DNA from: Afipia massiliensis | Lineage (GTDB): Bacteria; Pseudomonadota; Alphaproteobacteria; Rhizobiales; Xanthobacteraceae | Direction: 5' to 3' | Assembly: GCF_014203115.1 (NCBI RefSeq) | Contig: NZ_JACHIJ010000001.1 | Location: forward strand, 62,001 to 126,000 | Length of the DNA stretch: 64,000 bases | Shown here: positions 1-64,000 of the stretch, piece after piece | Numbering within the stretch: position 1 is the first letter of the stretch | How the letters are laid out: every line of letters starts with the position of its first letter | The notes under the pieces: generated by a model | Databases searched by the model: none | What the model was told of the DNA's origin: nothing | What the model saw: only the letters and a program-made list of their open reading frames with translations | Position numbers and translations under genes: made by a program

Positions 1-1
1 C

Positions 2-811
2 GACTTCGAATGGATCAACCGCAATTACTTCTTCGACCTGTACGGGCGCTCGGCGGGTTACTTCGCGGGCTCCGACCTGTCGGCCTACACGCGCCCGGCG
101 GATGCGCGCGAAAGGACGCTGCTCGCGCCCTACGCCGCTAGCATCCGTCCCGACATCATGGACGGCAGCTATCGCCTGCCTGTCACCGATGCGTCCGGCC
201 GCGACCGCGCCTCGCTGCGCGCCGCGCTCGCGCTGCTGGAACAGGCCGGTTACCAGCTCGACGGCTCGGCGCTGCGCCACAAAGCCACCCGGGCACCGCT
301 GACTTTTGAGATTCTGGTCATCACCCGCGATCAGGAACGCATCGCACTGGCCTATTCCCGCGATCTCAAGCGCGCCGGCATCACCGCATCGGTGCGCGCG
401 GTGGATGGGGTCCAGTTCGACCAGCGCAGGCTCTCCTTCGAATTCGATATGATCCAGAATCGCTGGGATCAGTCGCTGTCGCCGGGCAACGAACAGGCGT
501 TCTACTGGGGCAGCGCCGCCGCCGATAATCAGGGCACGCGCAATTACATGGGCGCGAAGTCCCCGGCCGTCGATGCGATGATCGCCGCACTTCTCGAGGC
601 AAAAGAGCGGACCGACTTTGTTCCCGCCGTGCGAGCGCTCGACCGGGCGCTGATCGCCGGCTTCTACGCAATTCCGATTTATAATGCGCGGCAGCAATGG
701 ATCGCGCGCTGGAATCGGATAGAACGGCCTAAGGCCACCGCGCTCACCGGCTATCTGCCGGAAACGTGGTGGCACAAGCCGGGTGCCAAGCCGACTTCAG
801 TGAAGCCGTGA
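2..811 (+). CDS. ABC transporter extracellular solute-binding protein, family 5 (5' truncated)
   Basis: The frame is open from the first complete codon at base 2 to a TGA at 809-811, so the true start lies upstream of the window and 269 C-terminal residues are visible. The sequence resembles the C-terminal lobe of SBP_bac_5 (YejA/OppA-like) peptide-binding proteins: a DFEWINRNYFFDLYGRS segment near the visible start and a C-terminal stretch with YAIPIYNARQQWIARW. Such proteins bind peptides or related solutes in the periplasm and deliver them to an ABC permease. The substrate cannot be told from this fragment. It ends 25 bp before the next co-directional gene. Permease and ATPase genes are not visible and may lie upstream. 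Confidence 0.85.
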   Translation, partial: DFEWINRNYFFDLYGRSAGYFAGSDLSAYTRPADARERTLLAPYAASIRPDIMDGSYRLPVTDASGRDRASLRAALALLEQAGYQLDGSALRHKATRAPLTFEILVITRDQERIALAYSRDLKRAGITASVRAVDGVQFDQRRLSFEFDMIQNRWDQSLSPGNEQAFYWGSAAADNQGTRNYMGAKSPAVDAMIAALLEAKERTDFVPAVRALDRALIAGFYAIPIYNARQQWIARWNRIERPKATALTGYLPETWWHKPGAKPTSVKP

Positions 812-836
812 TGCGTGACAGTAACGCCGTGACCAT

Positions 837-2372
837 GTGAGCGAGACCTTGCAGACCGCGCCATCCTCAGCAGCGACATCATCCGGCACGGCGCTGACGC
901 TTGACGATCTGTTTCGCCGCACCGTGTTGCGCCAGCCCGACGCCGTCGCACTGATCGATCCGCCGAACAAGCAGCGCATCACCGGCGATGCGCCCCGGCA
1001 ACTGACCTTTGCGCAGGCCGATCAGGCCATCTCGGGCATCGCCGCGCGCTTCGTCGAGGCCGGGCTGCCGCCGGGCTCGATCATCGCCGTGCAGATGCCG
1101 AACACCATCGAGTTTGTAGTGACGGTGATGGCTGCGCTCCGCGCCGGTCTGGTGGTGGCGCTATTGCCGCAACTCTGGCGGCAATCCGAATTGACCATTG
1201 CGCTCAATCGCATCGGCGCGCGGGCGATTGCCGGCGTCAGCCGTATCGAGATTGTCGATCACGGCGAGCTTGCGCTCCATGCCGCGGCGGAAGCCTTTTC
1301 CATCCGCCAGGTGTTCGGGTTCGGCCACGATCTGCCCGAAGGCATGACGCCGCTGGAAATCACGACAAGCGGCATGAACGGCTGGCTGTCGCCCACTCTG
1401 CCGGATGCGCGCAGACCGGCGATCATTTCATTCGACGTCACGCCGGACGGTTTTCGCGCGATCCCGCGCAACCACCTTCAGCTGATCTCAGGCGGCCTTG
1501 CGGTTTTTCTTGAAGCCGGACTTCCGCAGGGCGCGCGGCTGTTGTCGTCAATCGCACCCGCCTCGTTCGGGGGCTTTGCATCGACCGTGGTGACCTGGCT
1601 GCTGAGCGGTGGGTCGCTCGCGCTGCATCATCCCGCCGACCTGCAGATTCTTGAACAGCAAATCGTCGATGACCATCACGACACGCTGATCGTGCCCGGT
1701 CCGCTCGCGCTCCGGCTGGCCGAGAGCGGCACGCTCGCGCGCCCGCAAGTCGCGATCAGGCATGTCATCGGCCTGTGGCGCACGCCGGATCGCGTGACCG
1801 CAAGCAACGACTGGGAAGATACCGGCACCACGCTGACCGATATCTATCTGTTCGGCGAGATTGGACTGTTCGGCGCGCGGCGGCTTGAGGACGGCGCTGC
1901 TGCACCTATTACGCCGGGCCCGTTCGGCGCGCCGCGCGGTGCGGCAAGTTCGAAGACCATCGGTGAAATCATCGTGACGCCGAAAGCCACGCTCGCGCTG
2001 CGCGGCGCGATGGTGCCGGTCGCAGCCTATCGCATCTCGTCCGAAGACTCTCTCGCGGAAACGCCCGTGCTCGATTACGTCGACACAGGTTATGCCGCGC
2101 ATGTCGATCGGGCCACGGGCGCCATCGGCATCACCGCGCCGCCTGTCGGGATCGTCGGTGTCGGCGGCTATCGCTTCCTGTCGCAGGATCTCGATGCATG
2201 GGCGAAGCGGCTGACAGCCGGTGCCATGCTGACCGCGTTGCCGGATCAACTGAACGGCTTCCGCCTTGCGGGACGCGCCGGCGACAACAGCCGCGCCCGT
2301 GAAGCGCTGGGTGAGTTAGGACTTAATCCACTGATGGTCGAAGCATTTCGCGACCGCTCCAGCGGAACCTGA
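837..2372 (+). CDS. Class I adenylate-forming (acyl-CoA ligase-like) protein, degenerate active site
   Basis: 511 residues beginning at GTG 837; the overlapping ATG at 835 runs straight into TGA. The N-terminal half has the ligase fold pattern, with an opening near residues 22-40 and a PNTIEFVVTVMAALRAG segment near 88-104. Where active ligases carry the Thr/Ser/Gly-rich AMP-binding loop (TSGTTGxPK), this protein reads SFDVTPDGFRAIPRNH (about 198-213), so the phosphate-binding loop is lost. A late segment (VDTGYAAHVDRATGAIG) matches the hinge 'Y-TGD' region in altered form. Catalysis is therefore doubtful, and a binding or regulatory role is possible. It is co-directional with the solute-binding gene upstream and the GGDEF-like gene downstream. 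Confidence 0.8.
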   Translation: MSETLQTAPSSAATSSGTALTLDDLFRRTVLRQPDAVALIDPPNKQRITGDAPRQLTFAQADQAISGIAARFVEAGLPPGSIIAVQMPNTIEFVVTVMAALRAGLVVALLPQLWRQSELTIALNRIGARAIAGVSRIEIVDHGELALHAAAEAFSIRQVFGFGHDLPEGMTPLEITTSGMNGWLSPTLPDARRPAIISFDVTPDGFRAIPRNHLQLISGGLAVFLEAGLPQGARLLSSIAPASFGGFASTVVTWLLSGGSLALHHPADLQILEQQIVDDHHDTLIVPGPLALRLAESGTLARPQVAIRHVIGLWRTPDRVTASNDWEDTGTTLTDIYLFGEIGLFGARRLEDGAAAPITPGPFGAPRGAASSKTIGEIIVTPKATLALRGAMVPVAAYRISSEDSLAETPVLDYVDTGYAAHVDRATGAIGITAPPVGIVGVGGYRFLSQDLDAWAKRLTAGAMLTALPDQLNGFRLAGRAGDNSRAREALGELGLNPLMVEAFRDRSSGT

Positions 2373-2481
2373 CCCCATCATTTCATCGATTGCATTGACC
2401 TGCCATTAACAGCCGGGGCTTAAGGTTTCGCGCAGCGCCGACACGTTCGGCAAACCGCGTTTCTCAAGAGTTTGCAGCATC

Positions 2482-3726
2482 ATGTCGCAGCAAGGCCCGA
2501 TCGTCATTGTCTCAAATCGGGAAGGCCACGCACTTTCGGGCGCGATCACGCAGGTCAAGGCGTTTCCAATGGTGGATGTCGGCTGGTCCGACGCCATGGA
2601 TGCCGTTGCGCGGCTGCGGCCTGCCGCAATGCTCCTCACCGATCTCGACGGTCACGAGGACACGCTGACGGATCTCGCGGAACGCACCGCCCGCATCGAT
2701 CCATATGTGCCGCTGATCGCCCTCGCCCCCGGCACAATTTTGCCGCGAAATGTTCTTCCTTTCACCGAGGCCGGCCGAACTCCAGAGCGCCTCGTCAGCC
2801 GCCTCAATGCCGCGCTGCGTGTCCGCGCGCTGCACGCCACCCTGCTCCGCCGCCTGTCCAACAACCGCGGCACCTCCACACGTATTGCGACGAGCGATCC
2901 GATTGATGACGCGACCGCCCTGCTGCTGGGACGCGGCGGCGCGTATCCGGCCCTGTCGGTTGCACTCGGCGAACAGATGGGCGTCGTCGGCGCACTCAGC
3001 ATCGAAGCCGCCGCCAAGCACCTCAATGCGCGCGAGCTCGACGGCATCATCGTCGGCGACGGCTTCACGCCGCGTGTTCTGGATGCCTTTCTGACCGTGC
3101 TCTCGGAAGATTCCCGGTTCCGCAATCTTCCCGTCGTGGTGAGAAGCCTGTCTGGCCTCGCCGCCGACTACGATCTGCCGAACCTTGAAGTCGCCGACGC
3201 CGATCCGCCGATCCTTGCGGCGCATGCCGTTCCGCTGATCAGGCAGCAGGCGTTCGAGTCCCGCATCGGCCGCGCACTCAAGTCGATCGATGTGGGCGGG
3301 CTGCTCGACCCGCGCACCGGACTGCTGAACGAGGACGCCTTCAGCCGCGACTTTGAGACCGCCGTGACCGATACCCAGACCCGTGGTGCGGGATTATCCG
3401 TCGCCCGCATTTCCTTCGCGCAAGGCTCGATTTCCGAGCGGATGCGCCTTGATGCTGCGCGCATTCTCAGCCGCCTGATGCGGCGGATGGATTTCGCGAC
3501 GCTCGATGAATACGGCGCGATCATTATCGTGTTCGCCGAAGCCGACCTGCGCAACGCACACGCCATCGCGCGGCGGCTCACCAGCGTATTGAAGCACACC
3601 ATGTTCAGCAACAAGCGCGACCAGCGGCTCGATCCGCAAGTCACGGTCGCGACGCTGATGCCCGGCGATACGGCATCGATGGTGCTCGGGCGGCTGCACG
3701 CCGAAGGACATCGGGTGGCGTCGTAA
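2482..3726 (+). CDS. GGDEF-like protein with degenerate catalytic motif
   Basis: 414 residues from ATG 2482. The N-terminal region (about 1-125) resembles a receiver-like alpha/beta domain, with hydrophobic strands ending in acidic residues (MLLTDLDGHED near 50-60). A second alpha/beta segment covers about 155-255. The C-terminal domain opens with DPRTGLLNEDAF (276-287), the usual start of a GGDEF diguanylate cyclase domain. At the position of the GG(D/E)EF signature the sequence is LDEYGAIIIVF (341-351), so the cyclase active site is absent. This suggests a non-catalytic sensor or scaffold rather than a c-di-GMP synthase. It lies 109 bp after the ligase-like gene. Confidence 0.75.
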   Translation: MSQQGPIVIVSNREGHALSGAITQVKAFPMVDVGWSDAMDAVARLRPAAMLLTDLDGHEDTLTDLAERTARIDPYVPLIALAPGTILPRNVLPFTEAGRTPERLVSRLNAALRVRALHATLLRRLSNNRGTSTRIATSDPIDDATALLLGRGGAYPALSVALGEQMGVVGALSIEAAAKHLNARELDGIIVGDGFTPRVLDAFLTVLSEDSRFRNLPVVVRSLSGLAADYDLPNLEVADADPPILAAHAVPLIRQQAFESRIGRALKSIDVGGLLDPRTGLLNEDAFSRDFETAVTDTQTRGAGLSVARISFAQGSISERMRLDAARILSRLMRRMDFATLDEYGAIIIVFAEADLRNAHAIARRLTSVLKHTMFSNKRDQRLDPQVTVATLMPGDTASMVLGRLHAEGHRVAS

Positions 3727-3750
3727 GTTACGAAGCGCGGGATTTCGTTT

Positions 3751-3931
3751 CGTCATTGCGAGGAGCACTCGCGACGAAGCAATCTAGCTCTTGCTAGCCT
3801 TCTGGATTGCTTCGCTTCACTCGCAATGACGGCTTGCATAATCCGCTCGTCCCCGCGAAAGCGGGGACCCAGAACTGATTTCGAGAGCGTGAAAACTGGA
3901 TTCCCGCGTTCGCGGGAATGAGCGGAATGAC
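3751..3931. repeat. Two adjacent intergenic palindromic repeats
   Basis: The gap between the GGDEF-like gene and mfd holds two imperfect palindromes. The first (3751-3831) opens with CGTCATTGCGAG and closes with CTCGCAATGACG, with inner GAAGCAATC/GATTGCTTC arms. The second (3844-3931) has a CCCCGCgaaaGCGGGG hairpin and a CCCGCGttCGCGGG hairpin. The first type recurs at 10022-10119 and 10469-10548, so it is a dispersed family in this chromosome. No gene is seen in the gap. Confidence 0.85.
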
Positions 3932-3934
3932 AGA

Positions 3935-6900
3935 TCACGCCGCTTTCTTGCCCTCTGCCAGATTGGCGAGATCGCGCAGGATCGTGGTCGTACCTTCGAC
4001 GCGTTCCTCCGGCGTTTTCCATTCCTGGAAGAACACCACCTTCATGTCCGGGCGCACCTTCGCGGCCTGCCCGTGCTGGCGGATGAAATAAACCAGCTTC
4101 TCCGGCTGCGCGAACGAGTTGTCGCGGAACGTGATGACCGCGCCCTTCGGCCCGGCGTCGACCTTCTCGATGTTGGCGCGGCGGCAATACGACTTGATCG
4201 CTGCGATCTGGAACAGGTAGCGCACCTCATCCGGCAACGGACCGAAACGGTCGCGCAACTCCGCGCCGAAGTTCTCGATCTCGTCGTCGGTGTCGAGATC
4301 TGCGAGGCGGCGATACAGCGACAGCCGGATCGAGAGATCTTGCACGTAGTCTTCCGGAATGAGCACGGGCATACCGAGCGTGATCTGCGGCGACCAGCGA
4401 TCCGCGACCGGCTCGGAGATGCCGGCCTTGAGCGACAGGATCGCCTCTTCCAGCATCGACTGATAAAGCTCGAAGCCGACTTCCTTGATGTGGCCGGACT
4501 GTTCTTCGCCGAGCAGATTGCCCGCGCCGCGAATGTCGAGATCGTGTGAGGCCAACTGAAATCCCGCGCCGAGGTTTTCCAGCGACTGCAGCACCTTCAG
4601 GCGGCGTTCGGCCTGCGCGGTGATTTTCTGCTGCGCCGGCAGCGTGAACAACGCATAGGCGCGCAGCTTCGAGCGGCCGACACGGCCACGCAACTGATAA
4701 AGCTGTGCAAGGCCGAACATGTCGGCGCGATGCACGATCAGCGTGTTCGCGGACGGAATGTCCAATCCAGATTCGACAATCGTGGTCGATAGCAGCACGT
4801 CGTACTTGCCGTCGTAGAACGCGGACATGATGTCCTCGATCACGGTCGGTGGCATCTGGCCATGCGCCACCGCGACCTTCATCTCGGGCACGTGCTTGTC
4901 GAGAAAATCTTTGGCCTCTGCGAGATACTCGATGCGCGGGCACACATAGAACGCCTGACCGCCGCGATACCGCTCACGCAGCAGCGCCTCGCGGATCATC
5001 AATGGATCGTGCGGAGCGATAAACGTGCGCACCGCAAGGCGATCGACCGGCGGCGATGCGATGATCGACAGTTCTCGCACACCCGTCAGGGCGAGTTGCA
5101 GCGTACGCGGGATCGGCGTTGCGGAGAGCGTCAGCACGTGAACTTCCGCGCGCAGCTGCTTTAGCCGCTCCTTATGGGATACGCCGAAGTGCTGCTCCTC
5201 GTCCACGATCAGAAGGCCGAGGTCCTTGAATTTGATGCTCTTGCCAAGCAGCGCGTGGGTGCCGACGATGATGTCGACCTTGCCGTCCGCGAGGTCTTTC
5301 TTGACCTGGGTCATCTGCTTGGGCGCAACCAGGCGCGAGGCCTGCGCCACGTTCACCGGGAAACCCTTGAAGCGCTCGGTGAAGGTCTTGGTGTGCTGCC
5401 GCGCCAGCAGCGTGGTCGGCACCACGACCGCGACCTGCTTGCCGTCCAGCGCCACGGCGAACGCCGCGCGCAGCGCAACTTCCGTTTTTCCAAAGCCGAC
5501 GTCACCGCACACCAGCCGGTCCATCGGACGTCCAGCGTCGAGGTCATGCAGCGCCGAGTTGATCGCGCCGAGCTGGTCCTCGGTTTCCTCATAGGGAAAG
5601 CGCGCGCAGAACTCGTCGTAGGTGCCCTGGTGCACCGGAAACTTCGGCGCGACGTGGACGTGCCGCTCGGCGGCGATCTTGATGAGGTCGCCCGCGATCT
5701 CGCGGATACGGTTCTTGAGCTTGGCCTTGCGCGCCTGCCATCCGCCGCCACCCAATCGATCGAGTTCGACATTGCTCTGGTCGGAGCCATAGCGCGACAG
5801 CAGTTCGATATTCTCGACGGGGAGAAACAGCTTGGTCTCATTGGCGTAGTGCAGTTCAAGACAGTCGTGCGGCGCGCCGCCGACCTGCAAAGTCTGCAAG
5901 CCCACGAAGCGCCCGATGCCGTGCTCGACATGCACCACCAGATCGCCGGTGGCGAGACTGGTGACTTCCGAGATGAAGTTCTCGAGCTTGCGGGTCGCCT
6001 TGCGCGGACGCACAAGACGGTCGCCGAGAATGTCCTGCTCGGTGATCAGTGCGATGTTTTCGGTCTCGAAGCCGGATTCGAGGCCGATCACCGCAAGCAT
6101 GGTTTCGTTACGCGGCGTCGCCTGCACCGCGCGCCACGAATTGACGCTGGTGGTGTTGAGCAGCTTGTGATCCTTGAGCATGCTCGCCATACGGTCGCGC
6201 GAGCCCTCGGACCACAGCGCGACGACGACTTTCTTGCGCGCGGCCTGCAGGCCGTTGATATGCGCCACCACGCCTTCGAACACGTTGACCTTGGTGTCTC
6301 CACGCTCGGGCGCGAAGTCGCGTCCCTGCCGCGCATCGATATCGACGACGCCCTCGCCCTCAGGCAGGGCAAACGGTGTCAGCCGCGCCAGCGAACTGTC
6401 GGAAAGCTGCGAGCCCCATTCGGCCTCGGTGAGATACAGCCGGTCCGGCGGCAGCGGCTTGTAGATCGCGCCGCCACCCGGGGTGTCCATCACCTCGCGC
6501 CGCGCTTCGTAGTAGTCGTTGATCTGGGTGAAGCGTTCGCGCGCGGCATCCTCGGCCAGCGGCTCCATCACGATGGGTGCGGCGCCGAGATAATCGAACA
6601 GCGTGTCCATCCGCTCCTGAAACAGCGGCAACCAATGCTCCATGCCGGGATGACGGCGGCCTTCGCTCACGGCTTCATACAGCATGTCGTCGCGGTCCGG
6701 CGCGCCGAACGTCGCGACATAGCCCATGCGGAAACGCTTGATGGTCTCCGTCACAAGCTGGAATTCCGACACCGGCACGAGATCGAGCCCGCGCATGTCG
6801 TGCAGCGTGCGCTGGGATTCCGCGTCAAAAGTGCGGATCGATTCCAGCGTATCGCCGAAGAAATCGAACCTGACCGGCTGGTCGAGTCCCGCCGGATACA

Positions 6901-7450
6901 GATCGAGGATACCGCCGCGTACCGCGTATTCACCCGGCTCGCGCACGGTCGAGGTGCGGTTGTAGCCGTTGTGCTCGAGCCACGCCGCGATGTTGTCCAT
7001 CGCCACGCGATGGCCGGGCGCGACCGACAGCGCCTGCGCCGCCACCACATCTCGCGCGGGCACGCGCTGAACGATGGCGTTGACCGTGGTCAGCACGATC
7101 AGCGGTTTCTCGCTGCCCTGAAGGCGCGACAGTTTCGCCAGCGTGGTCAGGCGCTGCGCCAGAATGCCGCCATGGGGAGACACGCGGTCGTAAGGCTGGC
7201 AGTCCCATGCCGGGAACTGCATCACCGGCAAATCCGGCGCGAAAAACTCCAGTGCGCGCGCAAGCTGCGCCATGCGCGGCCCGTCGCGGCAAACCACGGC
7301 GAGGCTGATGGCAGGCGGGTTCGGCTTGGCCGCGACCGCGCGTGCCATGTCCGAGACGACCAGCGCCTCCGCGCCGTCGGCGACGTTCGACAGCGTCAGC
7401 GCGTGGCCGGGGCGAAGCAGCTGGGCCGGAGACTTGACCGGCGATTTCAT
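3935..7450 (-). CDS. mfd: Transcription-repair coupling factor Mfd
   Basis: 1171 residues, normal length for Mfd. This ATP-driven DNA translocase removes RNA polymerase stalled at lesions and recruits UvrABC. In order the protein shows the UvrB-like N-terminal module (DWCQPYDRVSPHGG near 100), an RNA-polymerase-interaction domain with DLVVHVEHGIGRFVGL, the translocase core with Walker A GDVGFGKTE and Walker B DEEQHFG, helicase C-terminal motifs (LRGRVGRS), and a C-terminal TRCF domain. The ATG at 7450 overlaps the stop codon of sdhE by 4 bp (ATGA), so the two genes are translationally coupled. Its 3' end abuts the palindromic repeats. Confidence 0.98.
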   Translation of the reverse strand: MKSPVKSPAQLLRPGHALTLSNVADGAEALVVSDMARAVAAKPNPPAISLAVVCRDGPRMAQLARALEFFAPDLPVMQFPAWDCQPYDRVSPHGGILAQRLTTLAKLSRLQGSEKPLIVLTTVNAIVQRVPARDVVAAQALSVAPGHRVAMDNIAAWLEHNGYNRTSTVREPGEYAVRGGILDLYPAGLDQPVRFDFFGDTLESIRTFDAESQRTLHDMRGLDLVPVSEFQLVTETIKRFRMGYVATFGAPDRDDMLYEAVSEGRRHPGMEHWLPLFQERMDTLFDYLGAAPIVMEPLAEDAARERFTQINDYYEARREVMDTPGGGAIYKPLPPDRLYLTEAEWGSQLSDSSLARLTPFALPEGEGVVDIDARQGRDFAPERGDTKVNVFEGVVAHINGLQAARKKVVVALWSEGSRDRMASMLKDHKLLNTTSVNSWRAVQATPRNETMLAVIGLESGFETENIALITEQDILGDRLVRPRKATRKLENFISEVTSLATGDLVVHVEHGIGRFVGLQTLQVGGAPHDCLELHYANETKLFLPVENIELLSRYGSDQSNVELDRLGGGGWQARKAKLKNRIREIAGDLIKIAAERHVHVAPKFPVHQGTYDEFCARFPYEETEDQLGAINSALHDLDAGRPMDRLVCGDVGFGKTEVALRAAFAVALDGKQVAVVVPTTLLARQHTKTFTERFKGFPVNVAQASRLVAPKQMTQVKKDLADGKVDIIVGTHALLGKSIKFKDLGLLIVDEEQHFGVSHKERLKQLRAEVHVLTLSATPIPRTLQLALTGVRELSIIASPPVDRLAVRTFIAPHDPLMIREALLRERYRGGQAFYVCPRIEYLAEAKDFLDKHVPEMKVAVAHGQMPPTVIEDIMSAFYDGKYDVLLSTTIVESGLDIPSANTLIVHRADMFGLAQLYQLRGRVGRSKLRAYALFTLPAQQKITAQAERRLKVLQSLENLGAGFQLASHDLDIRGAGNLLGEEQSGHIKEVGFELYQSMLEEAILSLKAGISEPVADRWSPQITLGMPVLIPEDYVQDLSIRLSLYRRLADLDTDDEIENFGAELRDRFGPLPDEVRYLFQIAAIKSYCRRANIEKVDAGPKGAVITFRDNSFAQPEKLVYFIRQHGQAAKVRPDMKVVFFQEWKTPEERVEGTTTILRDLANLAEGKKAA

Positions 7451-7737
7451 CGGCGCTGAACCTCGTCAACGAACAGCTTGATGCGAACGAAAATGCCGTT
7501 GGCATGTTCGCCGTCGAGCGGCTTGCCGCCACTGAACGCTGCATAGAGATCCGGGTCCGGCAGTTCGAGCAAGTTTTCGAGTTCAGCGACATCCGCATCG
7601 CTGAGATCGCCGATCCTCGCGTCGGCAAAGCCCCCGAGGATCAGATCCATCTCGCGGGTGCCGCGGTGCCAGCAGCGGAACAGCAGGCGCTTGCGTCTGT
7701 CGTCGAGGCCATCGCTCGACCGTGTCGTACCTGTCAT
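7447..7737 (-). CDS. sdhE: FAD assembly factor SdhE (SDHAF2/DUF339 family)
   Basis: 96 residues from ATG 7737. An upstream in-frame extension to 7866 exists but lacks family similarity, so the shorter start was chosen. The core LLFRCWHRGTREMDLILGGF carries the RGxxE motif of the family. SdhE/SDHAF2 promotes covalent attachment of FAD to the flavoprotein subunit of succinate dehydrogenase in the cytoplasm. It overlaps mfd by 4 bp and is divergent from recG, with 144 bp between the two start codons holding the promoters of both directions. No sdh genes are visible nearby. Confidence 0.93.
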   Translation of the reverse strand: MTGTTRSSDGLDDRRKRLLFRCWHRGTREMDLILGGFADARIGDLSDADVAELENLLELPDPDLYAAFSGGKPLDGEHANGIFVRIKLFVDEVQRR

Positions 7738-7881
7738 GTCCGTCGCTTTCTCCAACGCAAAAAGCCCGGACGTGCCGGGAAGGCTGATATAGCCATCATG
7801 ACTGCCGATGTCAGCATTTCTCTGGCCTTGCATTCGGGATATGCAAAAGCAGCGGCAAGTCTCCATTTTGAGTCGACCTGA

Positions 7882-9990
7882 ATGCGCCCATCCCTGCTAA
7901 ATCCGCTGTTCGCGCCCGTCACGAGCCTGTCCGGCGTCGGGCCGAAGCAGGACAAGCTGTTTCGCTATCTGCTCGATCGCAGCGAGACGCCGCGTCTGGT
8001 CGATCTGCTGCTGCATCTGCCGACCAATGTGATCGACCGCCGCGCGCGCCCGACCATCCGCGAGGCCGTTCCCGGAACCGTGGTGACGCTGGAAGTGACC
8101 ATCGACCGTCACCGGCCTGCGCCTCCCGGCCGCTCGCGCGCGCCCCACCTCGTCTATGCCAGCGACGAGACCGGCGACGTGCTGCTGACCTATTTCCGCG
8201 CCAAGCCGGAGTACATCGAGAAGCTCCTGCCGAAGGGCGAGAAGCGTTTCGTCTCCGGTACAGCGCAGATGTTCGACGGCACGCTGCAGATCGTGCATCC
8301 CGACCGCGTGGTGGACGAGGAAGGCCTCGCCAAGCTGCCTCAGATCGACACGGTCTATCCGCTGACCGAAGGTCTCGCCATCGGATCGATCCGCCGCGCG
8401 ATGGCGCAGGCGCTGCAGAAGCTCCCGCCGTTGCCCGAATGGATCAGCCCCGAAGTGTTGCGCCGCTGTTCATTCCCGCCCATCGCAGAGGCCCTGCACC
8501 GGGTTCACGAGCCGATCGAACTCACCGACATCCTGCCGCAGAATCCGTACTGGTCGCGGCTTGCGTTCGACGAACTGCTGGCCGGACAACTCGCGCTGGC
8601 GCTGGTGCGCGCGCAGTTGCGCCGTCCCGCCGGTGTGCGCAATGCCGGCGACGGGCACCTGCGGCACAAGATCATCGACGCGCTGCCCTATGCGCTCACT
8701 AATTCGCAGCAGGAGGCGGCGAAAGCCATCGCCAGCGATCTCAATCAGCCGATCCGCATGTTGCGCCTGCTGCAAGGCGATGTTGGCTCAGGCAAGACCG
8801 TCGTGGCGCTGCTCGCCGCAGCCGCGGTCGCGGAGACCGGCAAGCAGGCCGCACTGATGGCCCCAACGGAAATTCTCGCACGCCAGCACATCAAGACCAT
8901 CGCGCCGCTGGCGGAGCGCGCCGGACTACGCGTCGCCATTCTCACCGGACGCGAAAAGGGCAAGGAGCGCCGCGAGATCATCACGCGGCTCGCAGACGGC
9001 GAGATCGATCTTCTGGTCGGCACCCATGCGCTGATCCAGGACGACGTGATCTTCAAGGCGCTGGCGCTTGCCGTGGTCGACGAGCAGCACCGCTTCGGCG
9101 TGCGCGAGCGTCTGGCGCTGACCGAGAAAGGCGACGCCGTCGATGTGCTGGTGCTGAGCGCCACGCCAATCCCGCGCACACTGGTGCTCACATATTTCGG
9201 TGACATGGATATTTCGGAGTTGCGCGAGAAGCCCGCGGGCCGTCAGCCGATCGATACCCGCGCGGTGGCCGACAGCCGCACGGGAGAGATCATCGACGCC
9301 GTCGGACGCGCCATCAAGGACGGCAAGCTGGTCTACTGGATCTGTCCGCTAGTGGAAGAATCCGAAGCGGAAGGCATCGAACACCTTACCAACGCGACGA
9401 AACGCTTCGAGATTTTGCAGAAGCGGTTCGGCGATCGTGTCGGCCTCGTTCACGGCCAGATGAAAGGCACCGAGAAGGATCGCGTCATGGCGCAGTTCGC
9501 CGCCGGCGAGATTCAGGTGCTGGTGGCGACGACCGTTGTGGAGGTCGGCGTCGATGTTCCCGCCGCCTCCATCATGGTGATCGAGAATGCCGAGCGCTTT
9601 GGCCTTGCGCAGTTGCATCAGCTGCGCGGGCGCATCGGCCGCGGCTCCGAGGCCTCGACATGCCTGCTGCTCTATCATGAGCCGCTCACGGAGATGTCCG
9701 CAGCACGCCTCAAGGTGATCCGCGAAACCACCGACGGCTTTCGTATCGCAGAGGAAGACCTGCGCCTGCGCGGCGAAGGCGAAGTGCTCGGCACCCGCCA
9801 GAGCGGCCTGCCCGGCTACCGTATCGCGCGGCCCGAGGTGCACGCCCAACTCATTGCGCAGGCACGCGACGAGGCCGTGCGGATCATGCAGGACAATCCG
9901 AAGCTCAAGGGTGAGCGCGGCGAAGCGCTGCGCTGCCTGCTTTATCTGTATGAGCGGGACGAGGCCCTGCCGCTGATCGGCGCGGGGTGA
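7882..9990 (+). CDS. recG: ATP-dependent DNA helicase RecG
   Basis: 702 residues from ATG 7882, usual RecG length. RecG remodels stalled replication forks and branch-migrates Holliday junctions. The N-terminal wedge/OB region begins SLSGVGPKQDKLFRYL. The motor shows Walker A LQGDVGSGKTVV, a DEQH box, SATPIPRTL, and the TTVVEVGVDVP and QLHQLRGRIGRG motifs of superfamily 2 helicases, followed by a C-terminal segment with LRLRGEGEVLGTRQSG. It is divergent from the sdhE-mfd pair and is followed by a palindromic repeat. Confidence 0.98.
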   Translation: MRPSLLNPLFAPVTSLSGVGPKQDKLFRYLLDRSETPRLVDLLLHLPTNVIDRRARPTIREAVPGTVVTLEVTIDRHRPAPPGRSRAPHLVYASDETGDVLLTYFRAKPEYIEKLLPKGEKRFVSGTAQMFDGTLQIVHPDRVVDEEGLAKLPQIDTVYPLTEGLAIGSIRRAMAQALQKLPPLPEWISPEVLRRCSFPPIAEALHRVHEPIELTDILPQNPYWSRLAFDELLAGQLALALVRAQLRRPAGVRNAGDGHLRHKIIDALPYALTNSQQEAAKAIASDLNQPIRMLRLLQGDVGSGKTVVALLAAAAVAETGKQAALMAPTEILARQHIKTIAPLAERAGLRVAILTGREKGKERREIITRLADGEIDLLVGTHALIQDDVIFKALALAVVDEQHRFGVRERLALTEKGDAVDVLVLSATPIPRTLVLTYFGDMDISELREKPAGRQPIDTRAVADSRTGEIIDAVGRAIKDGKLVYWICPLVEESEAEGIEHLTNATKRFEILQKRFGDRVGLVHGQMKGTEKDRVMAQFAAGEIQVLVATTVVEVGVDVPAASIMVIENAERFGLAQLHQLRGRIGRGSEASTCLLLYHEPLTEMSAARLKVIRETTDGFRIAEEDLRLRGEGEVLGTRQSGLPGYRIARPEVHAQLIAQARDEAVRIMQDNPKLKGERGEALRCLLYLYERDEALPLIGAG

Positions 9991-10021
9991 GTTTGAGCTT
10001 GTGCACGGATAGCTCAACAAC

Positions 10022-10119
10022 CGTCATTGCGAGGAGCACTTGCGACGAAGCAATCCAGTCTTCGCCGACCAAACGCCTTGAGAGTCCTTCTGGATTGCTT
10101 CGCTTCGCTCGCAATGACG
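10022..10119. repeat. Palindromic repeat, copy left of the GIY-YIG gene
   Basis: The imperfect palindrome starts CGTCATTGCGAGGAGCAC and ends GCTTCGCTCGCAATGACG, with inner AGCAATCCAG/CTGGATTGCT arms. It is the same family as 3751-3831, and a copy in the opposite arm order lies at 10469-10548. Confidence 0.85.
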
Positions 10120-10157
10120 CCGTTGACAGTTCGTGCAACAATGACAGTCTCAGATAT

Positions 10158-10445
10158 GTGAAACAGCCCTGTGCTTACATCGTCGCCAGCGAACGCAATG
10201 GGACACTCTACACGGGTGTGACTGCCGACTTGCCCCGACGAGCCTTTGAACATCGCGAAGGCCTGCTGAAGGGATTCACAACAAAATACGGCTGTAAGCT
10301 TCTGGTCTGGTATGAGCCTCATGAAACAATGCTTGAAGCAATAACACGCGAGAAGCAAATCAAGGCCGGAAGCCGAGCGAAGAAGCTTCTGCTCATAGAA
10401 AGCACCAATCCGGACTGGATCGATCTCTACGAGTCGCTGATGTGA
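10158..10445 (+). CDS. Small GIY-YIG nuclease-family protein
   Basis: 95 residues from a GTG at 10158. The longer open frame from 9987 reads through the palindromic repeat and is not credible as coding sequence. The N-terminal motif CAYIVASERNGTLYTGVT is the GIY-YIG signature (YIV...YTG), followed by the expected DLPRRAFEHREG arginine segment and a conserved EAITREKQIKAGSRAKK helix and NPDWIDLYE end. This is the stand-alone single-domain type (URI/YhbQ-like), probably cleaving or nicking DNA. It is bracketed by inverted copies of one palindromic repeat, which raises the question of joint mobility. Confidence 0.88.
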   Translation: MKQPCAYIVASERNGTLYTGVTADLPRRAFEHREGLLKGFTTKYGCKLLVWYEPHETMLEAITREKQIKAGSRAKKLLLIESTNPDWIDLYESLM

Positions 10446-10468
10446 GTTGCGGCGCTGTCCCCATCACG

Positions 10469-10548
10469 GCAAGCGAAGCAATCCAGAAAAATTATCAGCC
10501 ACAAGCAAGAACTGGATTGCTTCGTCGCAAGCGCTCCTCGCAATGACG
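10469..10548. repeat. Palindromic repeat, copy right of the GIY-YIG gene
   Basis: Same family as 10022-10119 but with the arm order reversed: the AAGCGAAGCAATCCAG arm comes first, and the arm carrying GCGCTCCTCGCAATGACG comes last. The two copies therefore form an inverted pair around the GIY-YIG gene. Confidence 0.85.
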
Positions 10549-10586
10549 AAGTGAGCGAGCGGCCCTGTTCGACCGAGCCTGCGCCC

Positions 10587-11357
10587 TCAATCCACCTTCG
10601 CAGGCGTCTGCGACGCCGTCGCGACACGCGCAGCGTTGGCCATCTCGGCGAGCGCGTTGACCTTCTTCTGCGCGTCGCTGCCCGGCTGCACAACGCCCGC
10701 CGACATGATCAATGTCGCGGCGGCGTCGGTGCTCATATCGACTTCGATAAGCTTGGACTTCGGAACATAGAAGAAGAAGCCGGTGGTCGGGTTCGGCGCG
10801 CATGGCAGAAACACCGAGATGAACTCTTCGTTCTGCGGAAGCTTCGTACCAATCTCAACACTCGGCGGCTGGGAGATCAGCACGATCGACCACATTCCCG
10901 GTGACGGAAACTCGACGAGACCGACCTTGCGGAAGCTCGAGCCGTTGCCGGAGAACAGCGTCTCGAACACCTGCTTGAGGCCGCGATAGATCGCGCGCAC
11001 CACCGGCATGCGGCCGAGCAGGCTCTCGCCGAATTCAACCAGCGTTCGCCCGATCAGATTGGCGGCGAGGAATCCGAGAAAGGTCAGCGCAAGGAACGCG
11101 ACGATCAGGCCGTAGCCCGGCAGGCCGAACGGCAGATAGGTCTCGGGACGATAGACGACCGGCACGAACGGCCGCACGATCCCGTCGACCCACGTCACGA
11201 ACCACCAGATCAGGTAGATCGTAATCGCTATGGGCCCTGCAATGATCAGGCCGGTGAGAAAATAGCGACGCAGCCGCGCCATCGCACCGCGCGGTGCTTC
11301 CGGCGGCGGCACGGGCGGGACACCTCCCGGGATCATATTGGGCGTGGTCTCATTCAT
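10587..11357 (-). CDS. DUF502 family inner-membrane protein
   Basis: 256 residues. After a proline-rich cytoplasmic N-terminus (about 1-25) there are two long hydrophobic segments, FLTGLIIAGPIAITIYLIWW (about 33-52) and one near 80-102. The soluble C-terminal part holds the DUF502 hallmarks: GRMPVVRAIYRGLKQVFETL, a GLVEFPSPGMWSIV segment, and FLPCAPNPTTGFFFYVPK. The function of DUF502 is unknown. It lies downstream of glmS on the same strand with a 122-bp gap, so co-transcription is possible. Confidence 0.9.
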   Translation of the reverse strand: MNETTPNMIPGGVPPVPPPEAPRGAMARLRRYFLTGLIIAGPIAITIYLIWWFVTWVDGIVRPFVPVVYRPETYLPFGLPGYGLIVAFLALTFLGFLAANLIGRTLVEFGESLLGRMPVVRAIYRGLKQVFETLFSGNGSSFRKVGLVEFPSPGMWSIVLISQPPSVEIGTKLPQNEEFISVFLPCAPNPTTGFFFYVPKSKLIEVDMSTDAAATLIMSAGVVQPGSDAQKKVNALAEMANAARVATASQTPAKVD

Positions 11358-11479
11358 CGCAGAACCGAACCATCCTCAAGCGAAATGTCAGAACAACATC
11401 GCAAATTATTACGACACCACTGTATCAGACTTTTCAGGGCGCGAACCGCCCGCGCTGCGACCGTTTGTCTGCCTGCGGC

Positions 11480-13306
11480 TTATTCAACGGTCACAGATTT
11501 GGCGAGGTTCCGGGGCTGGTCGACGTCGGTGCCCATCACCACCGCCGTGTGATAGGCGAGCAACTGCACCGGGATCGCATAGACCAGCGGCGTCACCGTA
11601 GCCGGCATGTCCGGCAGGATGATCGTCACCAGCGAGTCGACGGTGGCTTCCCTGGCGCCCTGCGCGTCGGTCATCAGAATGATCCTGCCGCCGCGCGCCG
11701 CGACCTCCTGCATGTTCGAGACCGTTTTCTCGAACACGCGATCGTAAGGCGCGATCACGACCACAGGCATCTTCTCGTCGATCAGTGCGATCGGGCCATG
11801 CTTGAGTTCGCCGGCCGCATAGCCTTCGGCATGGATGTAGGAGATTTCCTTCAGCTTCAGCGCGCCCTCCAGCGCCAGCGGATAGTTGGTGCCGCGGCCG
11901 AGATAAAGCACGTCCTGGCTCTTGGCGATGTCGCGAGCGAGCTTCTCGATCTGCGGCTCGAGCGCGAGCGCTTCCGTCATCAGGCGCGGCACTTCGATGA
12001 GGCCGTGCACGAGTTTCGTCTCGTCGGTCTCGGAGAGTTCGCCCCGCGCCCTGCCCGCCGCGATGGCGATCGCTGCCAATACTGCAAGCTGGCATGTGAA
12101 GGCCTTGGTCGAGGCAACGCCGATTTCAGGCCCGGCCAGCGTCGGCAGCGCGGTCTCGCTTTCGCGCGCGATGGTCGAGGTCGGCACGTTGACCACGGAG
12201 ATGGTGTGCAGCCCCTGCGACTTGGCATAGCGCAGCGCCGCCAGCGTATCGGCGGTTTCACCGGACTGCGAAATGAAGATGGCGAGGTCGCCCTTGCGCA
12301 ACGGAGCTTCGCGATAACGAAACTCGGAGGCGACATCGAGTTCGACCGGCAGCCGCGCCAGCCGCTCGAACCAGTATTTTGCTACGAAGCCCGCATAGCT
12401 CGCGGTACCGCAGGCCGTGATCGACAGGCGCTGAATGTCTTTGAAATCGAAGGGCAGCTTGACCGGCATCGCCACCTTCTCGGTGGCCATGTCCACGTAA
12501 TGCGCCAGCGTGTGACCGACGACTTCGGGCTGCTCGTGAATTTCCTTCGCCATGAAGTGGCGGTAGTTCGCCTTATCGACCAGCGACGTCGCGGTGTTGT
12601 GCTTGACGATCTCGCGTTCGACCACGGCGTTCTTGTCGTCGTACACCGTCGCATCGGCGCGGGAGAGAACGACCCAGTCGCCGTCATCGAGATAGCTGAT
12701 GGTGTCGGTGAAAGGCCCTAGCGCGATGGCGTCGGAGCCGAGATACATCTCGCCGTCGCCATAGCCGACCGCGAGCGGCGAGCCCTTGCGGGCGCCGATC
12801 ATCAGATTTTCCTCGCCCTTGAAGATGAAGGCGAGTGCGAACGCGCCGTGCAGTTGCGGCAGCGTCGCCTTCACTGCGTCAGCAGGCGACAGGCCTTTGG
12901 CGAGATACGAGTTGACGAGGTGCGCGACGACCTCGGTGTCGGTCTCGCTGGAAAACGTCGCGCCCTGCGCTTCGAGCTGCGTGCGCAGGTCGCGGAAATT
13001 TTCGATGATGCCGTTATGGACGACGGCGACGTTGTCGGTCGCATGCGGATGCGCGTTGTTTTCCGTCGGCTTGCCGTGCGTGGCCCAGCGCGTGTGACCG
13101 ATGCCGATGTGCCCGCCGAGCGGCGAGGACTTCAGCACGGCTTCGAGATTTTTCAGCTTGCCCTTGGCGCGGCGGCGATCGAGCAGCACGCCTTCGAGCG
13201 TGGCGACGCCTGCGGAGTCATATCCGCGATACTCAAGACGCTTGAGCGAGTCGACCAGTTGCTCGGCAACCGGACCCCGTCCGAGAATTCCTACAATTCC
13301 GCACAT
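11480..13306 (-). CDS. glmS: Glutamine-fructose-6-phosphate aminotransferase (isomerizing)
   Basis: 608 residues from ATG 13306. A longer frame to 13378 is rejected because Cys2 must follow Met for the N-terminal nucleophile. The enzyme makes glucosamine-6-phosphate for UDP-GlcNAc synthesis. The N-terminal class II glutaminase domain starts MCGIVGILGRG, with RLEYRGYDSAGVA and GHTRWATHG. Two SIS isomerase domains follow (ACGTASYAGFVAKYWFE, SQSGETADTLAALR), and the C-terminus ends QPRNLAKSVTVE. glmU lies 132 bp upstream on the same strand, so both ends of the pathway are clustered. No glmS ribozyme was recognised in the gap. Confidence 0.98.
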   Translation of the reverse strand: MCGIVGILGRGPVAEQLVDSLKRLEYRGYDSAGVATLEGVLLDRRRAKGKLKNLEAVLKSSPLGGHIGIGHTRWATHGKPTENNAHPHATDNVAVVHNGIIENFRDLRTQLEAQGATFSSETDTEVVAHLVNSYLAKGLSPADAVKATLPQLHGAFALAFIFKGEENLMIGARKGSPLAVGYGDGEMYLGSDAIALGPFTDTISYLDDGDWVVLSRADATVYDDKNAVVEREIVKHNTATSLVDKANYRHFMAKEIHEQPEVVGHTLAHYVDMATEKVAMPVKLPFDFKDIQRLSITACGTASYAGFVAKYWFERLARLPVELDVASEFRYREAPLRKGDLAIFISQSGETADTLAALRYAKSQGLHTISVVNVPTSTIARESETALPTLAGPEIGVASTKAFTCQLAVLAAIAIAAGRARGELSETDETKLVHGLIEVPRLMTEALALEPQIEKLARDIAKSQDVLYLGRGTNYPLALEGALKLKEISYIHAEGYAAGELKHGPIALIDEKMPVVVIAPYDRVFEKTVSNMQEVAARGGRIILMTDAQGAREATVDSLVTIILPDMPATVTPLVYAIPVQLLAYHTAVVMGTDVDQPRNLAKSVTVE

Positions 13307-13438
13307 GCGGTTCGATGTCTCCAGCCCGCCCCAATGCGGCCTTATGTACCGAGGAATAACACAATCCTGCCTCAACAATTGTTGCGGATTGAGACAGAGT
13401 AAACCGTTAACGAAATCAGCGCGGTAACAGGCCGCGTC

Positions 13439-14800
13439 TTACTTTTGACTTTTGGGCTTCCGATTGAGCATTTTCATCTCGCGGAAGCGCTTTACCCACC
13501 CCTCGCGGACGGTCTGCTGGCTGCGTTCAACCGCCAGCGAATCGTCCGGCACGTCACGGGTGATGACCGAGCCCGATCCGATAAAGGCGCCAGCGCCGAT
13601 CTTGACCGGCGCTACCAACGACGAATTGGAGCCGACAAAAGCCCCCGCACCGATCTCGGTCCGGTGCTTGTCGAAGCCGTCGTAGTTGCAGGTGATGGTG
13701 CCGGCGCCGATGTTGGCGTTCTCGCCGATATGAGTATCGCCGATGTAGGTCAGGTGATTGACCTTCACGCCGGCTTCCAGATCGGCAGCCTTGGTCTCAA
13801 CGAAGTTGCCGATGCGGACGCCCTCGCCCAGCACGGTGCCCGGCCGCAGCCGCGCATAAGGACCGATGGACGCGTTCTTGCCGATGCGCGCGCCGACGAT
13901 GTTCGAGAACGAATGGATCACCGCGCCGTCTTCAATCGCAACGCCCGGGCCAATGACGACGAACGGCTCGATGGTGACGTCCTTGCCGAACGTGGTGTCC
14001 GCAGCGAGGAAAACCGTTTCCGGCGCGATCAGCGTCACGCCCGCGTCAAGCGCGGCCTGGCGCAGCTTGCGCTGCATCACCTGTTCGGCTTCGGCGAGCT
14101 GGGCCTTGGTGTTGATTCCGCGCACTTCGTCCTCACTGGTTTCGATCACGACTGCCCGCAAGCCAAGCTCGCGCACGATCGCCACCGCATCAGTTAGATA
14201 GTACTCGCCCTTGCTGTTGCCATTGCCGATAGCATCAAGGATTTTCAGCGCTGTTTTACCTGCAAACGCCATGACGCCAGCATTGCAAAGCGTGACGGCC
14301 CGCTCGGTTTCACTGGCATCGGCATGTTCGCGGATCGCAGCAAGCTGTCCTTTGTCTTCCAGCAACCGTCCGTAACCTGTCGGATCGGCGGCACGAAATC
14401 CGAGTACCGCCAGCGCCGCACCATCCTTCAACGCAGCGCGCATTCGTTCGAACGTGGTGGCATCAATCAGCGGCGTATCGCCGAACGCAATGAGAACATC
14501 GTCCGCGCCGGCTGCAATCGCTTCGCGCGCCGCCAGCACCGCATGGGCTGTTCCGAGGCGCTCGCGCTGCACGAAGGTTTTGGCCTCGGGCCGCGCGCGC
14601 CTGATTTCGTCGATCACCGCCTGATGATCAGGGCCGACCACCACCGCAAGCGCGTCACTCTTTCCGCCGGGCGCAGCCGCCAGCACATGGGCAATCAATG
14701 ATCGGCTCGCAACGGGATGCAGCACCTTGGGCAGACTGGAGCGCATGCGGGTACCCTCGCCGGCGGCAAGTACGATCGTGAGGGTTGTTCTGCCCGACAT
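13439..14800 (-). CDS. glmU: Bifunctional UDP-N-acetylglucosamine pyrophosphorylase / glucosamine-1-phosphate N-acetyltransferase
   Basis: 453 residues from ATG 14800, preceded by an AGGGAA ribosome-binding site 7 nt upstream; an upstream GTG at 14818 is less likely. The N-terminal uridyltransferase domain has [19 protein letters not shown]. The C-terminal left-handed beta-helix shows hexapeptide repeats (for example [20 protein letters not shown]) and the acetyltransferase site region [19 protein letters not shown]. It makes UDP-GlcNAc in the cytoplasm for peptidoglycan and lipid A. It is divergent from the SPOR-like gene and upstream of glmS. Confidence 0.98.
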
Positions 14801-14962
14801 ACGTTTTCCCTGTACCACACGCAGAAGCGCGCCGGCGACGTCTTACCCGAGAGTGCCGAGGGACAAAAGCGTTTTGGACGCTCTCCTGCGCGCGCGGACC
14901 CCGGCTTCCTGTTAATCTTTACACAATGATTCGCCGGGACACGGGAGGGCCACGCCTGCGCT

Positions 14963-16072
14963 ATGACCAAGGACAGCCACCAATTCCGCGATGATCTGAC
15001 GGACGACGACGGCGCCGGCTGGATCAATCGGTTTCTCGCGGAAGAGGACGAATTCGACAGGCGGTCGATGTGGCGGCTGGCGTCGTGGGGCGTCGGCTCG
15101 GTCGGAGCGCTGATCATTGCCATTCTCGCGACGCGATCTCCGGCCGCGATGAACCGCGATCAATTGGCATCCGCGGAAATCGCGCGGCAGTCGCAGCAGG
15201 TCCAGTGGATCGCCAAGGAAAGCCAGAACAAGGCGCGGGAACTTGCGGCAGCGGTCGAAACACTCAATGGCGACCGCGATCGCCTGTACACGCGCGTAAC
15301 CATACTTGAACAGGGACTGGACTCGGTAACGGGTGCGCTGGCGCGCCCAGCGGCAGCTACGCTGCCGGCTATTCCGCAGGCGACGCCTGCAGCAACAGCG
15401 CCCGCGCTGGTCCCCACGGCCGCATCTGCTGAAGCCGCCGACCTGATTGGGCCGGTCAAACCCGTCGAGGCGAAAGCCGAACCGGTAGCACCACCTCCCA
15501 AGATTGCGCCGGTCGCGACAGCGGCTCCTGGTCCTGCAAAACCAGCCGAGCAGAAAGCCGAACCTCTACCCGCCGATCCTGCGCCGACGGTCACGGCTGC
15601 TATCCCGCCATCCGAACCGGTCACTAGTGAAGCGCCATCGGCGAGTATCGTTCGCAAGACAGAATTCGGCGTGGATCTCGGCGGCGCCAAGTCGATCGAA
15701 GGTCTCCGCGCCGTCTGGCGCGGCGCGCTTAAAGCTTATTCGCAACAGCTTGCATCATTGCAGCCCATTATCGTGGTGAAGGAACGTCACGACGGACTGG
15801 GGATGCAGTTGCGGCTGGTTGCCGGGCCGCTGTCGGACGCGGCAGAAGCCGCGAAGCTGTGCGCTGGATTCCTGACCGAGAGCAACCGTCCTTGCGAGAC
15901 GTCCGTATATGAAGGCCAACGCCTCAGCATGATCAGCGGAAAACAGCCGGAGGCAAAGAAGCCAGAAGCCCCGGTTCACCGCGCGAAGCGGCGGAGCAAA
16001 CAGCGCAGCGAGCCGGTCGTCGAAGAACGACCCAAAACGTCGTCATTCAGCTCATTTTTCGGCAACAGATAA
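14963..16072 (+). CDS. Membrane-anchored protein with SPOR-like C-terminal domain
   Basis: 369 residues from ATG 14963. An acidic cytoplasmic N-terminus (about 1-35) is followed by one membrane segment (ASWGVGSVGALIIAILAT, about 40-57), a short coiled-coil-like stretch (about 65-110) and a long Ala/Pro/Lys-rich linker (about 115-230). A compact C-terminal domain (about 232-325) has the pattern of SPOR-type domains, with AVWRGALKAYSQQLASLQP and LRLVAGPLSDAAEAAKLC. The tail is very basic. SPOR domains bind denuded peptidoglycan at division sites, so an envelope or division role is inferred. It faces glmU across 162 bp. Confidence 0.75.
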   Translation: MTKDSHQFRDDLTDDDGAGWINRFLAEEDEFDRRSMWRLASWGVGSVGALIIAILATRSPAAMNRDQLASAEIARQSQQVQWIAKESQNKARELAAAVETLNGDRDRLYTRVTILEQGLDSVTGALARPAAATLPAIPQATPAATAPALVPTAASAEAADLIGPVKPVEAKAEPVAPPPKIAPVATAAPGPAKPAEQKAEPLPADPAPTVTAAIPPSEPVTSEAPSASIVRKTEFGVDLGGAKSIEGLRAVWRGALKAYSQQLASLQPIIVVKERHDGLGMQLRLVAGPLSDAAEAAKLCAGFLTESNRPCETSVYEGQRLSMISGKQPEAKKPEAPVHRAKRRSKQRSEPVVEERPKTSSFSSFFGNR

Positions 16073-16130
16073 CGCCCAAACTTTTGCAGTCCGGGTTGTA
16101 TCGTCATTCGATCCGAACCATATTCGGCGC

Positions 16131-16511
16131 ATGAAAAAAGAGCCGTTCAGACTGACCCCCTATCAGGTGCAATGGATTCTGGTCGTGGGGTTTCTCACCA
16201 TCGGATACGCCCTCTATCTGCGTTATCTGGCCATCGAGTTCGCACAGGTTCGCCTCGAATGCGACGCCGGTTTGCAGACCATGCTGTGCAAGACACGGCT
16301 GACGATGACCTACCTGTTCAAAAACTACGTGTTTGGAATAACAGCCCTGGTTGTCGCGCTGCTGCACGTGATCCGGCCATCGATCGTCACCCTGACCATC
16401 GGGCTGATCGCCGCGTGTTTTGGAATCGTGCTCTACAATATCGGCCTGTCGGGCGTGGCGATCGGGCTGCTTATTCTGGGGTTTGCGCGACCCGCGCCCG
16501 CGACAGCGTAA
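16131..16511 (+). CDS. Small multi-pass inner-membrane protein
   Basis: 126 residues from ATG 16131. It has about four hydrophobic segments (WILVVGFLTIGYALYL near 15-30, YVFGITALVVALLHVI near 65-80, and two near 83-119) and two cysteines in the short loop after the first helix (ECDAGLQTMLCK). The function is not recognised. Its 3' end overlaps the 3' end of the convergent NdvC-like gene by 41 bp. It sits 58 bp after the SPOR-like gene and may belong with it or with the glucan locus. Confidence 0.75.
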   Translation: MKKEPFRLTPYQVQWILVVGFLTIGYALYLRYLAIEFAQVRLECDAGLQTMLCKTRLTMTYLFKNYVFGITALVVALLHVIRPSIVTLTIGLIAACFGIVLYNIGLSGVAIGLLILGFARPAPATA

Positions 16512-18090
16512 GCGCCAGCAGCAGATACAATCCACACGTCCAGAGCGACTGCCAATTGGCCGGTCCCTCATTGAAGCCGATATAGATCGCCGAGAGCGCA
16601 AGCGCGCCGGCGAAGATCGACTCCGCGATCGGGCGCTTGCCCGACGCGGGCCGGTTCAGCGCCGTCAGAAGCAGGAACGGCACGACGGCCATGGTGAGAG
16701 CGGCAAACTGGAAATCGCGGTAGCGCGGATCGAACACGAAGCCGAGCGCGGTCTGCGTCGCGATCACGGTCGTGACGAGCAGCACGAGCCCGAGAATGGT
16801 CTGCATGCGTGAGGTGGTGCGATAATCGCGCGGACCGAGCAGCTCAAGAAAGGTCGGAAGGCTGCGGCCATACATCACGGTGTTGGCCACGACCAATGGC
16901 GACAGCACGGCGGCGCCGAACAGCAGGATGCCGACGGTCCAGCCGCCCACCCCAAGGCTTTCGACAATCAACTTGTCGAACGCCACGCCGAGAAGCGCGC
17001 CGCCAGCGGTGGCGGAGATTCCAACCGTCATCCATGAACTCAAATGCGGCGACCACGGCCTGCGGCGCAGCGTCAGCAGCGCAACGCCAAAGACGAGCAC
17101 CGAGAAGATCATGCCGGCAGCGGCATAGACCTTCGCGCGCGGGAAGTTGGTGATCGGCTCACCCGCCGGATATTTCAGGTCGCGCGTACCACCGGCATCA
17201 AACAGGCCCCAATGGCCGCCGACAGTCCCTTCCCACATGCGTTTCCAGGGCTGATCGTAGGCTTCGATCAGGTTGACCCGGAACTTCTCCTGACGGGCCA
17301 GTTGAAGGATCTCGGACACCACCCGCGCCTGATTGGCCCGCGAGGGCAACGCGCCTTCGCGCATGCGCCCTGCACTCGGCCAGCCGGTTTCGCCGATCAG
17401 GATTTCCTTGTTGGGAAATGCGACCGCCATTCGCTTACGAATCGAATCGACGTGGCTTGCAGCATGCCGCGCGCGGATCGGGTGATCCTCCCAATACGGC
17501 AGAATGTGAATCGTGACGAAGTCGACCGCGTCATAGACGTCACGGTTCTTCAACCAGAATTCCCAGACGTCGGCATACGTTACCGGAACGCCGGCTTTCG
17601 ATTTCACGTAGCGGATGTTTGCCACCAGGTCGGCTGCGGTCATCTCACCCCGCAACAGCACCTCGTTACCGACGATGACCGCACTGACCACACCGGGGTA
17701 CTTCTTGGCGAGCGCGATGCCGGTTTCCATCTGCGTCCGGTTATCGACGCGGTTGGTTCCGATCCAAACACCGAGCATCACCTTGAGGCCGGCGTTTTCA
17801 GCAAGCTCCGGAATCCGTTCGAGACCATTGCCAACCGAATAGGTGCGGACGCAGCCGGTGACTTTGGCGAGCTGTGCGAGGTCTTCCGCTATCTGCTCCG
17901 GCGCGATGACCAGTCCCGGTTCGAGCGGGTTTTGCCCTCCCCGGAACGGCGCGTAAGACACGCATTCCAGCTTCGCTGCGGGGTCGATTGGCGCGCGCGC
18001 CAGCATGATCGGCGTGGCCAACCACCACCAAACTGCGGCAATAGCGCTCAGGGATATGACCAGAAGGGCCAGTGGCGTACGAAGCGAAAT
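16471..18090 (-). CDS. ndvC: NdvC-like beta-glucan synthesis protein (GH17 domain plus membrane region)
   Basis: The only conventional start in this frame is a TTG at 18021, which would remove the membrane anchor. Further upstream lies ATT 18090, preceded by GGAGG with 8-nt spacing. From there the protein (539 residues) opens SLRTPLALLVISLSAIAAVW, a good signal anchor, so I extended it. The GH17-like domain covers about 45-300, with the acid/base glutamate in VGNEVLLR and the nucleophile in ILIGETGWPSAG. About seven membrane helices follow. In Bradyrhizobium, NdvC (about 60 kDa) is needed for the beta-1,6 linkages of periplasmic cyclic glucans. It is encoded opposite the NdvB-like gene. Confidence 0.85.
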   Translation of the reverse strand: MSLRTPLALLVISLSAIAAVWWWLATPIMLARAPIDPAAKLECVSYAPFRGGQNPLEPGLVIAPEQIAEDLAQLAKVTGCVRTYSVGNGLERIPELAENAGLKVMLGVWIGTNRVDNRTQMETGIALAKKYPGVVSAVIVGNEVLLRGEMTAADLVANIRYVKSKAGVPVTYADVWEFWLKNRDVYDAVDFVTIHILPYWEDHPIRARHAASHVDSIRKRMAVAFPNKEILIGETGWPSAGRMREGALPSRANQARVVSEILQLARQEKFRVNLIEAYDQPWKRMWEGTVGGHWGLFDAGGTRDLKYPAGEPITNFPRAKVYAAAGMIFSVLVFGVALLTLRRRPWSPHLSSWMTVGISATAGGALLGVAFDKLIVESLGVGGWTVGILLFGAAVLSPLVVANTVMYGRSLPTFLELLGPRDYRTTSRMQTILGLVLLVTTVIATQTALGFVFDPRYRDFQFAALTMAVVPFLLLTALNRPASGKRPIAESIFAGALALSAIYIGFNEGPANWQSLWTCGLYLLLALTLSRARVAQTPE

Positions 18091-18344
18091 GGTTCCGTCC
18101 TCCAGGGAGGCACGTCGATAACCGCTCCGCGCTGGTCTGCCAAGACCCCAACCGATACCTCCCCCCGGTCTTCTCGCCGCATGCCTTTACCCAAACGCAC
18201 CAAACTTCCGCCTTGCTGGACAAAAACATAAATGTCCTTCATTGGAATCAGGCAGTTGCGGTAAAGGCAATCTTCCGCCGCAATAGCGGGGCATCTGTTT
18301 GGCGCCGAGCGTTGCCGACTGGCACGCCATTCATCGGGGATTTC

Positions 18345-18893
18345 ATGGGTCGGGTTCGTACCGGGTTTCGAGTTGCCATTTTTCAGCGAGTCGCCGTTCC
18401 GGCCCTTGCTCTGTTTGTCGGGATCGGGGCCGCCATCGCTCAGAGCGGCGACCTCCGGGCTCAGGACACAGCCCCCAAGCAAGCTCCCGGCGACGCCGCC
18501 AAGGACAGCCAGCGCAAGGCCGACGAGTTCGTGGAAGCTGCGCAGGCGATCAACGGCCCCGCAGGAAATCCGGAATGTGTCTGGCTCGGCCGGCGCGTGG
18601 TCGGTCTGATGTGGCGCGACGACCTTGATACCGCGTTCCGCCATCTCGATCTTTACGAGCGATTCGGTTGCCCCGGCGGTCACATCCAGGCTGCGTTCCG
18701 CTGCGTAGTACGGTTCGGCGCGACAATCGATCCCAAGGTGGCCGAAACCCTTCAGGGGCGCGTTCAGGCCTGCTGGATCAATCCGGCCGCGCAGCCGCAG
18801 GCGGCTGCCACGCCTGCCGCGCCCGCACCTGCCGCAGCGACACAGCCAGCCCCTGCCGCAGCGCCTCCTCCGGCTGCTGCCCCTGGCAAATAG
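18345..18893 (+). CDS. Exported hypothetical protein within the beta-glucan locus
   Basis: 182 residues from ATG 18345, preceded by GGGGA. The longer frame from 18072 overlaps the 5' end of the NdvC-like gene and is rejected. A signal peptide (about 1-32, ending near AIAQS) is followed by a conserved core with four cysteines (PECVWLGRRVVGLMWRDD, YERFGCPGGHIQAAFRC, VQACW), probably two disulfides in the periplasm. The C-terminus is a low-complexity Ala/Pro tail (about 150-180). The function is not recognised. Its place between the NdvC-like and NdvB-like genes suggests a role in glucan export or assembly. Confidence 0.75.
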   Translation: MGRVRTGFRVAIFQRVAVPALALFVGIGAAIAQSGDLRAQDTAPKQAPGDAAKDSQRKADEFVEAAQAINGPAGNPECVWLGRRVVGLMWRDDLDTAFRHLDLYERFGCPGGHIQAAFRCVVRFGATIDPKVAETLQGRVQACWINPAAQPQAAATPAAPAPAAATQPAPAAAPPPAAAPGK

Positions 18894-19081
18894 TCAGGCC
18901 GCGAAACTGCCCATGAGGAACCAAGCGGCCGTATCTCGATTGGATTCGGCTGCGCCCTCAAAACGCCATGTCGCCGTATGAGTTGTTAAGCTGCGCAGCA
19001 TAGATAAGCTGCTTTTAACGCTGCCGAACCGAGGGGACAGGTTCGCGAATTGCCACGTTTGGCCCCGTATGGTTTTCCTTG

Positions 19082-21739
19082 ATGCGCGCCATCGTCGCTG
19101 TCCTGCTCTGCGTTACCGCCATTCACGCCGCCCTTTGGGGCCTGTTGCGTGACGAGCAGAAAGCCCCCGACTTTAACGGAATGCTGCCGAGCCTGTCTTA
19201 CGCGCCGTTTGAGGGCGCGGGGCATCCGGATGTCGACAACATTCCCAACAAGGAAAAAATCCGCGCGGATTTGAAGAAACTCGCCACCATGACCAAGGCG
19301 ATCCGCCTGTATTCGTCGACGGGCGGCGTTGAACTGGTTCCCGCAATCGCCAACGAATTCGGCCTCAAGGTCACGGTTGGCGCCTGGATCGACAAAAACG
19401 CGGACCGTAACGAGCGCGAAATCGCCGCCGCCGTCGAACTCGCCAAGCGCAACAGCAACGTCATCGGCATCGTCGTCGGCAACGAAACCATCTACCGCGG
19501 GGAGCAGAAGGTCGAAGATCTCATCGAGATCATCCAGCGCGTCAAGAAACAGACAAATGTTCCGGTAACGACTGGCGAAATCTGGAATATCTGGCGCGAC
19601 AATCCGCAACTGGCCTCGTCCGTCGATTTCATCGCCGCGCATATCCTGCCGTATTGGGAAAATTTCACCGCCCAGCAGGCTGTCGATCAGGCCATGTATA
19701 TCTACGGGCTGCTGAGGGACACGTTTCCCGGCAAGCGGATCGTGATCGCCGAATTCGGATGGCCCAGCGCGGGATACAACCTCAAGAACGCTTTCCCCGG
19801 CCCGTTCGAGCAGGCTTCGGTGCTCCGCAATTTCGTGACCCGCGCCGAAGCCATCGGCATGGACTACAACATCGTCGAAGCCATCGATCAGCCGTGGAAG
19901 TTTTTTGAAGGCGGCGTGGGACCTTACTGGGGCATCCTTGATGCTTCACGTGAACCGAAGTTCGCCTGGACCGGGCCTATTCGGGATCAAGACTATTGGA
20001 AAATTGCTGGCATAGCCTTGCTGGTCGGGGTTCTGCTGTCGCTGCCAATCTTCCGTCTGTCGAGGCCCACGGTCCTCCAATCGGCCATGCTGGCCACCGC
20101 AGCCAGCGGCGTCGGCACATGGGTCGCGACCGTCTTTGCCTATTGGAACACGCACTATTTCGTCTTCGGGTCCGCCTTCGCGCTGACGCTGGGCCTCATC
20201 CTGCTGGTGCCGCTGGTCCTGATCGCGATGGCCCGGATCGAGGAAATCGCGACCATCGCCTTTGGACACAAGCCTGCCCGCCTGATCTCGGCCGCAGTCC
20301 CCCCACCAGCCGAAGGCTACGCGCCGAAGGTCTCGATCCATGTGCCGGCGTATTTCGAGCCGCCCGAGATGCTCAAGCAGACGCTCGATGCGGTATCGCG
20401 CCTCGATTATCCGAACTTCGAATGCGTTGTGATCATCAACAACACGCCTGATCCGGCGTTCTGGCAGCCCATACAGGATCACTGCCGTACGCTGGGCGAG
20501 CGCTTCATCTTCATCAACGCCGAGAAGGTCGAAGGCTTCAAAGCCGGCGCGCTGAAGATCGCCATGGCGCGCACGGCCGCCGACGCTGAAATCATAGGCA
20601 TCATCGACGCCGACTATGTTGTCACGCCGGACTGGCTCAAGGATCTGGTTCCGGCCTTCGCCGATCCGCGCGTGGGTCTGGTGCAGGCGCCGCAGGATCA
20701 TCGCGACGGCGACCGCTCCCTGATGCACTACGCCATGAACGGCGAGTATGCGGGCTTCTTCGACATCGGCATGGTGCAGCGGAACGAAGCCAACGCCATC
20801 ATCGTTCATGGCACGATGTGCCTGATCCGTCGCGCGGCTATGGATATGGCGGGCGGCTGGGCCGGCGACACGATCTGCGAGGATACCGATCTCGGTCTGG
20901 CCGTGATCGAGCACGGCTGGCTTACGCACTATACCAACAAGCGCTACGGCTACGGCCTGCTGCCAGACACCTACGAGGCCTTCAAGAAGCAGCGCCACCG
21001 CTGGGCCTATGGTGGCTTCCAGATCGTGAAGAAGCATTGGCGCCGGTTCCTGCCCAACGCGAGCAGACTCTCGCAGGATCAAAAGCGTGAATTCGCGCTC
21101 GGCTGGCTGAACTGGCTCGGCGCGGAAAGTCTCGGCGTGGTGGTTGCGATCCTGAACCTGATCTGGGTGCCGATCGTTTCATTCGCCGACATCGCCATTC
21201 CGGACAAAATTCTGACCCTGCCGATCATCGCTGCATTCGTGGTGTCACTGGCGCACTTCCTGACGCTGTATCGGCTTCGCGTACCTGTGAAGACCGGTCA
21301 GATGCTGGGGGCCATGGTAGCGGCAATGTCGGTGCAATGGACGGTATCGCGCGCCGTGGCGAACGGCCTGATCACCGATCATCTTCCGTTTGCGCGCACG
21401 TCCAAGGGCGGGCTTTCGATGATGTCCGTGGAGTTCCAGGCATTCTGGGAAGCCGTGATCGGTATCTTGCTGATCATCGGCGCGATCGTGCTGGTCGCGT
21501 TCAATGTGAAGGAAGTTCGGGAGATCAACATCTTCGCAGGCGTGCTCGTGCTTCAGAGCCTGCCCTTCCTGTCGGCCGTCGCCATTGCGATCCTCGAGAA
21601 TTCGCGGATCAACGCCTTCAACTTCTGGAAGACTTCGTCGGTTCGCGCTGCCGAACTGATCGGACTTCGCCGTGAAGCAACGCCGGCAGCCATCACCGCG
21701 CAGCAGCCGGTCACCTCGGACGTCCGCTCAGACACCTGA
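19082..21739 (+). CDS. ndvB: NdvB-like beta-1,3-glucan synthase (GH17-GT2 fusion)
   Basis: 885 residues from ATG 19082, directly after an in-frame TTG. An N-terminal signal anchor is followed by a GH17-like domain (about 30-280) with the two catalytic glutamates in VVGNETIYRG and IVIAEFGWPSAG. Two membrane helices precede a family 2 glycosyltransferase domain (about 410-640) with IIDADY, EDTDLGL and the QRHRW motif of processive synthases. Several C-terminal helices follow. The length and fusion match the Bradyrhizobium NdvB type that builds cyclic beta-(1,3),(1,6)-glucans in the periplasm. Those glucans serve in osmotic adaptation and host interaction. Confidence 0.9.
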   Translation: MRAIVAVLLCVTAIHAALWGLLRDEQKAPDFNGMLPSLSYAPFEGAGHPDVDNIPNKEKIRADLKKLATMTKAIRLYSSTGGVELVPAIANEFGLKVTVGAWIDKNADRNEREIAAAVELAKRNSNVIGIVVGNETIYRGEQKVEDLIEIIQRVKKQTNVPVTTGEIWNIWRDNPQLASSVDFIAAHILPYWENFTAQQAVDQAMYIYGLLRDTFPGKRIVIAEFGWPSAGYNLKNAFPGPFEQASVLRNFVTRAEAIGMDYNIVEAIDQPWKFFEGGVGPYWGILDASREPKFAWTGPIRDQDYWKIAGIALLVGVLLSLPIFRLSRPTVLQSAMLATAASGVGTWVATVFAYWNTHYFVFGSAFALTLGLILLVPLVLIAMARIEEIATIAFGHKPARLISAAVPPPAEGYAPKVSIHVPAYFEPPEMLKQTLDAVSRLDYPNFECVVIINNTPDPAFWQPIQDHCRTLGERFIFINAEKVEGFKAGALKIAMARTAADAEIIGIIDADYVVTPDWLKDLVPAFADPRVGLVQAPQDHRDGDRSLMHYAMNGEYAGFFDIGMVQRNEANAIIVHGTMCLIRRAAMDMAGGWAGDTICEDTDLGLAVIEHGWLTHYTNKRYGYGLLPDTYEAFKKQRHRWAYGGFQIVKKHWRRFLPNASRLSQDQKREFALGWLNWLGAESLGVVVAILNLIWVPIVSFADIAIPDKILTLPIIAAFVVSLAHFLTLYRLRVPVKTGQMLGAMVAAMSVQWTVSRAVANGLITDHLPFARTSKGGLSMMSVEFQAFWEAVIGILLIIGAIVLVAFNVKEVREINIFAGVLVLQSLPFLSAVAIAILENSRINAFNFWKTSSVRAAELIGLRREATPAAITAQQPVTSDVRSDT

Positions 21740-21763
21740 TCGTTAAGGATTGAGTTCGTCAGC

Positions 21764-21949
21764 TCATTTCATGCTGACGAATGCACCCCACACCGCGGCC
21801 AATCCCGCGCCTACCAGAACATAGACGGGATGCCGACAGAACGTGTCGCCGTAGGTGCACATCTGAGCGCCAAACCTGCCGAGCTGGCCATGGTCGGCGG
21901 CGTAGAAGAGTCCGGACAAGACAACCAAGAGACCGGCAACGAAGTACAT
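21764..21949 (-). CDS. Small two-helix membrane protein
   Basis: 61 residues from ATG 21949, with AGGGA 8 nt upstream; the extension to 21997 is rejected for that reason. Two hydrophobic segments (MYFVAGLLVVLSGLFYAA and VYVLVGAGLAAVWGAFVSM) flank a short loop with two cysteines (QMCTYGDTFCRHP) that could form a disulfide. No function is recognised. It is convergent with the NdvB-like gene, with 24 bp between stops. Confidence 0.7.
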   Translation of the reverse strand: MYFVAGLLVVLSGLFYAADHGQLGRFGAQMCTYGDTFCRHPVYVLVGAGLAAVWGAFVSMK

Positions 21950-22059
21950 TGTCGTTATCCCTTCCCAGCGAGAAACCGCACCTTGATGCGGTGCCATTCT
22001 TGCTGCGATTCCCTCGGCGCGTCGAGGACGAACGCCCTGCTACGGTTGATTGGGGGCCA

Positions 22060-22135
22060 TGGTGAGCGCGGAGGGACTCGAACCCTCGACCCCATGATTA
22101 AAAGTCACGTGCTCTACCGCCTGAGCTACGCGCTC
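22060..22135 (-). tRNA. tRNA-Lys (anticodon TTT)
   Basis: Read on the minus strand, the acceptor arms GAGCGCG and CGCGCTC pair. The D arm is GCTC...GAGC, the anticodon loop is CTTTTAA, and the T arm GAGGG-TTCGAGT-CCCTC is perfect. The discriminator is A, and CCA is encoded at 22060-22062. The anticodon TTT reads lysine AAA and AAG codons. Confidence 0.97.
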
Positions 22136-22305
22136 ACGTGTCGCGGTGTGTAGGTGGCGGGTGAGTGTGGGTCAAGTGCAGCCCGGCATCTTGTTCAGGC
22201 TGTGGAATTCGTCGCCAAGGCTTGAGAGATTCCCGCGGCAAGACGACAATTGACAAAAGAACAAAAAGAGAACATGGTGTCGTCATCACTGCCTTGGAAA
22301 CAAAG

Positions 22306-22557
22306 ATGACCGATATCTCCTACTATGTGGCGCTTCCGTTCAGCGAGGATGACGAAGGGTCCGTCGTGACGGGAACAGCCGAAGAGTTTCAAAGCCCATC
22401 TACGGCGATCCGGCGTGCGGAAACATTGTCCCGGGCAGCCGGTATGGTTGGAGCAGTTGCTTTCACGCGCTCTGGCGACCCGATGACGGGCGATTTCAAG
22501 GATGCCGTGGTCTTGAAAGCATTCGGCAGTGTCCCCACGGATCTCAGCGGCCTGTAA
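22306..22557 (+). CDS. Conserved hypothetical protein, 83 aa
   Basis: ATG 22306 was chosen because upstream in-frame residues to 22165 lack coding character and run into the tRNA flank. The acidic, soluble protein starts MTDISYYVALPFSEDDEG and contains a helix-like AIRRAETLSRAAGMVGAVAF followed by a loop SGDPMTGDFKDAVVLKAFG. No membrane segment, signal or metal motif is seen. It looks like a small conserved cytoplasmic protein of this bacterial group. The function is unknown. Confidence 0.7.
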   Translation: MTDISYYVALPFSEDDEGSVVTGTAEEFQSPSTAIRRAETLSRAAGMVGAVAFTRSGDPMTGDFKDAVVLKAFGSVPTDLSGL

Positions 22558-22573
22558 TCGCAGTCTGCAACCG

Positions 22574-22747
22574 TCAGGGCCGGCGGTCCTCCTGTTCCTT
22601 CAGTTCATCTTCGCTCAAATCATTCCGGGGTGTCGCGAAGTCATCGCTGTTGGGATCAACCTTGAACGGTGCATCCTTGGTCGGATCCGAACGGCGTTTC
22701 TTCGCCTTCGGGTCGGCAGCGTCGTCTTTCTTCTTTTTTCCGCTCAT
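22574..22747 (-). CDS. Small highly charged protein, 57 aa
   Basis: The 58-codon frame from ATG 22747 to TGA 22574 has an AAGGAAA ribosome-binding site about 10 nt upstream. The protein opens MSGKKKKDD, continues KAKKRRSDPTKDAPFKVDP, and ends in an acidic LSEDELKEQEDRRP. More than half of its residues are charged, with no hydrophobic core, so it is probably intrinsically disordered. A nucleic-acid or protein-binding role is possible but not shown. It is convergent with the 83-aa gene (16 bp between stops) and divergent from the GrdB-like gene. Confidence 0.6.
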   Translation of the reverse strand: MSGKKKKDDAADPKAKKRRSDPTKDAPFKVDPNSDDFATPRNDLSEDELKEQEDRRP

Positions 22748-22859
22748 CGGCTGGTTTCCTTGCCCGCGCCGCCGGCATGGCCGGCCTCGTTTCCCTGAAT
22801 ATGGCTGAGACGGCGAGCATCTGCTACGCCTACCTCACCAGATTTGAGGACGCCCCATC

Positions 22860-23789
22860 ATGACGGATTCGCCTGCTGTCCCCGAGGATACCGTGCGCGA
22901 CTTCGACGTGCCCGTCCCATACATGCAGCGGACGCGGGATTATTATCTCGCCATCGGCTACGACACCCCCTATCGCTGGGCCCACAATATCGCGGCGCCT
23001 TTCCAGCCACTGACCAGGCCTTTGGCGAAAGCGCGGGTGGCGATCGTGACCACGGCCGCCCGCTTCGATCCCACGAAGGGCGATCAGGGACCGGGGGCGG
23101 CCTACAACGGCAGCGCGAAATTCTACCAGGTCTACGACGGCGACACCTCCCAGCAGCACGACCTGCGAATTTCCCACATCGCCTACGATCGCGCGCACAC
23201 GTCTGCGACCGACATGAACACCTGGTTTCCGCTGGCGCAATTGCATCGCCTCGCTGGCGAAGGCCGGATCGGATCGGTTGCGCCGCGCTTCTTCGGTGCA
23301 CCAACCAATCGCAGCCATCGCGTCACCATCGACACCGATGCTCCGGACATTCTTGCACGCTGCAAGGCGGATGACATCGACGCGGTTGTGCTCGTGCCGA
23401 ACTGTCCGGTGTGCCACCAGACCACGTCTCTGGTTGCCCGCCATCTGGAGGCCAACGGGATTTCGACCGTGGTGATGGGCTGTGCGAAGGATATTGTCGA
23501 ACACGCAGCCGTGCCGCGGTTTTTGTTCAGCGATTTTCCGCTGGGAAATTCCGCCGGTAAACCGCACGATATACCGTCGCAGGCATTCACACTTGATCTG
23601 GCACTGAAGGTGCTGGAAAGCGCGCCGGGGCCGCAGACGACGGTTCAATCCACGCTGCGCTGGAGCGAGGACGCGTCCTGGAAGCGCGACTACAACAACG
23701 TCGAGCGCATGGCGCCCGAGGAACTCGAGCGCCGACGCCGCGATTTCGATGCCCAGAAGGAAGCCGCGCGCGCCAATCGCGTGGCGTGA
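22860..23789 (+). CDS. Glycine/sarcosine/betaine reductase component B (selenoprotein B) family protein, cysteine form
   Basis: 309 residues from ATG 22860. The protein follows the GrdB/PrdB-type pattern: an N-terminal part with VPVPYMQRTRDYYLAIGYD, a central AARFDPTKGDQGPGAAYNG segment, and a redox site VPNCPVCHQTTS (C182, C185, H186). Clostridial relatives use selenocysteine in this type of site, whereas here both positions are cysteine codons (TGT, TGC). The clostridial enzymes belong to anaerobic Stickland reductases. A lone homologue without the A and C partners in this genome type must do something else, perhaps a thiol-dependent reduction. It is convergent with the BrnA-like gene (1 bp gap). 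Confidence 0.75.
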   Translation: MTDSPAVPEDTVRDFDVPVPYMQRTRDYYLAIGYDTPYRWAHNIAAPFQPLTRPLAKARVAIVTTAARFDPTKGDQGPGAAYNGSAKFYQVYDGDTSQQHDLRISHIAYDRAHTSATDMNTWFPLAQLHRLAGEGRIGSVAPRFFGAPTNRSHRVTIDTDAPDILARCKADDIDAVVLVPNCPVCHQTTSLVARHLEANGISTVVMGCAKDIVEHAAVPRFLFSDFPLGNSAGKPHDIPSQAFTLDLALKVLESAPGPQTTVQSTLRWSEDASWKRDYNNVERMAPEELERRRRDFDAQKEAARANRVA

Positions 23790-23790
23790 T

Positions 23791-24036
23791 TCAGTCGGAC
23801 TTTCCGGCAGCCTTGCGCAGCGCTGCGTTAATCCGATCCTGCCACCCGGGACCGCCCTCTTGAAAATGCTCGAGGACGTCCTGATCAATCCGGATCGAGA
23901 CAAGCTCCTTCACGCCGGGGATCGAGACCGTCTTGGGAAGTGCCTCCGGCACTTTCGCGGTGACGGATTTGAACGCAGCCTCGGCTTCTGTCTTCGCATC
24001 GCTGAGCGTGCGGGGCCGTCTCGGAGGGGACGCCAT
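23791..24036 (-). CDS. BrnA-like antitoxin family protein
   Basis: 81 residues from ATG 24036. The C-terminal half, VSIRIDQDVLEHFQEGGPGW followed by QDRINAALRKAAGK, is the ribbon-helix-helix pattern of BrnA antitoxins. The N-terminus is basic and proline-rich. BrnA normally pairs with a BrnT RNase toxin encoded just upstream. Here the gene directly upstream is cysK, whose stop codon is 2 bp from this start, and no BrnT is visible. It may be an orphan DNA-binding regulator co-transcribed with cysK. Confidence 0.78.
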   Translation of the reverse strand: MASPPRRPRTLSDAKTEAEAAFKSVTAKVPEALPKTVSIPGVKELVSIRIDQDVLEHFQEGGPGWQDRINAALRKAAGKSD

Positions 24037-24038
24037 GC

Positions 24039-25022
24039 TCAGATTCCCTCGAACAATGCCGTTGACAGATACCGCTCTGAGAACGATGGCACGATCGCAA
24101 GAATGGTCTTGCCCGCGTTCTCGGTCCGCTTGCCAAGCTCCAGCGCGGCGGCAATCGCCGCGCCCGAAGAGATGCCGCCCGGAATACCTTCGATGCGCGC
24201 AAGGGCGCGGGATGTTGCGATCGCGGTTGCGCTATCGACCTTGACGATCTCGTCGATCACAGCCCGGTCGAGAATGTCCGGAATAAAGCCGGCGCCGATA
24301 CCCTGAATCTTGTGCGGCGAATGTTGACCGCCAGACAGCACCGGACTTTCCACTGGCTCGACCGCGACGACACGCAAGGACGGTTTGCGAGGTTTCAGAA
24401 CCTGCCCCACGCCGGTGATCGTACCGCCGGTACCGACGCCGGCGACAAACACATCGATGTTGCCGTTGGTGTCGTTCCAGATTTCCTCCGCGGTGGTGCG
24501 CCGGTGCACCTCTGGATTAGCCAGGTTCTTGAACTGCTGCGGCATCACCGAGTTAGGCGTGTTGCGGATCAGTTCCTCTGCGGTTGCAATAGCCCCCTTC
24601 ATGCCTTGCGCAGCTGGCGTTAAAACAATTTCCGCACCGAGAAATGCCAGCATCTTGCGGCGCTCGATCGACATCGACTCCGGCATCACGAGTTTAAGGC
24701 GGTAGCCCCGCGACGCAGCGACGTAAGCCAGCGCAATACCCGTATTACCGGATGTCGGTTCGATCAGAACGGTGTCGGGATCGATAACACCGGCCTTCTC
24801 CATCGCAATGATCATGGCCGCGCCAATGCGGTCCTTCACACTCGCAGCGGGATTGAAATACTCAAGTTTGGCGAGAATTGTCGCTTTCACACCGCTTTGC
24901 TCAGGCAACCGATGAAGCCGGACTGCTGGCGTATCGCCGAATGCATCAACGATGCTGTCGTAAATTCGTCCGCGCCCCGGCCGATGTAATTGCGAAACGT
25001 CTGAATGTGACTTCGTGTCCAT
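24039..25022 (-). CDS. cysK: Cysteine synthase A
   Basis: 327 residues from ATG 25022. This PLP enzyme converts O-acetylserine and sulfide to cysteine. Visible motifs are the PLP lysine in NPAASVKDR (K63), the substrate loop [12 protein letters not shown], and the phosphate-binding glycine loop [12 protein letters not shown]. The SGAA segment lies near the C-terminus ([18 protein letters not shown]). It is followed after 2 bp by the BrnA-like gene. The 233-bp upstream region is shared with the divergent zinc-ribbon gene. Confidence 0.96.
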
Positions 25023-25255
25023 GCCGGGTCCTCCACATCAATCAAATGCGAACTATGAGGGAAAGTTACGCAAAACGAACAGCTTCCGCCATTAAGGGTG
25101 CCAGCGCTCACGTGCGCAAGGGCCAATCGCGCAGCTGGTCAGCGAGCGTTGCATTGCAAAATGTTATTTCTCTAAAGAAACACATTTGTGTTGCGACAAC
25201 TTCAAACTCCCATGTGTATATTGGGCATAAGCTCAAATCCGGTAGGGAGGTCACG

Positions 25256-25468
25256 ATGCCAGCTCTTGCTGAAATTCTGTCGACCAAAGCATCACGCTTA
25301 CCGCCGCGCTCGACCGACCGTCCAGTGTGCACGATTTGCGCGGACTCGATGGTCGCAGCCGAGGCATCTGCATTTCTTTCCGATAACGTGATCAGTTATC
25401 TCTGGACCTGCGACAACTGCGGCTATGGCTTCGTCACGAAGCATTCCACAAAGATCGTCTGCAACTGA
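25256..25468 (+). CDS. Small zinc-ribbon-like protein, 70 aa
   Basis: ATG 25256 follows a strong GGGAGG ribosome-binding site, and the long open frame back to 24878 overlaps cysK and is rejected. Two CxxC pairs (VCTICADSM and WTCDNCGYGF) about 30 residues apart form a probable zinc ribbon, followed by a short basic tail ending in cysteine. The first 20 residues are Ser/Arg-rich. A nucleic-acid or protein-binding role is likely but not shown. It is divergent from cysK and convergent with tgt (24 bp between stops). Confidence 0.75.
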   Translation: MPALAEILSTKASRLPPRSTDRPVCTICADSMVAAEASAFLSDNVISYLWTCDNCGYGFVTKHSTKIVCN

Positions 25469-25492
25469 CAGCACAATTTGTCAGCATAGCTG

Positions 25493-26626
25493 TCAGCGCG
25501 GCGCGATATCGCCCCGCGCCCATCCCTCGCGAACTGATGCGCGGTAGTCGCCATACGTCCCGGCGGCGATAGCGGCGCGAGCGCCGCTCATCAGGCTCTG
25601 GTAGTACGCGACGTTGATTTCCGACAGCAGCATCGCGCCGAGCGCCTCCTCGGACTTCACAAGGTGGTGCAAGTAGGCCCGTGAGTAGCCGTTCGCCGAA
25701 CGCCAGGCGCTTTCCTCGTCCAGCGGGCGCGGATCATCGGCATGACGGGCATTGCGCAAATTGATGACGCCATGCCGCGTAAAGACGTGGCCGTGGCGGC
25801 CGTTGCGCGTCGGCATGACGCAATCGAACATGTCGATCCCTCGCGCGACCGCTTCCAGCATATCGTCGGGCGTTCCGACGCCCATCAGATAGCGCGGCCG
25901 CTCCTGCGGCAGGATCGGTGCTACCTCCTCGATCATTGCCAGCATGACGGCCTGCGGCTCGCCAACCGCCAATCCACCGACCGCGTAACCGTGAAACCCG
26001 ATGTCAATCAGCGCACGCGTGCTCTCGCGGCGTAATTCGGGAATATCGCCGCCCTGTACGATGCCAAACAGCATGTATCCCGCAGGCGCCGTTTCGAACG
26101 CGCGCTTGCTGCGCTCCGCCCAGCGGATCGACAACTGCATGGCGCGTTCGATATCGGCCCGCTCGGCCGGCAGCCGCACACACTCGTCGAGTTGCATGGC
26201 GATATCGGAACCGAGCAAGCGCTGAACCTCGATGGCCCGCTCGGGCGACAGTTCCACCTTCGTGCCGTCGATATGCGAGCTGAACGTCACCGCATGTTCC
26301 GTGACCTTGCGCAGCTTCGCCAGCGACATGACCTGAAAGCCGCCGGAGTCGGTCAGCATCGGGCCGTTCCATGTGGTGAACTTCTGTAGTCCGCCCAGCG
26401 CTGCGATACGTTCCGCGCCGGGACGCAACATCAGGTGATAGGTGTTGCCGAGCACGATGTCGGCGCCCGTGTCACGGATATCGCGCCAATGGATGCTCTT
26501 CATCGCGCCCGCGGTGCCGACGGGCATGAATGCAGGGGTGCGCACCACACCGTGCGGCGTTGTCAATTCGCCGGTGCGCGCTTCGCCGTCGCAGCCAAGA
26601 AGCTTAAAGTGATTGGGAACGGTCAT
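25493..26626 (-). CDS. tgt: Queuine tRNA-ribosyltransferase
   Basis: 377 residues, normal length. It exchanges guanine for preQ1 at position 34 of GUN tRNAs. Catalytic aspartates are in TDSGGFQVMSL (D93) and FDCVMPTRNGRHG (D268). Substrate-pocket residues are present in MQLDECVRLP and FGIVQGGDI. The C-terminal zinc site is odd: where relatives carry CxCxxC, this protein reads PLDEESAWRSANGYSRAYLH (301-320), with no cysteine, although the histidines after it are kept. The gene follows queA by 16 bp on the same strand, giving a queuosine operon. Confidence 0.96.
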   Translation of the reverse strand: MTVPNHFKLLGCDGEARTGELTTPHGVVRTPAFMPVGTAGAMKSIHWRDIRDTGADIVLGNTYHLMLRPGAERIAALGGLQKFTTWNGPMLTDSGGFQVMSLAKLRKVTEHAVTFSSHIDGTKVELSPERAIEVQRLLGSDIAMQLDECVRLPAERADIERAMQLSIRWAERSKRAFETAPAGYMLFGIVQGGDIPELRRESTRALIDIGFHGYAVGGLAVGEPQAVMLAMIEEVAPILPQERPRYLMGVGTPDDMLEAVARGIDMFDCVMPTRNGRHGHVFTRHGVINLRNARHADDPRPLDEESAWRSANGYSRAYLHHLVKSEEALGAMLLSEINVAYYQSLMSGARAAIAAGTYGDYRASVREGWARGDIAPR

Positions 26627-26642
26627 ATGGCGACGTTATGGG

Positions 26643-27719
26643 TCAGGTCGGCTGACGAAACAACAGGCATGCATCGCCATACGAGTAGAAGCGGTAGCCG
26701 GTTGAGATGGCATGGGCATAGGCCTGCTGCATAGTCTCCAACCCGCTGAAGGCCGAGACCAGCATGAACAGGGTCGAGCGCGGCAAATGGAAGTTCGTCA
26801 TCAGGACATCCACCGCCTTGAAGCGGTAACCGGGCGTGATGAAGATTGCGGTCTCCCCGGTGAACGGCTGGATCGTACCGTCATCCACCGCAGCGCTTTC
26901 CAGAAGCCGCAGCGATGTGGTCCCGACGGCCACGATGCGGCCGCCCTTGGCGCGGGCATCGTTAAGCGCGGTGGCGGTCTCGCCGGACACCGTGCCCCAC
27001 TCAGCGTGCATCTTGTGGCTGGATGTATCGTCGGCCTTCACCGGAAGGAACGTCCCTGCCCCGACATGCAGCGTCACGCGATGCAGACCGATGCCACGGT
27101 CGCGCAATGCTGCCTCAAGCGCCGGGGTGAAGTGCAGCCCCGCCGTGGGTGCTGCGACCGCGCCTTCGCTGACCGCAAACATGGTCTGATAGTCGGCAGT
27201 ATCCCGCTCGTCCGGCGTCCGCCGTGAAGCGATGTAGGGCGGCAGCGGCGGCGCGCCGACGTCGGCAATGGCCTGATCCAGAATTGGCCCGTGAAACGAG
27301 AATGACAGCGTCACCTCGCCGTTCTCGCCTTTGTGCTCGACCTGCGCGTCGAGATTTCCCAGCAGACAGACACGGCCTTCGTTCCCGAAGCGAATGGCGT
27401 CACCGGCGGCGAGTTTCTTCGCCGGCTTCACCAGCGCCTGCCAGCGCGACCCGTCTATGCGCTTGATAAGCGTGGCTTCGATCTTCGGTTCTGTCTCCCG
27501 GCCGACGCGGCGGCCGGTCAATTGCGCCGGGATAACCTTGGTGTCGTTGACGACCAGTTGATCGCCGGGCTGCAGGAACTGCGGCAGTTCGGACACGGCG
27601 GCCTCGGCCAACGGCTTGCCTGGTGTCACCACGAGCATGCGCGCCGTGTCGCGCGGGCTGACAGGCCGCAGCGCGATGTTGGCTTCCGGAAGTTCGAAGT
27701 CGAATAAGTCAGTACGCAT
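26643..27719 (-). CDS. queA: S-adenosylmethionine:tRNA ribosyltransferase-isomerase
   Basis: 358 residues from ATG 27719 ([19 protein letters not shown]). The longer frame to 27767 runs into a palindromic element and is rejected. QueA transfers the ribosyl part of SAM to preQ1 in tRNA to give epoxyqueuosine. Typical blocks are [51 protein letters not shown] and the C-terminal [17 protein letters not shown]. It sits immediately before tgt, with the two cyclophilin genes upstream on the same strand. Confidence 0.97.
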
Positions 27720-27733
27720 GACGCTCAAATGTT

Positions 27734-27759
27734 GATGGCCGGGACATGCCCGGCCATCC
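27734..27759. repeat. Short palindromic element upstream of queA
   Basis: GGCCGGGacatgCCCGGCC with ATGG/CCAT flanks forms a hairpin. It resembles one arm of the 'cgtcatgcccgg' repeats at 46455-46545 and 63233-63319, so it is probably a solo or half copy of that family. Confidence 0.65.
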
Positions 27760-27786
27760 GTTCGCAAAGCCAGACTACAGCGACAA

Positions 27787-28251
27787 TCAGGCGGCGTCAG
27801 CCGCCATATGTGCCTTGACGATCTTGTCGGGATTCTGCACGGGTTCGCCGCGCTTGATCTTGTCGACGTTCTCCATGCCGGACGTCACCTTGCCCCATAC
27901 GGTGTACTGGCCGTTAAGGAAGGCGGCATCGTCGAAGCAGATGAAGAACTGGCTGTCACCCGAATCCGGGTTCGCCGCACGCGCCATCGACGTGGTGCCG
28001 CGCACATGCGGCTCTTTGTTGAATTCGGCCTTCAGCTTCTTGCCCGAACCGCCGGTTCCGGTGCCCTGCGGGCAGCCGGTCTGCGCCATGAAGCCCTCGA
28101 TGACGCGATGGAAAACGATGCCATCGTAAAATCCTTCGCGCACCAGTTCCTTGATGCGTGCGACGTGACCCGGCGCCAGATCCGGACGCATCTCGATCGT
28201 CACCGCACCCTGAGTGGTTTCCAGGATCAATGTGTTTTCGTTGTCTGCCAT
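27787..28251 (-). CDS. ppiB: Peptidyl-prolyl cis-trans isomerase, cyclophilin type (cytoplasmic)
   Basis: 154 residues with no signal peptide. The cyclophilin core is complete: [20 protein letters not shown] carries the catalytic arginine and phenylalanine, followed by [20 protein letters not shown] and [10 protein letters not shown]. It speeds proline isomerisation during protein folding in the cytoplasm. It is paired with an exported paralogue 65 bp upstream, and the C-terminal segments of the two ([11 protein letters not shown](N/D)PDK) are nearly identical, so they probably arose by duplication. Confidence 0.95.
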
Positions 28252-28316
28252 GATGTTTCCTTTGCAGATTGGGAAACCCGCGATGGCCGATATGGCCGCG
28301 GATCGCCTGAGATGGA

Positions 28317-28859
28317 TTACTTGATGTCGGAAGCGACCTGCACCTTCACCATCTTGTCTGGATCCTGAACCGGCTCACCGCGCTTGATCTTGTCCACGAC
28401 ATCCATGCCCGACACGACCTCACCGACGACCGTGTACTTGTTGTTCAGGAAACTGCCGTCCGCGAACATGATGAAAAACTGCGAGTTGGCCGAGTTCGGT
28501 TCGCTCGAGCGTGCCATCCCAACAATACCGCGCTTGAACGGCACGCTGGAGAATTCGGCCGGAAGGTTCGGATACTTCGACCCGCCGGTGCCGTTGAAAC
28601 GCTGACCGTCGCCGGTCTGGGCCATGAAGCCTTCGATCACGCGGTGGAATGGCACATTGTTGTAGTACCCGTCGCGCGCGAGCAGCTTGATGCGCTCGGC
28701 ATGCTTGGGCGCGAGATCGGTGCGGAGCTTGAAGATGACGCGGCCCTTGGTGGTGTCGATAACGATCGCATTGTCCTTGTCGAGGCCGGCGGGAAGCGCC
28801 TGTGACAGGGCGGGCGTTGCGAAAGCGAAAGCCGCGAGAACGGCGAGTATGCGGATCAT
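28317..28859 (-). CDS. ppiA: Peptidyl-prolyl cis-trans isomerase, cyclophilin type (periplasmic)
   Basis: 180 residues. An N-terminal signal peptide (MIRILAVLAAFAFATPALS, cleavage near residue 19) directs it to the periplasm. The cyclophilin core has [20 protein letters not shown] and MARSSEPNSANSQFFIMFAD, followed by NNKYTVVGEVVSGMDVVDKI. It probably assists folding of exported proteins. It lies between coaD (28 bp upstream) and the cytoplasmic cyclophilin on the same strand. Confidence 0.95.
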   Translation of the reverse strand: MIRILAVLAAFAFATPALSQALPAGLDKDNAIVIDTTKGRVIFKLRTDLAPKHAERIKLLARDGYYNNVPFHRVIEGFMAQTGDGQRFNGTGGSKYPNLPAEFSSVPFKRGIVGMARSSEPNSANSQFFIMFADGSFLNNKYTVVGEVVSGMDVVDKIKRGEPVQDPDKMVKVQVASDIK

Positions 28860-28887
28860 GACAACTCCGGGGTGATAGGAGGGCTGG

Positions 28888-29385
28888 TTAGCCAGCGAGT
28901 CTCTTCTTCAGGCGCGAGGCGACGGCTTTCGGCACGAAGTGCGAAACGTCGCCGCCCATCCCCGCGATCTGACGCACCAGTGTGGCGGTGATCGGGCGGA
29001 CGGTGGCGGAGGCAGGAATGAAAATCGTGTGGACCTCTGGCACCAGCGTCTGGTTCATGCCGGCGATCTGCATTTCGTAGTCGAGATCGGTGCCGTCGCG
29101 CAGACCGCGGATCAGGATTGTGGCCCCTGCCCGCTGCGCTGCGGTAACGGTCAGATCCTTGAAGGTCACACAATCGATCTCGCAACCGGCATGGGCGGCG
29201 ATGGGTGCGAACACCTCCCGAACCATGTCCAGCCGCTCTTCGGTGGAAAACAGAGGGGCCTTGCCGGGATGGATGCCGATCGCAACGATCAGCCGGTCGA
29301 CCAGGCTGCAAGCCTGCCGCACCACATCCAAATGGCCATTGGTAACAGGGTCGAACGACCCGGGGTAAAGCGCAATACGGGACAT
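28888..29385 (-). CDS. coaD: Phosphopantetheine adenylyltransferase
   Basis: 165 residues, typical length. It catalyses the penultimate step of coenzyme A synthesis (phosphopantetheine plus ATP to dephospho-CoA). The nucleotidyltransferase motif [12 protein letters not shown] is close to the N-terminus, and the active-site segment [19 protein letters not shown] is characteristic. The usual ISSTxVR site reads [17 protein letters not shown]. It is the first gene of the coaD-ppiA-ppiB-queA-tgt run. Confidence 0.96.
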
Positions 29386-29548
29386 GCCCCCTCCTACCCC
29401 GGCCCGGCGACCGCTGCAAGCAGGCCGGTTCCGCCGGCGGCTGCCATTTTCCGGGGCATTTATTTTTAAGATCCCGTGAACTTTTACCCGACGCCGCGCG
29501 TCATCCCTTCAAGCAGACCGTAAAGGCCGGCATGACAGGGGACGGACC

Positions 29549-29803
29549 ATGATCAAGGCACTCTCAGCAGTGACGATTGCGGCTTTCGTTGCAGCCGCCA
29601 TGACGATTCTTCCAAGCTTTGCGCCTCGCGTGGAGGCAAGCGTGCCGCAAGCGCTTGCAAAGGCTGACCGGCTGCCGATCCGAACGGCCAGTGCATCCTG
29701 CGCGGTACAGCATTGGCCGACTATGGACGCGTCCTGTCTGCGCCGCAGCAACTGGAAAGCCGGCGTCCAACCGGTTCGGGTCGTGACGACGGACCGCAAC
29801 TAG
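29549..29803 (+). CDS. Small exported protein, 84 aa
   Basis: ATG 29549 follows a GGGGACGG ribosome-binding site. The N-terminus MIKALSAVTIAAFVAAAMT is a good signal peptide (cleavage near VEAS, residue 30). The mature part is about 54 residues, with two cysteines (SASCAVQHWP and DASCLRRSNW) that may form a disulfide. No family is recognised. It is the only plus-strand gene between gyrA and coaD. Confidence 0.7.
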   Translation: MIKALSAVTIAAFVAAAMTILPSFAPRVEASVPQALAKADRLPIRTASASCAVQHWPTMDASCLRRSNWKAGVQPVRVVTTDRN

Positions 29804-29812
29804 CCCAACCCT

Positions 29813-32530
29813 TTAGCCGCCGTTGCCGTTTTCCGCCTCATCCGTGATATGTTCCACCGAGACGACATGTTCGTCCTCGGCCGTGTCAAACACGATCACG
29901 CCTTGGGTTGAGCGTCCGGCGACGCGAATGTCCTCGACCGGGCACCGGATCAACTGGCCGTTATCGGTAACCAGCATGATCTGGTCGCTGTCCTCAACCG
30001 GGAACGACGCCACCAGCTTGCCGTTGCGATTGTTGACGGACATCGCGACGATGCCCTTACCGCCGCGGCCTGTGGTGCGATACTCGAACGACGAACTGCG
30101 CTTGCCATAGCCATTCTCGCTGATGGTCAGCACGAACTGTTCAGCAGCCGACATCTGCGCGTAACGATCCTGACTGAGTTGAACGGATGCTGACGATTCT
30201 TCCGTATCGGCCTCAATCGTGTCCTCCGACGCAGCCTCGCCCGCAACCGCGCGGCGCATTTTCAAATAAGCGACACGCTCATCAGATGCCGCTTCGAGAT
30301 GACGCAAGATCGTCAGCGAGATCAGCTTGTCGCCTTCGCCAAGCGAGATGCCGCGCACGCCCATCGAGGTGCGCCCCTGGAAGACGCGCACGTCGGTGAC
30401 CGGGAAGCGGATGCACTGTCCGCCTGCGGCGGTCAGCAGCACGTCGTCATTCTCTGTCGCGATCTGCACGTCGACAATGGCTTCACCCTCGTCCAGCTTC
30501 ATGGCGATGATGCCGGAGCGGCGGACGTCGACGAAATCGGAGAGCTTGTTACGCCGAACGTTGCCGCCGGTGGTGGCGAACATCACGTCAAGATTAGCCC
30601 ACGACGACTCATCCTCGGGCAACGGCATGATGGTGGTGATGCGCTCTCCCTGCTCCAGCGGCAGGATGTTGATAAGCGCCTTGCCGCGTGAATTCGGAGC
30701 AGCCATCGGCAAGCGCCAGACCTTCTCCTTGTAGACCTGACCACGGGACGAAAAGAACAGCACCGGTGTATGTGTCGAGGCGACGAACAGGCGGCTGACG
30801 AAATCCTCATCGCGCGTCTGCATGCCCGAGCGGCCCTTGCCGCCACGCTTCTGCGCGCGATAGGTCGAGAGCGGAACGCGCTTGACATAGCCCGCATGCG
30901 AGACGGTGACGACCATGTCCTCGCGCTGGATCAGGTCCTCATCTTCGACCTCGCCCTCCTGATCGATGATGACGGTGCGGCGCGGCGTCGCGAACTCCGC
31001 CTTCACGGCACCAAGTTCGTCCTTGATGATCGCCTGAATCCGGGCACGGGAGCGCAGGATATCAAGATAGTCGGCGATTTCGAGCGCGAGCTTGTCGAGT
31101 TCGTCGGAAATTTCCTCGCGGCCGAGGGCCGTCAGGCGCTGGAGACGCAGGTCGAGAATAGCTTTTGCCTGCTCAAGCGACAGGCGTGCGGTACCGTCTT
31201 CGGCGACACGATGGCGCGGATCGTCGATCAGCGTGATCATCGTCGCGACGTCCTTGGCCGGCCAGTCGCGCGCCATCAAGGTTTCGCGCGCGGTGTTCGG
31301 ATCGGGCGACGTCCGGATGACGCGAATGACTTCGTCGATATTTGCGACGGCGATGGCCAGGCCAACCAGGATATGAGCGCGGTCGCGTGCCTTGTTCAGC
31401 AGGAATTTGGTGCGCCGTGAGACCACGCTCTCGCGGAACGCGATGAACACAGTCAGCAGGTCCTTCAGGTTCATCACCTGCGGACGTCCGCCATCGAGGG
31501 CGACCATGTTGGCGCCGAAATTGGTTTGCAGCGGTGTAAATTTATAGAGCTGGTTCAGCACCACCTCCGGCACCACATCGCGCTTCAGTTCGACAACCAC
31601 GCGGTAACCGTCGCGGTCGGATTCGTCGCGCAGATCCGAAATGCCCTCGATCTTCTTTTCACGGACCAGTTCGGCGATGCGCTCGACCATGCTCGCCTTG
31701 TTCACCTGATACGGGATTTCCGAGACAATAATCGCCTCGCGATCCTTGCGAATCGTCTCGATGTTCACCTTGCCGCGCATCACGATGGAGCCACGGCCAA
31801 GGTGGTAGGCCGCACGGATACCCTGACGGCCAAGAATAATGCCGCCGGTCGGGAAATCCGGTCCGGGAACGATATTGATAAGGTCGTCAATACCAAGCGC
31901 TGGGTCATTGATCAGCGCGATACAGGCATCGATCACTTCGCCGAGATTGTGCGGCGGGATGTTCGTCGCCATACCGACCGCGATGCCGCCGGCGCCATTG
32001 ACCAGCAGATTCGGAAACTTCGCGGGCAGAACTTTCGGCTCGCGCTCCGAACTGTCGTAGTTCGGCTGATAGTCGACAGTGTCCTTGTCGATGTCGTCGA
32101 GCAGCGAATGCGCGACTTTCTCAAGGCGCGACTCGGTGTAACGCATCGCGGCGGCCATATCGCCATCGACCGAGCCGAAATTGCCCTGCCCGTCGATCAG
32201 CGGCACGCGCATGGAAAAGTCTTGCGCCATGCGCACCATCGCGTCGTAGACCGACTGATCGCCGTGCGGATGGTATTTACCTATCACGTCGCCGACGGTC
32301 CGCGCCGACTTGCGATACGGCTTGTTCCACTCGAAGCCATTCTCATACATCGCATAGAGAATGCGGCGATGTACGGGCTTGAGACCATCGCGCGCGTCCG
32401 GCAGCGCACGCGCCACGATCACGCTCATCGCGTAATCGAGGTAGGAGCGCTTCATCTCATCCGTGATCGAGACGGGACGGATATCAGCCGCCTCGGGAGG
32501 GCCGGACGGCGGATCTTGGGGGTCAGTCAA
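29813..32530 (-). CDS. gyrA: DNA gyrase subunit A
   Basis: 905 residues. The breakage-reunion domain carries the catalytic tyrosine in [12 protein letters not shown] (Y131, Escherichia coli Y122). The C-terminal half has the beta-pinwheel repeats and a GyrA box region ([14 protein letters not shown]). The quinolone region reads [19 protein letters not shown]: the position of E. coli Ser83 is Gln92, while Asp87 is kept as Asp96. There is an acidic insertion near 755-775 ([11 protein letters not shown]). Gyrase introduces negative supercoils together with GyrB, which is not in this window. Confidence 0.98.
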
Positions 32531-32711
32531 CGTGCGAATCCTGGGTGCGAAATACTCTTGTTATATAGGCGAAGTCGGCGGCCAACGCCAACCGCATTTA
32601 CCGCCAAAACGAGCGTAGAAATCTTTGTAATTACAATATCTTATTGCCAGTCAAAAACCCGTTCCATCTCACGCTTTTTGATGCGGGGAAAACGCTGTTT
32701 TGGAGCGGCGT

Positions 32712-33115
32712 TCAGGGCCCGAATGCGACCGCATGCATGATGCGGCCCGGGACAAATGTGAACAGCCCAGCGATGACCAGCCCGCCCGTAAACAGCGAGA
32801 TCATTGTGATCCGGTGGCCGTTCACCCGATGCCTGTGCGCAAACCAGATGCCGAGCGGAAGCATGATCAGGCTGAAGATCGACAGCAGATGGATCGGACT
32901 CCAGGGTCCACCCAGTCTGATCTGATTTTGATGGATCCAGAACGAACTAAGCGCGACTGTCACCATCAGCACAACCCAGATCCAGCCGAGAGTGCGATGA
33001 GGCAACGTGCCCTTCGGAGAAGCGAACTGGACGATGCCCAGTATCACGCGCTCATGGCGGCAAAGGCGTGCAACTGAATGACCAAAGGCGCATTGAGCAG
33101 CGGCGCTAGGCTCAT
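32712..33115 (-). pseudogene. DUF2306 family membrane protein, frameshifted
   Basis: Two frames together make one DUF2306 protein. The first starts at ATG 33115 (MSLAPLLNAPLVIQLHAFAA) and stops at TGA 33044-33046. The second continues the family pattern from VILGIVQFASPKGTLPHRTL to the end at 32712, with three membrane helices (LGWIWVVLMVTVALSSFWI, LLSIFSLIMLPLGIWFA, MISLFTGGLVIAGLFTFV). The break is at AGCGC-GTGATA near 33049, where one missing base would restore the frame. Either the gene is broken or the sequence has an error. The function of DUF2306 is unknown. Confidence 0.8.
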
Positions 33116-33253
33116 CGATCGTTTCCGGCAATGAAGCTGGCTTGAAAATCAGATTCCGACGGAGATGCAGTACACAACGTTTAAGCTGCGATACGCAGAA
33201 CCAGTGCTTCACTGGCTCTGCGCTCATTCACATGATGATCTCTTTAAAATGGC

Positions 33254-33742
33254 TTAGAAAGGAATGTCGTCGTTCATGTCGTCGTTGCGGCCACCGCCGG
33301 CAGCTACGCGGCGCGGAGGCGCCGAGCGCGACGGGCCTGACGATCCGAAATCACCGCCACCTTCATCAGCCCCGAACGAACCGCCACTGCTCTTGCCGTC
33401 GAGCATGGTCAACGTCGAATTGAAGTTCTGAAGAACGACTTCGGTCGAATAGCGGTCCTTGCCGTCCTTGTCCTGCCATTTGCGGGTTTGCAACTGGCCC
33501 TCAAGGTAAACCTTGGACCCCTTCTTCAGATACTGCTCGGCGATCTTGCAGAGGCCTTCGCTGAAGATCACGACGCGATGCCACTCCGTCTTTTCTTTGC
33601 GTTCGCCGGAATTCTTGTCGCGCCAGGTCTCCGACGTTGCAACGCTGAGGTTGGCGATCGGGCGACCGTCCTGCGTCCGTTTGATTTCAGGGTCGGCACC
33701 GAGATTTCCAACCAGAATGACTTTATTGACGCTTCCCGCCAT
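33254..33742 (-). CDS. ssb: Single-stranded DNA-binding protein
   Basis: 162 residues from ATG 33742 ([19 protein letters not shown]); the extension to 33769 is unneeded. The OB-fold core includes [20 protein letters not shown] and [19 protein letters not shown] Gly/Ser-rich linker leads to the acidic tip DDMNDDIPF that binds partner proteins. It protects single-stranded DNA in replication and repair. It is divergent from the outer-membrane protein gene over a 491-bp gap. Confidence 0.97.
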
Positions 33743-34233
33743 TGCCGCTCTCCACTTTCGCGCACGCATACGGTGCGCCCGAATCTGTCAGGATTTATGT
33801 TCGCGGGGTCGCCATCCCAAACTAGGGAAACGCCCGCTCCGAAAATGACCCTATACGCTCCGGCCCGCGCGATGCGCCCGTCCCACCGGTTATCCACACG
33901 CAAGCCGCCAGTCAGTCCAACCATAATATGTACTGTTTTTGTTCTCACGCAAGTGGAGCGTGAAAGGGAACCCTTTGACAGACAAAAACAATGTTCGGCC
34001 GGGTTCCGAAAATGTGACGAAAACGTGATCAAAACGTGGAGTCGAGGAACCAAATATCTCAAACAATTCCTTGCCTTAGGAAGCCTCACTTCTCGTCCGA
34101 CTGTTGCATTTGGGAGACGGCTTTTTCGGAGGAAGCCGGTATATTCCGACTCACGAAATCGAAATCCCATTGCGTTCGCGCCTTGGAAAACTGCTTCGAA
34201 AAATCGAGGCGGACTTAAAACTGGAGAACTAAG
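33743..34233. other. 491-bp divergent intergenic region between ssb and the outer-membrane protein gene
   Basis: No gene is supported here; open frames crossing it on the minus strand are shadows of the barrel gene. It must hold promoters for both directions. An inverted repeat TCACGC-aagtgga-GCGTGA lies at 33945-33963 and could be an operator. No GTTC-N7-GTTC SOS box was found upstream of ssb. Confidence 0.6.
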
Positions 34234-34947
34234 ATGAAGAAGTTTTTGCTCGGCACCGTGGCGCTGGTTGCCCTCGGTACTGCTTCGGCGGTCGCCGCTG
34301 ATCTGCCGGCCCGTACCTACACCAAGGCACCGGTTTATGCCGCGCCGATCTACAACTGGACCGGCATCTACGTCGGTGCGCACATCGGCGCTGCTTTCGG
34401 TGGCGATGACGGCTTCACCACCACCAACGCGCTCTTGAGGGGCACCGACCGTGACGCAGCGTTCCTCGGCGGTGGCCAGCTCGGCGCTGACTACCAGTTC
34501 GCTCCGAACTGGCTGGTTGGTATCGAAGGCCAGATCAGCGCTCTGTCGAACAGCGACCGTACGTTCACCGATGGCACCCTTGTCCTTCGTGACCGTTCCG
34601 ACTGGCTGGCTTCGGTCACCGGCCGCCTCGGCTACACCTGGGGTCCGGGCCTGATCTACGCTAAGGGCGGTGTCGCGTTCCGTGACGACAACGGCCTTGC
34701 TGCGAACTTCCCTGGCGTGACCAACCGTGAGTCGACCGGTTACACCGTCGGCGGCGGTCTGGAATACATGTTCGCCCCAGCCTGGTCGGCGAAGGTTGAG
34801 TACCAGTACTACAACTTCGACACCACCACCGCTGTGTTTGCTGATCCGGCTCTGACCGGCGTCAGCTACAAGGACGACCTCCACACTGTGAAGGTTGGCG
34901 TCAACTATCGCTTCAACTGGGGTGGCCCGGTTGTCGCGAAGTACTGA
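34234..34947 (+). CDS. Outer-membrane beta-barrel protein (Omp25/Omp31-like)
   Basis: 237 residues from ATG 34234, with GGAGA 8 nt upstream. A signal peptide (MKKFLLGTVALVALGTASAVAA) precedes a mature start ADLPARTYTKAPVYAAPIYN. The WTGIYVGAHIGAAFGG segment, alternating aromatic strands and a terminal strand VGVNYRFNWGGPVVAKY are typical of eight-stranded barrels in this order of bacteria. Codon use is strongly biased, as expected for an abundant surface protein. A strong intrinsic terminator follows. Confidence 0.92.
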   Translation: MKKFLLGTVALVALGTASAVAADLPARTYTKAPVYAAPIYNWTGIYVGAHIGAAFGGDDGFTTTNALLRGTDRDAAFLGGGQLGADYQFAPNWLVGIEGQISALSNSDRTFTDGTLVLRDRSDWLASVTGRLGYTWGPGLIYAKGGVAFRDDNGLAANFPGVTNRESTGYTVGGGLEYMFAPAWSAKVEYQYYNFDTTTAVFADPALTGVSYKDDLHTVKVGVNYRFNWGGPVVAKY

Positions 34948-34994
34948 TCTTCGCAGACCTGACTAACTCTTCCTGAGCTTCTCAGGATTACGGA

Positions 34995-35021
34995 AAGGCC
35001 GGCTCTTGAGCCGGCCTTTTT
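34995..35021 (+). terminator. Intrinsic terminator after the outer-membrane protein gene
   Basis: AAAGGCCGGCTC-ttga-GCCGGCCTTTTTG is a GC-rich stem followed by a T-run, 48 bp after the stop codon. Confidence 0.9.
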
Positions 35022-35107
35022 GTTTGACGGTCACATCCCCATATCCTCGGCGTTCCCCAGACAGCTAACAGTTGATGGAGTGCGAACAGGGCTGGAAATC
35101 CGGTCAC

Positions 35108-35122
35108 GTTCTTACTATGTTC
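35108..35122. promoter_or_regulatory. LexA (SOS) box upstream of uvrA
   Basis: GTTC-TTACTAT-GTTC is an exact match to the alphaproteobacterial LexA operator GTTC-N7-GTTC. It lies 104 bp before the uvrA start, the expected place for SOS control of that gene. Confidence 0.88.
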
Positions 35123-35225
35123 TGCGGACAAGAATCTGATCGACAAATGAGAAACCGGCGAGCGGTCATCGCGTTTTCCGGGGACAGCGCTCTTGTTGCG
35201 CACAACGTGCCACCGGAAATCCCTC

Positions 35226-38210
35226 ATGGACGAAGTCATCAAGGCTAGCCGTAAACTAACCGCAGGATCCAGCATGCGGGCCATCACGATTCGCGGCGCG
35301 CGCGAACATAATCTCAAGAACGTCGACCTCGAGATTCCGCGCGACAAGCTCGTGGTTTTCACCGGGCTGTCCGGCTCGGGTAAATCCTCCCTCGCCTTCG
35401 ATACCATTTATGCAGAAGGCCAGCGCCGCTACGTCGAATCGCTGTCGGCATATGCCCGCCAGTTTCTGGAGATGATGCAGAAACCCGACGTCGATCAGAT
35501 CGACGGGCTGTCACCGGCAATTTCCATCGAGCAAAAGACCACCTCGAAAAATCCGCGCTCGACGGTCGGAACGGTCACCGAAATTTATGACTACATGCGC
35601 CTGTTGTGGGCGCGCGTCGGCATTCCCTACTCGCCGGCAACCGGCCTTCCAATCGAAAGCCAGATCGTTTCCCAGATGGTCGATCGGGTTCTGACTCTTC
35701 CCGAAGGCACACGCCTCTATTTGCTTGCGCCCGTCGTGCGCGGCCGCAAAGGCGAGTACAAAAAGGAACTTGCAGAATATCTCAAGAAGGGCTTCCAGCG
35801 CGTCAAAATCGACGGAAAATTCTATGAGCTGGCCGATGCACCAACGCTCGACAAGAAGTTTCCCCACGATATCGACGTGGTGGTGGATCGCATCGTCGTA
35901 CGCGCGGATATCGCACAGCGCCTCGCGGAATCGTTCGAGACCGCGTTGAAACTTGCCGAGGGACTGGCCGTCATCGAATTTGCCGATGCGCCCGCCGGTA
36001 GCGAACCCGCACCAGAGAAGAAGGCCGAAAAGAAGACCGCTAAGATCCACGACAAGAGCGGACCCGAGCGGATTCTGTTCTCGGAGAAATTCGCCTGCCC
36101 GGTGTCCGGTTTTACAATTCCCGAGGTCGAGCCGCGGCTATTCTCGTTCAATAACCCTTACGGCGCCTGCCCGAAGTGCGGCGGCCTCGGCGTCGAGCAG
36201 CATATCGACGCCGAACTCGTGATTCCCGACAAGGAAGCAACGCTGCGCAAGGGCGCGATTGCGCCTTGGGCGAAATCCTCGTCACCTTATTATGTGCAGA
36301 CGCTGCAGGCGCTGGGCAAATTCTACAAGTTCACCCTCGATACCAAATGGAAGGATCTCTCCAAGAAGACCAAGGACGCGATCCTGTTCGGTTCCGGCGA
36401 CGACGAGATCAAGTTCTCCTACGAGGACGGCGTGCGGTCTTACGACACCAAGAAGCCTTTCGAGGGCGTGGTCACCAATATCGAACGCCGCTTTCGCGAA
36501 ACCGAAAGCGAGTGGGCGCGCGAGGAGCTCGGAAAGTATTTCAGCGACGTTCCCTGCGAGTCCTGCCACGGTCATCGCCTGAAGCCGGAAGCCCTGTGCG
36601 TTAAGATCGGCGGCAAGCATATCGGCGAGATTTCCGAGCTGTCGGTGATGCGCGCTGGTGAATGGTTCGAGACCGTTCCGAAACAACTGAACAAGCAGCA
36701 AAACGAAATCGCGGCACGAATTCTGAAGGAAATCCGCGAGCGGCTCTCGTTCCTGCTCGACGTCGGTTTGAACTACCTGACCCTGGCGCGCGCATCCGGC
36801 ACACTTTCAGGCGGCGAAAGCCAGCGTATCCGCCTTGCATCACAGATCGGCTCCGGCCTGACCGGCGTGTTGTACGTGCTGGATGAGCCGTCGATCGGCC
36901 TGCACCAGCGCGATAACGCGCGGCTGCTCGAAACCCTGCGGCGGCTGCGCGATCTCGGCAATACCGTCATTGTCGTCGAACATGACGAGGACGCCATCGA
37001 GACCGCCGACTATGTGGTGGACGTCGGCCCTGGCGCCGGCGTGAAAGGCGGCAATATCGTTGCCCAGGGCACGCCGCAGCAGGTGAAGAACAACCCGAAC
37101 TCGATGACGGGGAAGTATCTGACCGGCGAAATGTTCGTGCCGATTCCCGAACGGCGGCCGCCCAATCATCGCCGCACCATCAAGGTCATCAACGCACGCG
37201 GCAACAACCTCAAGAACGTATCCGCCGAAATTCCGCTCGGACTGTTCACCTGCGTCACCGGCGTCTCGGGCGGCGGCAAGTCCACATTGCTGATCGACAC
37301 GCTGTACAAGGCGATCGCGCGCAAGCTCAACAATGCATCGGAAGGCCCTGCCCCGCATGATCGCATCGAGGGTCTGGAGCATATCGACAAGATCATCGAT
37401 ATCGACCAGTCACCGATCGGCCGCACGCCGCGATCAAACCCCGCGACTTACACTGGCGCGTTCACGCCGATCCGCGAATGGTTTGCGGGTTTGCCTGAAT
37501 CGAAAGCGCGCGGCTACGAGCCGGGGCGTTTTTCGTTCAACGTGAAGGGCGGGCGCTGCGAGGCCTGTCAGGGCGACGGTCTGATCAAGATCGAAATGCA
37601 CTTCCTGCCGGACGTCTACGTCACCTGCGATACCTGCAAGGGCAAGCGCTACAACCGCGAGACGCTGGACGTCCTGTTCAAGGGCAAGTCCATCGCCGAC
37701 GTGCTCGACATGACGGTCGATGAAGCCGCCGACTTCTTCAAGGCGGTGCCACGCGTCCGCGAGACCTTCAAGACCCTGCAGCGCGTCGGCCTCGGCTATA
37801 TCCACGTCGGACAGCAGGCGACGACGCTCTCCGGCGGCGAAGCCCAGCGCGTCAAGCTGGCCAAGGAGCTCAGCAAGCGCGCTACCGGTCGCACGCTCTA
37901 CATTCTGGATGAGCCGACCACAGGTTTGCACTTCCACGACGTCGCCAAGCTGCTCGAAGTGCTCCACGAACTGGTGGCTCAGGGCAACACAGTGGTCGTC
38001 ATCGAGCACAATCTCGAAGTCATCAAAACGGCCGACTGGGTGATCGATCTCGGCCCTGAAGGTGGCGACGGCGGCGGTGAAATCGTCGCGTGGGGTCCGC
38101 CGGAGGATATCGTCAAGGCGCCGCGGAGCTACACCGGCAAATTCCTTGCACCCGTCCTGAAGAAGGGCCGCGCCGGAAAAATCCGCGATGCCGAAGAGGC
38201 GGCGGAGTAA
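35226..38210 (+). CDS. uvrA: Excinuclease ABC subunit A
   Basis: 994 residues from ATG 35226 ([11 protein letters not shown]). A TTG at 35193 is less likely, and ATG 35274 (MRAITIRG) is a possible shorter start. UvrA is the damage-sensing ATPase of nucleotide excision repair. Two ABC domains are visible: Walker [15 protein letters not shown] and [14 protein letters not shown], signatures [13 protein letters not shown] and [13 protein letters not shown]. Zinc fingers lie at CPVSG...CPKCGG and CEACQGDG...CDTCKG. The perfect SOS box upstream indicates LexA control. Mfd, its transcription-coupled partner, is in the same window. Confidence 0.98.
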
Positions 38211-38255
38211 GCTAAGGATATTAGCATGCGGAGGGGTATGGTGTGAGCGAGGTGA

Positions 38256-38384
38256 CTATCTCACTCCCGTTCCTTTGCACCGCTGGCACGTGAGTACCTT
38301 GTCGCCTTTCTTCACCAAGCCCTTGCCTTCGCAGTTCTTGCACTTCTGCTTCTTCTTGATGTTGGGGCCTTTTTCGTTCGCCAT
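38256..38384 (-). CDS. Tiny zinc-finger protein, DnaJ-type CxxCxGxG, 42 aa
   Basis: ATG 38384 has an AGGAAAC ribosome-binding site; longer frames exist but lack one. After a lysine-rich start (MANEKGPNIKKKQK) come CKNCEGKGLVKKGD and CQRCKGTGVR, two CxxCxGxG halves that together bind one zinc ion, as in the DnaJ cysteine-rich domain. The whole protein is one such finger. It is convergent with uvrA, with 45 bp between stops. Confidence 0.78.
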   Translation of the reverse strand: MANEKGPNIKKKQKCKNCEGKGLVKKGDKVLTCQRCKGTGVR

Positions 38385-38627
38385 TTCGTTTCCTGACCAA
38401 GGTATGTCGCAAGATGCACGACTGCGTCTCGCTCTCAAGTATCGCGCAATTCTGTGATCACGCGACTTAAATCATTGATACAGACTTATCGGGTCCGGAT
38501 GCTCGATCAGATGGCGTAACACGAAGCCACGCCTGTCCGCCGGCTCCAACTCAAGCCGGCGAGCAGACGAGTTGTCATCATCAACCTTGGCTTCAACATA
38601 TCCTTCGCTGGCATACGCCAAAAGCGA

Positions 38628-39035
38628 TTACTGCCCATGCCGGGCAAGCTCGTCGTCACTCAGATCCCAGTCCTGCCAAAGCGTCAAGACGCCAAGCAGG
38701 ATTACAATGCCGCCGAGCGCCGTGTGCCAGAGTCTGAGCGTTCCGCCTCCGGCATAGCCGAAGATATGGGGCGAAGCGATCAGCCAGAAGCCAAGCACGA
38801 CCTCGCACGCTTCCTCCCAGCGCCGAAGGACGATGTATTCGAGCTGGGCAAAGCCAAAGATGAGGACACCAACGCAAACCGCATTCAGGATTGGCATTCC
38901 CGGATCAACGTTCGCGCCAAGACCGTTGTTCGCCTGACCGGTAAGCCAGGGCGACAGGATGATCAGCAAGCCGAGCAACATGCCGAACCAATCTTCCCAG
39001 GACCGATGTTTGTTTAAAAAACGATCGATAGACAT
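38628..39035 (-). CDS. SPW-repeat membrane protein
   Basis: 135 residues with four hydrophobic segments. The SPW motif appears at the ends of paired helices (LLIILSPWLTG and FWLIASPHIFGY), the repeat that defines the family. The N-terminus (MSIDRFLNKHRSWEDW) is polar and the C-terminus is acidic. The family function is unknown. The 243-bp gap to the next gene has nothing I recognise. Confidence 0.85.
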   Translation of the reverse strand: MSIDRFLNKHRSWEDWFGMLLGLLIILSPWLTGQANNGLGANVDPGMPILNAVCVGVLIFGFAQLEYIVLRRWEEACEVVLGFWLIASPHIFGYAGGGTLRLWHTALGGIVILLGVLTLWQDWDLSDDELARHGQ

Positions 39036-39281
39036 TGAATACCTCCATCAAGAAGGCATACGTCGGCGGCCTGACAGATGTGACATTCCGACTGTCAAAC
39101 GACCAATTCGGCCGCCTCACGGTATGTCTCAGAAAAACGTATAAATCCCGGCAACCTTTACAAGGTCTCGCGGACGGGTTTTTGTCGGTTTCGAAAACAC
39201 GCCCGTCTGGAGAGGCCCGCACTGATCGGCGGCCTTCCTGCCGGACAATCGGAAAATGCCCAACACTTGGAAAATCGCGCA

Positions 39282-39551
39282 ATGACCGTTCAAAATAATC
39301 CGGCCCTGAAACGCTACGAACTGGAGGCCGAAGGCCATCTGGCTGCGACCTATTACAGCCTTTCCGATGGGATCATCACTTTTATTCATACCGAGGTCTC
39401 GAAAGAACTCGAAGGCAAGGGCGTTGGATCAAAATTGATAAAAGGCGCCCTCGATCAGGTGCGCGCTGCCGGACTGAAGGTCGTTCCCCAGTGCCCTTTC
39501 GTAAAGGCTTACATTGAGAAATACGCTGAATATGCCGACCTGTTGAAGTAG
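39282..39551 (+). CDS. GNAT-like N-acetyltransferase (first of a tandem pair)
   Basis: 89 residues from ATG 39282 (a TTG at 39267 is the alternative). It is the short GNAT-related type: RYELEAEGHLAATYY strands, then the acetyl-CoA loop VSKELEGKGVGSKLIKGALD, then KVVPQCPFVKAYIEKYAEY. The conserved cysteine in PQCPFV and the (R/K)G-x-G-x-(G/A) loop are present. Such proteins probably acylate small molecules or peptides. A paralogue follows after 43 bp. Confidence 0.88.
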   Translation: MTVQNNPALKRYELEAEGHLAATYYSLSDGIITFIHTEVSKELEGKGVGSKLIKGALDQVRAAGLKVVPQCPFVKAYIEKYAEYADLLK

Positions 39552-39594
39552 GATCGCGCCACGCCCCCCCAAACACAGCCTTACGGTTCAAGAC

Positions 39595-39861
39595 ATGGTT
39601 CGCAACAACACTGCACTTAGCCGCTACGAACTCGACGTTGATGGCACAACCGCTTTCGCCAACTACCGGCTTGCACCGGGCAAAGTGATCATCACCCATA
39701 CCGAAACGCCCCGTGCCTTGCGCAGCCGCGGCATCGCCTCAAGACTTGTGCGCGGTGCGCTGGAGCAAATCCGAGCCGATGGACTGAAAGTCGTGGCCGG
39801 CTGCGGATTCGTTGTCGACTATCTGGAAAAACATCCGGAATTTTCGGACGTAGTGGCCTGA
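39595..39861 (+). CDS. GNAT-like N-acetyltransferase (second of a tandem pair)
   Basis: 88 residues from ATG 39595. It aligns along its length with the gene before it: RYELDVDGTTAFANYRL, TPRALRSRGIASRLVRGALE, and GLKVVAGCGFVVDYLEKHPEF match the corresponding blocks. The acetyl-CoA loop reads RSRGIAS instead of EGKGVGS. The pair looks like a local duplication that has diverged well. An intrinsic terminator follows. Confidence 0.88.
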   Translation: MVRNNTALSRYELDVDGTTAFANYRLAPGKVIITHTETPRALRSRGIASRLVRGALEQIRADGLKVVAGCGFVVDYLEKHPEFSDVVA

Positions 39862-39873
39862 CGCTCTTCATCG

Positions 39874-39903
39874 TAAAAAAAGCCTGCAACCGGCGGGCTT
39901 TCT
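39874..39903. terminator. Bidirectional intrinsic terminator
   Basis: An A-run, then AGCCTGC-aaccg-GCGGGCT, then a T-rich tail. It lies between the plus-strand GNAT-like pair and the minus-strand broken hydrolase gene and can serve both. Confidence 0.75.
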
Positions 39904-39946
39904 CATATCGCGATCGGCTATCGAAGGAAACGATATCGATCCAAGG

Positions 39947-40730
39947 CTAAGCGATCTTAATCGACATGTCCGGCAATCCGTCGAGCTTGCACAGGACAAC
40001 ATCACCTTTCACCATTGGTCCGACATTCTCCGGTGTACCGGAGTAGATAATATCGCCGGCTTTCAGTTCGCAGGCTTCGGACAGTTTCGAAATCTGCTCG
40101 GCCACACTCCATATCGTGTTACTCAGATCAGAGTTCTGCTTCACTGTTCCGTTGACCGCGAGGGAAATCGCTCCCTTGCTAAAATGCCCGGTCTTGGTAA
40201 CCGGGTGGATAGGTCCCAACACTGCCGAATGGTCGAAACTCTTGCCGATCTCCCACGGCTTTTTCTGGTCTCCCATCGCGCGCTGCAAATCGCGGCGTGT
40301 CATGTCGAGGCCGAGCGCATAACCGTAGACGCAATCCAGAGCCTTTTCCGGCGAGATGTTAGAGCCGCCTGATTTCAACGCGGCCACGAGTTCGACTTCG
40401 TAGTGATAATTCTTGGTCAGCGGCGGATATGAATGATCCGCGACCGAACCTATCGCGACATTCTGAATCGCATCCGTCGGCTTCTGGAAGAAAAACGGCG
40501 GTTCGCGCGTCGGATCCGATCCCATCTCGCGCGCAGGCGCAGCGTAGTTGCGGCCGATGCAATAGAAACCGGAAACACCTCGTTGAGTCCGACAATGGGG
40601 ATCGTTGTTTGTCCGACGGGGGAAATAGCCTTCACTCCGACCTGCGCCTCGGCGGTCTCAGCAAAAGCCGCAGTGCCGGCAAATGTCGTCGCGCCGCCTG
40701 CGAGAATGTTTCTGCGATTGAGTTGGTCAT
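39947..40730 (-). pseudogene. Fumarylacetoacetate hydrolase family protein, broken by two frameshifts
   Basis: The intact part (39947-40525 and slightly upstream) is a FAH-family catalytic domain: EPPFFFQKPTDAIQ, NYHYEVELVAALKSGG, and GDIIYSGTPENVGPM at the metal and substrate sites. Its N-terminus lies in other frames. From ATG 40730 the frame must shift once at once to read DQLNRRNILAGGATT (a twin-arginine-like signal) and on to GLNEVFPV. It must shift again near 40567 to reach FYCIGRNYAAPAREMG. Each break is repaired by one base. Unless these are sequence errors, the gene is dead or truncated. An export signal on a FAH protein is itself unusual. Confidence 0.8.
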
Positions 40731-40878
40731 GGTCGTTCCCCGCCTTGCCTTGTTGCTCTTTCGGTTACATTCCTCACCGTTTGCTTCAATTGCGGCGGCT
40801 GACGAATGTGCCGGTGGCATTTTGTATGCCGGACCCGCCGGTTTGAACAGAACGTCGATACCAGTGTGCGCTGCAATG

Positions 40879-40909
40879 AAAAAGGCCCGCCTGAGAGGCG
40901 GGCCTTTCG
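40879..40909 (-). terminator. Intrinsic terminator after the DUF3597 gene
   Basis: Stem AAAGGCCCGCCT/AGGCGGGCCTTT with a 3-nt loop. On the minus strand it ends in a T-run, 32 bp after the DUF3597 stop codon. Confidence 0.88.
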
Positions 40910-40940
40910 AATGTAATCCAGCCACGCGGCCGGTGTGGGA

Positions 40941-41306
40941 TCAATTCTTCAGGTCATCCGGAAGTTTGCCGCCATTGGCTGCGAGCTTGGTCATCACCTG
41001 TTTGTGCAGCCAAATGTTCATCTTCGCGGAGTCACTCGTGTCGCCGTCGTACTTCAGTTCTTTCGCCAACTCCTTGCGGGCCGAAAGACTCGAGTCGATG
41101 TTCAGAGCCTTCATCAGGTCAACGATTGACGTACGCCATTCAAGCTTCTCGCCCTTGGCCGCGACAGCCTTGTCGAGGATAGGCGCAACATCAACCATCG
41201 GCACACTTGCACCGCCACCCGCAGCCGATCCAGCACCGCCGGCAGGCTCAGCGGCTTCGGCTTTGGTGCCGAAAATCGCGCCCATGATCTTCCCAAAAAT
41301 GCTCAT
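40941..41306 (-). CDS. DUF3597 family protein
   Basis: 121 residues. The N-terminus MSIFGKIMGAIFGTKAEA is amphipathic and is followed by an Ala/Gly-rich linker (about 18-35). The C-terminal domain (about 38-121) has VDVAPILDKAVAAKGEKLEW, RTSIVDLMKALNIDSSLSAR and ELAKELKYDGDTSDSAKMNIWL, the pattern of DUF3597. The function is unknown. It has its own terminator and faces a 429-bp intergenic region upstream. Confidence 0.9.
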   Translation of the reverse strand: MSIFGKIMGAIFGTKAEAAEPAGGAGSAAGGGASVPMVDVAPILDKAVAAKGEKLEWRTSIVDLMKALNIDSSLSARKELAKELKYDGDTSDSAKMNIWLHKQVMTKLAANGGKLPDDLKN

Positions 41307-41735
41307 CTGTAAAACTCCCGATAGCCCGTCGGTTGACTGTGAATGATTGGCGCTTCTTCTGTTCGTCCGGCAGCACCGTGCCGGTCGTCAGCTGTCAGTG
41401 TAGACGTCCGGTTTCGGCTTGCCAATGCAAGTGATCAATATTTGCGCCGCGGCGATTTGAGTCAAAAGCGCCAAAAAGACGCCACAATGACTCGATGCGA
41501 CGGCGACTTCAATTTGTCACACAGCTTCGCGCCGCCGTCCCTTGCAGAATTTTGCTGCGTCTGCTCGGTCTTTCGTCGCAAGTAATTCGTGATGACCTAC
41601 ACGGTAACCATGGGATCGCGCTGATCCACGTACTCGGCCATGCGGCCTCGCGTCCTTCACTGCTGCTTAACCAGCTACCGAGCCTTCGAGGTTTGGCATG
41701 GATGCGTTCTTTCAAAGTACGCATCCTAAACTCTT
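41307..41735. other. 429-bp divergent intergenic region between DUF3597 and patatin genes
   Basis: No gene is supported. It must contain the promoters of both flanking genes. The only clear structure is the hairpin at 41700-41726, listed separately. Confidence 0.6.
41700..41726 (+). promoter_or_regulatory. Hairpin directly upstream of the patatin start codon
   Basis: GGATGCGT-t-CTTT-c-AAAG-t-ACGCATCC is a near-perfect 27-nt dyad ending 9 nt before ATG 41736. No Shine-Dalgarno sequence is visible between it and the start. It may be an operator or an RNA structure controlling translation. Confidence 0.55.
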
Positions 41736-42572
41736 ATGTTCGACGCAGTCGTTTTCGCAGGCGGGGGTAACCGCTGCTACTGGCAAGGCGGCTTCTATGA
41801 AGCAGCTGCAACGCGTCTGGGCTTGTCGCCACAGCTCGTCGTCGGCGCCAGTGCTGGCGCATTTGCTGCGGTCTATTCACTGCTCGAAGCCGGACCTGCA
41901 ACCCGCGCCCGTGTGATCGGCGCTTGCGATCCGCAACTGCGAAACTTCGATTTTGCCGCGTGGCGCCAAGGCCGGCCGCTCTGCCCTGTTGGCCCGCTCT
42001 ATACCGAGCTGCTTCATCAAACCATCGATAAGAATGCGCTCCGGCGACTACAGCACATGACTGACTTCCGTGTTGCGGTATCCCGATTACCGCGCGGCTT
42101 TTCACCCTCGCTCGGTGCAGCCATCGGCATCGGCGTCTATCAGCTGGAGAAACAGATCTTTCACCCGGTGCACCCTCGGTTCGGACGCACGCTCGGTTTC
42201 CGATCCGAGTTCGTCGCGGTACGCTCCCTCACCGATCCGCAACAGTTTCGCGAGGCGCTGATGGCTAGCAGCGATGTACCGCCATTCATGCCGGTCACGA
42301 ACGTTGCCGGAAAGCCCGCCTTCGATGGCGGGCTCGTCGATAATGTTCCCGTTGAACCGATCGAGGCCATTGAGTTCGCAGGCGGACGCACGCTGGTGCT
42401 GTTGACACGGGTTTACAAATCGATCCCAGTCGTCAATGGACGCACATACGCGCAACCTTCGCGGAAGATCGATGTGGGACAGTTCGATATCAGGAATCCC
42501 GACGGCATCCGCAACGCTTACGAGTTGGGCTTGAAGGACGGCGATGCGTTCGCCACCTCGTGTAGTCGATGA
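41736..42572 (+). CDS. Patatin-like phospholipase
   Basis: 278 residues from ATG 41736. The catalytic dyad is clear: Ser39 in GASAG and Asp197 in DGG, with the oxyanion-hole GGGNRC motif at 9-14. No signal peptide is present, so it probably acts in the cytoplasm on membrane lipids or acyl esters. The C-terminal part (KIDVGQFDIRNPDGIRNAYE) resembles other bacterial patatins. It is preceded by a hairpin and convergent with the copper-protein gene. Confidence 0.9.
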   Translation: MFDAVVFAGGGNRCYWQGGFYEAAATRLGLSPQLVVGASAGAFAAVYSLLEAGPATRARVIGACDPQLRNFDFAAWRQGRPLCPVGPLYTELLHQTIDKNALRRLQHMTDFRVAVSRLPRGFSPSLGAAIGIGVYQLEKQIFHPVHPRFGRTLGFRSEFVAVRSLTDPQQFREALMASSDVPPFMPVTNVAGKPAFDGGLVDNVPVEPIEAIEFAGGRTLVLLTRVYKSIPVVNGRTYAQPSRKIDVGQFDIRNPDGIRNAYELGLKDGDAFATSCSR

Positions 42573-42689
42573 ATCCCGCCTTCGCGACACGTTTGATCGC
42601 GAGCGCAGGGAGAAACTCGCGACGGTCCTTGCAGAGTAGCGGACTTCCGGATGACTGCTTTTCGCGCCTGACTCTAGCCGTTTTGCGCA

Positions 42690-42721
42690 GGAGGGTGGTT
42701 TCGATGACGACACCACCCTCC
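42690..42721. terminator. Bidirectional terminator between convergent genes
   Basis: GGAGGGTGGT and ACCACCCTCC form a 10-bp perfect stem with a 12-nt loop, located between the patatin stop and the copper-protein stop. The T-run is weak on both sides. Confidence 0.6.
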
Positions 42722-42741
42722 TCAAGTTCGTTCGCATCTTA

Positions 42742-43779
42742 TCAATGCCGGTGCGCAGGCGCTCCACCACTCGCACCTATCGCCCTGACATTGAAGCTGA
42801 GGTCGATCTTCCCGGCCTTCTCGAACGTCAGGGTCGCCTTTAGCGTGTCGCCTTGCTTCAACTGCTGCTTGATATCCATGAACATCATGTGGAAGCCGCC
42901 CGGCTTGAGCTCGACCGTCTCTCCGGATTTGATGATGAGCCCATCCGTCAGCGGCCGCATCTTCATCACGCCGTCGTTCATCGACATCTCGTGAATTTCC
43001 ACGTGATGCGCACCTGCTGACGTCGCACCGACCAGGCGGTCGGCCGATTTGCCGTTGTTGGTGATCTTGAGATAACCGCCAGCGATCTTGGCGCCGCCAG
43101 GCGTGGCGCGCGTCCATGGCGACACGACAACAAGATCGCCGATCGTGAAGGTATCGTTCCCGCTTTGCGTAGTCGCGCCCATTTGCGCGTGATCCATCTT
43201 GCTGTGATCCATCTGCGCCTGCGCAACTGTCGACGCGTCGGCAACGATCCGCAGTGTGGGAGCCGGCGATTTCAGGCTGTGCGGATTCTGTCCGTCCGAT
43301 GCAATCTGGTCCCAGCGAACCTCACCCTTCGCGCATTGCTGGACGGTCGGAAAAGAGATGGCCTGCCCCGGACGGAAATCGCCGGCGAGGAAACTCGTGA
43401 AAACGAACTCATCGTAGTTGTCGTCCGAGAGAGCGCCGCCCGACCATATGATTTCCTTGGGTCCTTCGGTCACGGCTTTGCCGTGACTCTGATAGGACTT
43501 GGCATAGGCGCCGCGCGTGATGTTGAGGATCCATCCCGCCTTGGGCATCGGCTTCACGCCGATGACCCCCTCGGGAATTTGAATCCGGACTGTTTGCGTA
43601 GCTGCGCCGTCGCAGCCGTGCGGGACCTGAAATACCGCCTTGTAATAGGTGCCGGTACGCGCCTCGCCCGTCGCAAGCGTGACATGGGCGAACGCGGCTG
43701 ATTGCGAGATGATAACGGCAGATGCGGCGAAGCCAGCGCCGGCCAGCAGCCGCTGGGAGCTGCGGAAGTTGATGGACAT
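42742..43779 (-). CDS. DUF1775 (YcnI-like) - PCu(A)C copper chaperone fusion
   Basis: 345 residues. A signal peptide (cleavage near SAAFA-H32) leaves an N-terminal histidine, as in YcnI copper-binding proteins. The DUF1775 domain covers about 32-180 (YYKAVFQVPHGCDGAATQTV, EIIWSGGALSDDNYDEF). A Met/His-rich linker (MDHSKMDHAQMG) leads to a PCu(A)C domain (about 215-330) with HHVEIHEMSMNDGVMKMRPL and GGFHMMFMDIK, the HxxM-type copper site. It probably gathers periplasmic copper for the CuA site of cytochrome oxidase. A small exported protein gene lies upstream. Confidence 0.93.
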   Translation of the reverse strand: MSINFRSSQRLLAGAGFAASAVIISQSAAFAHVTLATGEARTGTYYKAVFQVPHGCDGAATQTVRIQIPEGVIGVKPMPKAGWILNITRGAYAKSYQSHGKAVTEGPKEIIWSGGALSDDNYDEFVFTSFLAGDFRPGQAISFPTVQQCAKGEVRWDQIASDGQNPHSLKSPAPTLRIVADASTVAQAQMDHSKMDHAQMGATTQSGNDTFTIGDLVVVSPWTRATPGGAKIAGGYLKITNNGKSADRLVGATSAGAHHVEIHEMSMNDGVMKMRPLTDGLIIKSGETVELKPGGFHMMFMDIKQQLKQGDTLKATLTFEKAGKIDLSFNVRAIGASGGAPAHRH

Positions 43780-43834
43780 ATTGTTCCTCGACTGATGCTG
43801 AAAGATAATTCCGAAACGAACGTCTCAGGTTGTT

Positions 43835-44212
43835 TCAGATCAGCTTTGGAGGTGCCCGGGCCAGAAAAACCGGCTCCCGTAAAATGGCCGTCAGGGTTGT
43901 TTCGTGTGAAATAGCGGAATGCGCGTAGACTGTGGGGAGCGCCAGTGAGCCCCCCTCGCCCAATGGCGCTCCCGCCGTATGGCTTATCAGGCAGGCGCTG
44001 AGGCAGTCGTGGCCCGCCCTTGGAACAAGCGGCGCGCCTCCGGTATCGTTCTGGCTCGCGGGCGCTGCGCCGGAACAGATCGTACCGAGGCTGCCGGCGC
44101 CGCCCGCGAAAGCCAGCGTACCACTCCATGCCAGAAGCAACCCCTGGATCACCAGGACCTGCGACAGCACGATGGTCAAAAGCAGCCGGCTAAATGAGTG
44201 GCGATTACGCAT
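43835..44212 (-). CDS. Small exported protein, DUF2946-like, linked to the copper chaperone
   Basis: 125 residues. A long hydrophobic signal region (LLLTIVLSQVLVIQGLLLAW) is followed by a short mature part with an HDCLSACL motif (about residues 70-77), comparable with the HxxCxxC motif of DUF2946 proteins. The gene lies 55 bp upstream of the DUF1775-PCu(A)C gene on the same strand, so both are probably expressed together under copper control. The assignment to DUF2946 is tentative. Confidence 0.65.
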   Translation of the reverse strand: MRNRHSFSRLLLTIVLSQVLVIQGLLLAWSGTLAFAGGAGSLGTICSGAAPASQNDTGGAPLVPRAGHDCLSACLISHTAGAPLGEGGSLALPTVYAHSAISHETTLTAILREPVFLARAPPKLI

Positions 44213-44697
44213 GTCGCGGCTATGCCACGCTCAGGACGGAACGTCCACGATTCGAAGGCGATTCCTATAACACGCCTTGTCTGTAAATCTCTCGGAAGCG
44301 TATAAATGAATTATTGTTCGCTATTATACTGATGCTCAGGCACTATATCTATCGCTGGAAACATCCCCAGCATCACCCTATCGATAAAGCATAGCTTAGC
44401 GAGAGCACTATTTAATTACCGACGTGCGGGTTCCTGTCAGAATTTATGTCTCCTTTACGTCAAACCGATGAAATAACGATCTAAATTTTGATTTAGCGGC
44501 GTGAATGGGTCCGAGATGAGCGCACATCTCGGTAAAAATCTTGGTGAAAGATTAATCACTTCTTACTAGTGATATGCGTTTATCACTTAGCTGCATCGCA
44601 ACATTCGCGGTGTTGCAACGCAGAATCGTACCCTATATTCAGTTCCAACGATGACGCTACTCCAAGAGCTGAATCGGGATTACGAAGGAGACTAACC
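44213..44697. other. 485-bp AT-rich regulatory region upstream of the DUF1127 gene
   Basis: No gene is supported. It contains several clear dyads: CTAAAT-tttg-ATTTAG at 44481-44496, CCGAGATG-agcgca-CATCTCGG at 44511-44532, and three overlapping (A)TCACT/AGTGAT(A) half-sites at 44555-44587. Its base composition is well below the surrounding GC content. It must hold the DUF1127 promoter and may encode a small RNA. Confidence 0.6.
44555..44587. promoter_or_regulatory. Triple half-site operator-like palindrome
   Basis: ATCACT-tcttact-AGTGAT overlaps AGTGATA-tgcgtt-TATCACT, giving three alternating half-sites spaced 13 nt apart. This is the layout expected for a dimeric repressor or activator binding in tandem, about 110 bp before the DUF1127 start. 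The regulator is not known. Confidence 0.5.
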
Positions 44698-44850
44698 ATG
44701 CTGCTCTCATTTATCCGCGCTATCCAGGCGTTCCGTGACTATCAGCGCAATGTCGCTGAGTTGTCCCAGTTGAGCGATCGGGAACTGGCCGATATCGGGC
44801 TTGACCGCTCCGACATCCAGCGGGTCGCAGCCGGCGCTTACAACGGCTAA
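44698..44850 (+). CDS. DUF1127 domain small protein
   Basis: 50 residues from ATG 44698, after a strong GAAGGAG ribosome-binding site; the open frame back to 44569 is not needed. The C-terminal ELSQLSDRELADIGLDRSDI is the DUF1127 (YjiS-like) motif. In alphaproteobacteria such small arginine-containing proteins have been tied to RNA turnover, phosphate and stress physiology. The long structured upstream region suggests tight regulation, and an intrinsic terminator follows 33 bp downstream. Confidence 0.92.
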   Translation: MLLSFIRAIQAFRDYQRNVAELSQLSDRELADIGLDRSDIQRVAAGAYNG

Positions 44851-44882
44851 TCCCGTTGCGAAAACTGACTGACGAACGATTG

Positions 44883-44903
44883 CGCCCGCCCTGTGCGGGC
44901 GTT
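44883..44903 (+). terminator. Intrinsic terminator after the DUF1127 gene
   Basis: CGCCCGC-cctgt-GCGGGCG followed by TT and a partly T-rich stretch. Confidence 0.75.
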
Positions 44904-44982
44904 GTCGTATCTGAAGCTTCGCCAAGCGAACCTCACGCACCGAGACATTGCATCGGCGCGTGAGCGGCTCTAGTTGTGAGCC

Positions 44983-46419
44983 ATGACAACCCAGAAAGAT
45001 CCCAACGCGGCAGCGATCCACGTCATTGGCGGTGGATTGGCCGGTTCCGAAGCAGCCTGGCAGATCGCGAACGCAGGCGTCAGCGTTGTGCTGCACGAGA
45101 TGCGTCCGATCAGGACGACCGATGCGCATCGCACCGATAGCCTCGCAGAACTCGTCTGCTCCAATTCCTTCCGCTCCGACGACGCAGCAAATAATGCGGT
45201 CGGCCTGCTGCATGCGGAACTGCGCAAGCTGAACTCCCTGATCATGCGCAGCGCCGATGCCAATCAGGTGCCTGCGGGTGGCGCGCTTGCGGTGGACCGC
45301 GACGGTTTTTCCGCTGCGGTCAGCGCGGCACTCGCGGCACATCCACGGATCGAAATTCGACGCGAGGAAATCGCCGGGCTTCCCCCGGCCGACTGGCAGA
45401 ATGTCATTGTTGCGACGGGCCCGCTGACGTCACCGGCGCTGGCCGATGCGATCCGCGCCTTGTCCGGCGAGGACGCCCTCGCCTTCTTCGATGCCATTGC
45501 TCCGATCGTGCACCGCGACTCCATCAACATGGATGTGGCGTGGTTTCAATCGCGCTACGACAAGGTCGGCCCAGGCGGCACCGGCGCCGACTACCTCAAC
45601 TGTCCGATGACCCGCGAGCAGTACGACGCGTTCGTCGACGCGCTGATCGCGGGTGAGAAAACCGACTTCAAGGAATGGGAAGCCAATACGCCCTACTTTA
45701 ACGGCTGCTTGCCGATCGAAGTCATGGCCGCGCGCGGCCGCGAAACGCTTCGTCATGGACCGATGAAGCCGGTCGGACTGACCAACCCGCGCGATCCCAC
45801 GGTCAAGCCATATGCGATCGTGCAGCTGCGCCAGGACAACAAACTTGGCACGCTCTACAACATGGTCGGCTTCCAGACCAAGCTGAAGCACGGGGCGCAG
45901 ACGCACGTGCTGCGCGCCATTCCGGGCCTTGAGAATGCGGAGTTCGCACGCCTTGGCGGCCTGCATCGCAACACCTTCCTGAACTCGCCGAAGCTGCTCG
46001 ATCCTCAGTTGCGCCTGAAGGCGCAGCCGCGGCTGCGCTTCGCCGGGCAGATGACCGGATGCGAAGGCTACGTCGAGTCCGCCGGCATCGGCTTGCTCGC
46101 CGGGCTGTTCGCAGCAGCGGATGCGAGGCAGAACGACATCGCACCGCCTCCGCCGACAACGGCGCTCGGCGCGCTGCTCGGTCACATCACCGGCGGGCAC
46201 ATCGAGACCATCGATGCGGGACCGCGCTCGTTCCAGCCGATGAACATCAACTTCGGATTGTTTCCGCCGCTGGCCTCGCCGCCGACGAAGAAGCCGGACG
46301 GAACGCGGCTGCGCGGCAACGAGAAGACGGTTGCGAAGAAGCAGGCGATCAGCGCGCGAGCGTTGTCAGATATGGATCGCTGGATCGCGGACACACTGAG
46401 CGTCTCTGACGCGGCGTAA
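44983..46419 (+). CDS. trmFO: Methylenetetrahydrofolate-tRNA-(uracil-5-)-methyltransferase
   Basis: 478 residues. The FAD-binding loop [18 protein letters not shown] is near the N-terminus, followed by the family blocks [18 protein letters not shown] and [16 protein letters not shown]-terminal [20 protein letters not shown] completes the family pattern. TrmFO makes ribothymidine at position 54 of tRNA using methylene-THF and FADH2. It is a single gene flanked by DUF1127 and a palindromic repeat, and starts 132 bp after the DUF1127 stop. Confidence 0.97.
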
Positions 46420-47030
46420 CCGGCGGATGAAGTAACCGACAAGAACTATCTACACGTCATGCCCGGCTTTATGCCGGGCATCCACGTCTGCTTTTGCCCG
46501 ACCGTCCGCAAGACGTGGATGGCCGGGACAAGCCCGGCCATGACGAATGGAAAAGCTACTTGGCGCAAAGGCCAAATGGTGACGAACTTCGCTGCAAAAG
46601 GCGAAAAGGCGACCGGATGGCGGCGCGCAAGCGGATCGGGATTCAGCCGGTGGCTTACGCGTGAACGACGTTCAGACCTTCACCGCCGTCGAACGCTTCG
46701 GCACGAACACCGCAGACACTATGCGCACGACGGTCGACACGACCTAACCATGCTCGGGTGAGCCCAAGCCTTACTGCTGACCTCGCTTCGCAACGGGTCG
46801 ACACTTGACGGCGAGATGCTTTCTCCAACAGTAAAGAATTGCATGACAAGTGAGGACTCCTCGACTGGCACTCCCAGCAACAATGCGGCGGCCTTTAACT
46901 CGGCCCATGCGATCTCATACGCTGAGGGGCCGCGGGCCTGAGTTTCAGAGACTGGGTGGGATACGCGTAGCGTGCAGTCATCCCGCCAGTCGCGTCAGGC
47001 GCATCAAGCAACTTGCAGCGCAACAGCGAC
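46420..47030. other. 611-bp intergenic region after trmFO
   Basis: It contains the palindromic repeat at 46455-46545. The remaining 485 bp give only short weak frames on both strands (for example 46655-46849 minus), with no recognisable product. It may be a decayed gene remnant at the border of the AT-rich insert that follows. Confidence 0.55.
46455..46545. repeat. Palindromic repeat, 'cgtcatgcccgg' family
   Basis: Ends CGTCATGCCCGG and CCGGCCATGACG, with an inner ATCCACGTCT/AGACGTGGAT pair and sub-hairpins GCCCGGC-tttat-GCCGGGC and GGCCGGG-acaag-CCCGGCC. The same design recurs at 63233-63319 and as a half copy at 27734-27759. Confidence 0.88.
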
Positions 47031-47357
47031 TTATCGCAGTTGCTTTTGGGGCTCGCTGCCTAACGACCAAGTTGTAACCGCGCCAGGAGATTTAGTGTTA
47101 ATCCATGTCCAAACCCATTCAGGCAACAGCCCTGCGGCAGCGGTCGTGTTGAAATTTGATACGAAAAAGCTGTCTTGGGTATCAATTAAAGGCCGTATCT
47201 TCAAATACAGGTCCCAGACGGTCTTGTCGCTATAGACCATCCATAGATGAGGACTGACGCGAATCCAGTCATCGCCGGTATCGGAAAATGCGGGTTCTAA
47301 ATCCCTCATCTTAGGAACGCCGGGGAAAATAAACGAGACGTGGTAAAAATTATTCAT
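47031..47357 (-). CDS. Small protein with Cas2/SinR-like ferredoxin-fold pattern
   Basis: 108 residues from ATG 47357, whose start overlaps the stop of the membrane-protein gene by 8 bp. The strand-helix order FYHVSFIFPG, WIRVSPHLWMVYSD, DLYLKIRPLIDTQDSFFVSN and a final LLPEWVWTWINTK resembles the SinR/Cas2-like group of small ferredoxin-fold proteins. An earlier in-frame start at 47414 is possible. GC content is clearly lower than in the neighbours, pointing to transfer. Function is unknown; the family link is my pattern judgement, not an established hit. Confidence 0.55.
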   Translation of the reverse strand: MNNFYHVSFIFPGVPKMRDLEPAFSDTGDDWIRVSPHLWMVYSDKTVWDLYLKIRPLIDTQDSFFVSNFNTTAAAGLLPEWVWTWINTKSPGAVTTWSLGSEPQKQLR

Positions 47358-47736
47358 CTCGCACACTTCTATGATCGATCGCTCTAGGCCCTCCACCAAC
47401 GTTCGGACCTTCAATTAGAATAGACTTATCCTTTGCGGCAGATTGATCGCGAAGGTGGTGGTAAAATTCGGCACTTCCGAGCAGTGCAGCTGCCGGATCC
47501 TTTTCGGCGAACCGAACCAAACGTTCCACGACATAAACAGCGAACAATAACAAAAAGCCACTGGCGCACGCAGCTTGTATGGGATGCGCCGAAAGCGCCC
47601 AACAGACTATTCCTATAGAAACAAACAGGGCGATCAAAACGATAGACAGATTTCCAATCAACCCGGGGCCAAGCTTAACCCTCTTGAACATCCCGCTGGC
47701 TGAAGCGAGAATATCTTCTGCTGATTTCTTCCCCAT
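47350..47736 (-). CDS. Small two-helix membrane protein, coupled to the Cas2/SinR-like gene
   Basis: 128 residues from ATG 47736. Two adjacent hydrophobic segments (IGNLSIVLIALFVSIGIVCW and QAACASGFLLLFAVYVVERL) form a hairpin in the membrane. A charged cytoplasmic tail follows (RFAEKDPAAALLGSAEFYHH). The N-terminus MGKKSAEDILASASGMFKR is amphipathic. The downstream gene starts inside its last codons, so the two are probably translated together. AT-rich relative to the window. No family is recognised. Confidence 0.6.
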   Translation of the reverse strand: MGKKSAEDILASASGMFKRVKLGPGLIGNLSIVLIALFVSIGIVCWALSAHPIQAACASGFLLLFAVYVVERLVRFAEKDPAAALLGSAEFYHHLRDQSAAKDKSILIEGPNVGGGPRAIDHRSVRDE

Positions 47737-47878
47737 TCGCTTAGTTTGCTCAGCTAACGCCGCAAATCCAGCGGAATCTCATCAGACAGGCGCAAATTTC
47801 GACAATCTCGTCCGGATTTCGCGCTCCGGAAACCTAACCACGTCAGCCCCTTGAATGGCTTCGGCCCTTATGGGCTGC

Positions 47879-48736
47879 TCACCCCCTGAACGGCTTCGCG
47901 CTGCTGGCACGCCATGTTGTCCAAAGCACGCCGAGCCGGGACGATGACGGCGGCGCGAACGGCTCGGATGTCTCAAGCCGCGTCAGTATCTTTCCAATCA
48001 CGGCAAGCGGCAGGAAAGCTAGACGCGCGGCCATCGGCGCGTCGGCAAGCATTGCCAATGCCTGATCCAGTTGAGCACGAGCTTCACGGCGCAGATGCGC
48101 CAGCGCGCTCTTCAGCGGCGCGCTCACCTGATGCAGGAAAACCTCCTCGGCAACGACGGCGTGAAGATTCGTCAGGTCGGCCGGCAAATAGAGTTGCCGA
48201 CGAGCAGCGTGGCGCGGCAGCGCCAGCATGACATCAACAAGCCCCTCCGCGATGCCTGCATGCTCGGCGAGGCGTGCAGTCTCCGGCGAATTCACGCCCA
48301 GCACCTTGGCACGCAGCGCGTACATCGCGGCAGCCGTATCGCGGCAATGCGCCTCCAACGCCGCCATGTCGGGCATCGGATCGTCATAAACATCGAACAC
48401 ATGTGCGTCGATCAACCGGGCGAACGCTTCAACGGGAAGATCGTAGAGAGCCATCGCCCGCAACAACTCCGCCGCGACCGGATTGCCCTCGACCGCGCCA
48501 TGGTCGGCAGTCTGACTGCCGTCCGTCAACGCGTCGCGCCACCATTGCAGGCGGATCTCGCCGGGCAGCGGCTGGCTGACGTGATCGCGAACATGTGCAA
48601 CCTCGGCATTGAATGCCGCGAGTGCAATCCATGCCCGCCGCGATTCCGGCGGCACGAACAGGCTCGCCGCATAGGTTCTAAAATCCTGCGCGCGCACCAG
48701 ATCCGTGCAAAACGCTTCGGCGGATGTTGCGCTCAT
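47879..48736 (-). CDS. Squalene/phytoene synthase family protein (NDUFAF6-like)
   Basis: 285 residues. The all-helical fold pattern has QWWRDALTD near 64-72 and a first aspartate region VFDVYDDPMPD. The second metal motif of true synthases (DxxxD before RGRxYLP) is replaced by GLVDVMLALPRHAARRQLYL, so prenyl-diphosphate condensation is doubtful. Human NDUFAF6, a complex I assembly factor, belongs to this non-enzymatic branch. The gene overlaps the DUF498 gene by 4 bp (ATGA) and so is translationally coupled to an NDUFAF3 homologue, which supports an assembly role. Confidence 0.85.
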   Translation of the reverse strand: MSATSAEAFCTDLVRAQDFRTYAASLFVPPESRRAWIALAAFNAEVAHVRDHVSQPLPGEIRLQWWRDALTDGSQTADHGAVEGNPVAAELLRAMALYDLPVEAFARLIDAHVFDVYDDPMPDMAALEAHCRDTAAAMYALRAKVLGVNSPETARLAEHAGIAEGLVDVMLALPRHAARRQLYLPADLTNLHAVVAEEVFLHQVSAPLKSALAHLRREARAQLDQALAMLADAPMAARLAFLPLAVIGKILTRLETSEPFAPPSSSRLGVLWTTWRASSAKPFRG

Positions 48737-49140
48737 GGAACAGCGATCAGCGCTGCCGCCACGCGCCGACTCTCACCCATCATGACATTGTAGGTGCGGA
48801 TTGCCGGTCCCGTCTGCATGGTGTCGAGCATCACATGCACCTGCCGCAGCGCGTTGCGCAGCGGCGCGGGCGCGATCCAGACATCGCTTCCCGTGCCGAT
48901 CAACAGTGTATCGATCTCGTTCGCATGCTCGAAAATCCGGGCTAGCGAATACCGGTCGATGTCCTTGGGATCGTTGACCGGCCAAGCCCAGATCGCATTC
49001 GGCAGGCATAGCAACGAGCCGCGATGCGACATCTCCGCAAACCGGAAGCCGCCGTTGCCGTAGGCTTCGATCAGCGCCGACCGCGGAAGATGCAACGCAT
49101 CCGGCGCGCTAGTACCCACTTTCCGAAGTTCGTGATCCAT
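48733..49140 (-). CDS. Mth938/DUF498 domain protein (NDUFAF3 homologue)
   Basis: 135 residues from ATG 49140, preceded by GGAAGG; GTG 49158 and GTG 49119 are alternatives. The core IEAYGNGGFRFAEMSHRGSL, DPKDIDRYSLARIFEH and IDTLLIGTGSDVWIAP is the Mth938-like domain. Human NDUFAF3 in the same family assists assembly of respiratory complex I. The first residues (MDHELRKVGTS) are encoded by an inverted-repeat hairpin whose loop contains the ribosome-binding site and start codon. It follows secF on the minus strand and overlaps the NDUFAF6-like gene. Confidence 0.85.
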   Translation of the reverse strand: MDHELRKVGTSAPDALHLPRSALIEAYGNGGFRFAEMSHRGSLLCLPNAIWAWPVNDPKDIDRYSLARIFEHANEIDTLLIGTGSDVWIAPAPLRNALRQVHVMLDTMQTGPAIRTYNVMMGESRRVAAALIAVP

Positions 49141-49274
49141 CTCAGCACCACCTTCCACGAACTTCGGAAAGTCATGGGTACTAGCAAGCTATAATTCTAG
49201 TACCGCTTTCTATTGGAAGTTCCTGGATCGGACTCGCAGCTTGCGCCGCAGGAACTTCCAATAGGCGGTACTAG
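49109..49274. repeat. Mirrored double hairpin between secF and the NDUFAF3-like gene
   Basis: Hairpin 1 (49109-49184) has arms CTAGTACCCA...GAAGTTCGTG and the complement with 3 extra bases in its right arm. Hairpin 2 (49197-49274) has related arms CTAGTACCGC...GGAAGTTCCTG with 3 extra bases in its left arm. The hairpins are 12 nt apart, have loops of 21 and 23 nt, and are diverged copies of each other in mirror arrangement. Confidence 0.88.
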
Positions 49275-49278
49275 GCCA

Positions 49279-50283
49279 TCAGGGCTTCGACGGCTTGTCG
49301 TCCTCGCCGCCCCGGTTTTCGCCCACGCCGAGATAAATTAGGATCGGCGCCGCGATGAAGATCGAGGTGTAGGTGCCGACCAGCACGACGCCGAAGGTCA
49401 TCGTCGCCGCAAAGCTGTGGATCGCCTTGCCGCCGAACAGCAGCAGGGCGAGCAACGCCAGCGTCACCGTGACGTGAGTGATGATGGAGCGCGACAGTGT
49501 CGAGTTGATCGAATGGTTCAGCAGATCAGTCATCGGCATCTTCTTGTAGCGCCGCAGCATTTCGCGAATGCGGTCATAGATGACGACAGTGTCGTTGAGC
49601 GAGTAGCCGAGAATGGTGAGCAGCGCCGCGATACTGGTCAGATCGAACTCGATCTGGGTGATCGACATGAATCCCAGCGTCAGCACGATGTCGTGGACGT
49701 TCGCGATCATCGCGCCGAGTGAGAACTGCCACTCGAACCGGAACCAGAGATACATGAAGATGCCCGCGATCGCGAGCATCAGTCCAACCGTGCCATAGGC
49801 GAGCAACTCGCTCGATACGCGCGGACCAACCACCTCGACGCGGCGATAGTCGACGCTGTCACCGAACAACTGGCGGACCTTTTGAACCGCCACCTGCTGC
49901 GCCTGATCGCCACCCGGCTGTTCGGCAATGCGGATCAGAACGTCGGAGGGACCGCCAAACTGCTGAAGCTGGACGTCACCGAAATTCAGTGTCGTGAGCT
50001 GCGCGCGCAACGATGCGATATCCGCCGGACCCGACTTGGTCTGAATCTCCAGCAGCGTGCCGCCCTTGAAGTCGATGCCGAAATTCAGCCCGTGCGCGAA
50101 ATAGAGGCCGATCGCGATCAACGACAACAGCGCCGAGATCGGAAAGCTGATGCGGCGAAAGCGCATGAAGTCGAACTTCGTATCGTCGGGAACGATGCGA
50201 AGCGCGGGAATGACGCCGTAAATGCTGAGCACCGTCAGAATGACGATGAAGACGGCCAGAGCGATAATAATAGTTTGAGTCAC
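49279..50283 (-). CDS. secF: Protein translocase subunit SecF
   Basis: 334 residues, six membrane helices. The SecF hallmark block is present after the first helix (AHGLNFGIDFKGGTLLEIQT), and the later RND-type segments GYSLNDTVVIYDRIREMLRR and NSTLSRSIITHVTVTLALLA are typical. With SecD it uses the proton gradient to pull proteins through SecYEG on the periplasmic side. It follows secD by 13 bp. The double hairpin lies just after its stop codon. Confidence 0.97.
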   Translation of the reverse strand: MTQTIIIALAVFIVILTVLSIYGVIPALRIVPDDTKFDFMRFRRISFPISALLSLIAIGLYFAHGLNFGIDFKGGTLLEIQTKSGPADIASLRAQLTTLNFGDVQLQQFGGPSDVLIRIAEQPGGDQAQQVAVQKVRQLFGDSVDYRRVEVVGPRVSSELLAYGTVGLMLAIAGIFMYLWFRFEWQFSLGAMIANVHDIVLTLGFMSITQIEFDLTSIAALLTILGYSLNDTVVIYDRIREMLRRYKKMPMTDLLNHSINSTLSRSIITHVTVTLALLALLLFGGKAIHSFAATMTFGVVLVGTYTSIFIAAPILIYLGVGENRGGEDDKPSKP

Positions 50284-50296
50284 TGTGTAGCTATCC

Positions 50297-51895
50297 TCAA
50301 ATCGGCACGGTCTTGGGACGCTTCCAGCTCACCCACGTCGCAACGATCAGCCGCGTAACGGTGAACGCTGTGAAAACCGTGGTGATGATGCCGATGCCGA
50401 GCGTCACGGCGAAGCCGCGCACCGGCCCTGTGCCGATGTAGAACAGCACGGCTGCCGCGATAAACGTGGTGATGTTGGAGTCCAGAATGGTCGCGAGCGC
50501 CCGGGTGAAGCCAGCATCGATGGCCGAGATTGCAGTCCGGCCTGCGCGCAATTCCTCGCGGATACGCTCATAGATCAGCACGTTCGAGTCGACCGCGATG
50601 CCGACCGTCAGAACGATGCCTGCGATGCCGGGCAGCGTCAGGGTCGCATTCAGCAGCGACAGGATGCCAAAGATCATCGCGACGTTGATCGCGACCGCGA
50701 CATTGGCGAAGAAGCCGAACAGCCGGTAGGTCAGCAACATAAACACAATGACCAGCACCGACCCGACGTAGGACGCCAGTTCGCCTGCGGCGATCGAGTC
50801 CTGACCAAGTCCCGGGCCGACCGTGCGTTCTTCGATGATCGTCAGCGGCGCAGGCAACGCGCCCGCGCGCAGCAGGATTGAGAGATCGTTCGCGCCCTGC
50901 ACGGTGAAGTTGCCGGAAATCTGGCCGGAACCGCCGGTGATCGGCTCGCGGATGACCGGCGCCGAAATCACTTCGTTGTCGAGCACGATAGCGAACGGTT
51001 GTCCCACGTTCTCGAGGGTGGCTTGCGCGAACTTGCGCGCGCCGGAAGTATTGAAGCGGAAGCTGACGATCGGCTCGCCGGAGCGCTGATCGAAGCCGGG
51101 CTGTGCGTCGGTCAGATCACCGCCGGAGACAAGCACCTGCTTCTTGATGATGTAGGGCACCTTCGGCGCCGTCGAGCTCATCAACAGCTCAGAGTCCGGC
51201 GGCACCCGCCCCTGCTGCGCCTGATCGGGCGGCACGGTCGGATCAACCATCCGGAAGTCGAGCTTCGCCGTCTTGCCGAGCAATTCCTTGAGGCGGGTCG
51301 GATCCTGGAGGCCCGGTACCTGAACGAGAATGCGATCGATGCCCTGACGCTGGATCAGCGGTTCGACGGTGCCGAGTTCGTTGATGCGGCGCTCGACGAT
51401 CTGGATCGACTGTTCGACCGACTGACGGACGCGTTCGGTGATCGCTGCCGGAGGCACGGTCAGACGGATCAGCCCGCCGCCGCCATCGCTGACTTCAACG
51501 CTGCGCTGGCCGCTCGAGCCGAGCAGACCGCCAAGCGGCTGGGACAGTTCGCGCAGCTTAGCCAGCGCGTTGGTGAGGTCGGTGTCCTTGACGCGGACTT
51601 CGACATTCTCGCCACGAACCGCAAGCCCGGTGTAGCCGATCTTGGCATCGCGCAGCGTGCGCCGCACGTCATCGCGAACCTGATCGAGCTTGTCCTTCTT
51701 CACCGAGTTCGAATCGACCTCGAGCAGGATGTGCGAGCCACCCTGCAAGTCGAGGCCGAGTACGATGTGACGCTGCGCCCACTTCGGCCAGGTCTTGACG
51801 GTCGATTCAGGGAAGAAGTTCGGAACCGCGAAAAGGCAAACGATCGTGGCGGTCAGGATGACCGCCAGCGCCTTCCACCGCGTGAAATACAACAT
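50297..51895 (-). CDS. secD: Protein translocase subunit SecD
   Basis: 532 residues. The first helix is followed by LGLDLQGGSHILLEVD, the SecD D1 signature. A periplasmic P1 domain (about 60-330) contains the IERRINELGTVEPLIQRQG region, and six-helix RND-like motifs follow (GIAVDSNVLIYERIREELRAG, AGFTRALATILDSNITTFIA). It works with SecF and YajC. A double hairpin separates it from yajC upstream. Confidence 0.97.
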   Translation of the reverse strand: MLYFTRWKALAVILTATIVCLFAVPNFFPESTVKTWPKWAQRHIVLGLDLQGGSHILLEVDSNSVKKDKLDQVRDDVRRTLRDAKIGYTGLAVRGENVEVRVKDTDLTNALAKLRELSQPLGGLLGSSGQRSVEVSDGGGGLIRLTVPPAAITERVRQSVEQSIQIVERRINELGTVEPLIQRQGIDRILVQVPGLQDPTRLKELLGKTAKLDFRMVDPTVPPDQAQQGRVPPDSELLMSSTAPKVPYIIKKQVLVSGGDLTDAQPGFDQRSGEPIVSFRFNTSGARKFAQATLENVGQPFAIVLDNEVISAPVIREPITGGSGQISGNFTVQGANDLSILLRAGALPAPLTIIEERTVGPGLGQDSIAAGELASYVGSVLVIVFMLLTYRLFGFFANVAVAINVAMIFGILSLLNATLTLPGIAGIVLTVGIAVDSNVLIYERIREELRAGRTAISAIDAGFTRALATILDSNITTFIAAAVLFYIGTGPVRGFAVTLGIGIITTVFTAFTVTRLIVATWVSWKRPKTVPI

Positions 51896-51931
51896 CGAGA
51901 TAACCCGTCAGATTCGTGAAAGCGTTTGCAT

Positions 51932-52091
51932 CAGTGGAGTGGATTTGACATTCGCGACCAGCGTGCGACGGGGTGCAACGCGAATGTCAAATCCAAAACT
52001 CCACTGGAAATCAATTACCAGTGGTCCTTTGATTCTAATATTCGCAAGCTCTTCGCTGAGATGGGCTGCGAATGTTAGAATCGGACCACTG
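51932..52091. repeat. Mirrored double hairpin between yajC and secD
   Basis: Hairpin 3 (51932-52006) has arms CAGTGGAG...TTTGACATTCGCG with 3 extra bases in its right arm. Hairpin 4 (52019-52091) has arms CAGTGGTCC...CTAATATTCGCA with 3 extra bases (TTT) in its left arm. The spacer is 12 nt and the loops are 20-22 nt. The design equals that of 49109-49274, although the sequences differ. Confidence 0.88.
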
Positions 52092-52096
52092 AGGCG

Positions 52097-52450
52097 TTAG
52101 CTCGCGGCTGTCTCTTCCTTTGAATCCTTGGCAGGCTCGCCCTTCGTCCGCACGCCGGAGATCATCTGGCGCATCTGACGGATACGGACACCGTCGGAGA
52201 TTTCGACCTCGATCTGGTCGTCATCGACAACCTTGGTCACCTTGCCGACAAGGCCGCCGTTGGTGACGATGGTATCGCCGCGGCGGATGTTCTTCACCAG
52301 CTCCTGATGATCCTTCAGCTTCTTCTGCTGCGGCTTCAGAATCAGGAAGTACATGATGACGAAAATCAGTGCGAACGGCAGCAGCGACATCAGCATGCTG
52401 TTGGTATCACCGGCGCCGGCGGCTTGAGCAAAGGCAGGAGTAATGAACAT
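52097..52450 (-). CDS. yajC: Preprotein translocase subunit YajC
   Basis: 117 residues from ATG 52450, with a CGAGGA ribosome-binding site; the longer frame to 52480 is not needed. One membrane helix (LPFALIFVIMYFLILKPQQK) is followed by the conserved KKLKDHQELVKNIRRGDTIV and TNGGLVGKVTKVVDD blocks. It joins SecDF to form the accessory translocon complex. It is the first gene of the secDF run and divergent from the DUF815 gene. Confidence 0.96.
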   Translation of the reverse strand: MFITPAFAQAAGAGDTNSMLMSLLPFALIFVIMYFLILKPQQKKLKDHQELVKNIRRGDTIVTNGGLVGKVTKVVDDDQIEVEISDGVRIRQMRQMISGVRTKGEPAKDSKEETAAS

Positions 52451-52644
52451 ACGAAAAGTCCTCGGAAAGGCGCCCGCCATGGGGCGAAACGCGTAGGCGC
52501 AAGGCCGTTTTGGCCGAATTTGCGCGGACTATAGCGACAGGCCACCCAATTGCAACGGGACCGGACATGTCGATTTTGCCATGCATTCGTGGCGCTTGCA
52601 GCCGCCCGTTGCCCTCGCTAAGGGTGCCCTTGAGGTGCTGATTC

Positions 52645-53616
52645 ATGTCCAAAAAACCCAATAAAAAGGCCTCCAGGGCCGCCACGAAGGCGCGTCCCGG
52701 CAAGGCGATCAAAACCGCGACAAAACGCCCTGCTGCATCGGCCGATGCCGAGACCCAGGCCCGGATCGCGCTCGCGCTCGAGAGTATCGCCGCGAACCTG
52801 AACGCATCAGCGGCCAGACCGTCGACCCCCGATTCTCTCAAAAAGGCCGACGCCTTTGTCTGGCAGCCGAGCGGCCATCTGGTGCCGGTTCCAAAGGTCA
52901 GCCGCGTCGACCTCGGACTGCTCAAGGGCATCGACCGGATGCGCGACATCCTGATCGAGAACACCGAACGCTTTGCCACAGGCCTGCCCGCGAACAATGC
53001 CCTGCTATGGGGCGCGCGGGGCATGGGCAAGTCGTCGCTGGTCAAGGCGGCGCATGCCAACGTCAACGCCATGCCCAAGGTGCGAGGCCGGCTGAAGCTG
53101 ATCGAGATTCATCGCGAGGACATCGAAAGCCTGCCGCTTCTGATGTCGCTGCTGCGCGAATCCGATTTTCACTTCATCGTGTTCTGCGATGATCTGTCGT
53201 TCGACGGCAACGACGCATCGTACAAGTCGCTGAAGGCTGTTCTGGAAGGCGGCATCGAAGGCCGGCCCGACAATGTGATCCTGTACGCGACCTCAAACCG
53301 CCGCCATCTGCTGGCGCGCGACATGATCGAGAACGAGCGTTCGACCTCCATCAATCCCGGCGAAGCCGTCGAGGAAAAGGTGTCGCTGTCGGATCGCTTC
53401 GGCCTATGGCTCGGCTTCCACAAGTGCAGCCAGGACGAATATCTCGAGATGGTGCGCGGCTATTGCAAGCACTTCGGCGTCAAGATGCCCGACGATCAAT
53501 TGGAGCGCGAAGCGCTCGAATGGTCCACCACGCGCGGATCGCGGTCGGGTCGCGTCGCCTGGCAGTTCACGCAGGAAATCGCGGGACGGATGGGCGTCAA
53601 GCTCGCGGCTAAGTAA
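52645..53616 (+). CDS. DUF815 family AAA ATPase
   Basis: 323 residues. A basic, low-complexity N-terminus (MSKKPNKKASRAATKARPG) precedes an AAA-type ATPase: Walker A LLWGARGMGKSSLVKAAH and Walker B FIVFCDDLSFDGNDASY, then a sensor-like VILYATSNRRHLL. The function of DUF815 is not established. Its last 114 bp reappear in diverged form at 55022-55135, which marks this 3' end as the left border of an integration hotspot. Confidence 0.9.
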   Translation: MSKKPNKKASRAATKARPGKAIKTATKRPAASADAETQARIALALESIAANLNASAARPSTPDSLKKADAFVWQPSGHLVPVPKVSRVDLGLLKGIDRMRDILIENTERFATGLPANNALLWGARGMGKSSLVKAAHANVNAMPKVRGRLKLIEIHREDIESLPLLMSLLRESDFHFIVFCDDLSFDGNDASYKSLKAVLEGGIEGRPDNVILYATSNRRHLLARDMIENERSTSINPGEAVEEKVSLSDRFGLWLGFHKCSQDEYLEMVRGYCKHFGVKMPDDQLEREALEWSTTRGSRSGRVAWQFTQEIAGRMGVKLAAK

Positions 53617-53864
53617 TCCGCGAAGCCGCTACCGAAGCACGCGCAACAAGACCCCGCCTTTACCGATTTCGTGATCGAGTATCTCGGCTAAAACTGAGAC
53701 TCGAGAATCTCGGATCTGGGATCGAGCCCAAAATGCTGTATGCGCCTTAACGCTGCAATGCGTAACCGTTCACGCAAATAATTGACGAACCGAATGAACG
53801 TAGAGGCGGCCCACGCTTAGATTACGTGCGTGGCAATCCACGCAGGAACAGCTACATATAGCTC

Positions 53865-54926
53865 ATGGAAAAAACTCAAGAAGACAGCATCGGAATATTG
53901 AAAACGATTTGGAAGAAGAACGAGACGGGTGTTTGGGCTAGTCACGACCTAAAAGGTATTGATCTTAAGCCGCGAGAGGGTTTCACAAAAGATTATTTCA
54001 AGATCGAAAACGAAATCACCCTTATGACTCAAAGCCCGGGTGAGATTATGAATTTTTTTGCTACATTCGGCACCACTGAATTTTTAGTGCGGCAAAGTAT
54101 CGTTCCTATAGTGGCATGGAATGATGACGATGCAGAGATTCGCACAATCGGCACCGGATTCTTCATTAGTGCTTCTGGACTACTGATGACCGCGGCACAT
54201 GTTCTCCGTGATCCTGTTGATGAGAATTACACTAGCGTCACTTATGTCGATAAAAATTTGCACCGACTAGGTGAAAATCTGCATTTTGGCATTTTGCTGC
54301 CTGCCAACCCAGCCATGGCAAACGCCCCCTTCGAGATGCATCCGGTGATGCGAGAAGCTAAATGGTTTATGTGCCCATTTGAATGGACAACTCACTGGGG
54401 CAAAAATGTTGAGAGTCCGCTTCTGCATCAAAAACCTGAGTTTAAACTCGATCTCGATGTCGCGGTTTGTAAAGTAGCAGAACAATCATTAATCGGCCCA
54501 TACCAGCCGCTGAACATTGGCCTGCATAATCTCAAAGTTGGCGACCGTGCTGTAGCGATCGGATACCCAGAAATGAGGAATATTCGACGAGGCGGTGATG
54601 ATTACCAACCAGAATTAGTTGTTTCTGTTGGCTCTGTGACAAACATTCTCGCAGACAATATGACCGAGAAGCAGAACACAACACCGGGGCCAAACTTCGA
54701 ATTCAATGCCAAAATCCCTGGCAAAATGAGCGGCAGCCCTATTTTAGTTGGCGGGGGTATTATAACGAAGGGAGTTGTCAGCCGAAGTTGGCAGGATGAA
54801 AATCACGCTAGTGGATGCTTGATTGCACCCATAATGAATCTGCCAATAGTTGGCGAAAAAAGTCTCGTTGATATGATCAAAGCTGGCGAAGAAGGAATTG
54901 CTCAAATTATGGGAGTGGGTCTTTGA
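53865..54926 (+). CDS. Trypsin-like serine protease, probably horizontally acquired
   Basis: 353 residues, no signal peptide, so likely cytoplasmic. The chymotrypsin-fold triad is visible: His112 in LLMTAAHVL, Asp198 in KLDLDVAV, Ser289 in GKMSGSPIL, with the TGFFISASG strand before the histidine. An N-terminal extension of about 75 residues has no known domain. The gene is markedly AT-rich against its neighbours. It lies alone between the DUF815 gene and a scar of diverged flanking-gene ends. Stand-alone trypsin-like proteases occur in phage-defence loci, but no partner is seen here. Confidence 0.85.
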   Translation: MEKTQEDSIGILKTIWKKNETGVWASHDLKGIDLKPREGFTKDYFKIENEITLMTQSPGEIMNFFATFGTTEFLVRQSIVPIVAWNDDDAEIRTIGTGFFISASGLLMTAAHVLRDPVDENYTSVTYVDKNLHRLGENLHFGILLPANPAMANAPFEMHPVMREAKWFMCPFEWTTHWGKNVESPLLHQKPEFKLDLDVAVCKVAEQSLIGPYQPLNIGLHNLKVGDRAVAIGYPEMRNIRRGGDDYQPELVVSVGSVTNILADNMTEKQNTTPGPNFEFNAKIPGKMSGSPILVGGGIITKGVVSRSWQDENHASGCLIAPIMNLPIVGEKSLVDMIKAGEEGIAQIMGVGL

Positions 54927-54964
54927 TCGCGCTTCGCTACAGTAAATTATCCCATCCGCGCGCG

Positions 54965-55021
54965 CTACGCGCCGTTCAGAAATTGAAACGGGTCGATGGC
55001 TGAAGATCCCTTGTGGATCTT
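54965..55021 (-). pseudogene. Remnant: 3' end of a diverged M23/LysM gene
   Basis: Nineteen codons (minus strand) encode KIHKGSSAIDPFQFLNGA and a stop. They match the last 18 residues of the intact gene at 57803-59179 (EIRKGSSAVDPLQFLNGA). Eight of 57 bases differ, and the stop codon is TAG rather than TAA, so it comes from a related genome rather than a recent local duplication. Confidence 0.9.
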
Positions 55022-55135
55022 GAGCGCGAAGCGCTCGAATGGTCGACCACGCGCGGATCGCGCTCGGGCCGCGTCGCCTGGCAGTTCACGCAGGAAATCG
55101 CGGGACGGATGGGTGTGAAGCTCGCGACGGCGTAG
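55022..55135 (+). pseudogene. Remnant: 3' end of a diverged DUF815 gene
   Basis: The 114-bp segment aligns with 53503-53616, the 3' end of the intact DUF815 gene. In the first 105 bases five positions differ, all silent third-codon changes. The last two residues differ (TA against AK), and the stop is TAG rather than TAA. It directly joins the M23 remnant. The silent-only differences show it evolved as coding sequence elsewhere. Confidence 0.92.
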
Positions 55136-55141
55136 AGCACG

Positions 55142-56038
55142 CTAGATCGCGGTCAAGCGAACCCGCTCGTGCCCTGCTGACGAGTTGGGCCAGAAGCGTG
55201 ACTCGTCAACGATCAACCGGCCCAGTTCAGCAGCGCATGGCATCCGGTCGCCTTGCTTCGAGATCAAGACGTACTTTGCCTCCGGCAAAGGTGGCAGGCC
55301 GTCATTGCCATCAAGCACCGTCATCCAGGGTTCGATCTCCTCCTGGGAGAAAATCGACACGGCAAGCCCCGCTTGCACTGCCGCCCTCAGACCATGCTGG
55401 TTCGCCGACGTGAAGCCGACGTGCCAATCAATGCCGGACGCCGTGAGAGCCTCAATAGCCATCGCACGAAGCGCGCACGGCGGCGGCGATAGCGCGAATG
55501 GCATTGATGAATTCTGCGGGCGCTTGAAAGTCTCGGCGGCCGCCCAGACGAATTGCGTCTGACGAAGAACGATCCCGCCCGTTGCATCCGATCGGGTAAT
55601 CGCCACTGCAAGATCGAGTTCGCCGGCATCGACCTTGGCCCGAAGGTCCAGACAGACACTGACTGAAACCTCGAGCCGAACCGCAGGGTACTGGCGAGCG
55701 AACCGGCCAAGCAATTGCGGCAGCCGATCACCAATGAAGTTTTCCGGAACGCCCAGCCGGATGGCGCCCGAGGCAGTGGAGGAATGAAAGCGGCGCGTCA
55801 GCGCCTCCTGCCCCTGCAGAATCTGTTCGGCGTGGCGCAGAAAATCCTCGCCGTCTTCGGTCAGCGTTAGCTTGCGCGTGGTCCGGTACAGAAGCTGCCG
55901 CCCCACCTGCTCCTCCAGCCGTCGGATCTGATGACTGACGGCGGATTGGGTCAAATGCAGTCGTTGCGCCGCGCGCGTGAATCCGCCGGTCTCGCAGACA
56001 GCAACAAAGGCGCGAAGCAATGTGGGTTCAAAGTCCAT
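55142..56038 (-). CDS. LysR family transcriptional regulator
   Basis: 298 residues from ATG 56038; ATG 56047 is an alternative and neither has a clear ribosome-binding site. The N-terminal winged helix (MDFEPTLLRAFVAVCETGG, TRAAQRLHLTQSAVSHQIRR) is typical, with an effector-binding domain after about residue 90. It is divergent from the MFS transporter gene across 119 bp, the classic arrangement for a regulator of that gene. It forms the second cargo module of the DUF815-M23 hotspot. Confidence 0.94.
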   Translation of the reverse strand: MDFEPTLLRAFVAVCETGGFTRAAQRLHLTQSAVSHQIRRLEEQVGRQLLYRTTRKLTLTEDGEDFLRHAEQILQGQEALTRRFHSSTASGAIRLGVPENFIGDRLPQLLGRFARQYPAVRLEVSVSVCLDLRAKVDAGELDLAVAITRSDATGGIVLRQTQFVWAAAETFKRPQNSSMPFALSPPPCALRAMAIEALTASGIDWHVGFTSANQHGLRAAVQAGLAVSIFSQEEIEPWMTVLDGNDGLPPLPEAKYVLISKQGDRMPCAAELGRLIVDESRFWPNSSAGHERVRLTAI

Positions 56039-56157
56039 GGGCCACATATATGACGAACAGAACTGAAATCAATAAAATCAATTCATTTCCATCATGAAAG
56101 GATACCGCCCATATCCGTCAGCCCGTGCCGCCGACGTCCGCGTCGGGTTGAAAAGGA

Positions 56158-57720
56158 ATGTCCATGAGCGTCTCCCCCTCGGCCAGAAACACTGCCGCAC
56201 TGATCGGCGTGTGCCTGGCATCACTGATGTTCGGCCTCGAAATATCCAGCATCCCCGTCATCCTGCCGACCCTGGAAACGGCGCTGCCCGCGAATTTCAA
56301 GGATCTGCAGTGGATCATGAACGCCTACACGATCGCCTGCACCACGGTGCTGATGGCGACCGGCACCTTCGCTGACCGTTATGGCCGGAAACGCGTTTTC
56401 ATCACGACCACCATCGCCTTCGGCGTAACGTCGCTGATGTGCGGGCTGGCGCAGAGCGCATCGGTGCTTATCGCTGCCCGGTTTCTGCAGGGTCTTGCCG
56501 GCGGCGCCATGCTCACCTGCTCGATCGCTATCATCTCGCACCAGTATCAGGACGAACATGAGCGCGGCAGGGCCTTTACCGCCTGGGGCGTCATCAGCGG
56601 CATCGGCCTTGGCTTCGGCCCAATCATCGGCAGCATGATCGCCGCCGTGTCGAGCTGGCATTGGGTGTTTCTGGTTCACGTCCCGCTGACAGTTCTCGCC
56701 CTCGTACCCTCCGTCATTGGTATCCGTGAATCTCGCGATCCGCACGCCAAGCGACTGGATGGCTGGGGTATCGTAACGTTGACGATTGCTGTCTTCGGTC
56801 TGACTTATGTGATCACTCAGGGAACAGACCTTGGCAGAACCACTGCGATCGGGCTCGCTGCCGTTGCCTTTGGCAGCTTCGTCGCCTTCGTTCTCGTGGA
56901 GCGCAACACCGCGCAACCGATGTTCGACTTCTCGGTGTTCCGGATTCGGAAGTTCAGCGGCGCCATCATCGGCTGCATCGGCATGAACTTCTGCTACTGG
57001 CCGTTCATGATCTACCTGCCGATTTACTTCGAGGGTGGCCTTGGCCTCGACAGCAGGGCTGTTGGATTCTTGCTCCTGGCCTATACAATTCCGTTTCTGA
57101 TCCTGCCTCCTTTTGCAGACTATTTGCTCCGGCGTCACGGCGCACGCATCGTGATTCCGTTGGGCATGGCCATCATGGGGACCGGCTTTCTCGCCATGCG
57201 TCTCGGCAGCGGCTTTGAGCAGGCGAACTGGCTCACTGTGCTCCCCGGCGCGCTTCTCGCCGGCATCGGACTTGGCCTGACCAACACGTCAGTCACCAAT
57301 ACGACAACCGGTGCGGTCCCGAGCAACCGTGCAGGCATGGCATCCGGAATCGACATCAGCGCACGATTGATCTCGTTGGCCATCAACATCGCGGTGATGG
57401 GACTCATTCTGCTCGAAGCTATCCAATGGTCCCTGCCAGGCACACTCGTCGCCGCTCTCGACGGCCAGCAGTTGCGCGCGTTGGCCTCGACCATCGCCAC
57501 TGGAAACTTCGGCTCACTGCAGCAAACGTATCCGGTGCTATCCCTTCAGGACCCGTCCGGTGCCGCCGTTCACACGGCGCTGGTCAAGGGCTTCGGCTGG
57601 GTGATGCTGTATGGCGGCATCGGCGCGTGGATTTTGGCCGCGATCAGCTTCCTGATCTTCGGCTCCGAAGGCGCGACAGCGAAATCGGGCCTGGCCTGTG
57701 CCATCGACGCGGCCGAATAG
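56158..57720 (+). CDS. MFS drug-efflux transporter, DHA2 (EmrB/QacA) family
   Basis: 520 residues with about 14 membrane helices. ATG 56164 has the better spacing to AAAAGGA and may be the true start. The family motifs are visible: motif A region GTFADRYGRKRVF between helices 2 and 3, the helix-4 segment LIAARFLQGLAGGAML, and motif C-like GIGLGFGPIIGSM in helix 5. It probably exports toxic compounds by proton antiport and is likely controlled by the divergent LysR gene. It ends at a bidirectional terminator before the M23 gene. Confidence 0.93.
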   Translation: MSMSVSPSARNTAALIGVCLASLMFGLEISSIPVILPTLETALPANFKDLQWIMNAYTIACTTVLMATGTFADRYGRKRVFITTTIAFGVTSLMCGLAQSASVLIAARFLQGLAGGAMLTCSIAIISHQYQDEHERGRAFTAWGVISGIGLGFGPIIGSMIAAVSSWHWVFLVHVPLTVLALVPSVIGIRESRDPHAKRLDGWGIVTLTIAVFGLTYVITQGTDLGRTTAIGLAAVAFGSFVAFVLVERNTAQPMFDFSVFRIRKFSGAIIGCIGMNFCYWPFMIYLPIYFEGGLGLDSRAVGFLLLAYTIPFLILPPFADYLLRRHGARIVIPLGMAIMGTGFLAMRLGSGFEQANWLTVLPGALLAGIGLGLTNTSVTNTTTGAVPSNRAGMASGIDISARLISLAINIAVMGLILLEAIQWSLPGTLVAALDGQQLRALASTIATGNFGSLQQTYPVLSLQDPSGAAVHTALVKGFGWVMLYGGIGAWILAAISFLIFGSEGATAKSGLACAIDAAE

Positions 57721-57750
57721 CGCCGTTGCAGGTTTGAACCGTATGCAAAC

Positions 57751-57781
57751 AAAATCCCCCGGCTTTCGCCAGGGGGATTTC
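57751..57781. terminator. Bidirectional terminator between MFS and M23 genes
   Basis: AAATCCCCC-GGC-tttc-GCC-a-GGGGGATTT, with A and T runs on the two sides, lies between convergent stop codons. Confidence 0.88.
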
Positions 57782-57802
57782 TCTAGACTTCAGCGTAAAA
57801 CC

Positions 57803-59179
57803 TTATGCGCCGTTCAGGAATTGAAGCGGGTCGACGGCTGAAGATCCCTTGCGAATCTCGAAGTGAAGCTGCGGCGACCCCACCTCTCCCGTCTGACCCG
57901 ATTTGGCAATGATCTGGCCGCGCTTAATAGTATCCCCGCGCTTCACCATCAGTTCACTCGCGTGGGCATACGCGGTGACATAACCGTTGGAGTGCCGCAC
58001 CAGGATCAGATTGCCATAACCTTTGAGTTCGCTGCCCGAGTAGGCAACCACGCCATCTTCAGCGGCCTTGATCGGCGTGCCTTCGGGAACGGCGACGTTG
58101 ATGCCGTCGTTCTGTTTGCCGTTGGCCTTCGCGCCGTATGCAGTGATGACGCGTCCGCGCACCGGCCAGCGGAATGTCGGCACGGCATTGGTCGCGTCAG
58201 CCGCTTTCACAGGTGACTGGGCTTCAGGCAAATCGGCCGCAGCCGTTTCGCTCGCAACGCGCGCTTTCTGCTGAGGCTCGGCCGACGCAACTGCGACGGG
58301 CTTGGCCGCAGGCGCTGCAACGGCAGGCTTCGGCGCTTCCGCGACAACTTGCGAAGCAGGAGCCGCCGCGACAGCCTTGCCGCCCGGAATGTTGATCTTG
58401 GTGCCGATCTTGAGCTGTGTCGTCACCGGAATATTGTTGGCCGCGGCCAGTTGCGCAGGCGCGATGTTGTGACGGCGCGACAGGTTCATCAGCGTGTCGC
58501 CGGACTTGACGACATGAACGCTCGCGGGAAGCCCCGCGGCAACCTTGGTGCTCGGCGCATTCGACAGCGCCGGAGGATTGGCCTGCGCCATGCGGCGCGG
58601 AATGACGAGCTGCTGACCCGGCTGAAGGACACGTGGTCCGCCGTAGCCGTTAGCTTTCAGAATTTCCGACGACGGCACATTGTAGCGCTTTGAGATGACA
58701 TCGAGCGTATCAGCCGTACCGACGATGATCGTGGTGCCACCCTCGCGGCTATATCCCGAGGTCGCCGCTACCGAGCGCGGCGTCGCCGAAGCCGTTGTTT
58801 CGATCGGAGATGACGACGGAGGCGCGTAGGACGCCATGCCCCTGCCGCCACCTGACGTGCCGACAGCCGCCGGCTGAGACAGCGGCGCGGACACGATCGG
58901 CGCAGAATGAGGCCGGCTGTATTGCGGCAGCTCGCGAGGCTGCTGATAAGATGACTGTTGCTGATAAGCGGGCTGCTGCTGAGGCGCGCCGCGATAATTG
59001 TTGGGGACGGACCCGGTCGACTCCGGCGCGGAGCGCGAAGTGAAGGGGTTCGAAAACGTGGTGTCTGAAAATCGCGTCTGAGTGTCGGCGCTACATCCGC
59101 CAAAACCGACCGAGACGAGCGTCAGGACCACAAAATGCGGTGCGTGACGCGAGTTTATCAACTCGACAAAGCGGGACAT
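57803..59179 (-). CDS. LysM / M23 (LytM) lipoprotein, NlpD/EnvC-like, degenerate active site
   Basis: 458 residues. A lipobox ends at C29 (GFGGC). A Gln/Ser/Pro-rich region precedes two LysM domains (DTLDVISKRYNVPSSEILKA near 157-176 and SGDTLMNLSRRHNIAPAQLA near 226-245), then a C-terminal LytM domain. The usual HxxxD zinc motif reads QNDGINVA, and only the later YAHASEL and LHFEI histidines remain, so it is probably a non-enzymatic amidase activator like NlpD. It lies in the usual tatC-serS-surE-pcm cluster. A diverged copy of its 3' end sits in the hotspot. Confidence 0.9.
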   Translation of the reverse strand: MSRFVELINSRHAPHFVVLTLVSVGFGGCSADTQTRFSDTTFSNPFTSRSAPESTGSVPNNYRGAPQQQPAYQQQSSYQQPRELPQYSRPHSAPIVSAPLSQPAAVGTSGGGRGMASYAPPSSSPIETTASATPRSVAATSGYSREGGTTIIVGTADTLDVISKRYNVPSSEILKANGYGGPRVLQPGQQLVIPRRMAQANPPALSNAPSTKVAAGLPASVHVVKSGDTLMNLSRRHNIAPAQLAAANNIPVTTQLKIGTKINIPGGKAVAAAPASQVVAEAPKPAVAAPAAKPVAVASAEPQQKARVASETAAADLPEAQSPVKAADATNAVPTFRWPVRGRVITAYGAKANGKQNDGINVAVPEGTPIKAAEDGVVAYSGSELKGYGNLILVRHSNGYVTAYAHASELMVKRGDTIKRGQIIAKSGQTGEVGSPQLHFEIRKGSSAVDPLQFLNGA

Positions 59180-59256
59180 GATTACTCACTCAGTACGCAA
59201 CTAACACAAATTTGAGTAAACACAGTCCGAGTAAATAACTGTTTAAGACACCAAAT

Positions 59257-59276
59257 CCCCCTGTAATCACAGGGGG
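59257..59276 (-). terminator. Hairpin between pcm and the M23 gene
   Basis: CCCCCTGT-aatc-ACAGGGGG is a perfect 8-bp stem 53 bp after the pcm stop. On the minus strand it is followed by ATTTGG, a weak T-run, so termination may be partial. Confidence 0.6.
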
Positions 59277-59328
59277 TCCTTGAGGTCTCACGACACGATC
59301 ACGAAAAGCTGACGCCGATGCCGCGAAT

Positions 59329-59982
59329 TCAGAGTTCGCGGGCGATCCCCTGCAACGCGGGCACGAAGCGCACTGCAACAAGCTCTTGCCGGTCGAAGCC
59401 ATCGGCCGTTCTGACGACGCGGATCAGTAATTGCCGGTCGTTCATTGGCCCAACCGGCGCGATCAGGATTCCGTTGGGCTCCAGCCGCCCGAGCAGCGCC
59501 TCGGGAATTTCCTCCATCGCCGCAGTGACCATGATCCGATCGAACGTGCCGAGCGTTTCCGGCAGGTCGAAGCCGTCACCAAGGACGACGTCCACATTGG
59601 TACATTGCAGCTCTTTCAGAACGAGCCTGGCGCGGTCGGCCAGCGTACGAAATCGTTCCAGCGTCACGACTTCCCGGGACAGCTTCGACAGGATCGCGGC
59701 CTGGTATCCCGATCCCGTCCCGATCTCCAGCACGCGGTGTCCCGGCTCCAGATCGAGCTGCTCGGTCATGTAGGCCACGACGAACGGCTGACTGATGGTC
59801 TGTCCGCACGCGATGCCCAGGGGCGTATCGCGGTAGGCATAGCCGCGGTCCAGCGACGTCACGAACAGTTCGCGCGGCACGTCTCCCATCGCCTTCAGCA
59901 CGGCCTGGTCGCTGATCCCGCGCTGCCGCAGGTTCAGCTGAAACATCATCTTGTCGTGTGGCGTGGGCTGGGATGACTGCAT
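59329..59982 (-). CDS. pcm: Protein-L-isoaspartate O-methyltransferase
   Basis: 217 residues. The SAM-binding motif [18 protein letters not shown] follows the PCMT block [20 protein letters not shown] later [19 protein letters not shown] completes the family pattern. The enzyme methylates isoaspartyl residues to start repair of aged proteins. It is followed by the M23 gene, and two plus-strand genes separate it from surE, its usual neighbour. Confidence 0.96.
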
Positions 59983-60131
59983 GTCTGATCAACGTTGGGA
60001 GCGGGAAAGGCTTGTATCCGATGCGTACTTTGACAAGTGTCGCGGCATGCGCCACCTTTTCGTTTTCGTGTTAGCAATCCGGATCTGTTCTGCGCAATGA
60101 CCGCTTACAGTTCAAGCGTGCCGAGACTCTC

Positions 60132-60602
60132 ATGACCTTATCTCTTCCCGAACCATTTCGCTCCACCTTTGACGGCTTGGAGGAGCAGCGCCTCTCGGGC
60201 GAGCCAGACAACCGCTTTCATCAATGCTTCGGCTGCGGTCCCTCGCATCCCACGGGCTTGCATGTGCGCACTTTCAGGACGGACGAAGGCGTCGCCTCGC
60301 CGATCCTCATTTCGCGACAACACGAAGGGCCTCCGGGCGCCGCGCACGGAGGCATCGTTGCCGCCTATCTCGACGAGGTGCTGGCAGCCACGGTGCTCCG
60401 GGTCACGGGGCGGCTGGGGGTGACCGGCGAACTGACCATCCGCTACATCAAGCCGGTGCCGACCGAGACGCCGATCGTCGGGCGCGGTTCGCTGGTGACC
60501 GACCATGGCCGCTATGTGGACGTGGAAGGCCGGCTGGAGGACCTGTCCACCGGCAACGTGCTGGCGACCGGGCGGGGCCGGTTCTTTCCGGTGCCTTCCT
60601 GA
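60132..60602 (+). CDS. PaaI-type hotdog thioesterase
   Basis: 156 residues. A cysteine-containing N-terminal block (NRFHQCFGCGPSHPTGLHV) precedes the hotdog core GPPGAAHGGIVAAYLDEVLA, where the HGG and the downstream Asp/Glu form the usual thioesterase site, then LTIRYIKPVPTETPIVGRG. It probably hydrolyses acyl-CoA thioesters in the cytoplasm; the natural substrate is not evident. It lies with the response-regulator gene on the strand opposite to the surE-pcm cluster. Confidence 0.9.
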   Translation: MTLSLPEPFRSTFDGLEEQRLSGEPDNRFHQCFGCGPSHPTGLHVRTFRTDEGVASPILISRQHEGPPGAAHGGIVAAYLDEVLAATVLRVTGRLGVTGELTIRYIKPVPTETPIVGRGSLVTDHGRYVDVEGRLEDLSTGNVLATGRGRFFPVPS

Positions 60603-60725
60603 CCTCATTTGAGAGGTTTGAAAAAGTTCCTGCTCATGGAACTTTTAGATCGGGCGTGAGTTTGCGCGCTGGATAATTATGTTATTCGTATAGCAAGTAG
60701 TCCAGATTTGTCATTTGGGGGACGA

Positions 60726-61109
60726 ATGCCGGGCAATTTCAAAGCAGGATCGCGGACGTCGATTCTGCTGGTCGAAGACGAAGTCATGATCCGCATGATG
60801 GTTGCCGACATGCTCGAGGAGCTTGGCTACACGATTTCCGGTGAAGCAGGCGACATCGACGAAGGCATCAGGCTCGTGCAGGCAGTCGACTTCGACATCG
60901 CCATTCTCGACGTCAACGTCAACGGCAGGGTGATCACACCGGTCGCCGAAGCCGTTCAGATGCGCGGCCTCCCCTTTGTGTTCGCGACCGGCTACGGCGC
61001 GCAGGGTCTTCCGGAAAAGTTCCGCGACCGCCCGACGCTACAAAAGCCTTTCCAGATCGAAACGCTGGCGCGCACGATCGAGACGGTTCTGAAGGGCATC
61101 GCGGCGTAG
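60726..61109 (+). CDS. Single-domain response regulator
   Basis: 127 residues from ATG 60726, after a GGGGG ribosome-binding site; an upstream TTG at 60708 is rejected. It is a receiver domain only: acidic pair in VEDEVMIRMM, phosphorylatable Asp62 in AILDVNVNG, a conserved Thr in FATGYG and Lys in LQKPFQ. With no output domain it probably acts by protein contact or phosphotransfer. No histidine kinase is nearby. It is convergent with surE, with 18 bp between stops. Confidence 0.93.
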   Translation: MPGNFKAGSRTSILLVEDEVMIRMMVADMLEELGYTISGEAGDIDEGIRLVQAVDFDIAILDVNVNGRVITPVAEAVQMRGLPFVFATGYGAQGLPEKFRDRPTLQKPFQIETLARTIETVLKGIAA

Positions 61110-61127
61110 CGAGCAGCGCCGCAGCGA

Positions 61128-61895
61128 TTATTTCAGAACGCCCTTCAGCTTTTCCGAAAACGCGACATCGGTGCGGTCCAGCCGCAGCGGCGTGACCGAT
61201 ACCAGCTTCGCGGCGAGTGCTGCGAGATCGGTCCCCTCCGCAGGCACTTCCAGCATCGCAAGCCGCTCGAAGCCGATCCAGTAATACGGATTGCCGCGCC
61301 CGTCCTGGCGGCTGTCGATTTTCAGGAAACCCTGATTGCGCTTGCCTTGTCGCGTGACGGCAATGCCCTTCACCTCGTCCGGCAGACATGCGGGAAAATT
61401 GACGTTGACCACCGTGTCACGCGGCACGCCAAGCTTCATCACGTTGCGGATCACATCAGGACCGAATTTCAGCGCAGTGTCCCACAGCGGCTTGTTGCGC
61501 GTCTCCATGGAAAATTCCTGCGACAGCGCGAACGACGGCAGACCGAGGATGGTGCCTTCCAGCGCGCCGGCGATGGTGCCCGAATACACAACGTCTTCGG
61601 CGGCGTTGCGGCCCTTGTTGACGCCGGACAGCACGAGGTCCGGCCCCTTCTCGCCGAGGATGTGGCGCGATCCCATGATGACGCAATCGGTCGGCGTGCC
61701 TCTGACAGCAAAGTGACGCGGCCCGACTTCGCGCAACCGCAGCGGATCGTTCAGCGACAATGAATGCGACACGCCGGACTGATCGAGTTCGGGCGCAACA
61801 ACCCAGACGTCGTCCGACAATTGCTTTGCAATCTCCTCAAGGACCTTGAGGCCTGGCGCGTGAATGCCGTCGTCGTTGGTGCAGAGAATTCGCAT
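61128..61895 (-). CDS. surE: 5'-nucleotidase SurE
   Basis: 255 residues. The metal-binding start MRILCTNDDGIHAPGL and the SGVSHSLSL and LVLSGVNKGRNAAEDVVYSG blocks are typical. SurE removes phosphate from nucleoside monophosphates and is linked to stationary-phase survival, often beside pcm. It follows serS by 7 bp on the same strand, indicating an operon. Confidence 0.97.
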   Translation of the reverse strand: MRILCTNDDGIHAPGLKVLEEIAKQLSDDVWVVAPELDQSGVSHSLSLNDPLRLREVGPRHFAVRGTPTDCVIMGSRHILGEKGPDLVLSGVNKGRNAAEDVVYSGTIAGALEGTILGLPSFALSQEFSMETRNKPLWDTALKFGPDVIRNVMKLGVPRDTVVNVNFPACLPDEVKGIAVTRQGKRNQGFLKIDSRQDGRGNPYYWIGFERLAMLEVPAEGTDLAALAAKLVSVTPLRLDRTDVAFSEKLKGVLK

Positions 61896-61902
61896 GTTAT
61901 TC

Positions 61903-63219
61903 TTATTCCTTCGCGATCACTTTGAGGCCGCCCATATACGGCTGCAGCACATCCGGAACGGCAATCGAGCCGTCGTCCTGCTGATAGGTTTCCATTACGG
62001 CGATCAGTGCGCGGCCGACCGCCGTGCCCGAGCCGTTCAGCGTATGCACGAAGCGCGGCTTGCCGTCCGGCCCGCGCGAGCGCGCGTCCATGCGCCGCGC
62101 CTGAAAATCGCCGCACACCGAGCATGACGAGATTTCGCGGTACATGCCGCCCTCGCCTTGGCTCGATATTTGTCCTGGCATCCATACTTCGATGTCGTAT
62201 GTCTTTTGTGACGCGAAGCCCATGTCGCCGGTGCACAGCGTCATCACGCGGTAATGCAGGTCGAGCCTTTTCAAAACTTCTTCGGCGCATGACAGCATGC
62301 GTTCGTGCTCGTTTCTGGATTCCTCAGGAGTCGTGACCGAGACCAGTTCAACCTTGGTGAACTGGTGCTGGCGGATCATGCCGCGCGTGTCGCGTCCCGC
62401 AGCCCCCGCTTCCGCGCGGAAGCACGGCGTCAGCGCCGTCAACCGCATCGGCAGTTCTTTTTCGTCGAGGATGGATTCACGAACGAGGTTCGTGAGCGGG
62501 ACTTCGGCGGTCGGGATGAGCCAATAGCCCTCTCCTCCGCTACCCATCGCACCGGCCGCAAACTGATCGTCACGAAACTTCGGCAATTGCGCCGTGCCGA
62601 ACATCGCATCGTCACGCACCAAGAGCGGCGGGTTCACTTCGGTATAGCCGTGCTCACCCGTGTGCAGATCGAGCATGAACTGACCGATAGCGCGTTCCAG
62701 CCGCGCAAGACCCTTCTTCAGCACCACGAAGCGAGAGCCGGACATTCTCGTCGCCGCCTCGAAGTCCATGAACTTCAGCGCTTCGCCAAGCTCGACGTGC
62801 TCCTTCGGCTTGAACGCGTAATTGCGCTTCGCGCCGTAGTGATGATGCTCGACATTGCCGTGCTCATCAGCTCCGTCCGGCACTTCATCAAGCGGCAGGT
62901 TCGGAATCTGCGCGAGTTCTGTCTTGAGATCGTCTTCAAACTTCTTCGCAGCCGCCTCAAGCTCGGGGAGTTTCGTCTTGAGTTCGCCGACCTCGGCCAT
63001 CAGCGCGTCCGCGCGCGCGTTGTCCTTGTTCTTCTTGGCGTCGCCGATTTCCTTGGAAGCCGCGTTGCGCCGGGCCAACGTCTGCTCCGACGCCAGAATG
63101 GCCGCACGGCGCTTCTCGTCCAGCGCGATCAGCGAAGCTGACAACCCATCCAGACCCCGGCGCTTGAGCGCAGCGTCGAACGCATTCGGGTTATCGCGAA
63201 TCCATTTGATGTCGTGCAT
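61903..63219 (-). CDS. serS: Seryl-tRNA synthetase
   Basis: 438 residues. An N-terminal tRNA-binding coiled coil (about 25-110, rich in Glu/Lys/Ala) precedes the class II core. Motif 2 ([20 protein letters not shown]) and motif 3 ([19 protein letters not shown]) are visible, with the serine-specific TAEVPLTNL segment between. It charges tRNA-Ser in the cytoplasm. It precedes surE by 7 bp and follows tatC, separated by a palindromic repeat. Confidence 0.98.
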
Positions 63220-63232
63220 GAGAACTATCCTG

Positions 63233-63319
63233 CGTCATGACCGGGTTTCCCGGCCATCCACGTATTTGCTGGTGCGTTAGAACAAGTCGTGGATGCCCGG
63301 GTCAAGCCCGGGCACGACG
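63233..63319. repeat. Palindromic repeat, 'cgtcatgcccgg' family, between tatC and serS
   Basis: Outer ends CGTCATGACCGGG and CCCGGGCACGACG, with inner CCATCCACG/CGTGGATG arms. Same family as 46455-46545. It sits within the tatC-serS operon, where it could cause partial transcript processing. Confidence 0.85.
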
Positions 63320-63388
63320 AATCGAGAGACATGACTGCGATGATAACCCGGCCCTAAGGCCTGCTGGGGTCACAAAACGATCCAGCGG

Positions 63389-64000
63389 CTACTCCGCCGG
63401 CGTCGTGGCGGGAGGGGTCGGAGGTGCATCTGCTGGCGGCGTCGTGCCGGCGGCCTGCTTGGCGGCCTTCTTCTCCACGACGGCAACCGCGAGAATTGAG
63501 CCCTCGTAGAGGATCAGCAGCGGGATCGCGAGCGACATCTGGCTGATGACATCCGGCGGGGTCAGCACCGCGGCGATGACGAATGCCACCACGATGAAAT
63601 AGCGCCGCTTCTCGCGGAGCTGCTTCGAGGTCAGGATTCCAATCCGCCCGAGCAGCGTCAGGATCACCGGCAGCTGGAACGCGATGCCGAACGCGAAGAT
63701 CAGCGACATCATCAGCGAGAGATACTCGCCGACTTTCGGCAGCAGCGCGATCTGCGCCGTCTCGTCGCCGCCCATCTGCTGCATGCCGAGCGAGAAGCGG
63801 ATCAGCATCGGCAGCACGAGGAAATAGACCAGCAGCGTGCCGAGCGCGAAGAAGATCGGCGTCGCGATCAGGTACGGCAGGAACGCGCCGCGCTCGTGCT
63901 TGTAGAGGCCCGGCGCGACGAACATGTAGATCTGCGCGGCGATCACCGGAAACGAAATGAAGCCAGCGCCGAACATCGCGAGTTTCAGCTGCGTCAGGAA
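63389..64000 (-). CDS. tatC: Sec-independent protein translocase TatC (5' part outside window)
   Basis: The frame is open to the window edge at 64000; 203 C-terminal residues are visible. The TatC membrane segments are clear: [40 protein letters not shown], and later helices around [20 protein letters not shown] and [20 protein letters not shown]. The C-terminus ends in an Ala/Pro-rich tail. TatC recognises twin-arginine signal peptides for export of folded proteins. Upstream tatA and tatB are expected just outside the window. Confidence 0.96.

Follow-up and report, generated by a model that had tools for sequence, protein, structure and literature searches.

Cargo variation between the DUF815 and M23 genes of Afipia massiliensis and relatives, and a scar that may record integrase-free stacking

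Described systems and the present locus

Hotspots of horizontal transfer that lack mobile elements, and show recombination in the core genes on either side, have been described (Oliveira and colleagues 2017, PMC5635113); in the passages of that work that treat them, they are defined within species pangenomes and explained by a swap through double recombination. In the T6SS immunity arrays of Vibrio cholerae, sequential displacement leaves 3' remnants, and the section on these arrays proposes homology-facilitated illegitimate recombination (PMC5361080). The latter process, also treated in PMC2884548, is described in the relevant part of PMC3240628 as usually entailing a deletion in the recipient and 3-10 bp of junction homology, three of four E. 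coli clones having no such homology.

The interval between a DUF815 ATPase-like gene and an M23 peptidase gene of A. massiliensis, which lies in the 64,000-nucleotide stretch analysed here (the window), has the same borders and variable, unrelated cargo in its relatives. It clearly belongs to this known class of gene-exchange hotspot, to which it adds a further case, one with a scar. The likeness to the hotspots as outlined in PMC5635113 extends to constant core borders, a high turnover of unrelated cargo, the lack of an integrase in the window interval and possible signs of allele exchange in one border gene, DUF815. Unlike those hotspots, ours was compared across species (one genome per species), its excess divergence is found in DUF815 and not in M23, and cargo has been added, leaving a scar, where the model in that paper is a swap. 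As in the V. cholerae arrays described in PMC5361080, a new module beside a conserved anchor appears to have shifted an old 3' part away; those arrays, however, displace effector ends and immunity genes of one system, whereas here the cargoes are unrelated and the tails come from two core genes.

Layout of the locus and its scar

The features are as follows, in coordinates of the whole stretch.

52645..53616, plus strand: DUF815 ATPase-like gene, upstream border (PF05673, E 1e-105)
53617..53864: intergenic DNA of the insert (GC 52.8%)
53865..54926, plus strand: Trypsin_2-type (trypsin-like) serine protease, single-gene cargo (PF13365, E 3e-13)
54965..55019, minus strand: 3'-end remnant of an M23 gene with its own stop (similarity to M23 tails, peptide)
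55019..55023: fusion point of the two remnants, with at most about two clear shared bases, CT (sequence inspection)
55019..55135, plus strand: 3'-end remnant of a DUF815 gene with its own stop, adjoining LysR (E 5e-51 to the L114 tail)
55142..56047, minus strand: LysR-type regulator, older cargo (PF00126 and PF03466)
56158..57720, plus strand: MFS transporter, older cargo (PF07690, E 5e-50)
57803..59179, minus strand: LysM/M23 peptidase gene, downstream border (PF01551, E 8e-32)
60708..61109, plus strand: response-regulator-like gene, one half of a convergent control pair (label read from the sequence)
61128..61895, minus strand: the other half of the control pair, whose product we take to be SurE-like

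The initial annotation had given the order as DUF815, protease, scar, LysR with MFS, and M23, and had read the scar as the 3' end of an M23 gene joined to that of a DUF815 gene, both with their own stops. Coordinates and family models bear out the first claim; peptides, stops and E-values bear out the second. The M23 half, on the minus strand, reads IHKGSSAIDPFQFLNGA with its stop at 54965-54967, its counterpart at the end of the resident M23 gene reading IRKGSSAVDPLQFLNGA before the stop; the DUF815 half, on the plus strand, reads LEREALEWSTTRGSRSGRVAWQFTQEIAGRMGVKLATA and ends in a TAG at 55133-55135. A search of the strain's own genome with a 301-base scar query returned two non-self matches at E <= 0.001, the intact DUF815 gene (95% over 105 bp, E 4e-42) and the intact M23 gene (88% over 58 bp, E 7e-14). 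With tails from relatives as queries, the scar was matched at E 5e-51 by the DUF815 tail of locus L114 and at 7e-18 by an M23 tail; as a control for chance, the same 155 intervals with reversed sequence gave a best E of 2.6e-4. The two halves meet in a non-homologous fusion at 55019-55020, where about 0-2 bases are common to both sides. Neither a possible third gene end just 3' of the DUF815 stop nor the intergenic DNA at 53617..53864 gave a match above chance in the loci compared, and in its own genome the latter matches itself alone.

The tails also bear on which DUF815 end is native. Those of the scar and of the intact resident gene differ at 7 of 102 aligned positions. Relative to L114 and L034, the two closest relatives in this comparison, the intact tail differs at 10 of 102 and the scar tail at 3 of 102, a contrast that taken alone gives a Fisher P of 0.08. 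When the tails are compared site by site over 96 nt, scar and intact copies differ at five sites, and at all five both L114 and L034 match the scar. Judged from these sites, the scar tail is therefore the displaced native end, still in its old place beside LysR, and the polarity as first read is reversed: it is the 3' end of the intact gene that looks foreign, which would make that gene a hybrid. This pattern holds from the first diagnostic site onwards and is seen both before and after a 44-bp identical run. The foreign-looking end, the AT-rich protease gene and the M23 tail probably arrived together. The initial annotation had held that scar halves matching the resident lineage best would point to local duplication. 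The DUF815 half does match that lineage best, as a displaced original end and not as a local duplicate; the M23 half does not, being 91% identical to L037 versus 88% to the resident M23.

The divergence of the DUF815 gene may fit such a history. In the close trio of loci DUF815 shows an excess (window and L114 differ at 53/857 positions, against 37/1190 in SecD and 43/1377 in M23, where no comparable excess is seen), and the window is less diverged from L035 in DUF815 (63/857) than in SecD (121/1190). Both observations would be expected if DUF815 alleles had been exchanged, although DUF815 is not unique in this respect, since 23 of 115 window bins likewise lack closer kinship to genome G065.

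The interval in relatives and the origin of its cargoes

The initial annotation had proposed that cargo varies between the same borders in relatives, and it does. After removal of exact duplicates (196 to 183 loci), nine loci with no M23 in the stretch were left out, and L148 was set aside, its interval being a frame artefact in which the "cargo" is DUF815 itself. Of 173 loci, the window included, 57 have an interval longer than 500 bp, and 32 layouts occur. The convergent control pair nearby varies far less: among 131 loci with both intervals, 48 are long at DUF815-M23 only, 3 at the control only and 5 at both. Between M23 and PCMT, more than 500 bp were found in 15 of 165 loci, a count that is probably too high because these are mostly distant lineages with a partial M23 match. 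The cargoes are unrelated to one another. That no integrase or transposase is in view stands for the window, where none of the seven proteins scanned matched a model of either kind, but not throughout the relatives, at least 3 of whose 57 long intervals carry an IS110-type transposase. No integrase model was matched among the 40 of 50 cargo clusters that were scanned by representative. The best explanation is that Afipia and its relatives share a cargo hotspot in this interval, one that works mostly without an integrase.

LysR-MFS is, as judged from gene order, the older cargo of the clade: the order DUF815-LysR-MFS-M23 is found in L114, L035, L036 and L037, and L034 has the same with an added GrpB gene. 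In none of these five nearest relatives does a protease gene lie between DUF815 and M23. The protease gene is foreign in composition (GC 45.2% versus 60.5% for the window) and sporadic in occurrence, being present in the window's genome and in eight others, 9 of the 391 family genomes in all; with the insert DNA as query, matches were obtained in 6 of 380 other family genomes. It was absent from other genomes of the genus, both by DNA (29 searched, in which M23 tails were the sole other matches to the insert) and among the same-genus protein matches listed. The contexts of seven of the eight protease relatives were compared; none of the seven contains a DUF815 or M23 match, two of these stretches terminating at contig ends, and their neighbours have nothing in common except for one weak pair. 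A donor allele of the form DUF815-protease-M23 was not found among the genomes searched. A plasmid or phage origin was considered and set aside: tblastn matched none of 72,556 plasmid records and none of 50,697 phage records, and viral contigs yielded no confirmed protease relative. A search for defence systems returned weak PADLOC matches only (best E 1.5e-6).

Possible routes to a stacked cargo

The stacking had been ascribed to recombination in the flanks. That the protease and LysR-MFS are two cargoes with different histories is supported; flank recombination alone, however, would swap them without stacking, so that either a non-homologous join or a two-step history is needed. We favour, with slightly better than even confidence, a single import by one-sided homologous recombination and a non-homologous join, which would have placed the protease before LysR-MFS without an integrase. 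From an ancestral DUF815-LysR-MFS-M23 locus, a fragment from a relative carrying DUF815-protease-M23 would have paired with the resident DUF815 region, with a homologous crossover either within DUF815 or upstream of it. The fragment's other end would lie 55 nt inside M23 and would have joined the resident DUF815 gene, some 117 nt short of that gene's end, with no real homology. This would leave a hybrid but intact DUF815 gene, then the protease and an M23 tail, and finally the native DUF815 tail, displaced yet still beside LysR-MFS. We infer a single event, and its crossover position, DNA carrier and dependence on RecA belong to the same interpretation. The genome contains genes for Ku, GTA_TIM and ComEC; these allow for import and end joining but say nothing further. 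Placing the crossover from divergence alone was tried and gave no position, because DUF815 also differs between L114 and L034 (58/857).

The presumed import thus resembles homology-facilitated illegitimate recombination, as portrayed in the pertinent parts of PMC3240628 and PMC2884548, in probably having one homologous and one non-homologous end. It differs in that the recipient suffered no deletion, LysR-MFS and the native tail being kept and part of DUF815 duplicated, and in its junction homology of about 0-2 bases versus the usual 3-10 bp given in PMC3240628. The absence of a deletion, together with the direct repeats of the DUF815 tail, would also result if the M23 and DUF815 ends of a short linear fragment had been joined into a circle, which then integrated through a single crossover within the DUF815 tail, a course described for E. 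coli in the same part of PMC3240628. Since the scar is native and the intact copy foreign from the first diagnostic site, on both sides of the identical run, that crossover would be confined to the first few bases of the repeat, and we hold this route to be very improbable.

Site-specific integrative elements typically rebuild a gene end and displace the native one, and here the DUF815 3' end would have served as attachment site. Such an element would leave the M23 tail in the insert unexplained, and the absence of integrase models from the 40 of 50 cargo clusters scanned, the mutual unrelatedness of the cargoes and the near lack of common neighbours around the protease relatives (one weak pair) all make it barely credible here.

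The order of events might also have been the reverse, LysR-MFS first being swapped for the protease by ordinary recombination and then regained from a sister strain, through an import that had its anchor in M23 and was joined at the other end inside the 3' end of the resident M23. The final structure would be identical, and the LysR-MFS alleles of the window and L114 are more alike than those of other pairs; this course takes one event more than the single import, and we consider it distinctly unlikely.

In another lineage, L141, a tandem copy without cargo is found about 298 bp apart, and for both tails the copies are each other's closest relatives, as expected of a duplication. One could envision a tandem duplication from DUF815 tail to M23 tail that made the fusion, followed by an ordinary double homologous recombination in which the protease took the place of the cargo in the DUF815-proximal copy. 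Tandem duplications caused by transformation are reported in the corresponding part of PMC3784515, and L141, with direct tandem copies around a new junction, resembles them. The window's copies do not, the scar tail being nearer to L114 and L034 than to the intact tail. In addition, the second crossover would have to fall inside the 55-nt M23 remnant, and a duplicated LysR-MFS occurs in no genome among the loci examined. We regard this two-step course as unlikely.

If a single import is accepted, the locus reads like a fossil of a single acquisition of cargo; each end of the presumed import is recorded as the tail of a core gene, which allows the order of events to be argued from the sequence. 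It suggests that cargo could also build up at integrase-free hotspots, for which swapping is the usual explanation. Remnants of a similar kind in other lineages, together with the cargo-free duplication of L141, make the mechanism testable: DUF815 tails lie between cargoes in L115/L116 and in L156/L158, the L116 match being weak alone (E 0.001) and in the same place as that of L115. It is a rather doubtful extension that the convergent 3' ends of DUF815 and M23 form a recurrent docking site, to which imports would have been added serially without an integrase in at least three lineages independently (the window, L115/L116 and L156/L158). With each import the DUF815 end would be rebuilt, and the previous end would be pushed aside along with the cargo that was there before, a counterpart, driven by recombination, of the way cassettes accumulate in integrons. 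Scars would persist only where the repeats are short and diverged, since recombination between longer ones would remove the cargo.

In the tail searches, for which L043 was not used as a query, weak matches in L071, L085, L145 (two), L151 and L239 and a reverse-strand match in the window were treated as chance, although the L239 match (E 7.5e-5) surpasses the best of the reversed controls. In a motif scan for second copies, too strict in that 96 of 391 genomes matched, G150 alone besides the window had one at the locus, the second match of G311 lying on another contig.

The scar between the protease and LysR genes

In the window, a DUF815 gene (52645-53616, plus strand) is followed by a protease gene (53865-54926, plus), a scar, a LysR gene (55142-56047, minus), an MFS gene (56158-57720, plus) and an M23 gene (57803-59179, minus). 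The initial annotation's placing of genes and scar is borne out. The scar comprises two parts, each recognized by sequence match and peptide:

54965-55019, minus strand: remnant of an M23 3' end, with its own stop
55019-55135, plus strand: remnant of a DUF815 3' end, with its own stop

Apart from itself, the scar matches only the intact DUF815 and M23 genes in its own genome (E <= 0.001). When 155 intervals were queried with the tails of the border genes, the best matches in the window reached E values of 5e-51 (DUF815) and 7e-18 (M23); the top match among reversed sequences, used as control, had 2.6e-4.

Variable cargo between DUF815 and M23

DUF815 is found at E <= 1e-60 in 281 of 296 family genomes. 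The loci compared form a non-random sample: the best 80 named matches, 116 regions picked from DUF815 and motif listings, and the window. DUF815 had its stop in 196; removal of exact duplicates left 183 loci, with M23 within reach in 174. One artefact (L148) was left out of the interval counts, which cover 173 loci, the window included.

The DUF815-M23 interval has a median of 176 bp (174 loci), exceeding 500 bp in 57/173 loci and 1,000 bp in 49/173. With ORFs called by a simple method, its cargo falls into 32 distinct layouts, which implies many events, and into 39 clusters with a minimum length of 150 aa. A Pfam scan of representatives of 40 of 50 clusters gave labels including glycosyl hydrolase 3, histidine kinase, subtilase autotransporter, sulfatase, porin, cobalamin-independent methionine synthase, phytochrome kinase, chromate transporter, MlrC, YkuD, TauE and GrpB. 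Three IS110-type transposases were among the scanned cargo, in the intervals of L129, L268 and L288.

At the same loci, the flanking intervals exceed 500 bp in 1 of 178 (YajC-DUF815) and 15 of 165 cases (M23-PCMT). The fairest control, and the sole convergent pair used, is a nearby response-regulator-like gene (60708-61109, plus) facing a SurE-like gene (61128-61895, minus), whose interval exceeds 500 bp in 8/132. Among 131 loci with both intervals, DUF815-M23 alone was long in 48, the control alone in 3, both in 5 and neither in 75 (P 2e-11 by sign test, a value that overstates the case given the shared ancestry of the genomes). The proposal of a cargo hotspot is thus supported: cargo varies among relatives, and long intervals are far rarer at the convergent control.

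Some loci depart from the common arrangement. In L140, L101, L091 and L075 the first 10-11 kb or so after DUF815 contain no M23 match, which would mean larger insertions or rearranged borders. The 6,013-bp interval of L084 (10856-16868) unites LysR-like genes, MFS and a YkuD-type gene, which are separate in other Afipia, and has no tail remnant above the scan threshold. In L043 (about 11130-11143) the DUF815 frame enters the M23 3' end, an interval of -14 bp, so that the convergent genes overlap.

Native and incoming sequence

The order DUF815-LysR-MFS-M23 recurs in L114 (from genome G065), L035, L036 and L037, and in L034 with GrpB added; the protease was not found at DUF815-M23 in any of these five. 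The scar's DUF815 tail shows 3/102 differences from both L114 and L034, the intact tail 10/102 (Fisher test on 3 versus 10, P 0.08). Since both relatives carry the scar base at 5/5 sites differing between scar and intact tails (96-nt comparison), and since the scar tail adjoins LysR as intact tails of relatives do, we read it as the displaced native end. The initial annotation, which had described the scar as the 3' ends of diverged genes, is corrected here as to the direction of the event. The incoming material is best read as the intact DUF815 3' end, intergenic DNA, the protease and an M23 tail. GC content is 52.8% in the insert's intergenic DNA and 45.2% in the protease, against 60.5% for the window; the M23 remnant is 88% identical to the resident M23 and 91% to that of L037.

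The initial annotation invoked recombination in the flanks. Two homologous crossovers would have swapped LysR-MFS out; for stacking, either a non-homologous join or a two-step history is required. An imported fragment would have been anchored in or before DUF815, its other end, inside its M23 end, being joined to the resident DUF815 tail; such a one-event import would explain all parts. It is less likely that a small circle integrated through a crossover within the DUF815 repeat, given a native scar and an intact tail that differs already from the first diagnostic site. Matches to Ku, GTA_TIM and ComEC in the genome make end joining and import possible, no more.

Other remnants, published hotspots and border-gene divergence

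In L141 a cargo-free tandem copy, about 298 bp apart, includes an M23-DUF815 fusion. By labels from cluster representatives, DUF815 tails are flanked by YkuD-type and TauE-type genes in L115 and L116 (L115 with an antidote-like gene in addition), and by outer-membrane-protein-type and BTAD/hydrolase genes in L156 and L158. M23 remnants exceed the scan threshold in the window and L141 only, weak matches in L085 and L145 aside. These remnants retain no more than some 120 nt of the DUF815 end; longer direct repeats may have been lost through recombination. The order of cargo arrival is settled for the window alone.

Passages of PMC5635113 describe hotspots without mobile elements and with raised recombination in flanking core genes; sections of PMC5361080 describe sequential displacement leaving remnants and propose homology-facilitated illegitimate recombination, a process treated with tandem duplications in parts of PMC3240628, PMC2884548 and PMC3784515. 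A search of the open-licence literature found no publication on the DUF815-M23 locus, which is a further case of a known hotspot type. The term DUF815 occurred in two publications there, each naming Acinetobacter in its title or abstract.

Window and L114 differ at 37/1190 positions in SecD, 4/381 in YajC, 43/1377 in M23, 22/654 in PCMT and 53/857 in DUF815 before its tail (two parts summed). For DUF815 before its tail and SecD, respectively, the counts are 58/857 and 21/1190 between L114 and L034, and 63/857 and 121/1190 between window and L035. DUF815 thus diverges more slowly than SecD between deeper lineages and faster inside the close trio (window, L114, L034), a pattern that suggests exchange of DUF815 alleles. 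M23 has no comparable excess; LysR and MFS in the trio also diverge more than the outer genes. In bins of 500 bases the window has a median identity of 94.4% with G065 and of 89.4% with G188, another relative's genome. The reading of allele exchange is tempered by several other stretches that resemble DUF815 in kinship, as G065 is closer than G188 by at most 1 point in 23/115 bins.

The window's stretch around 46500-48000 has hardly any counterpart, or none, in the equivalent 80-kb regions of G065 and G188, and is probably another variable place. Between SecD and YajC (51925-52100) lies a palindrome-rich element of about 160 bp, differing from L114 and L034; it has 33 matches across its genome, many of them hitting one place on both strands, hence about 20 places.
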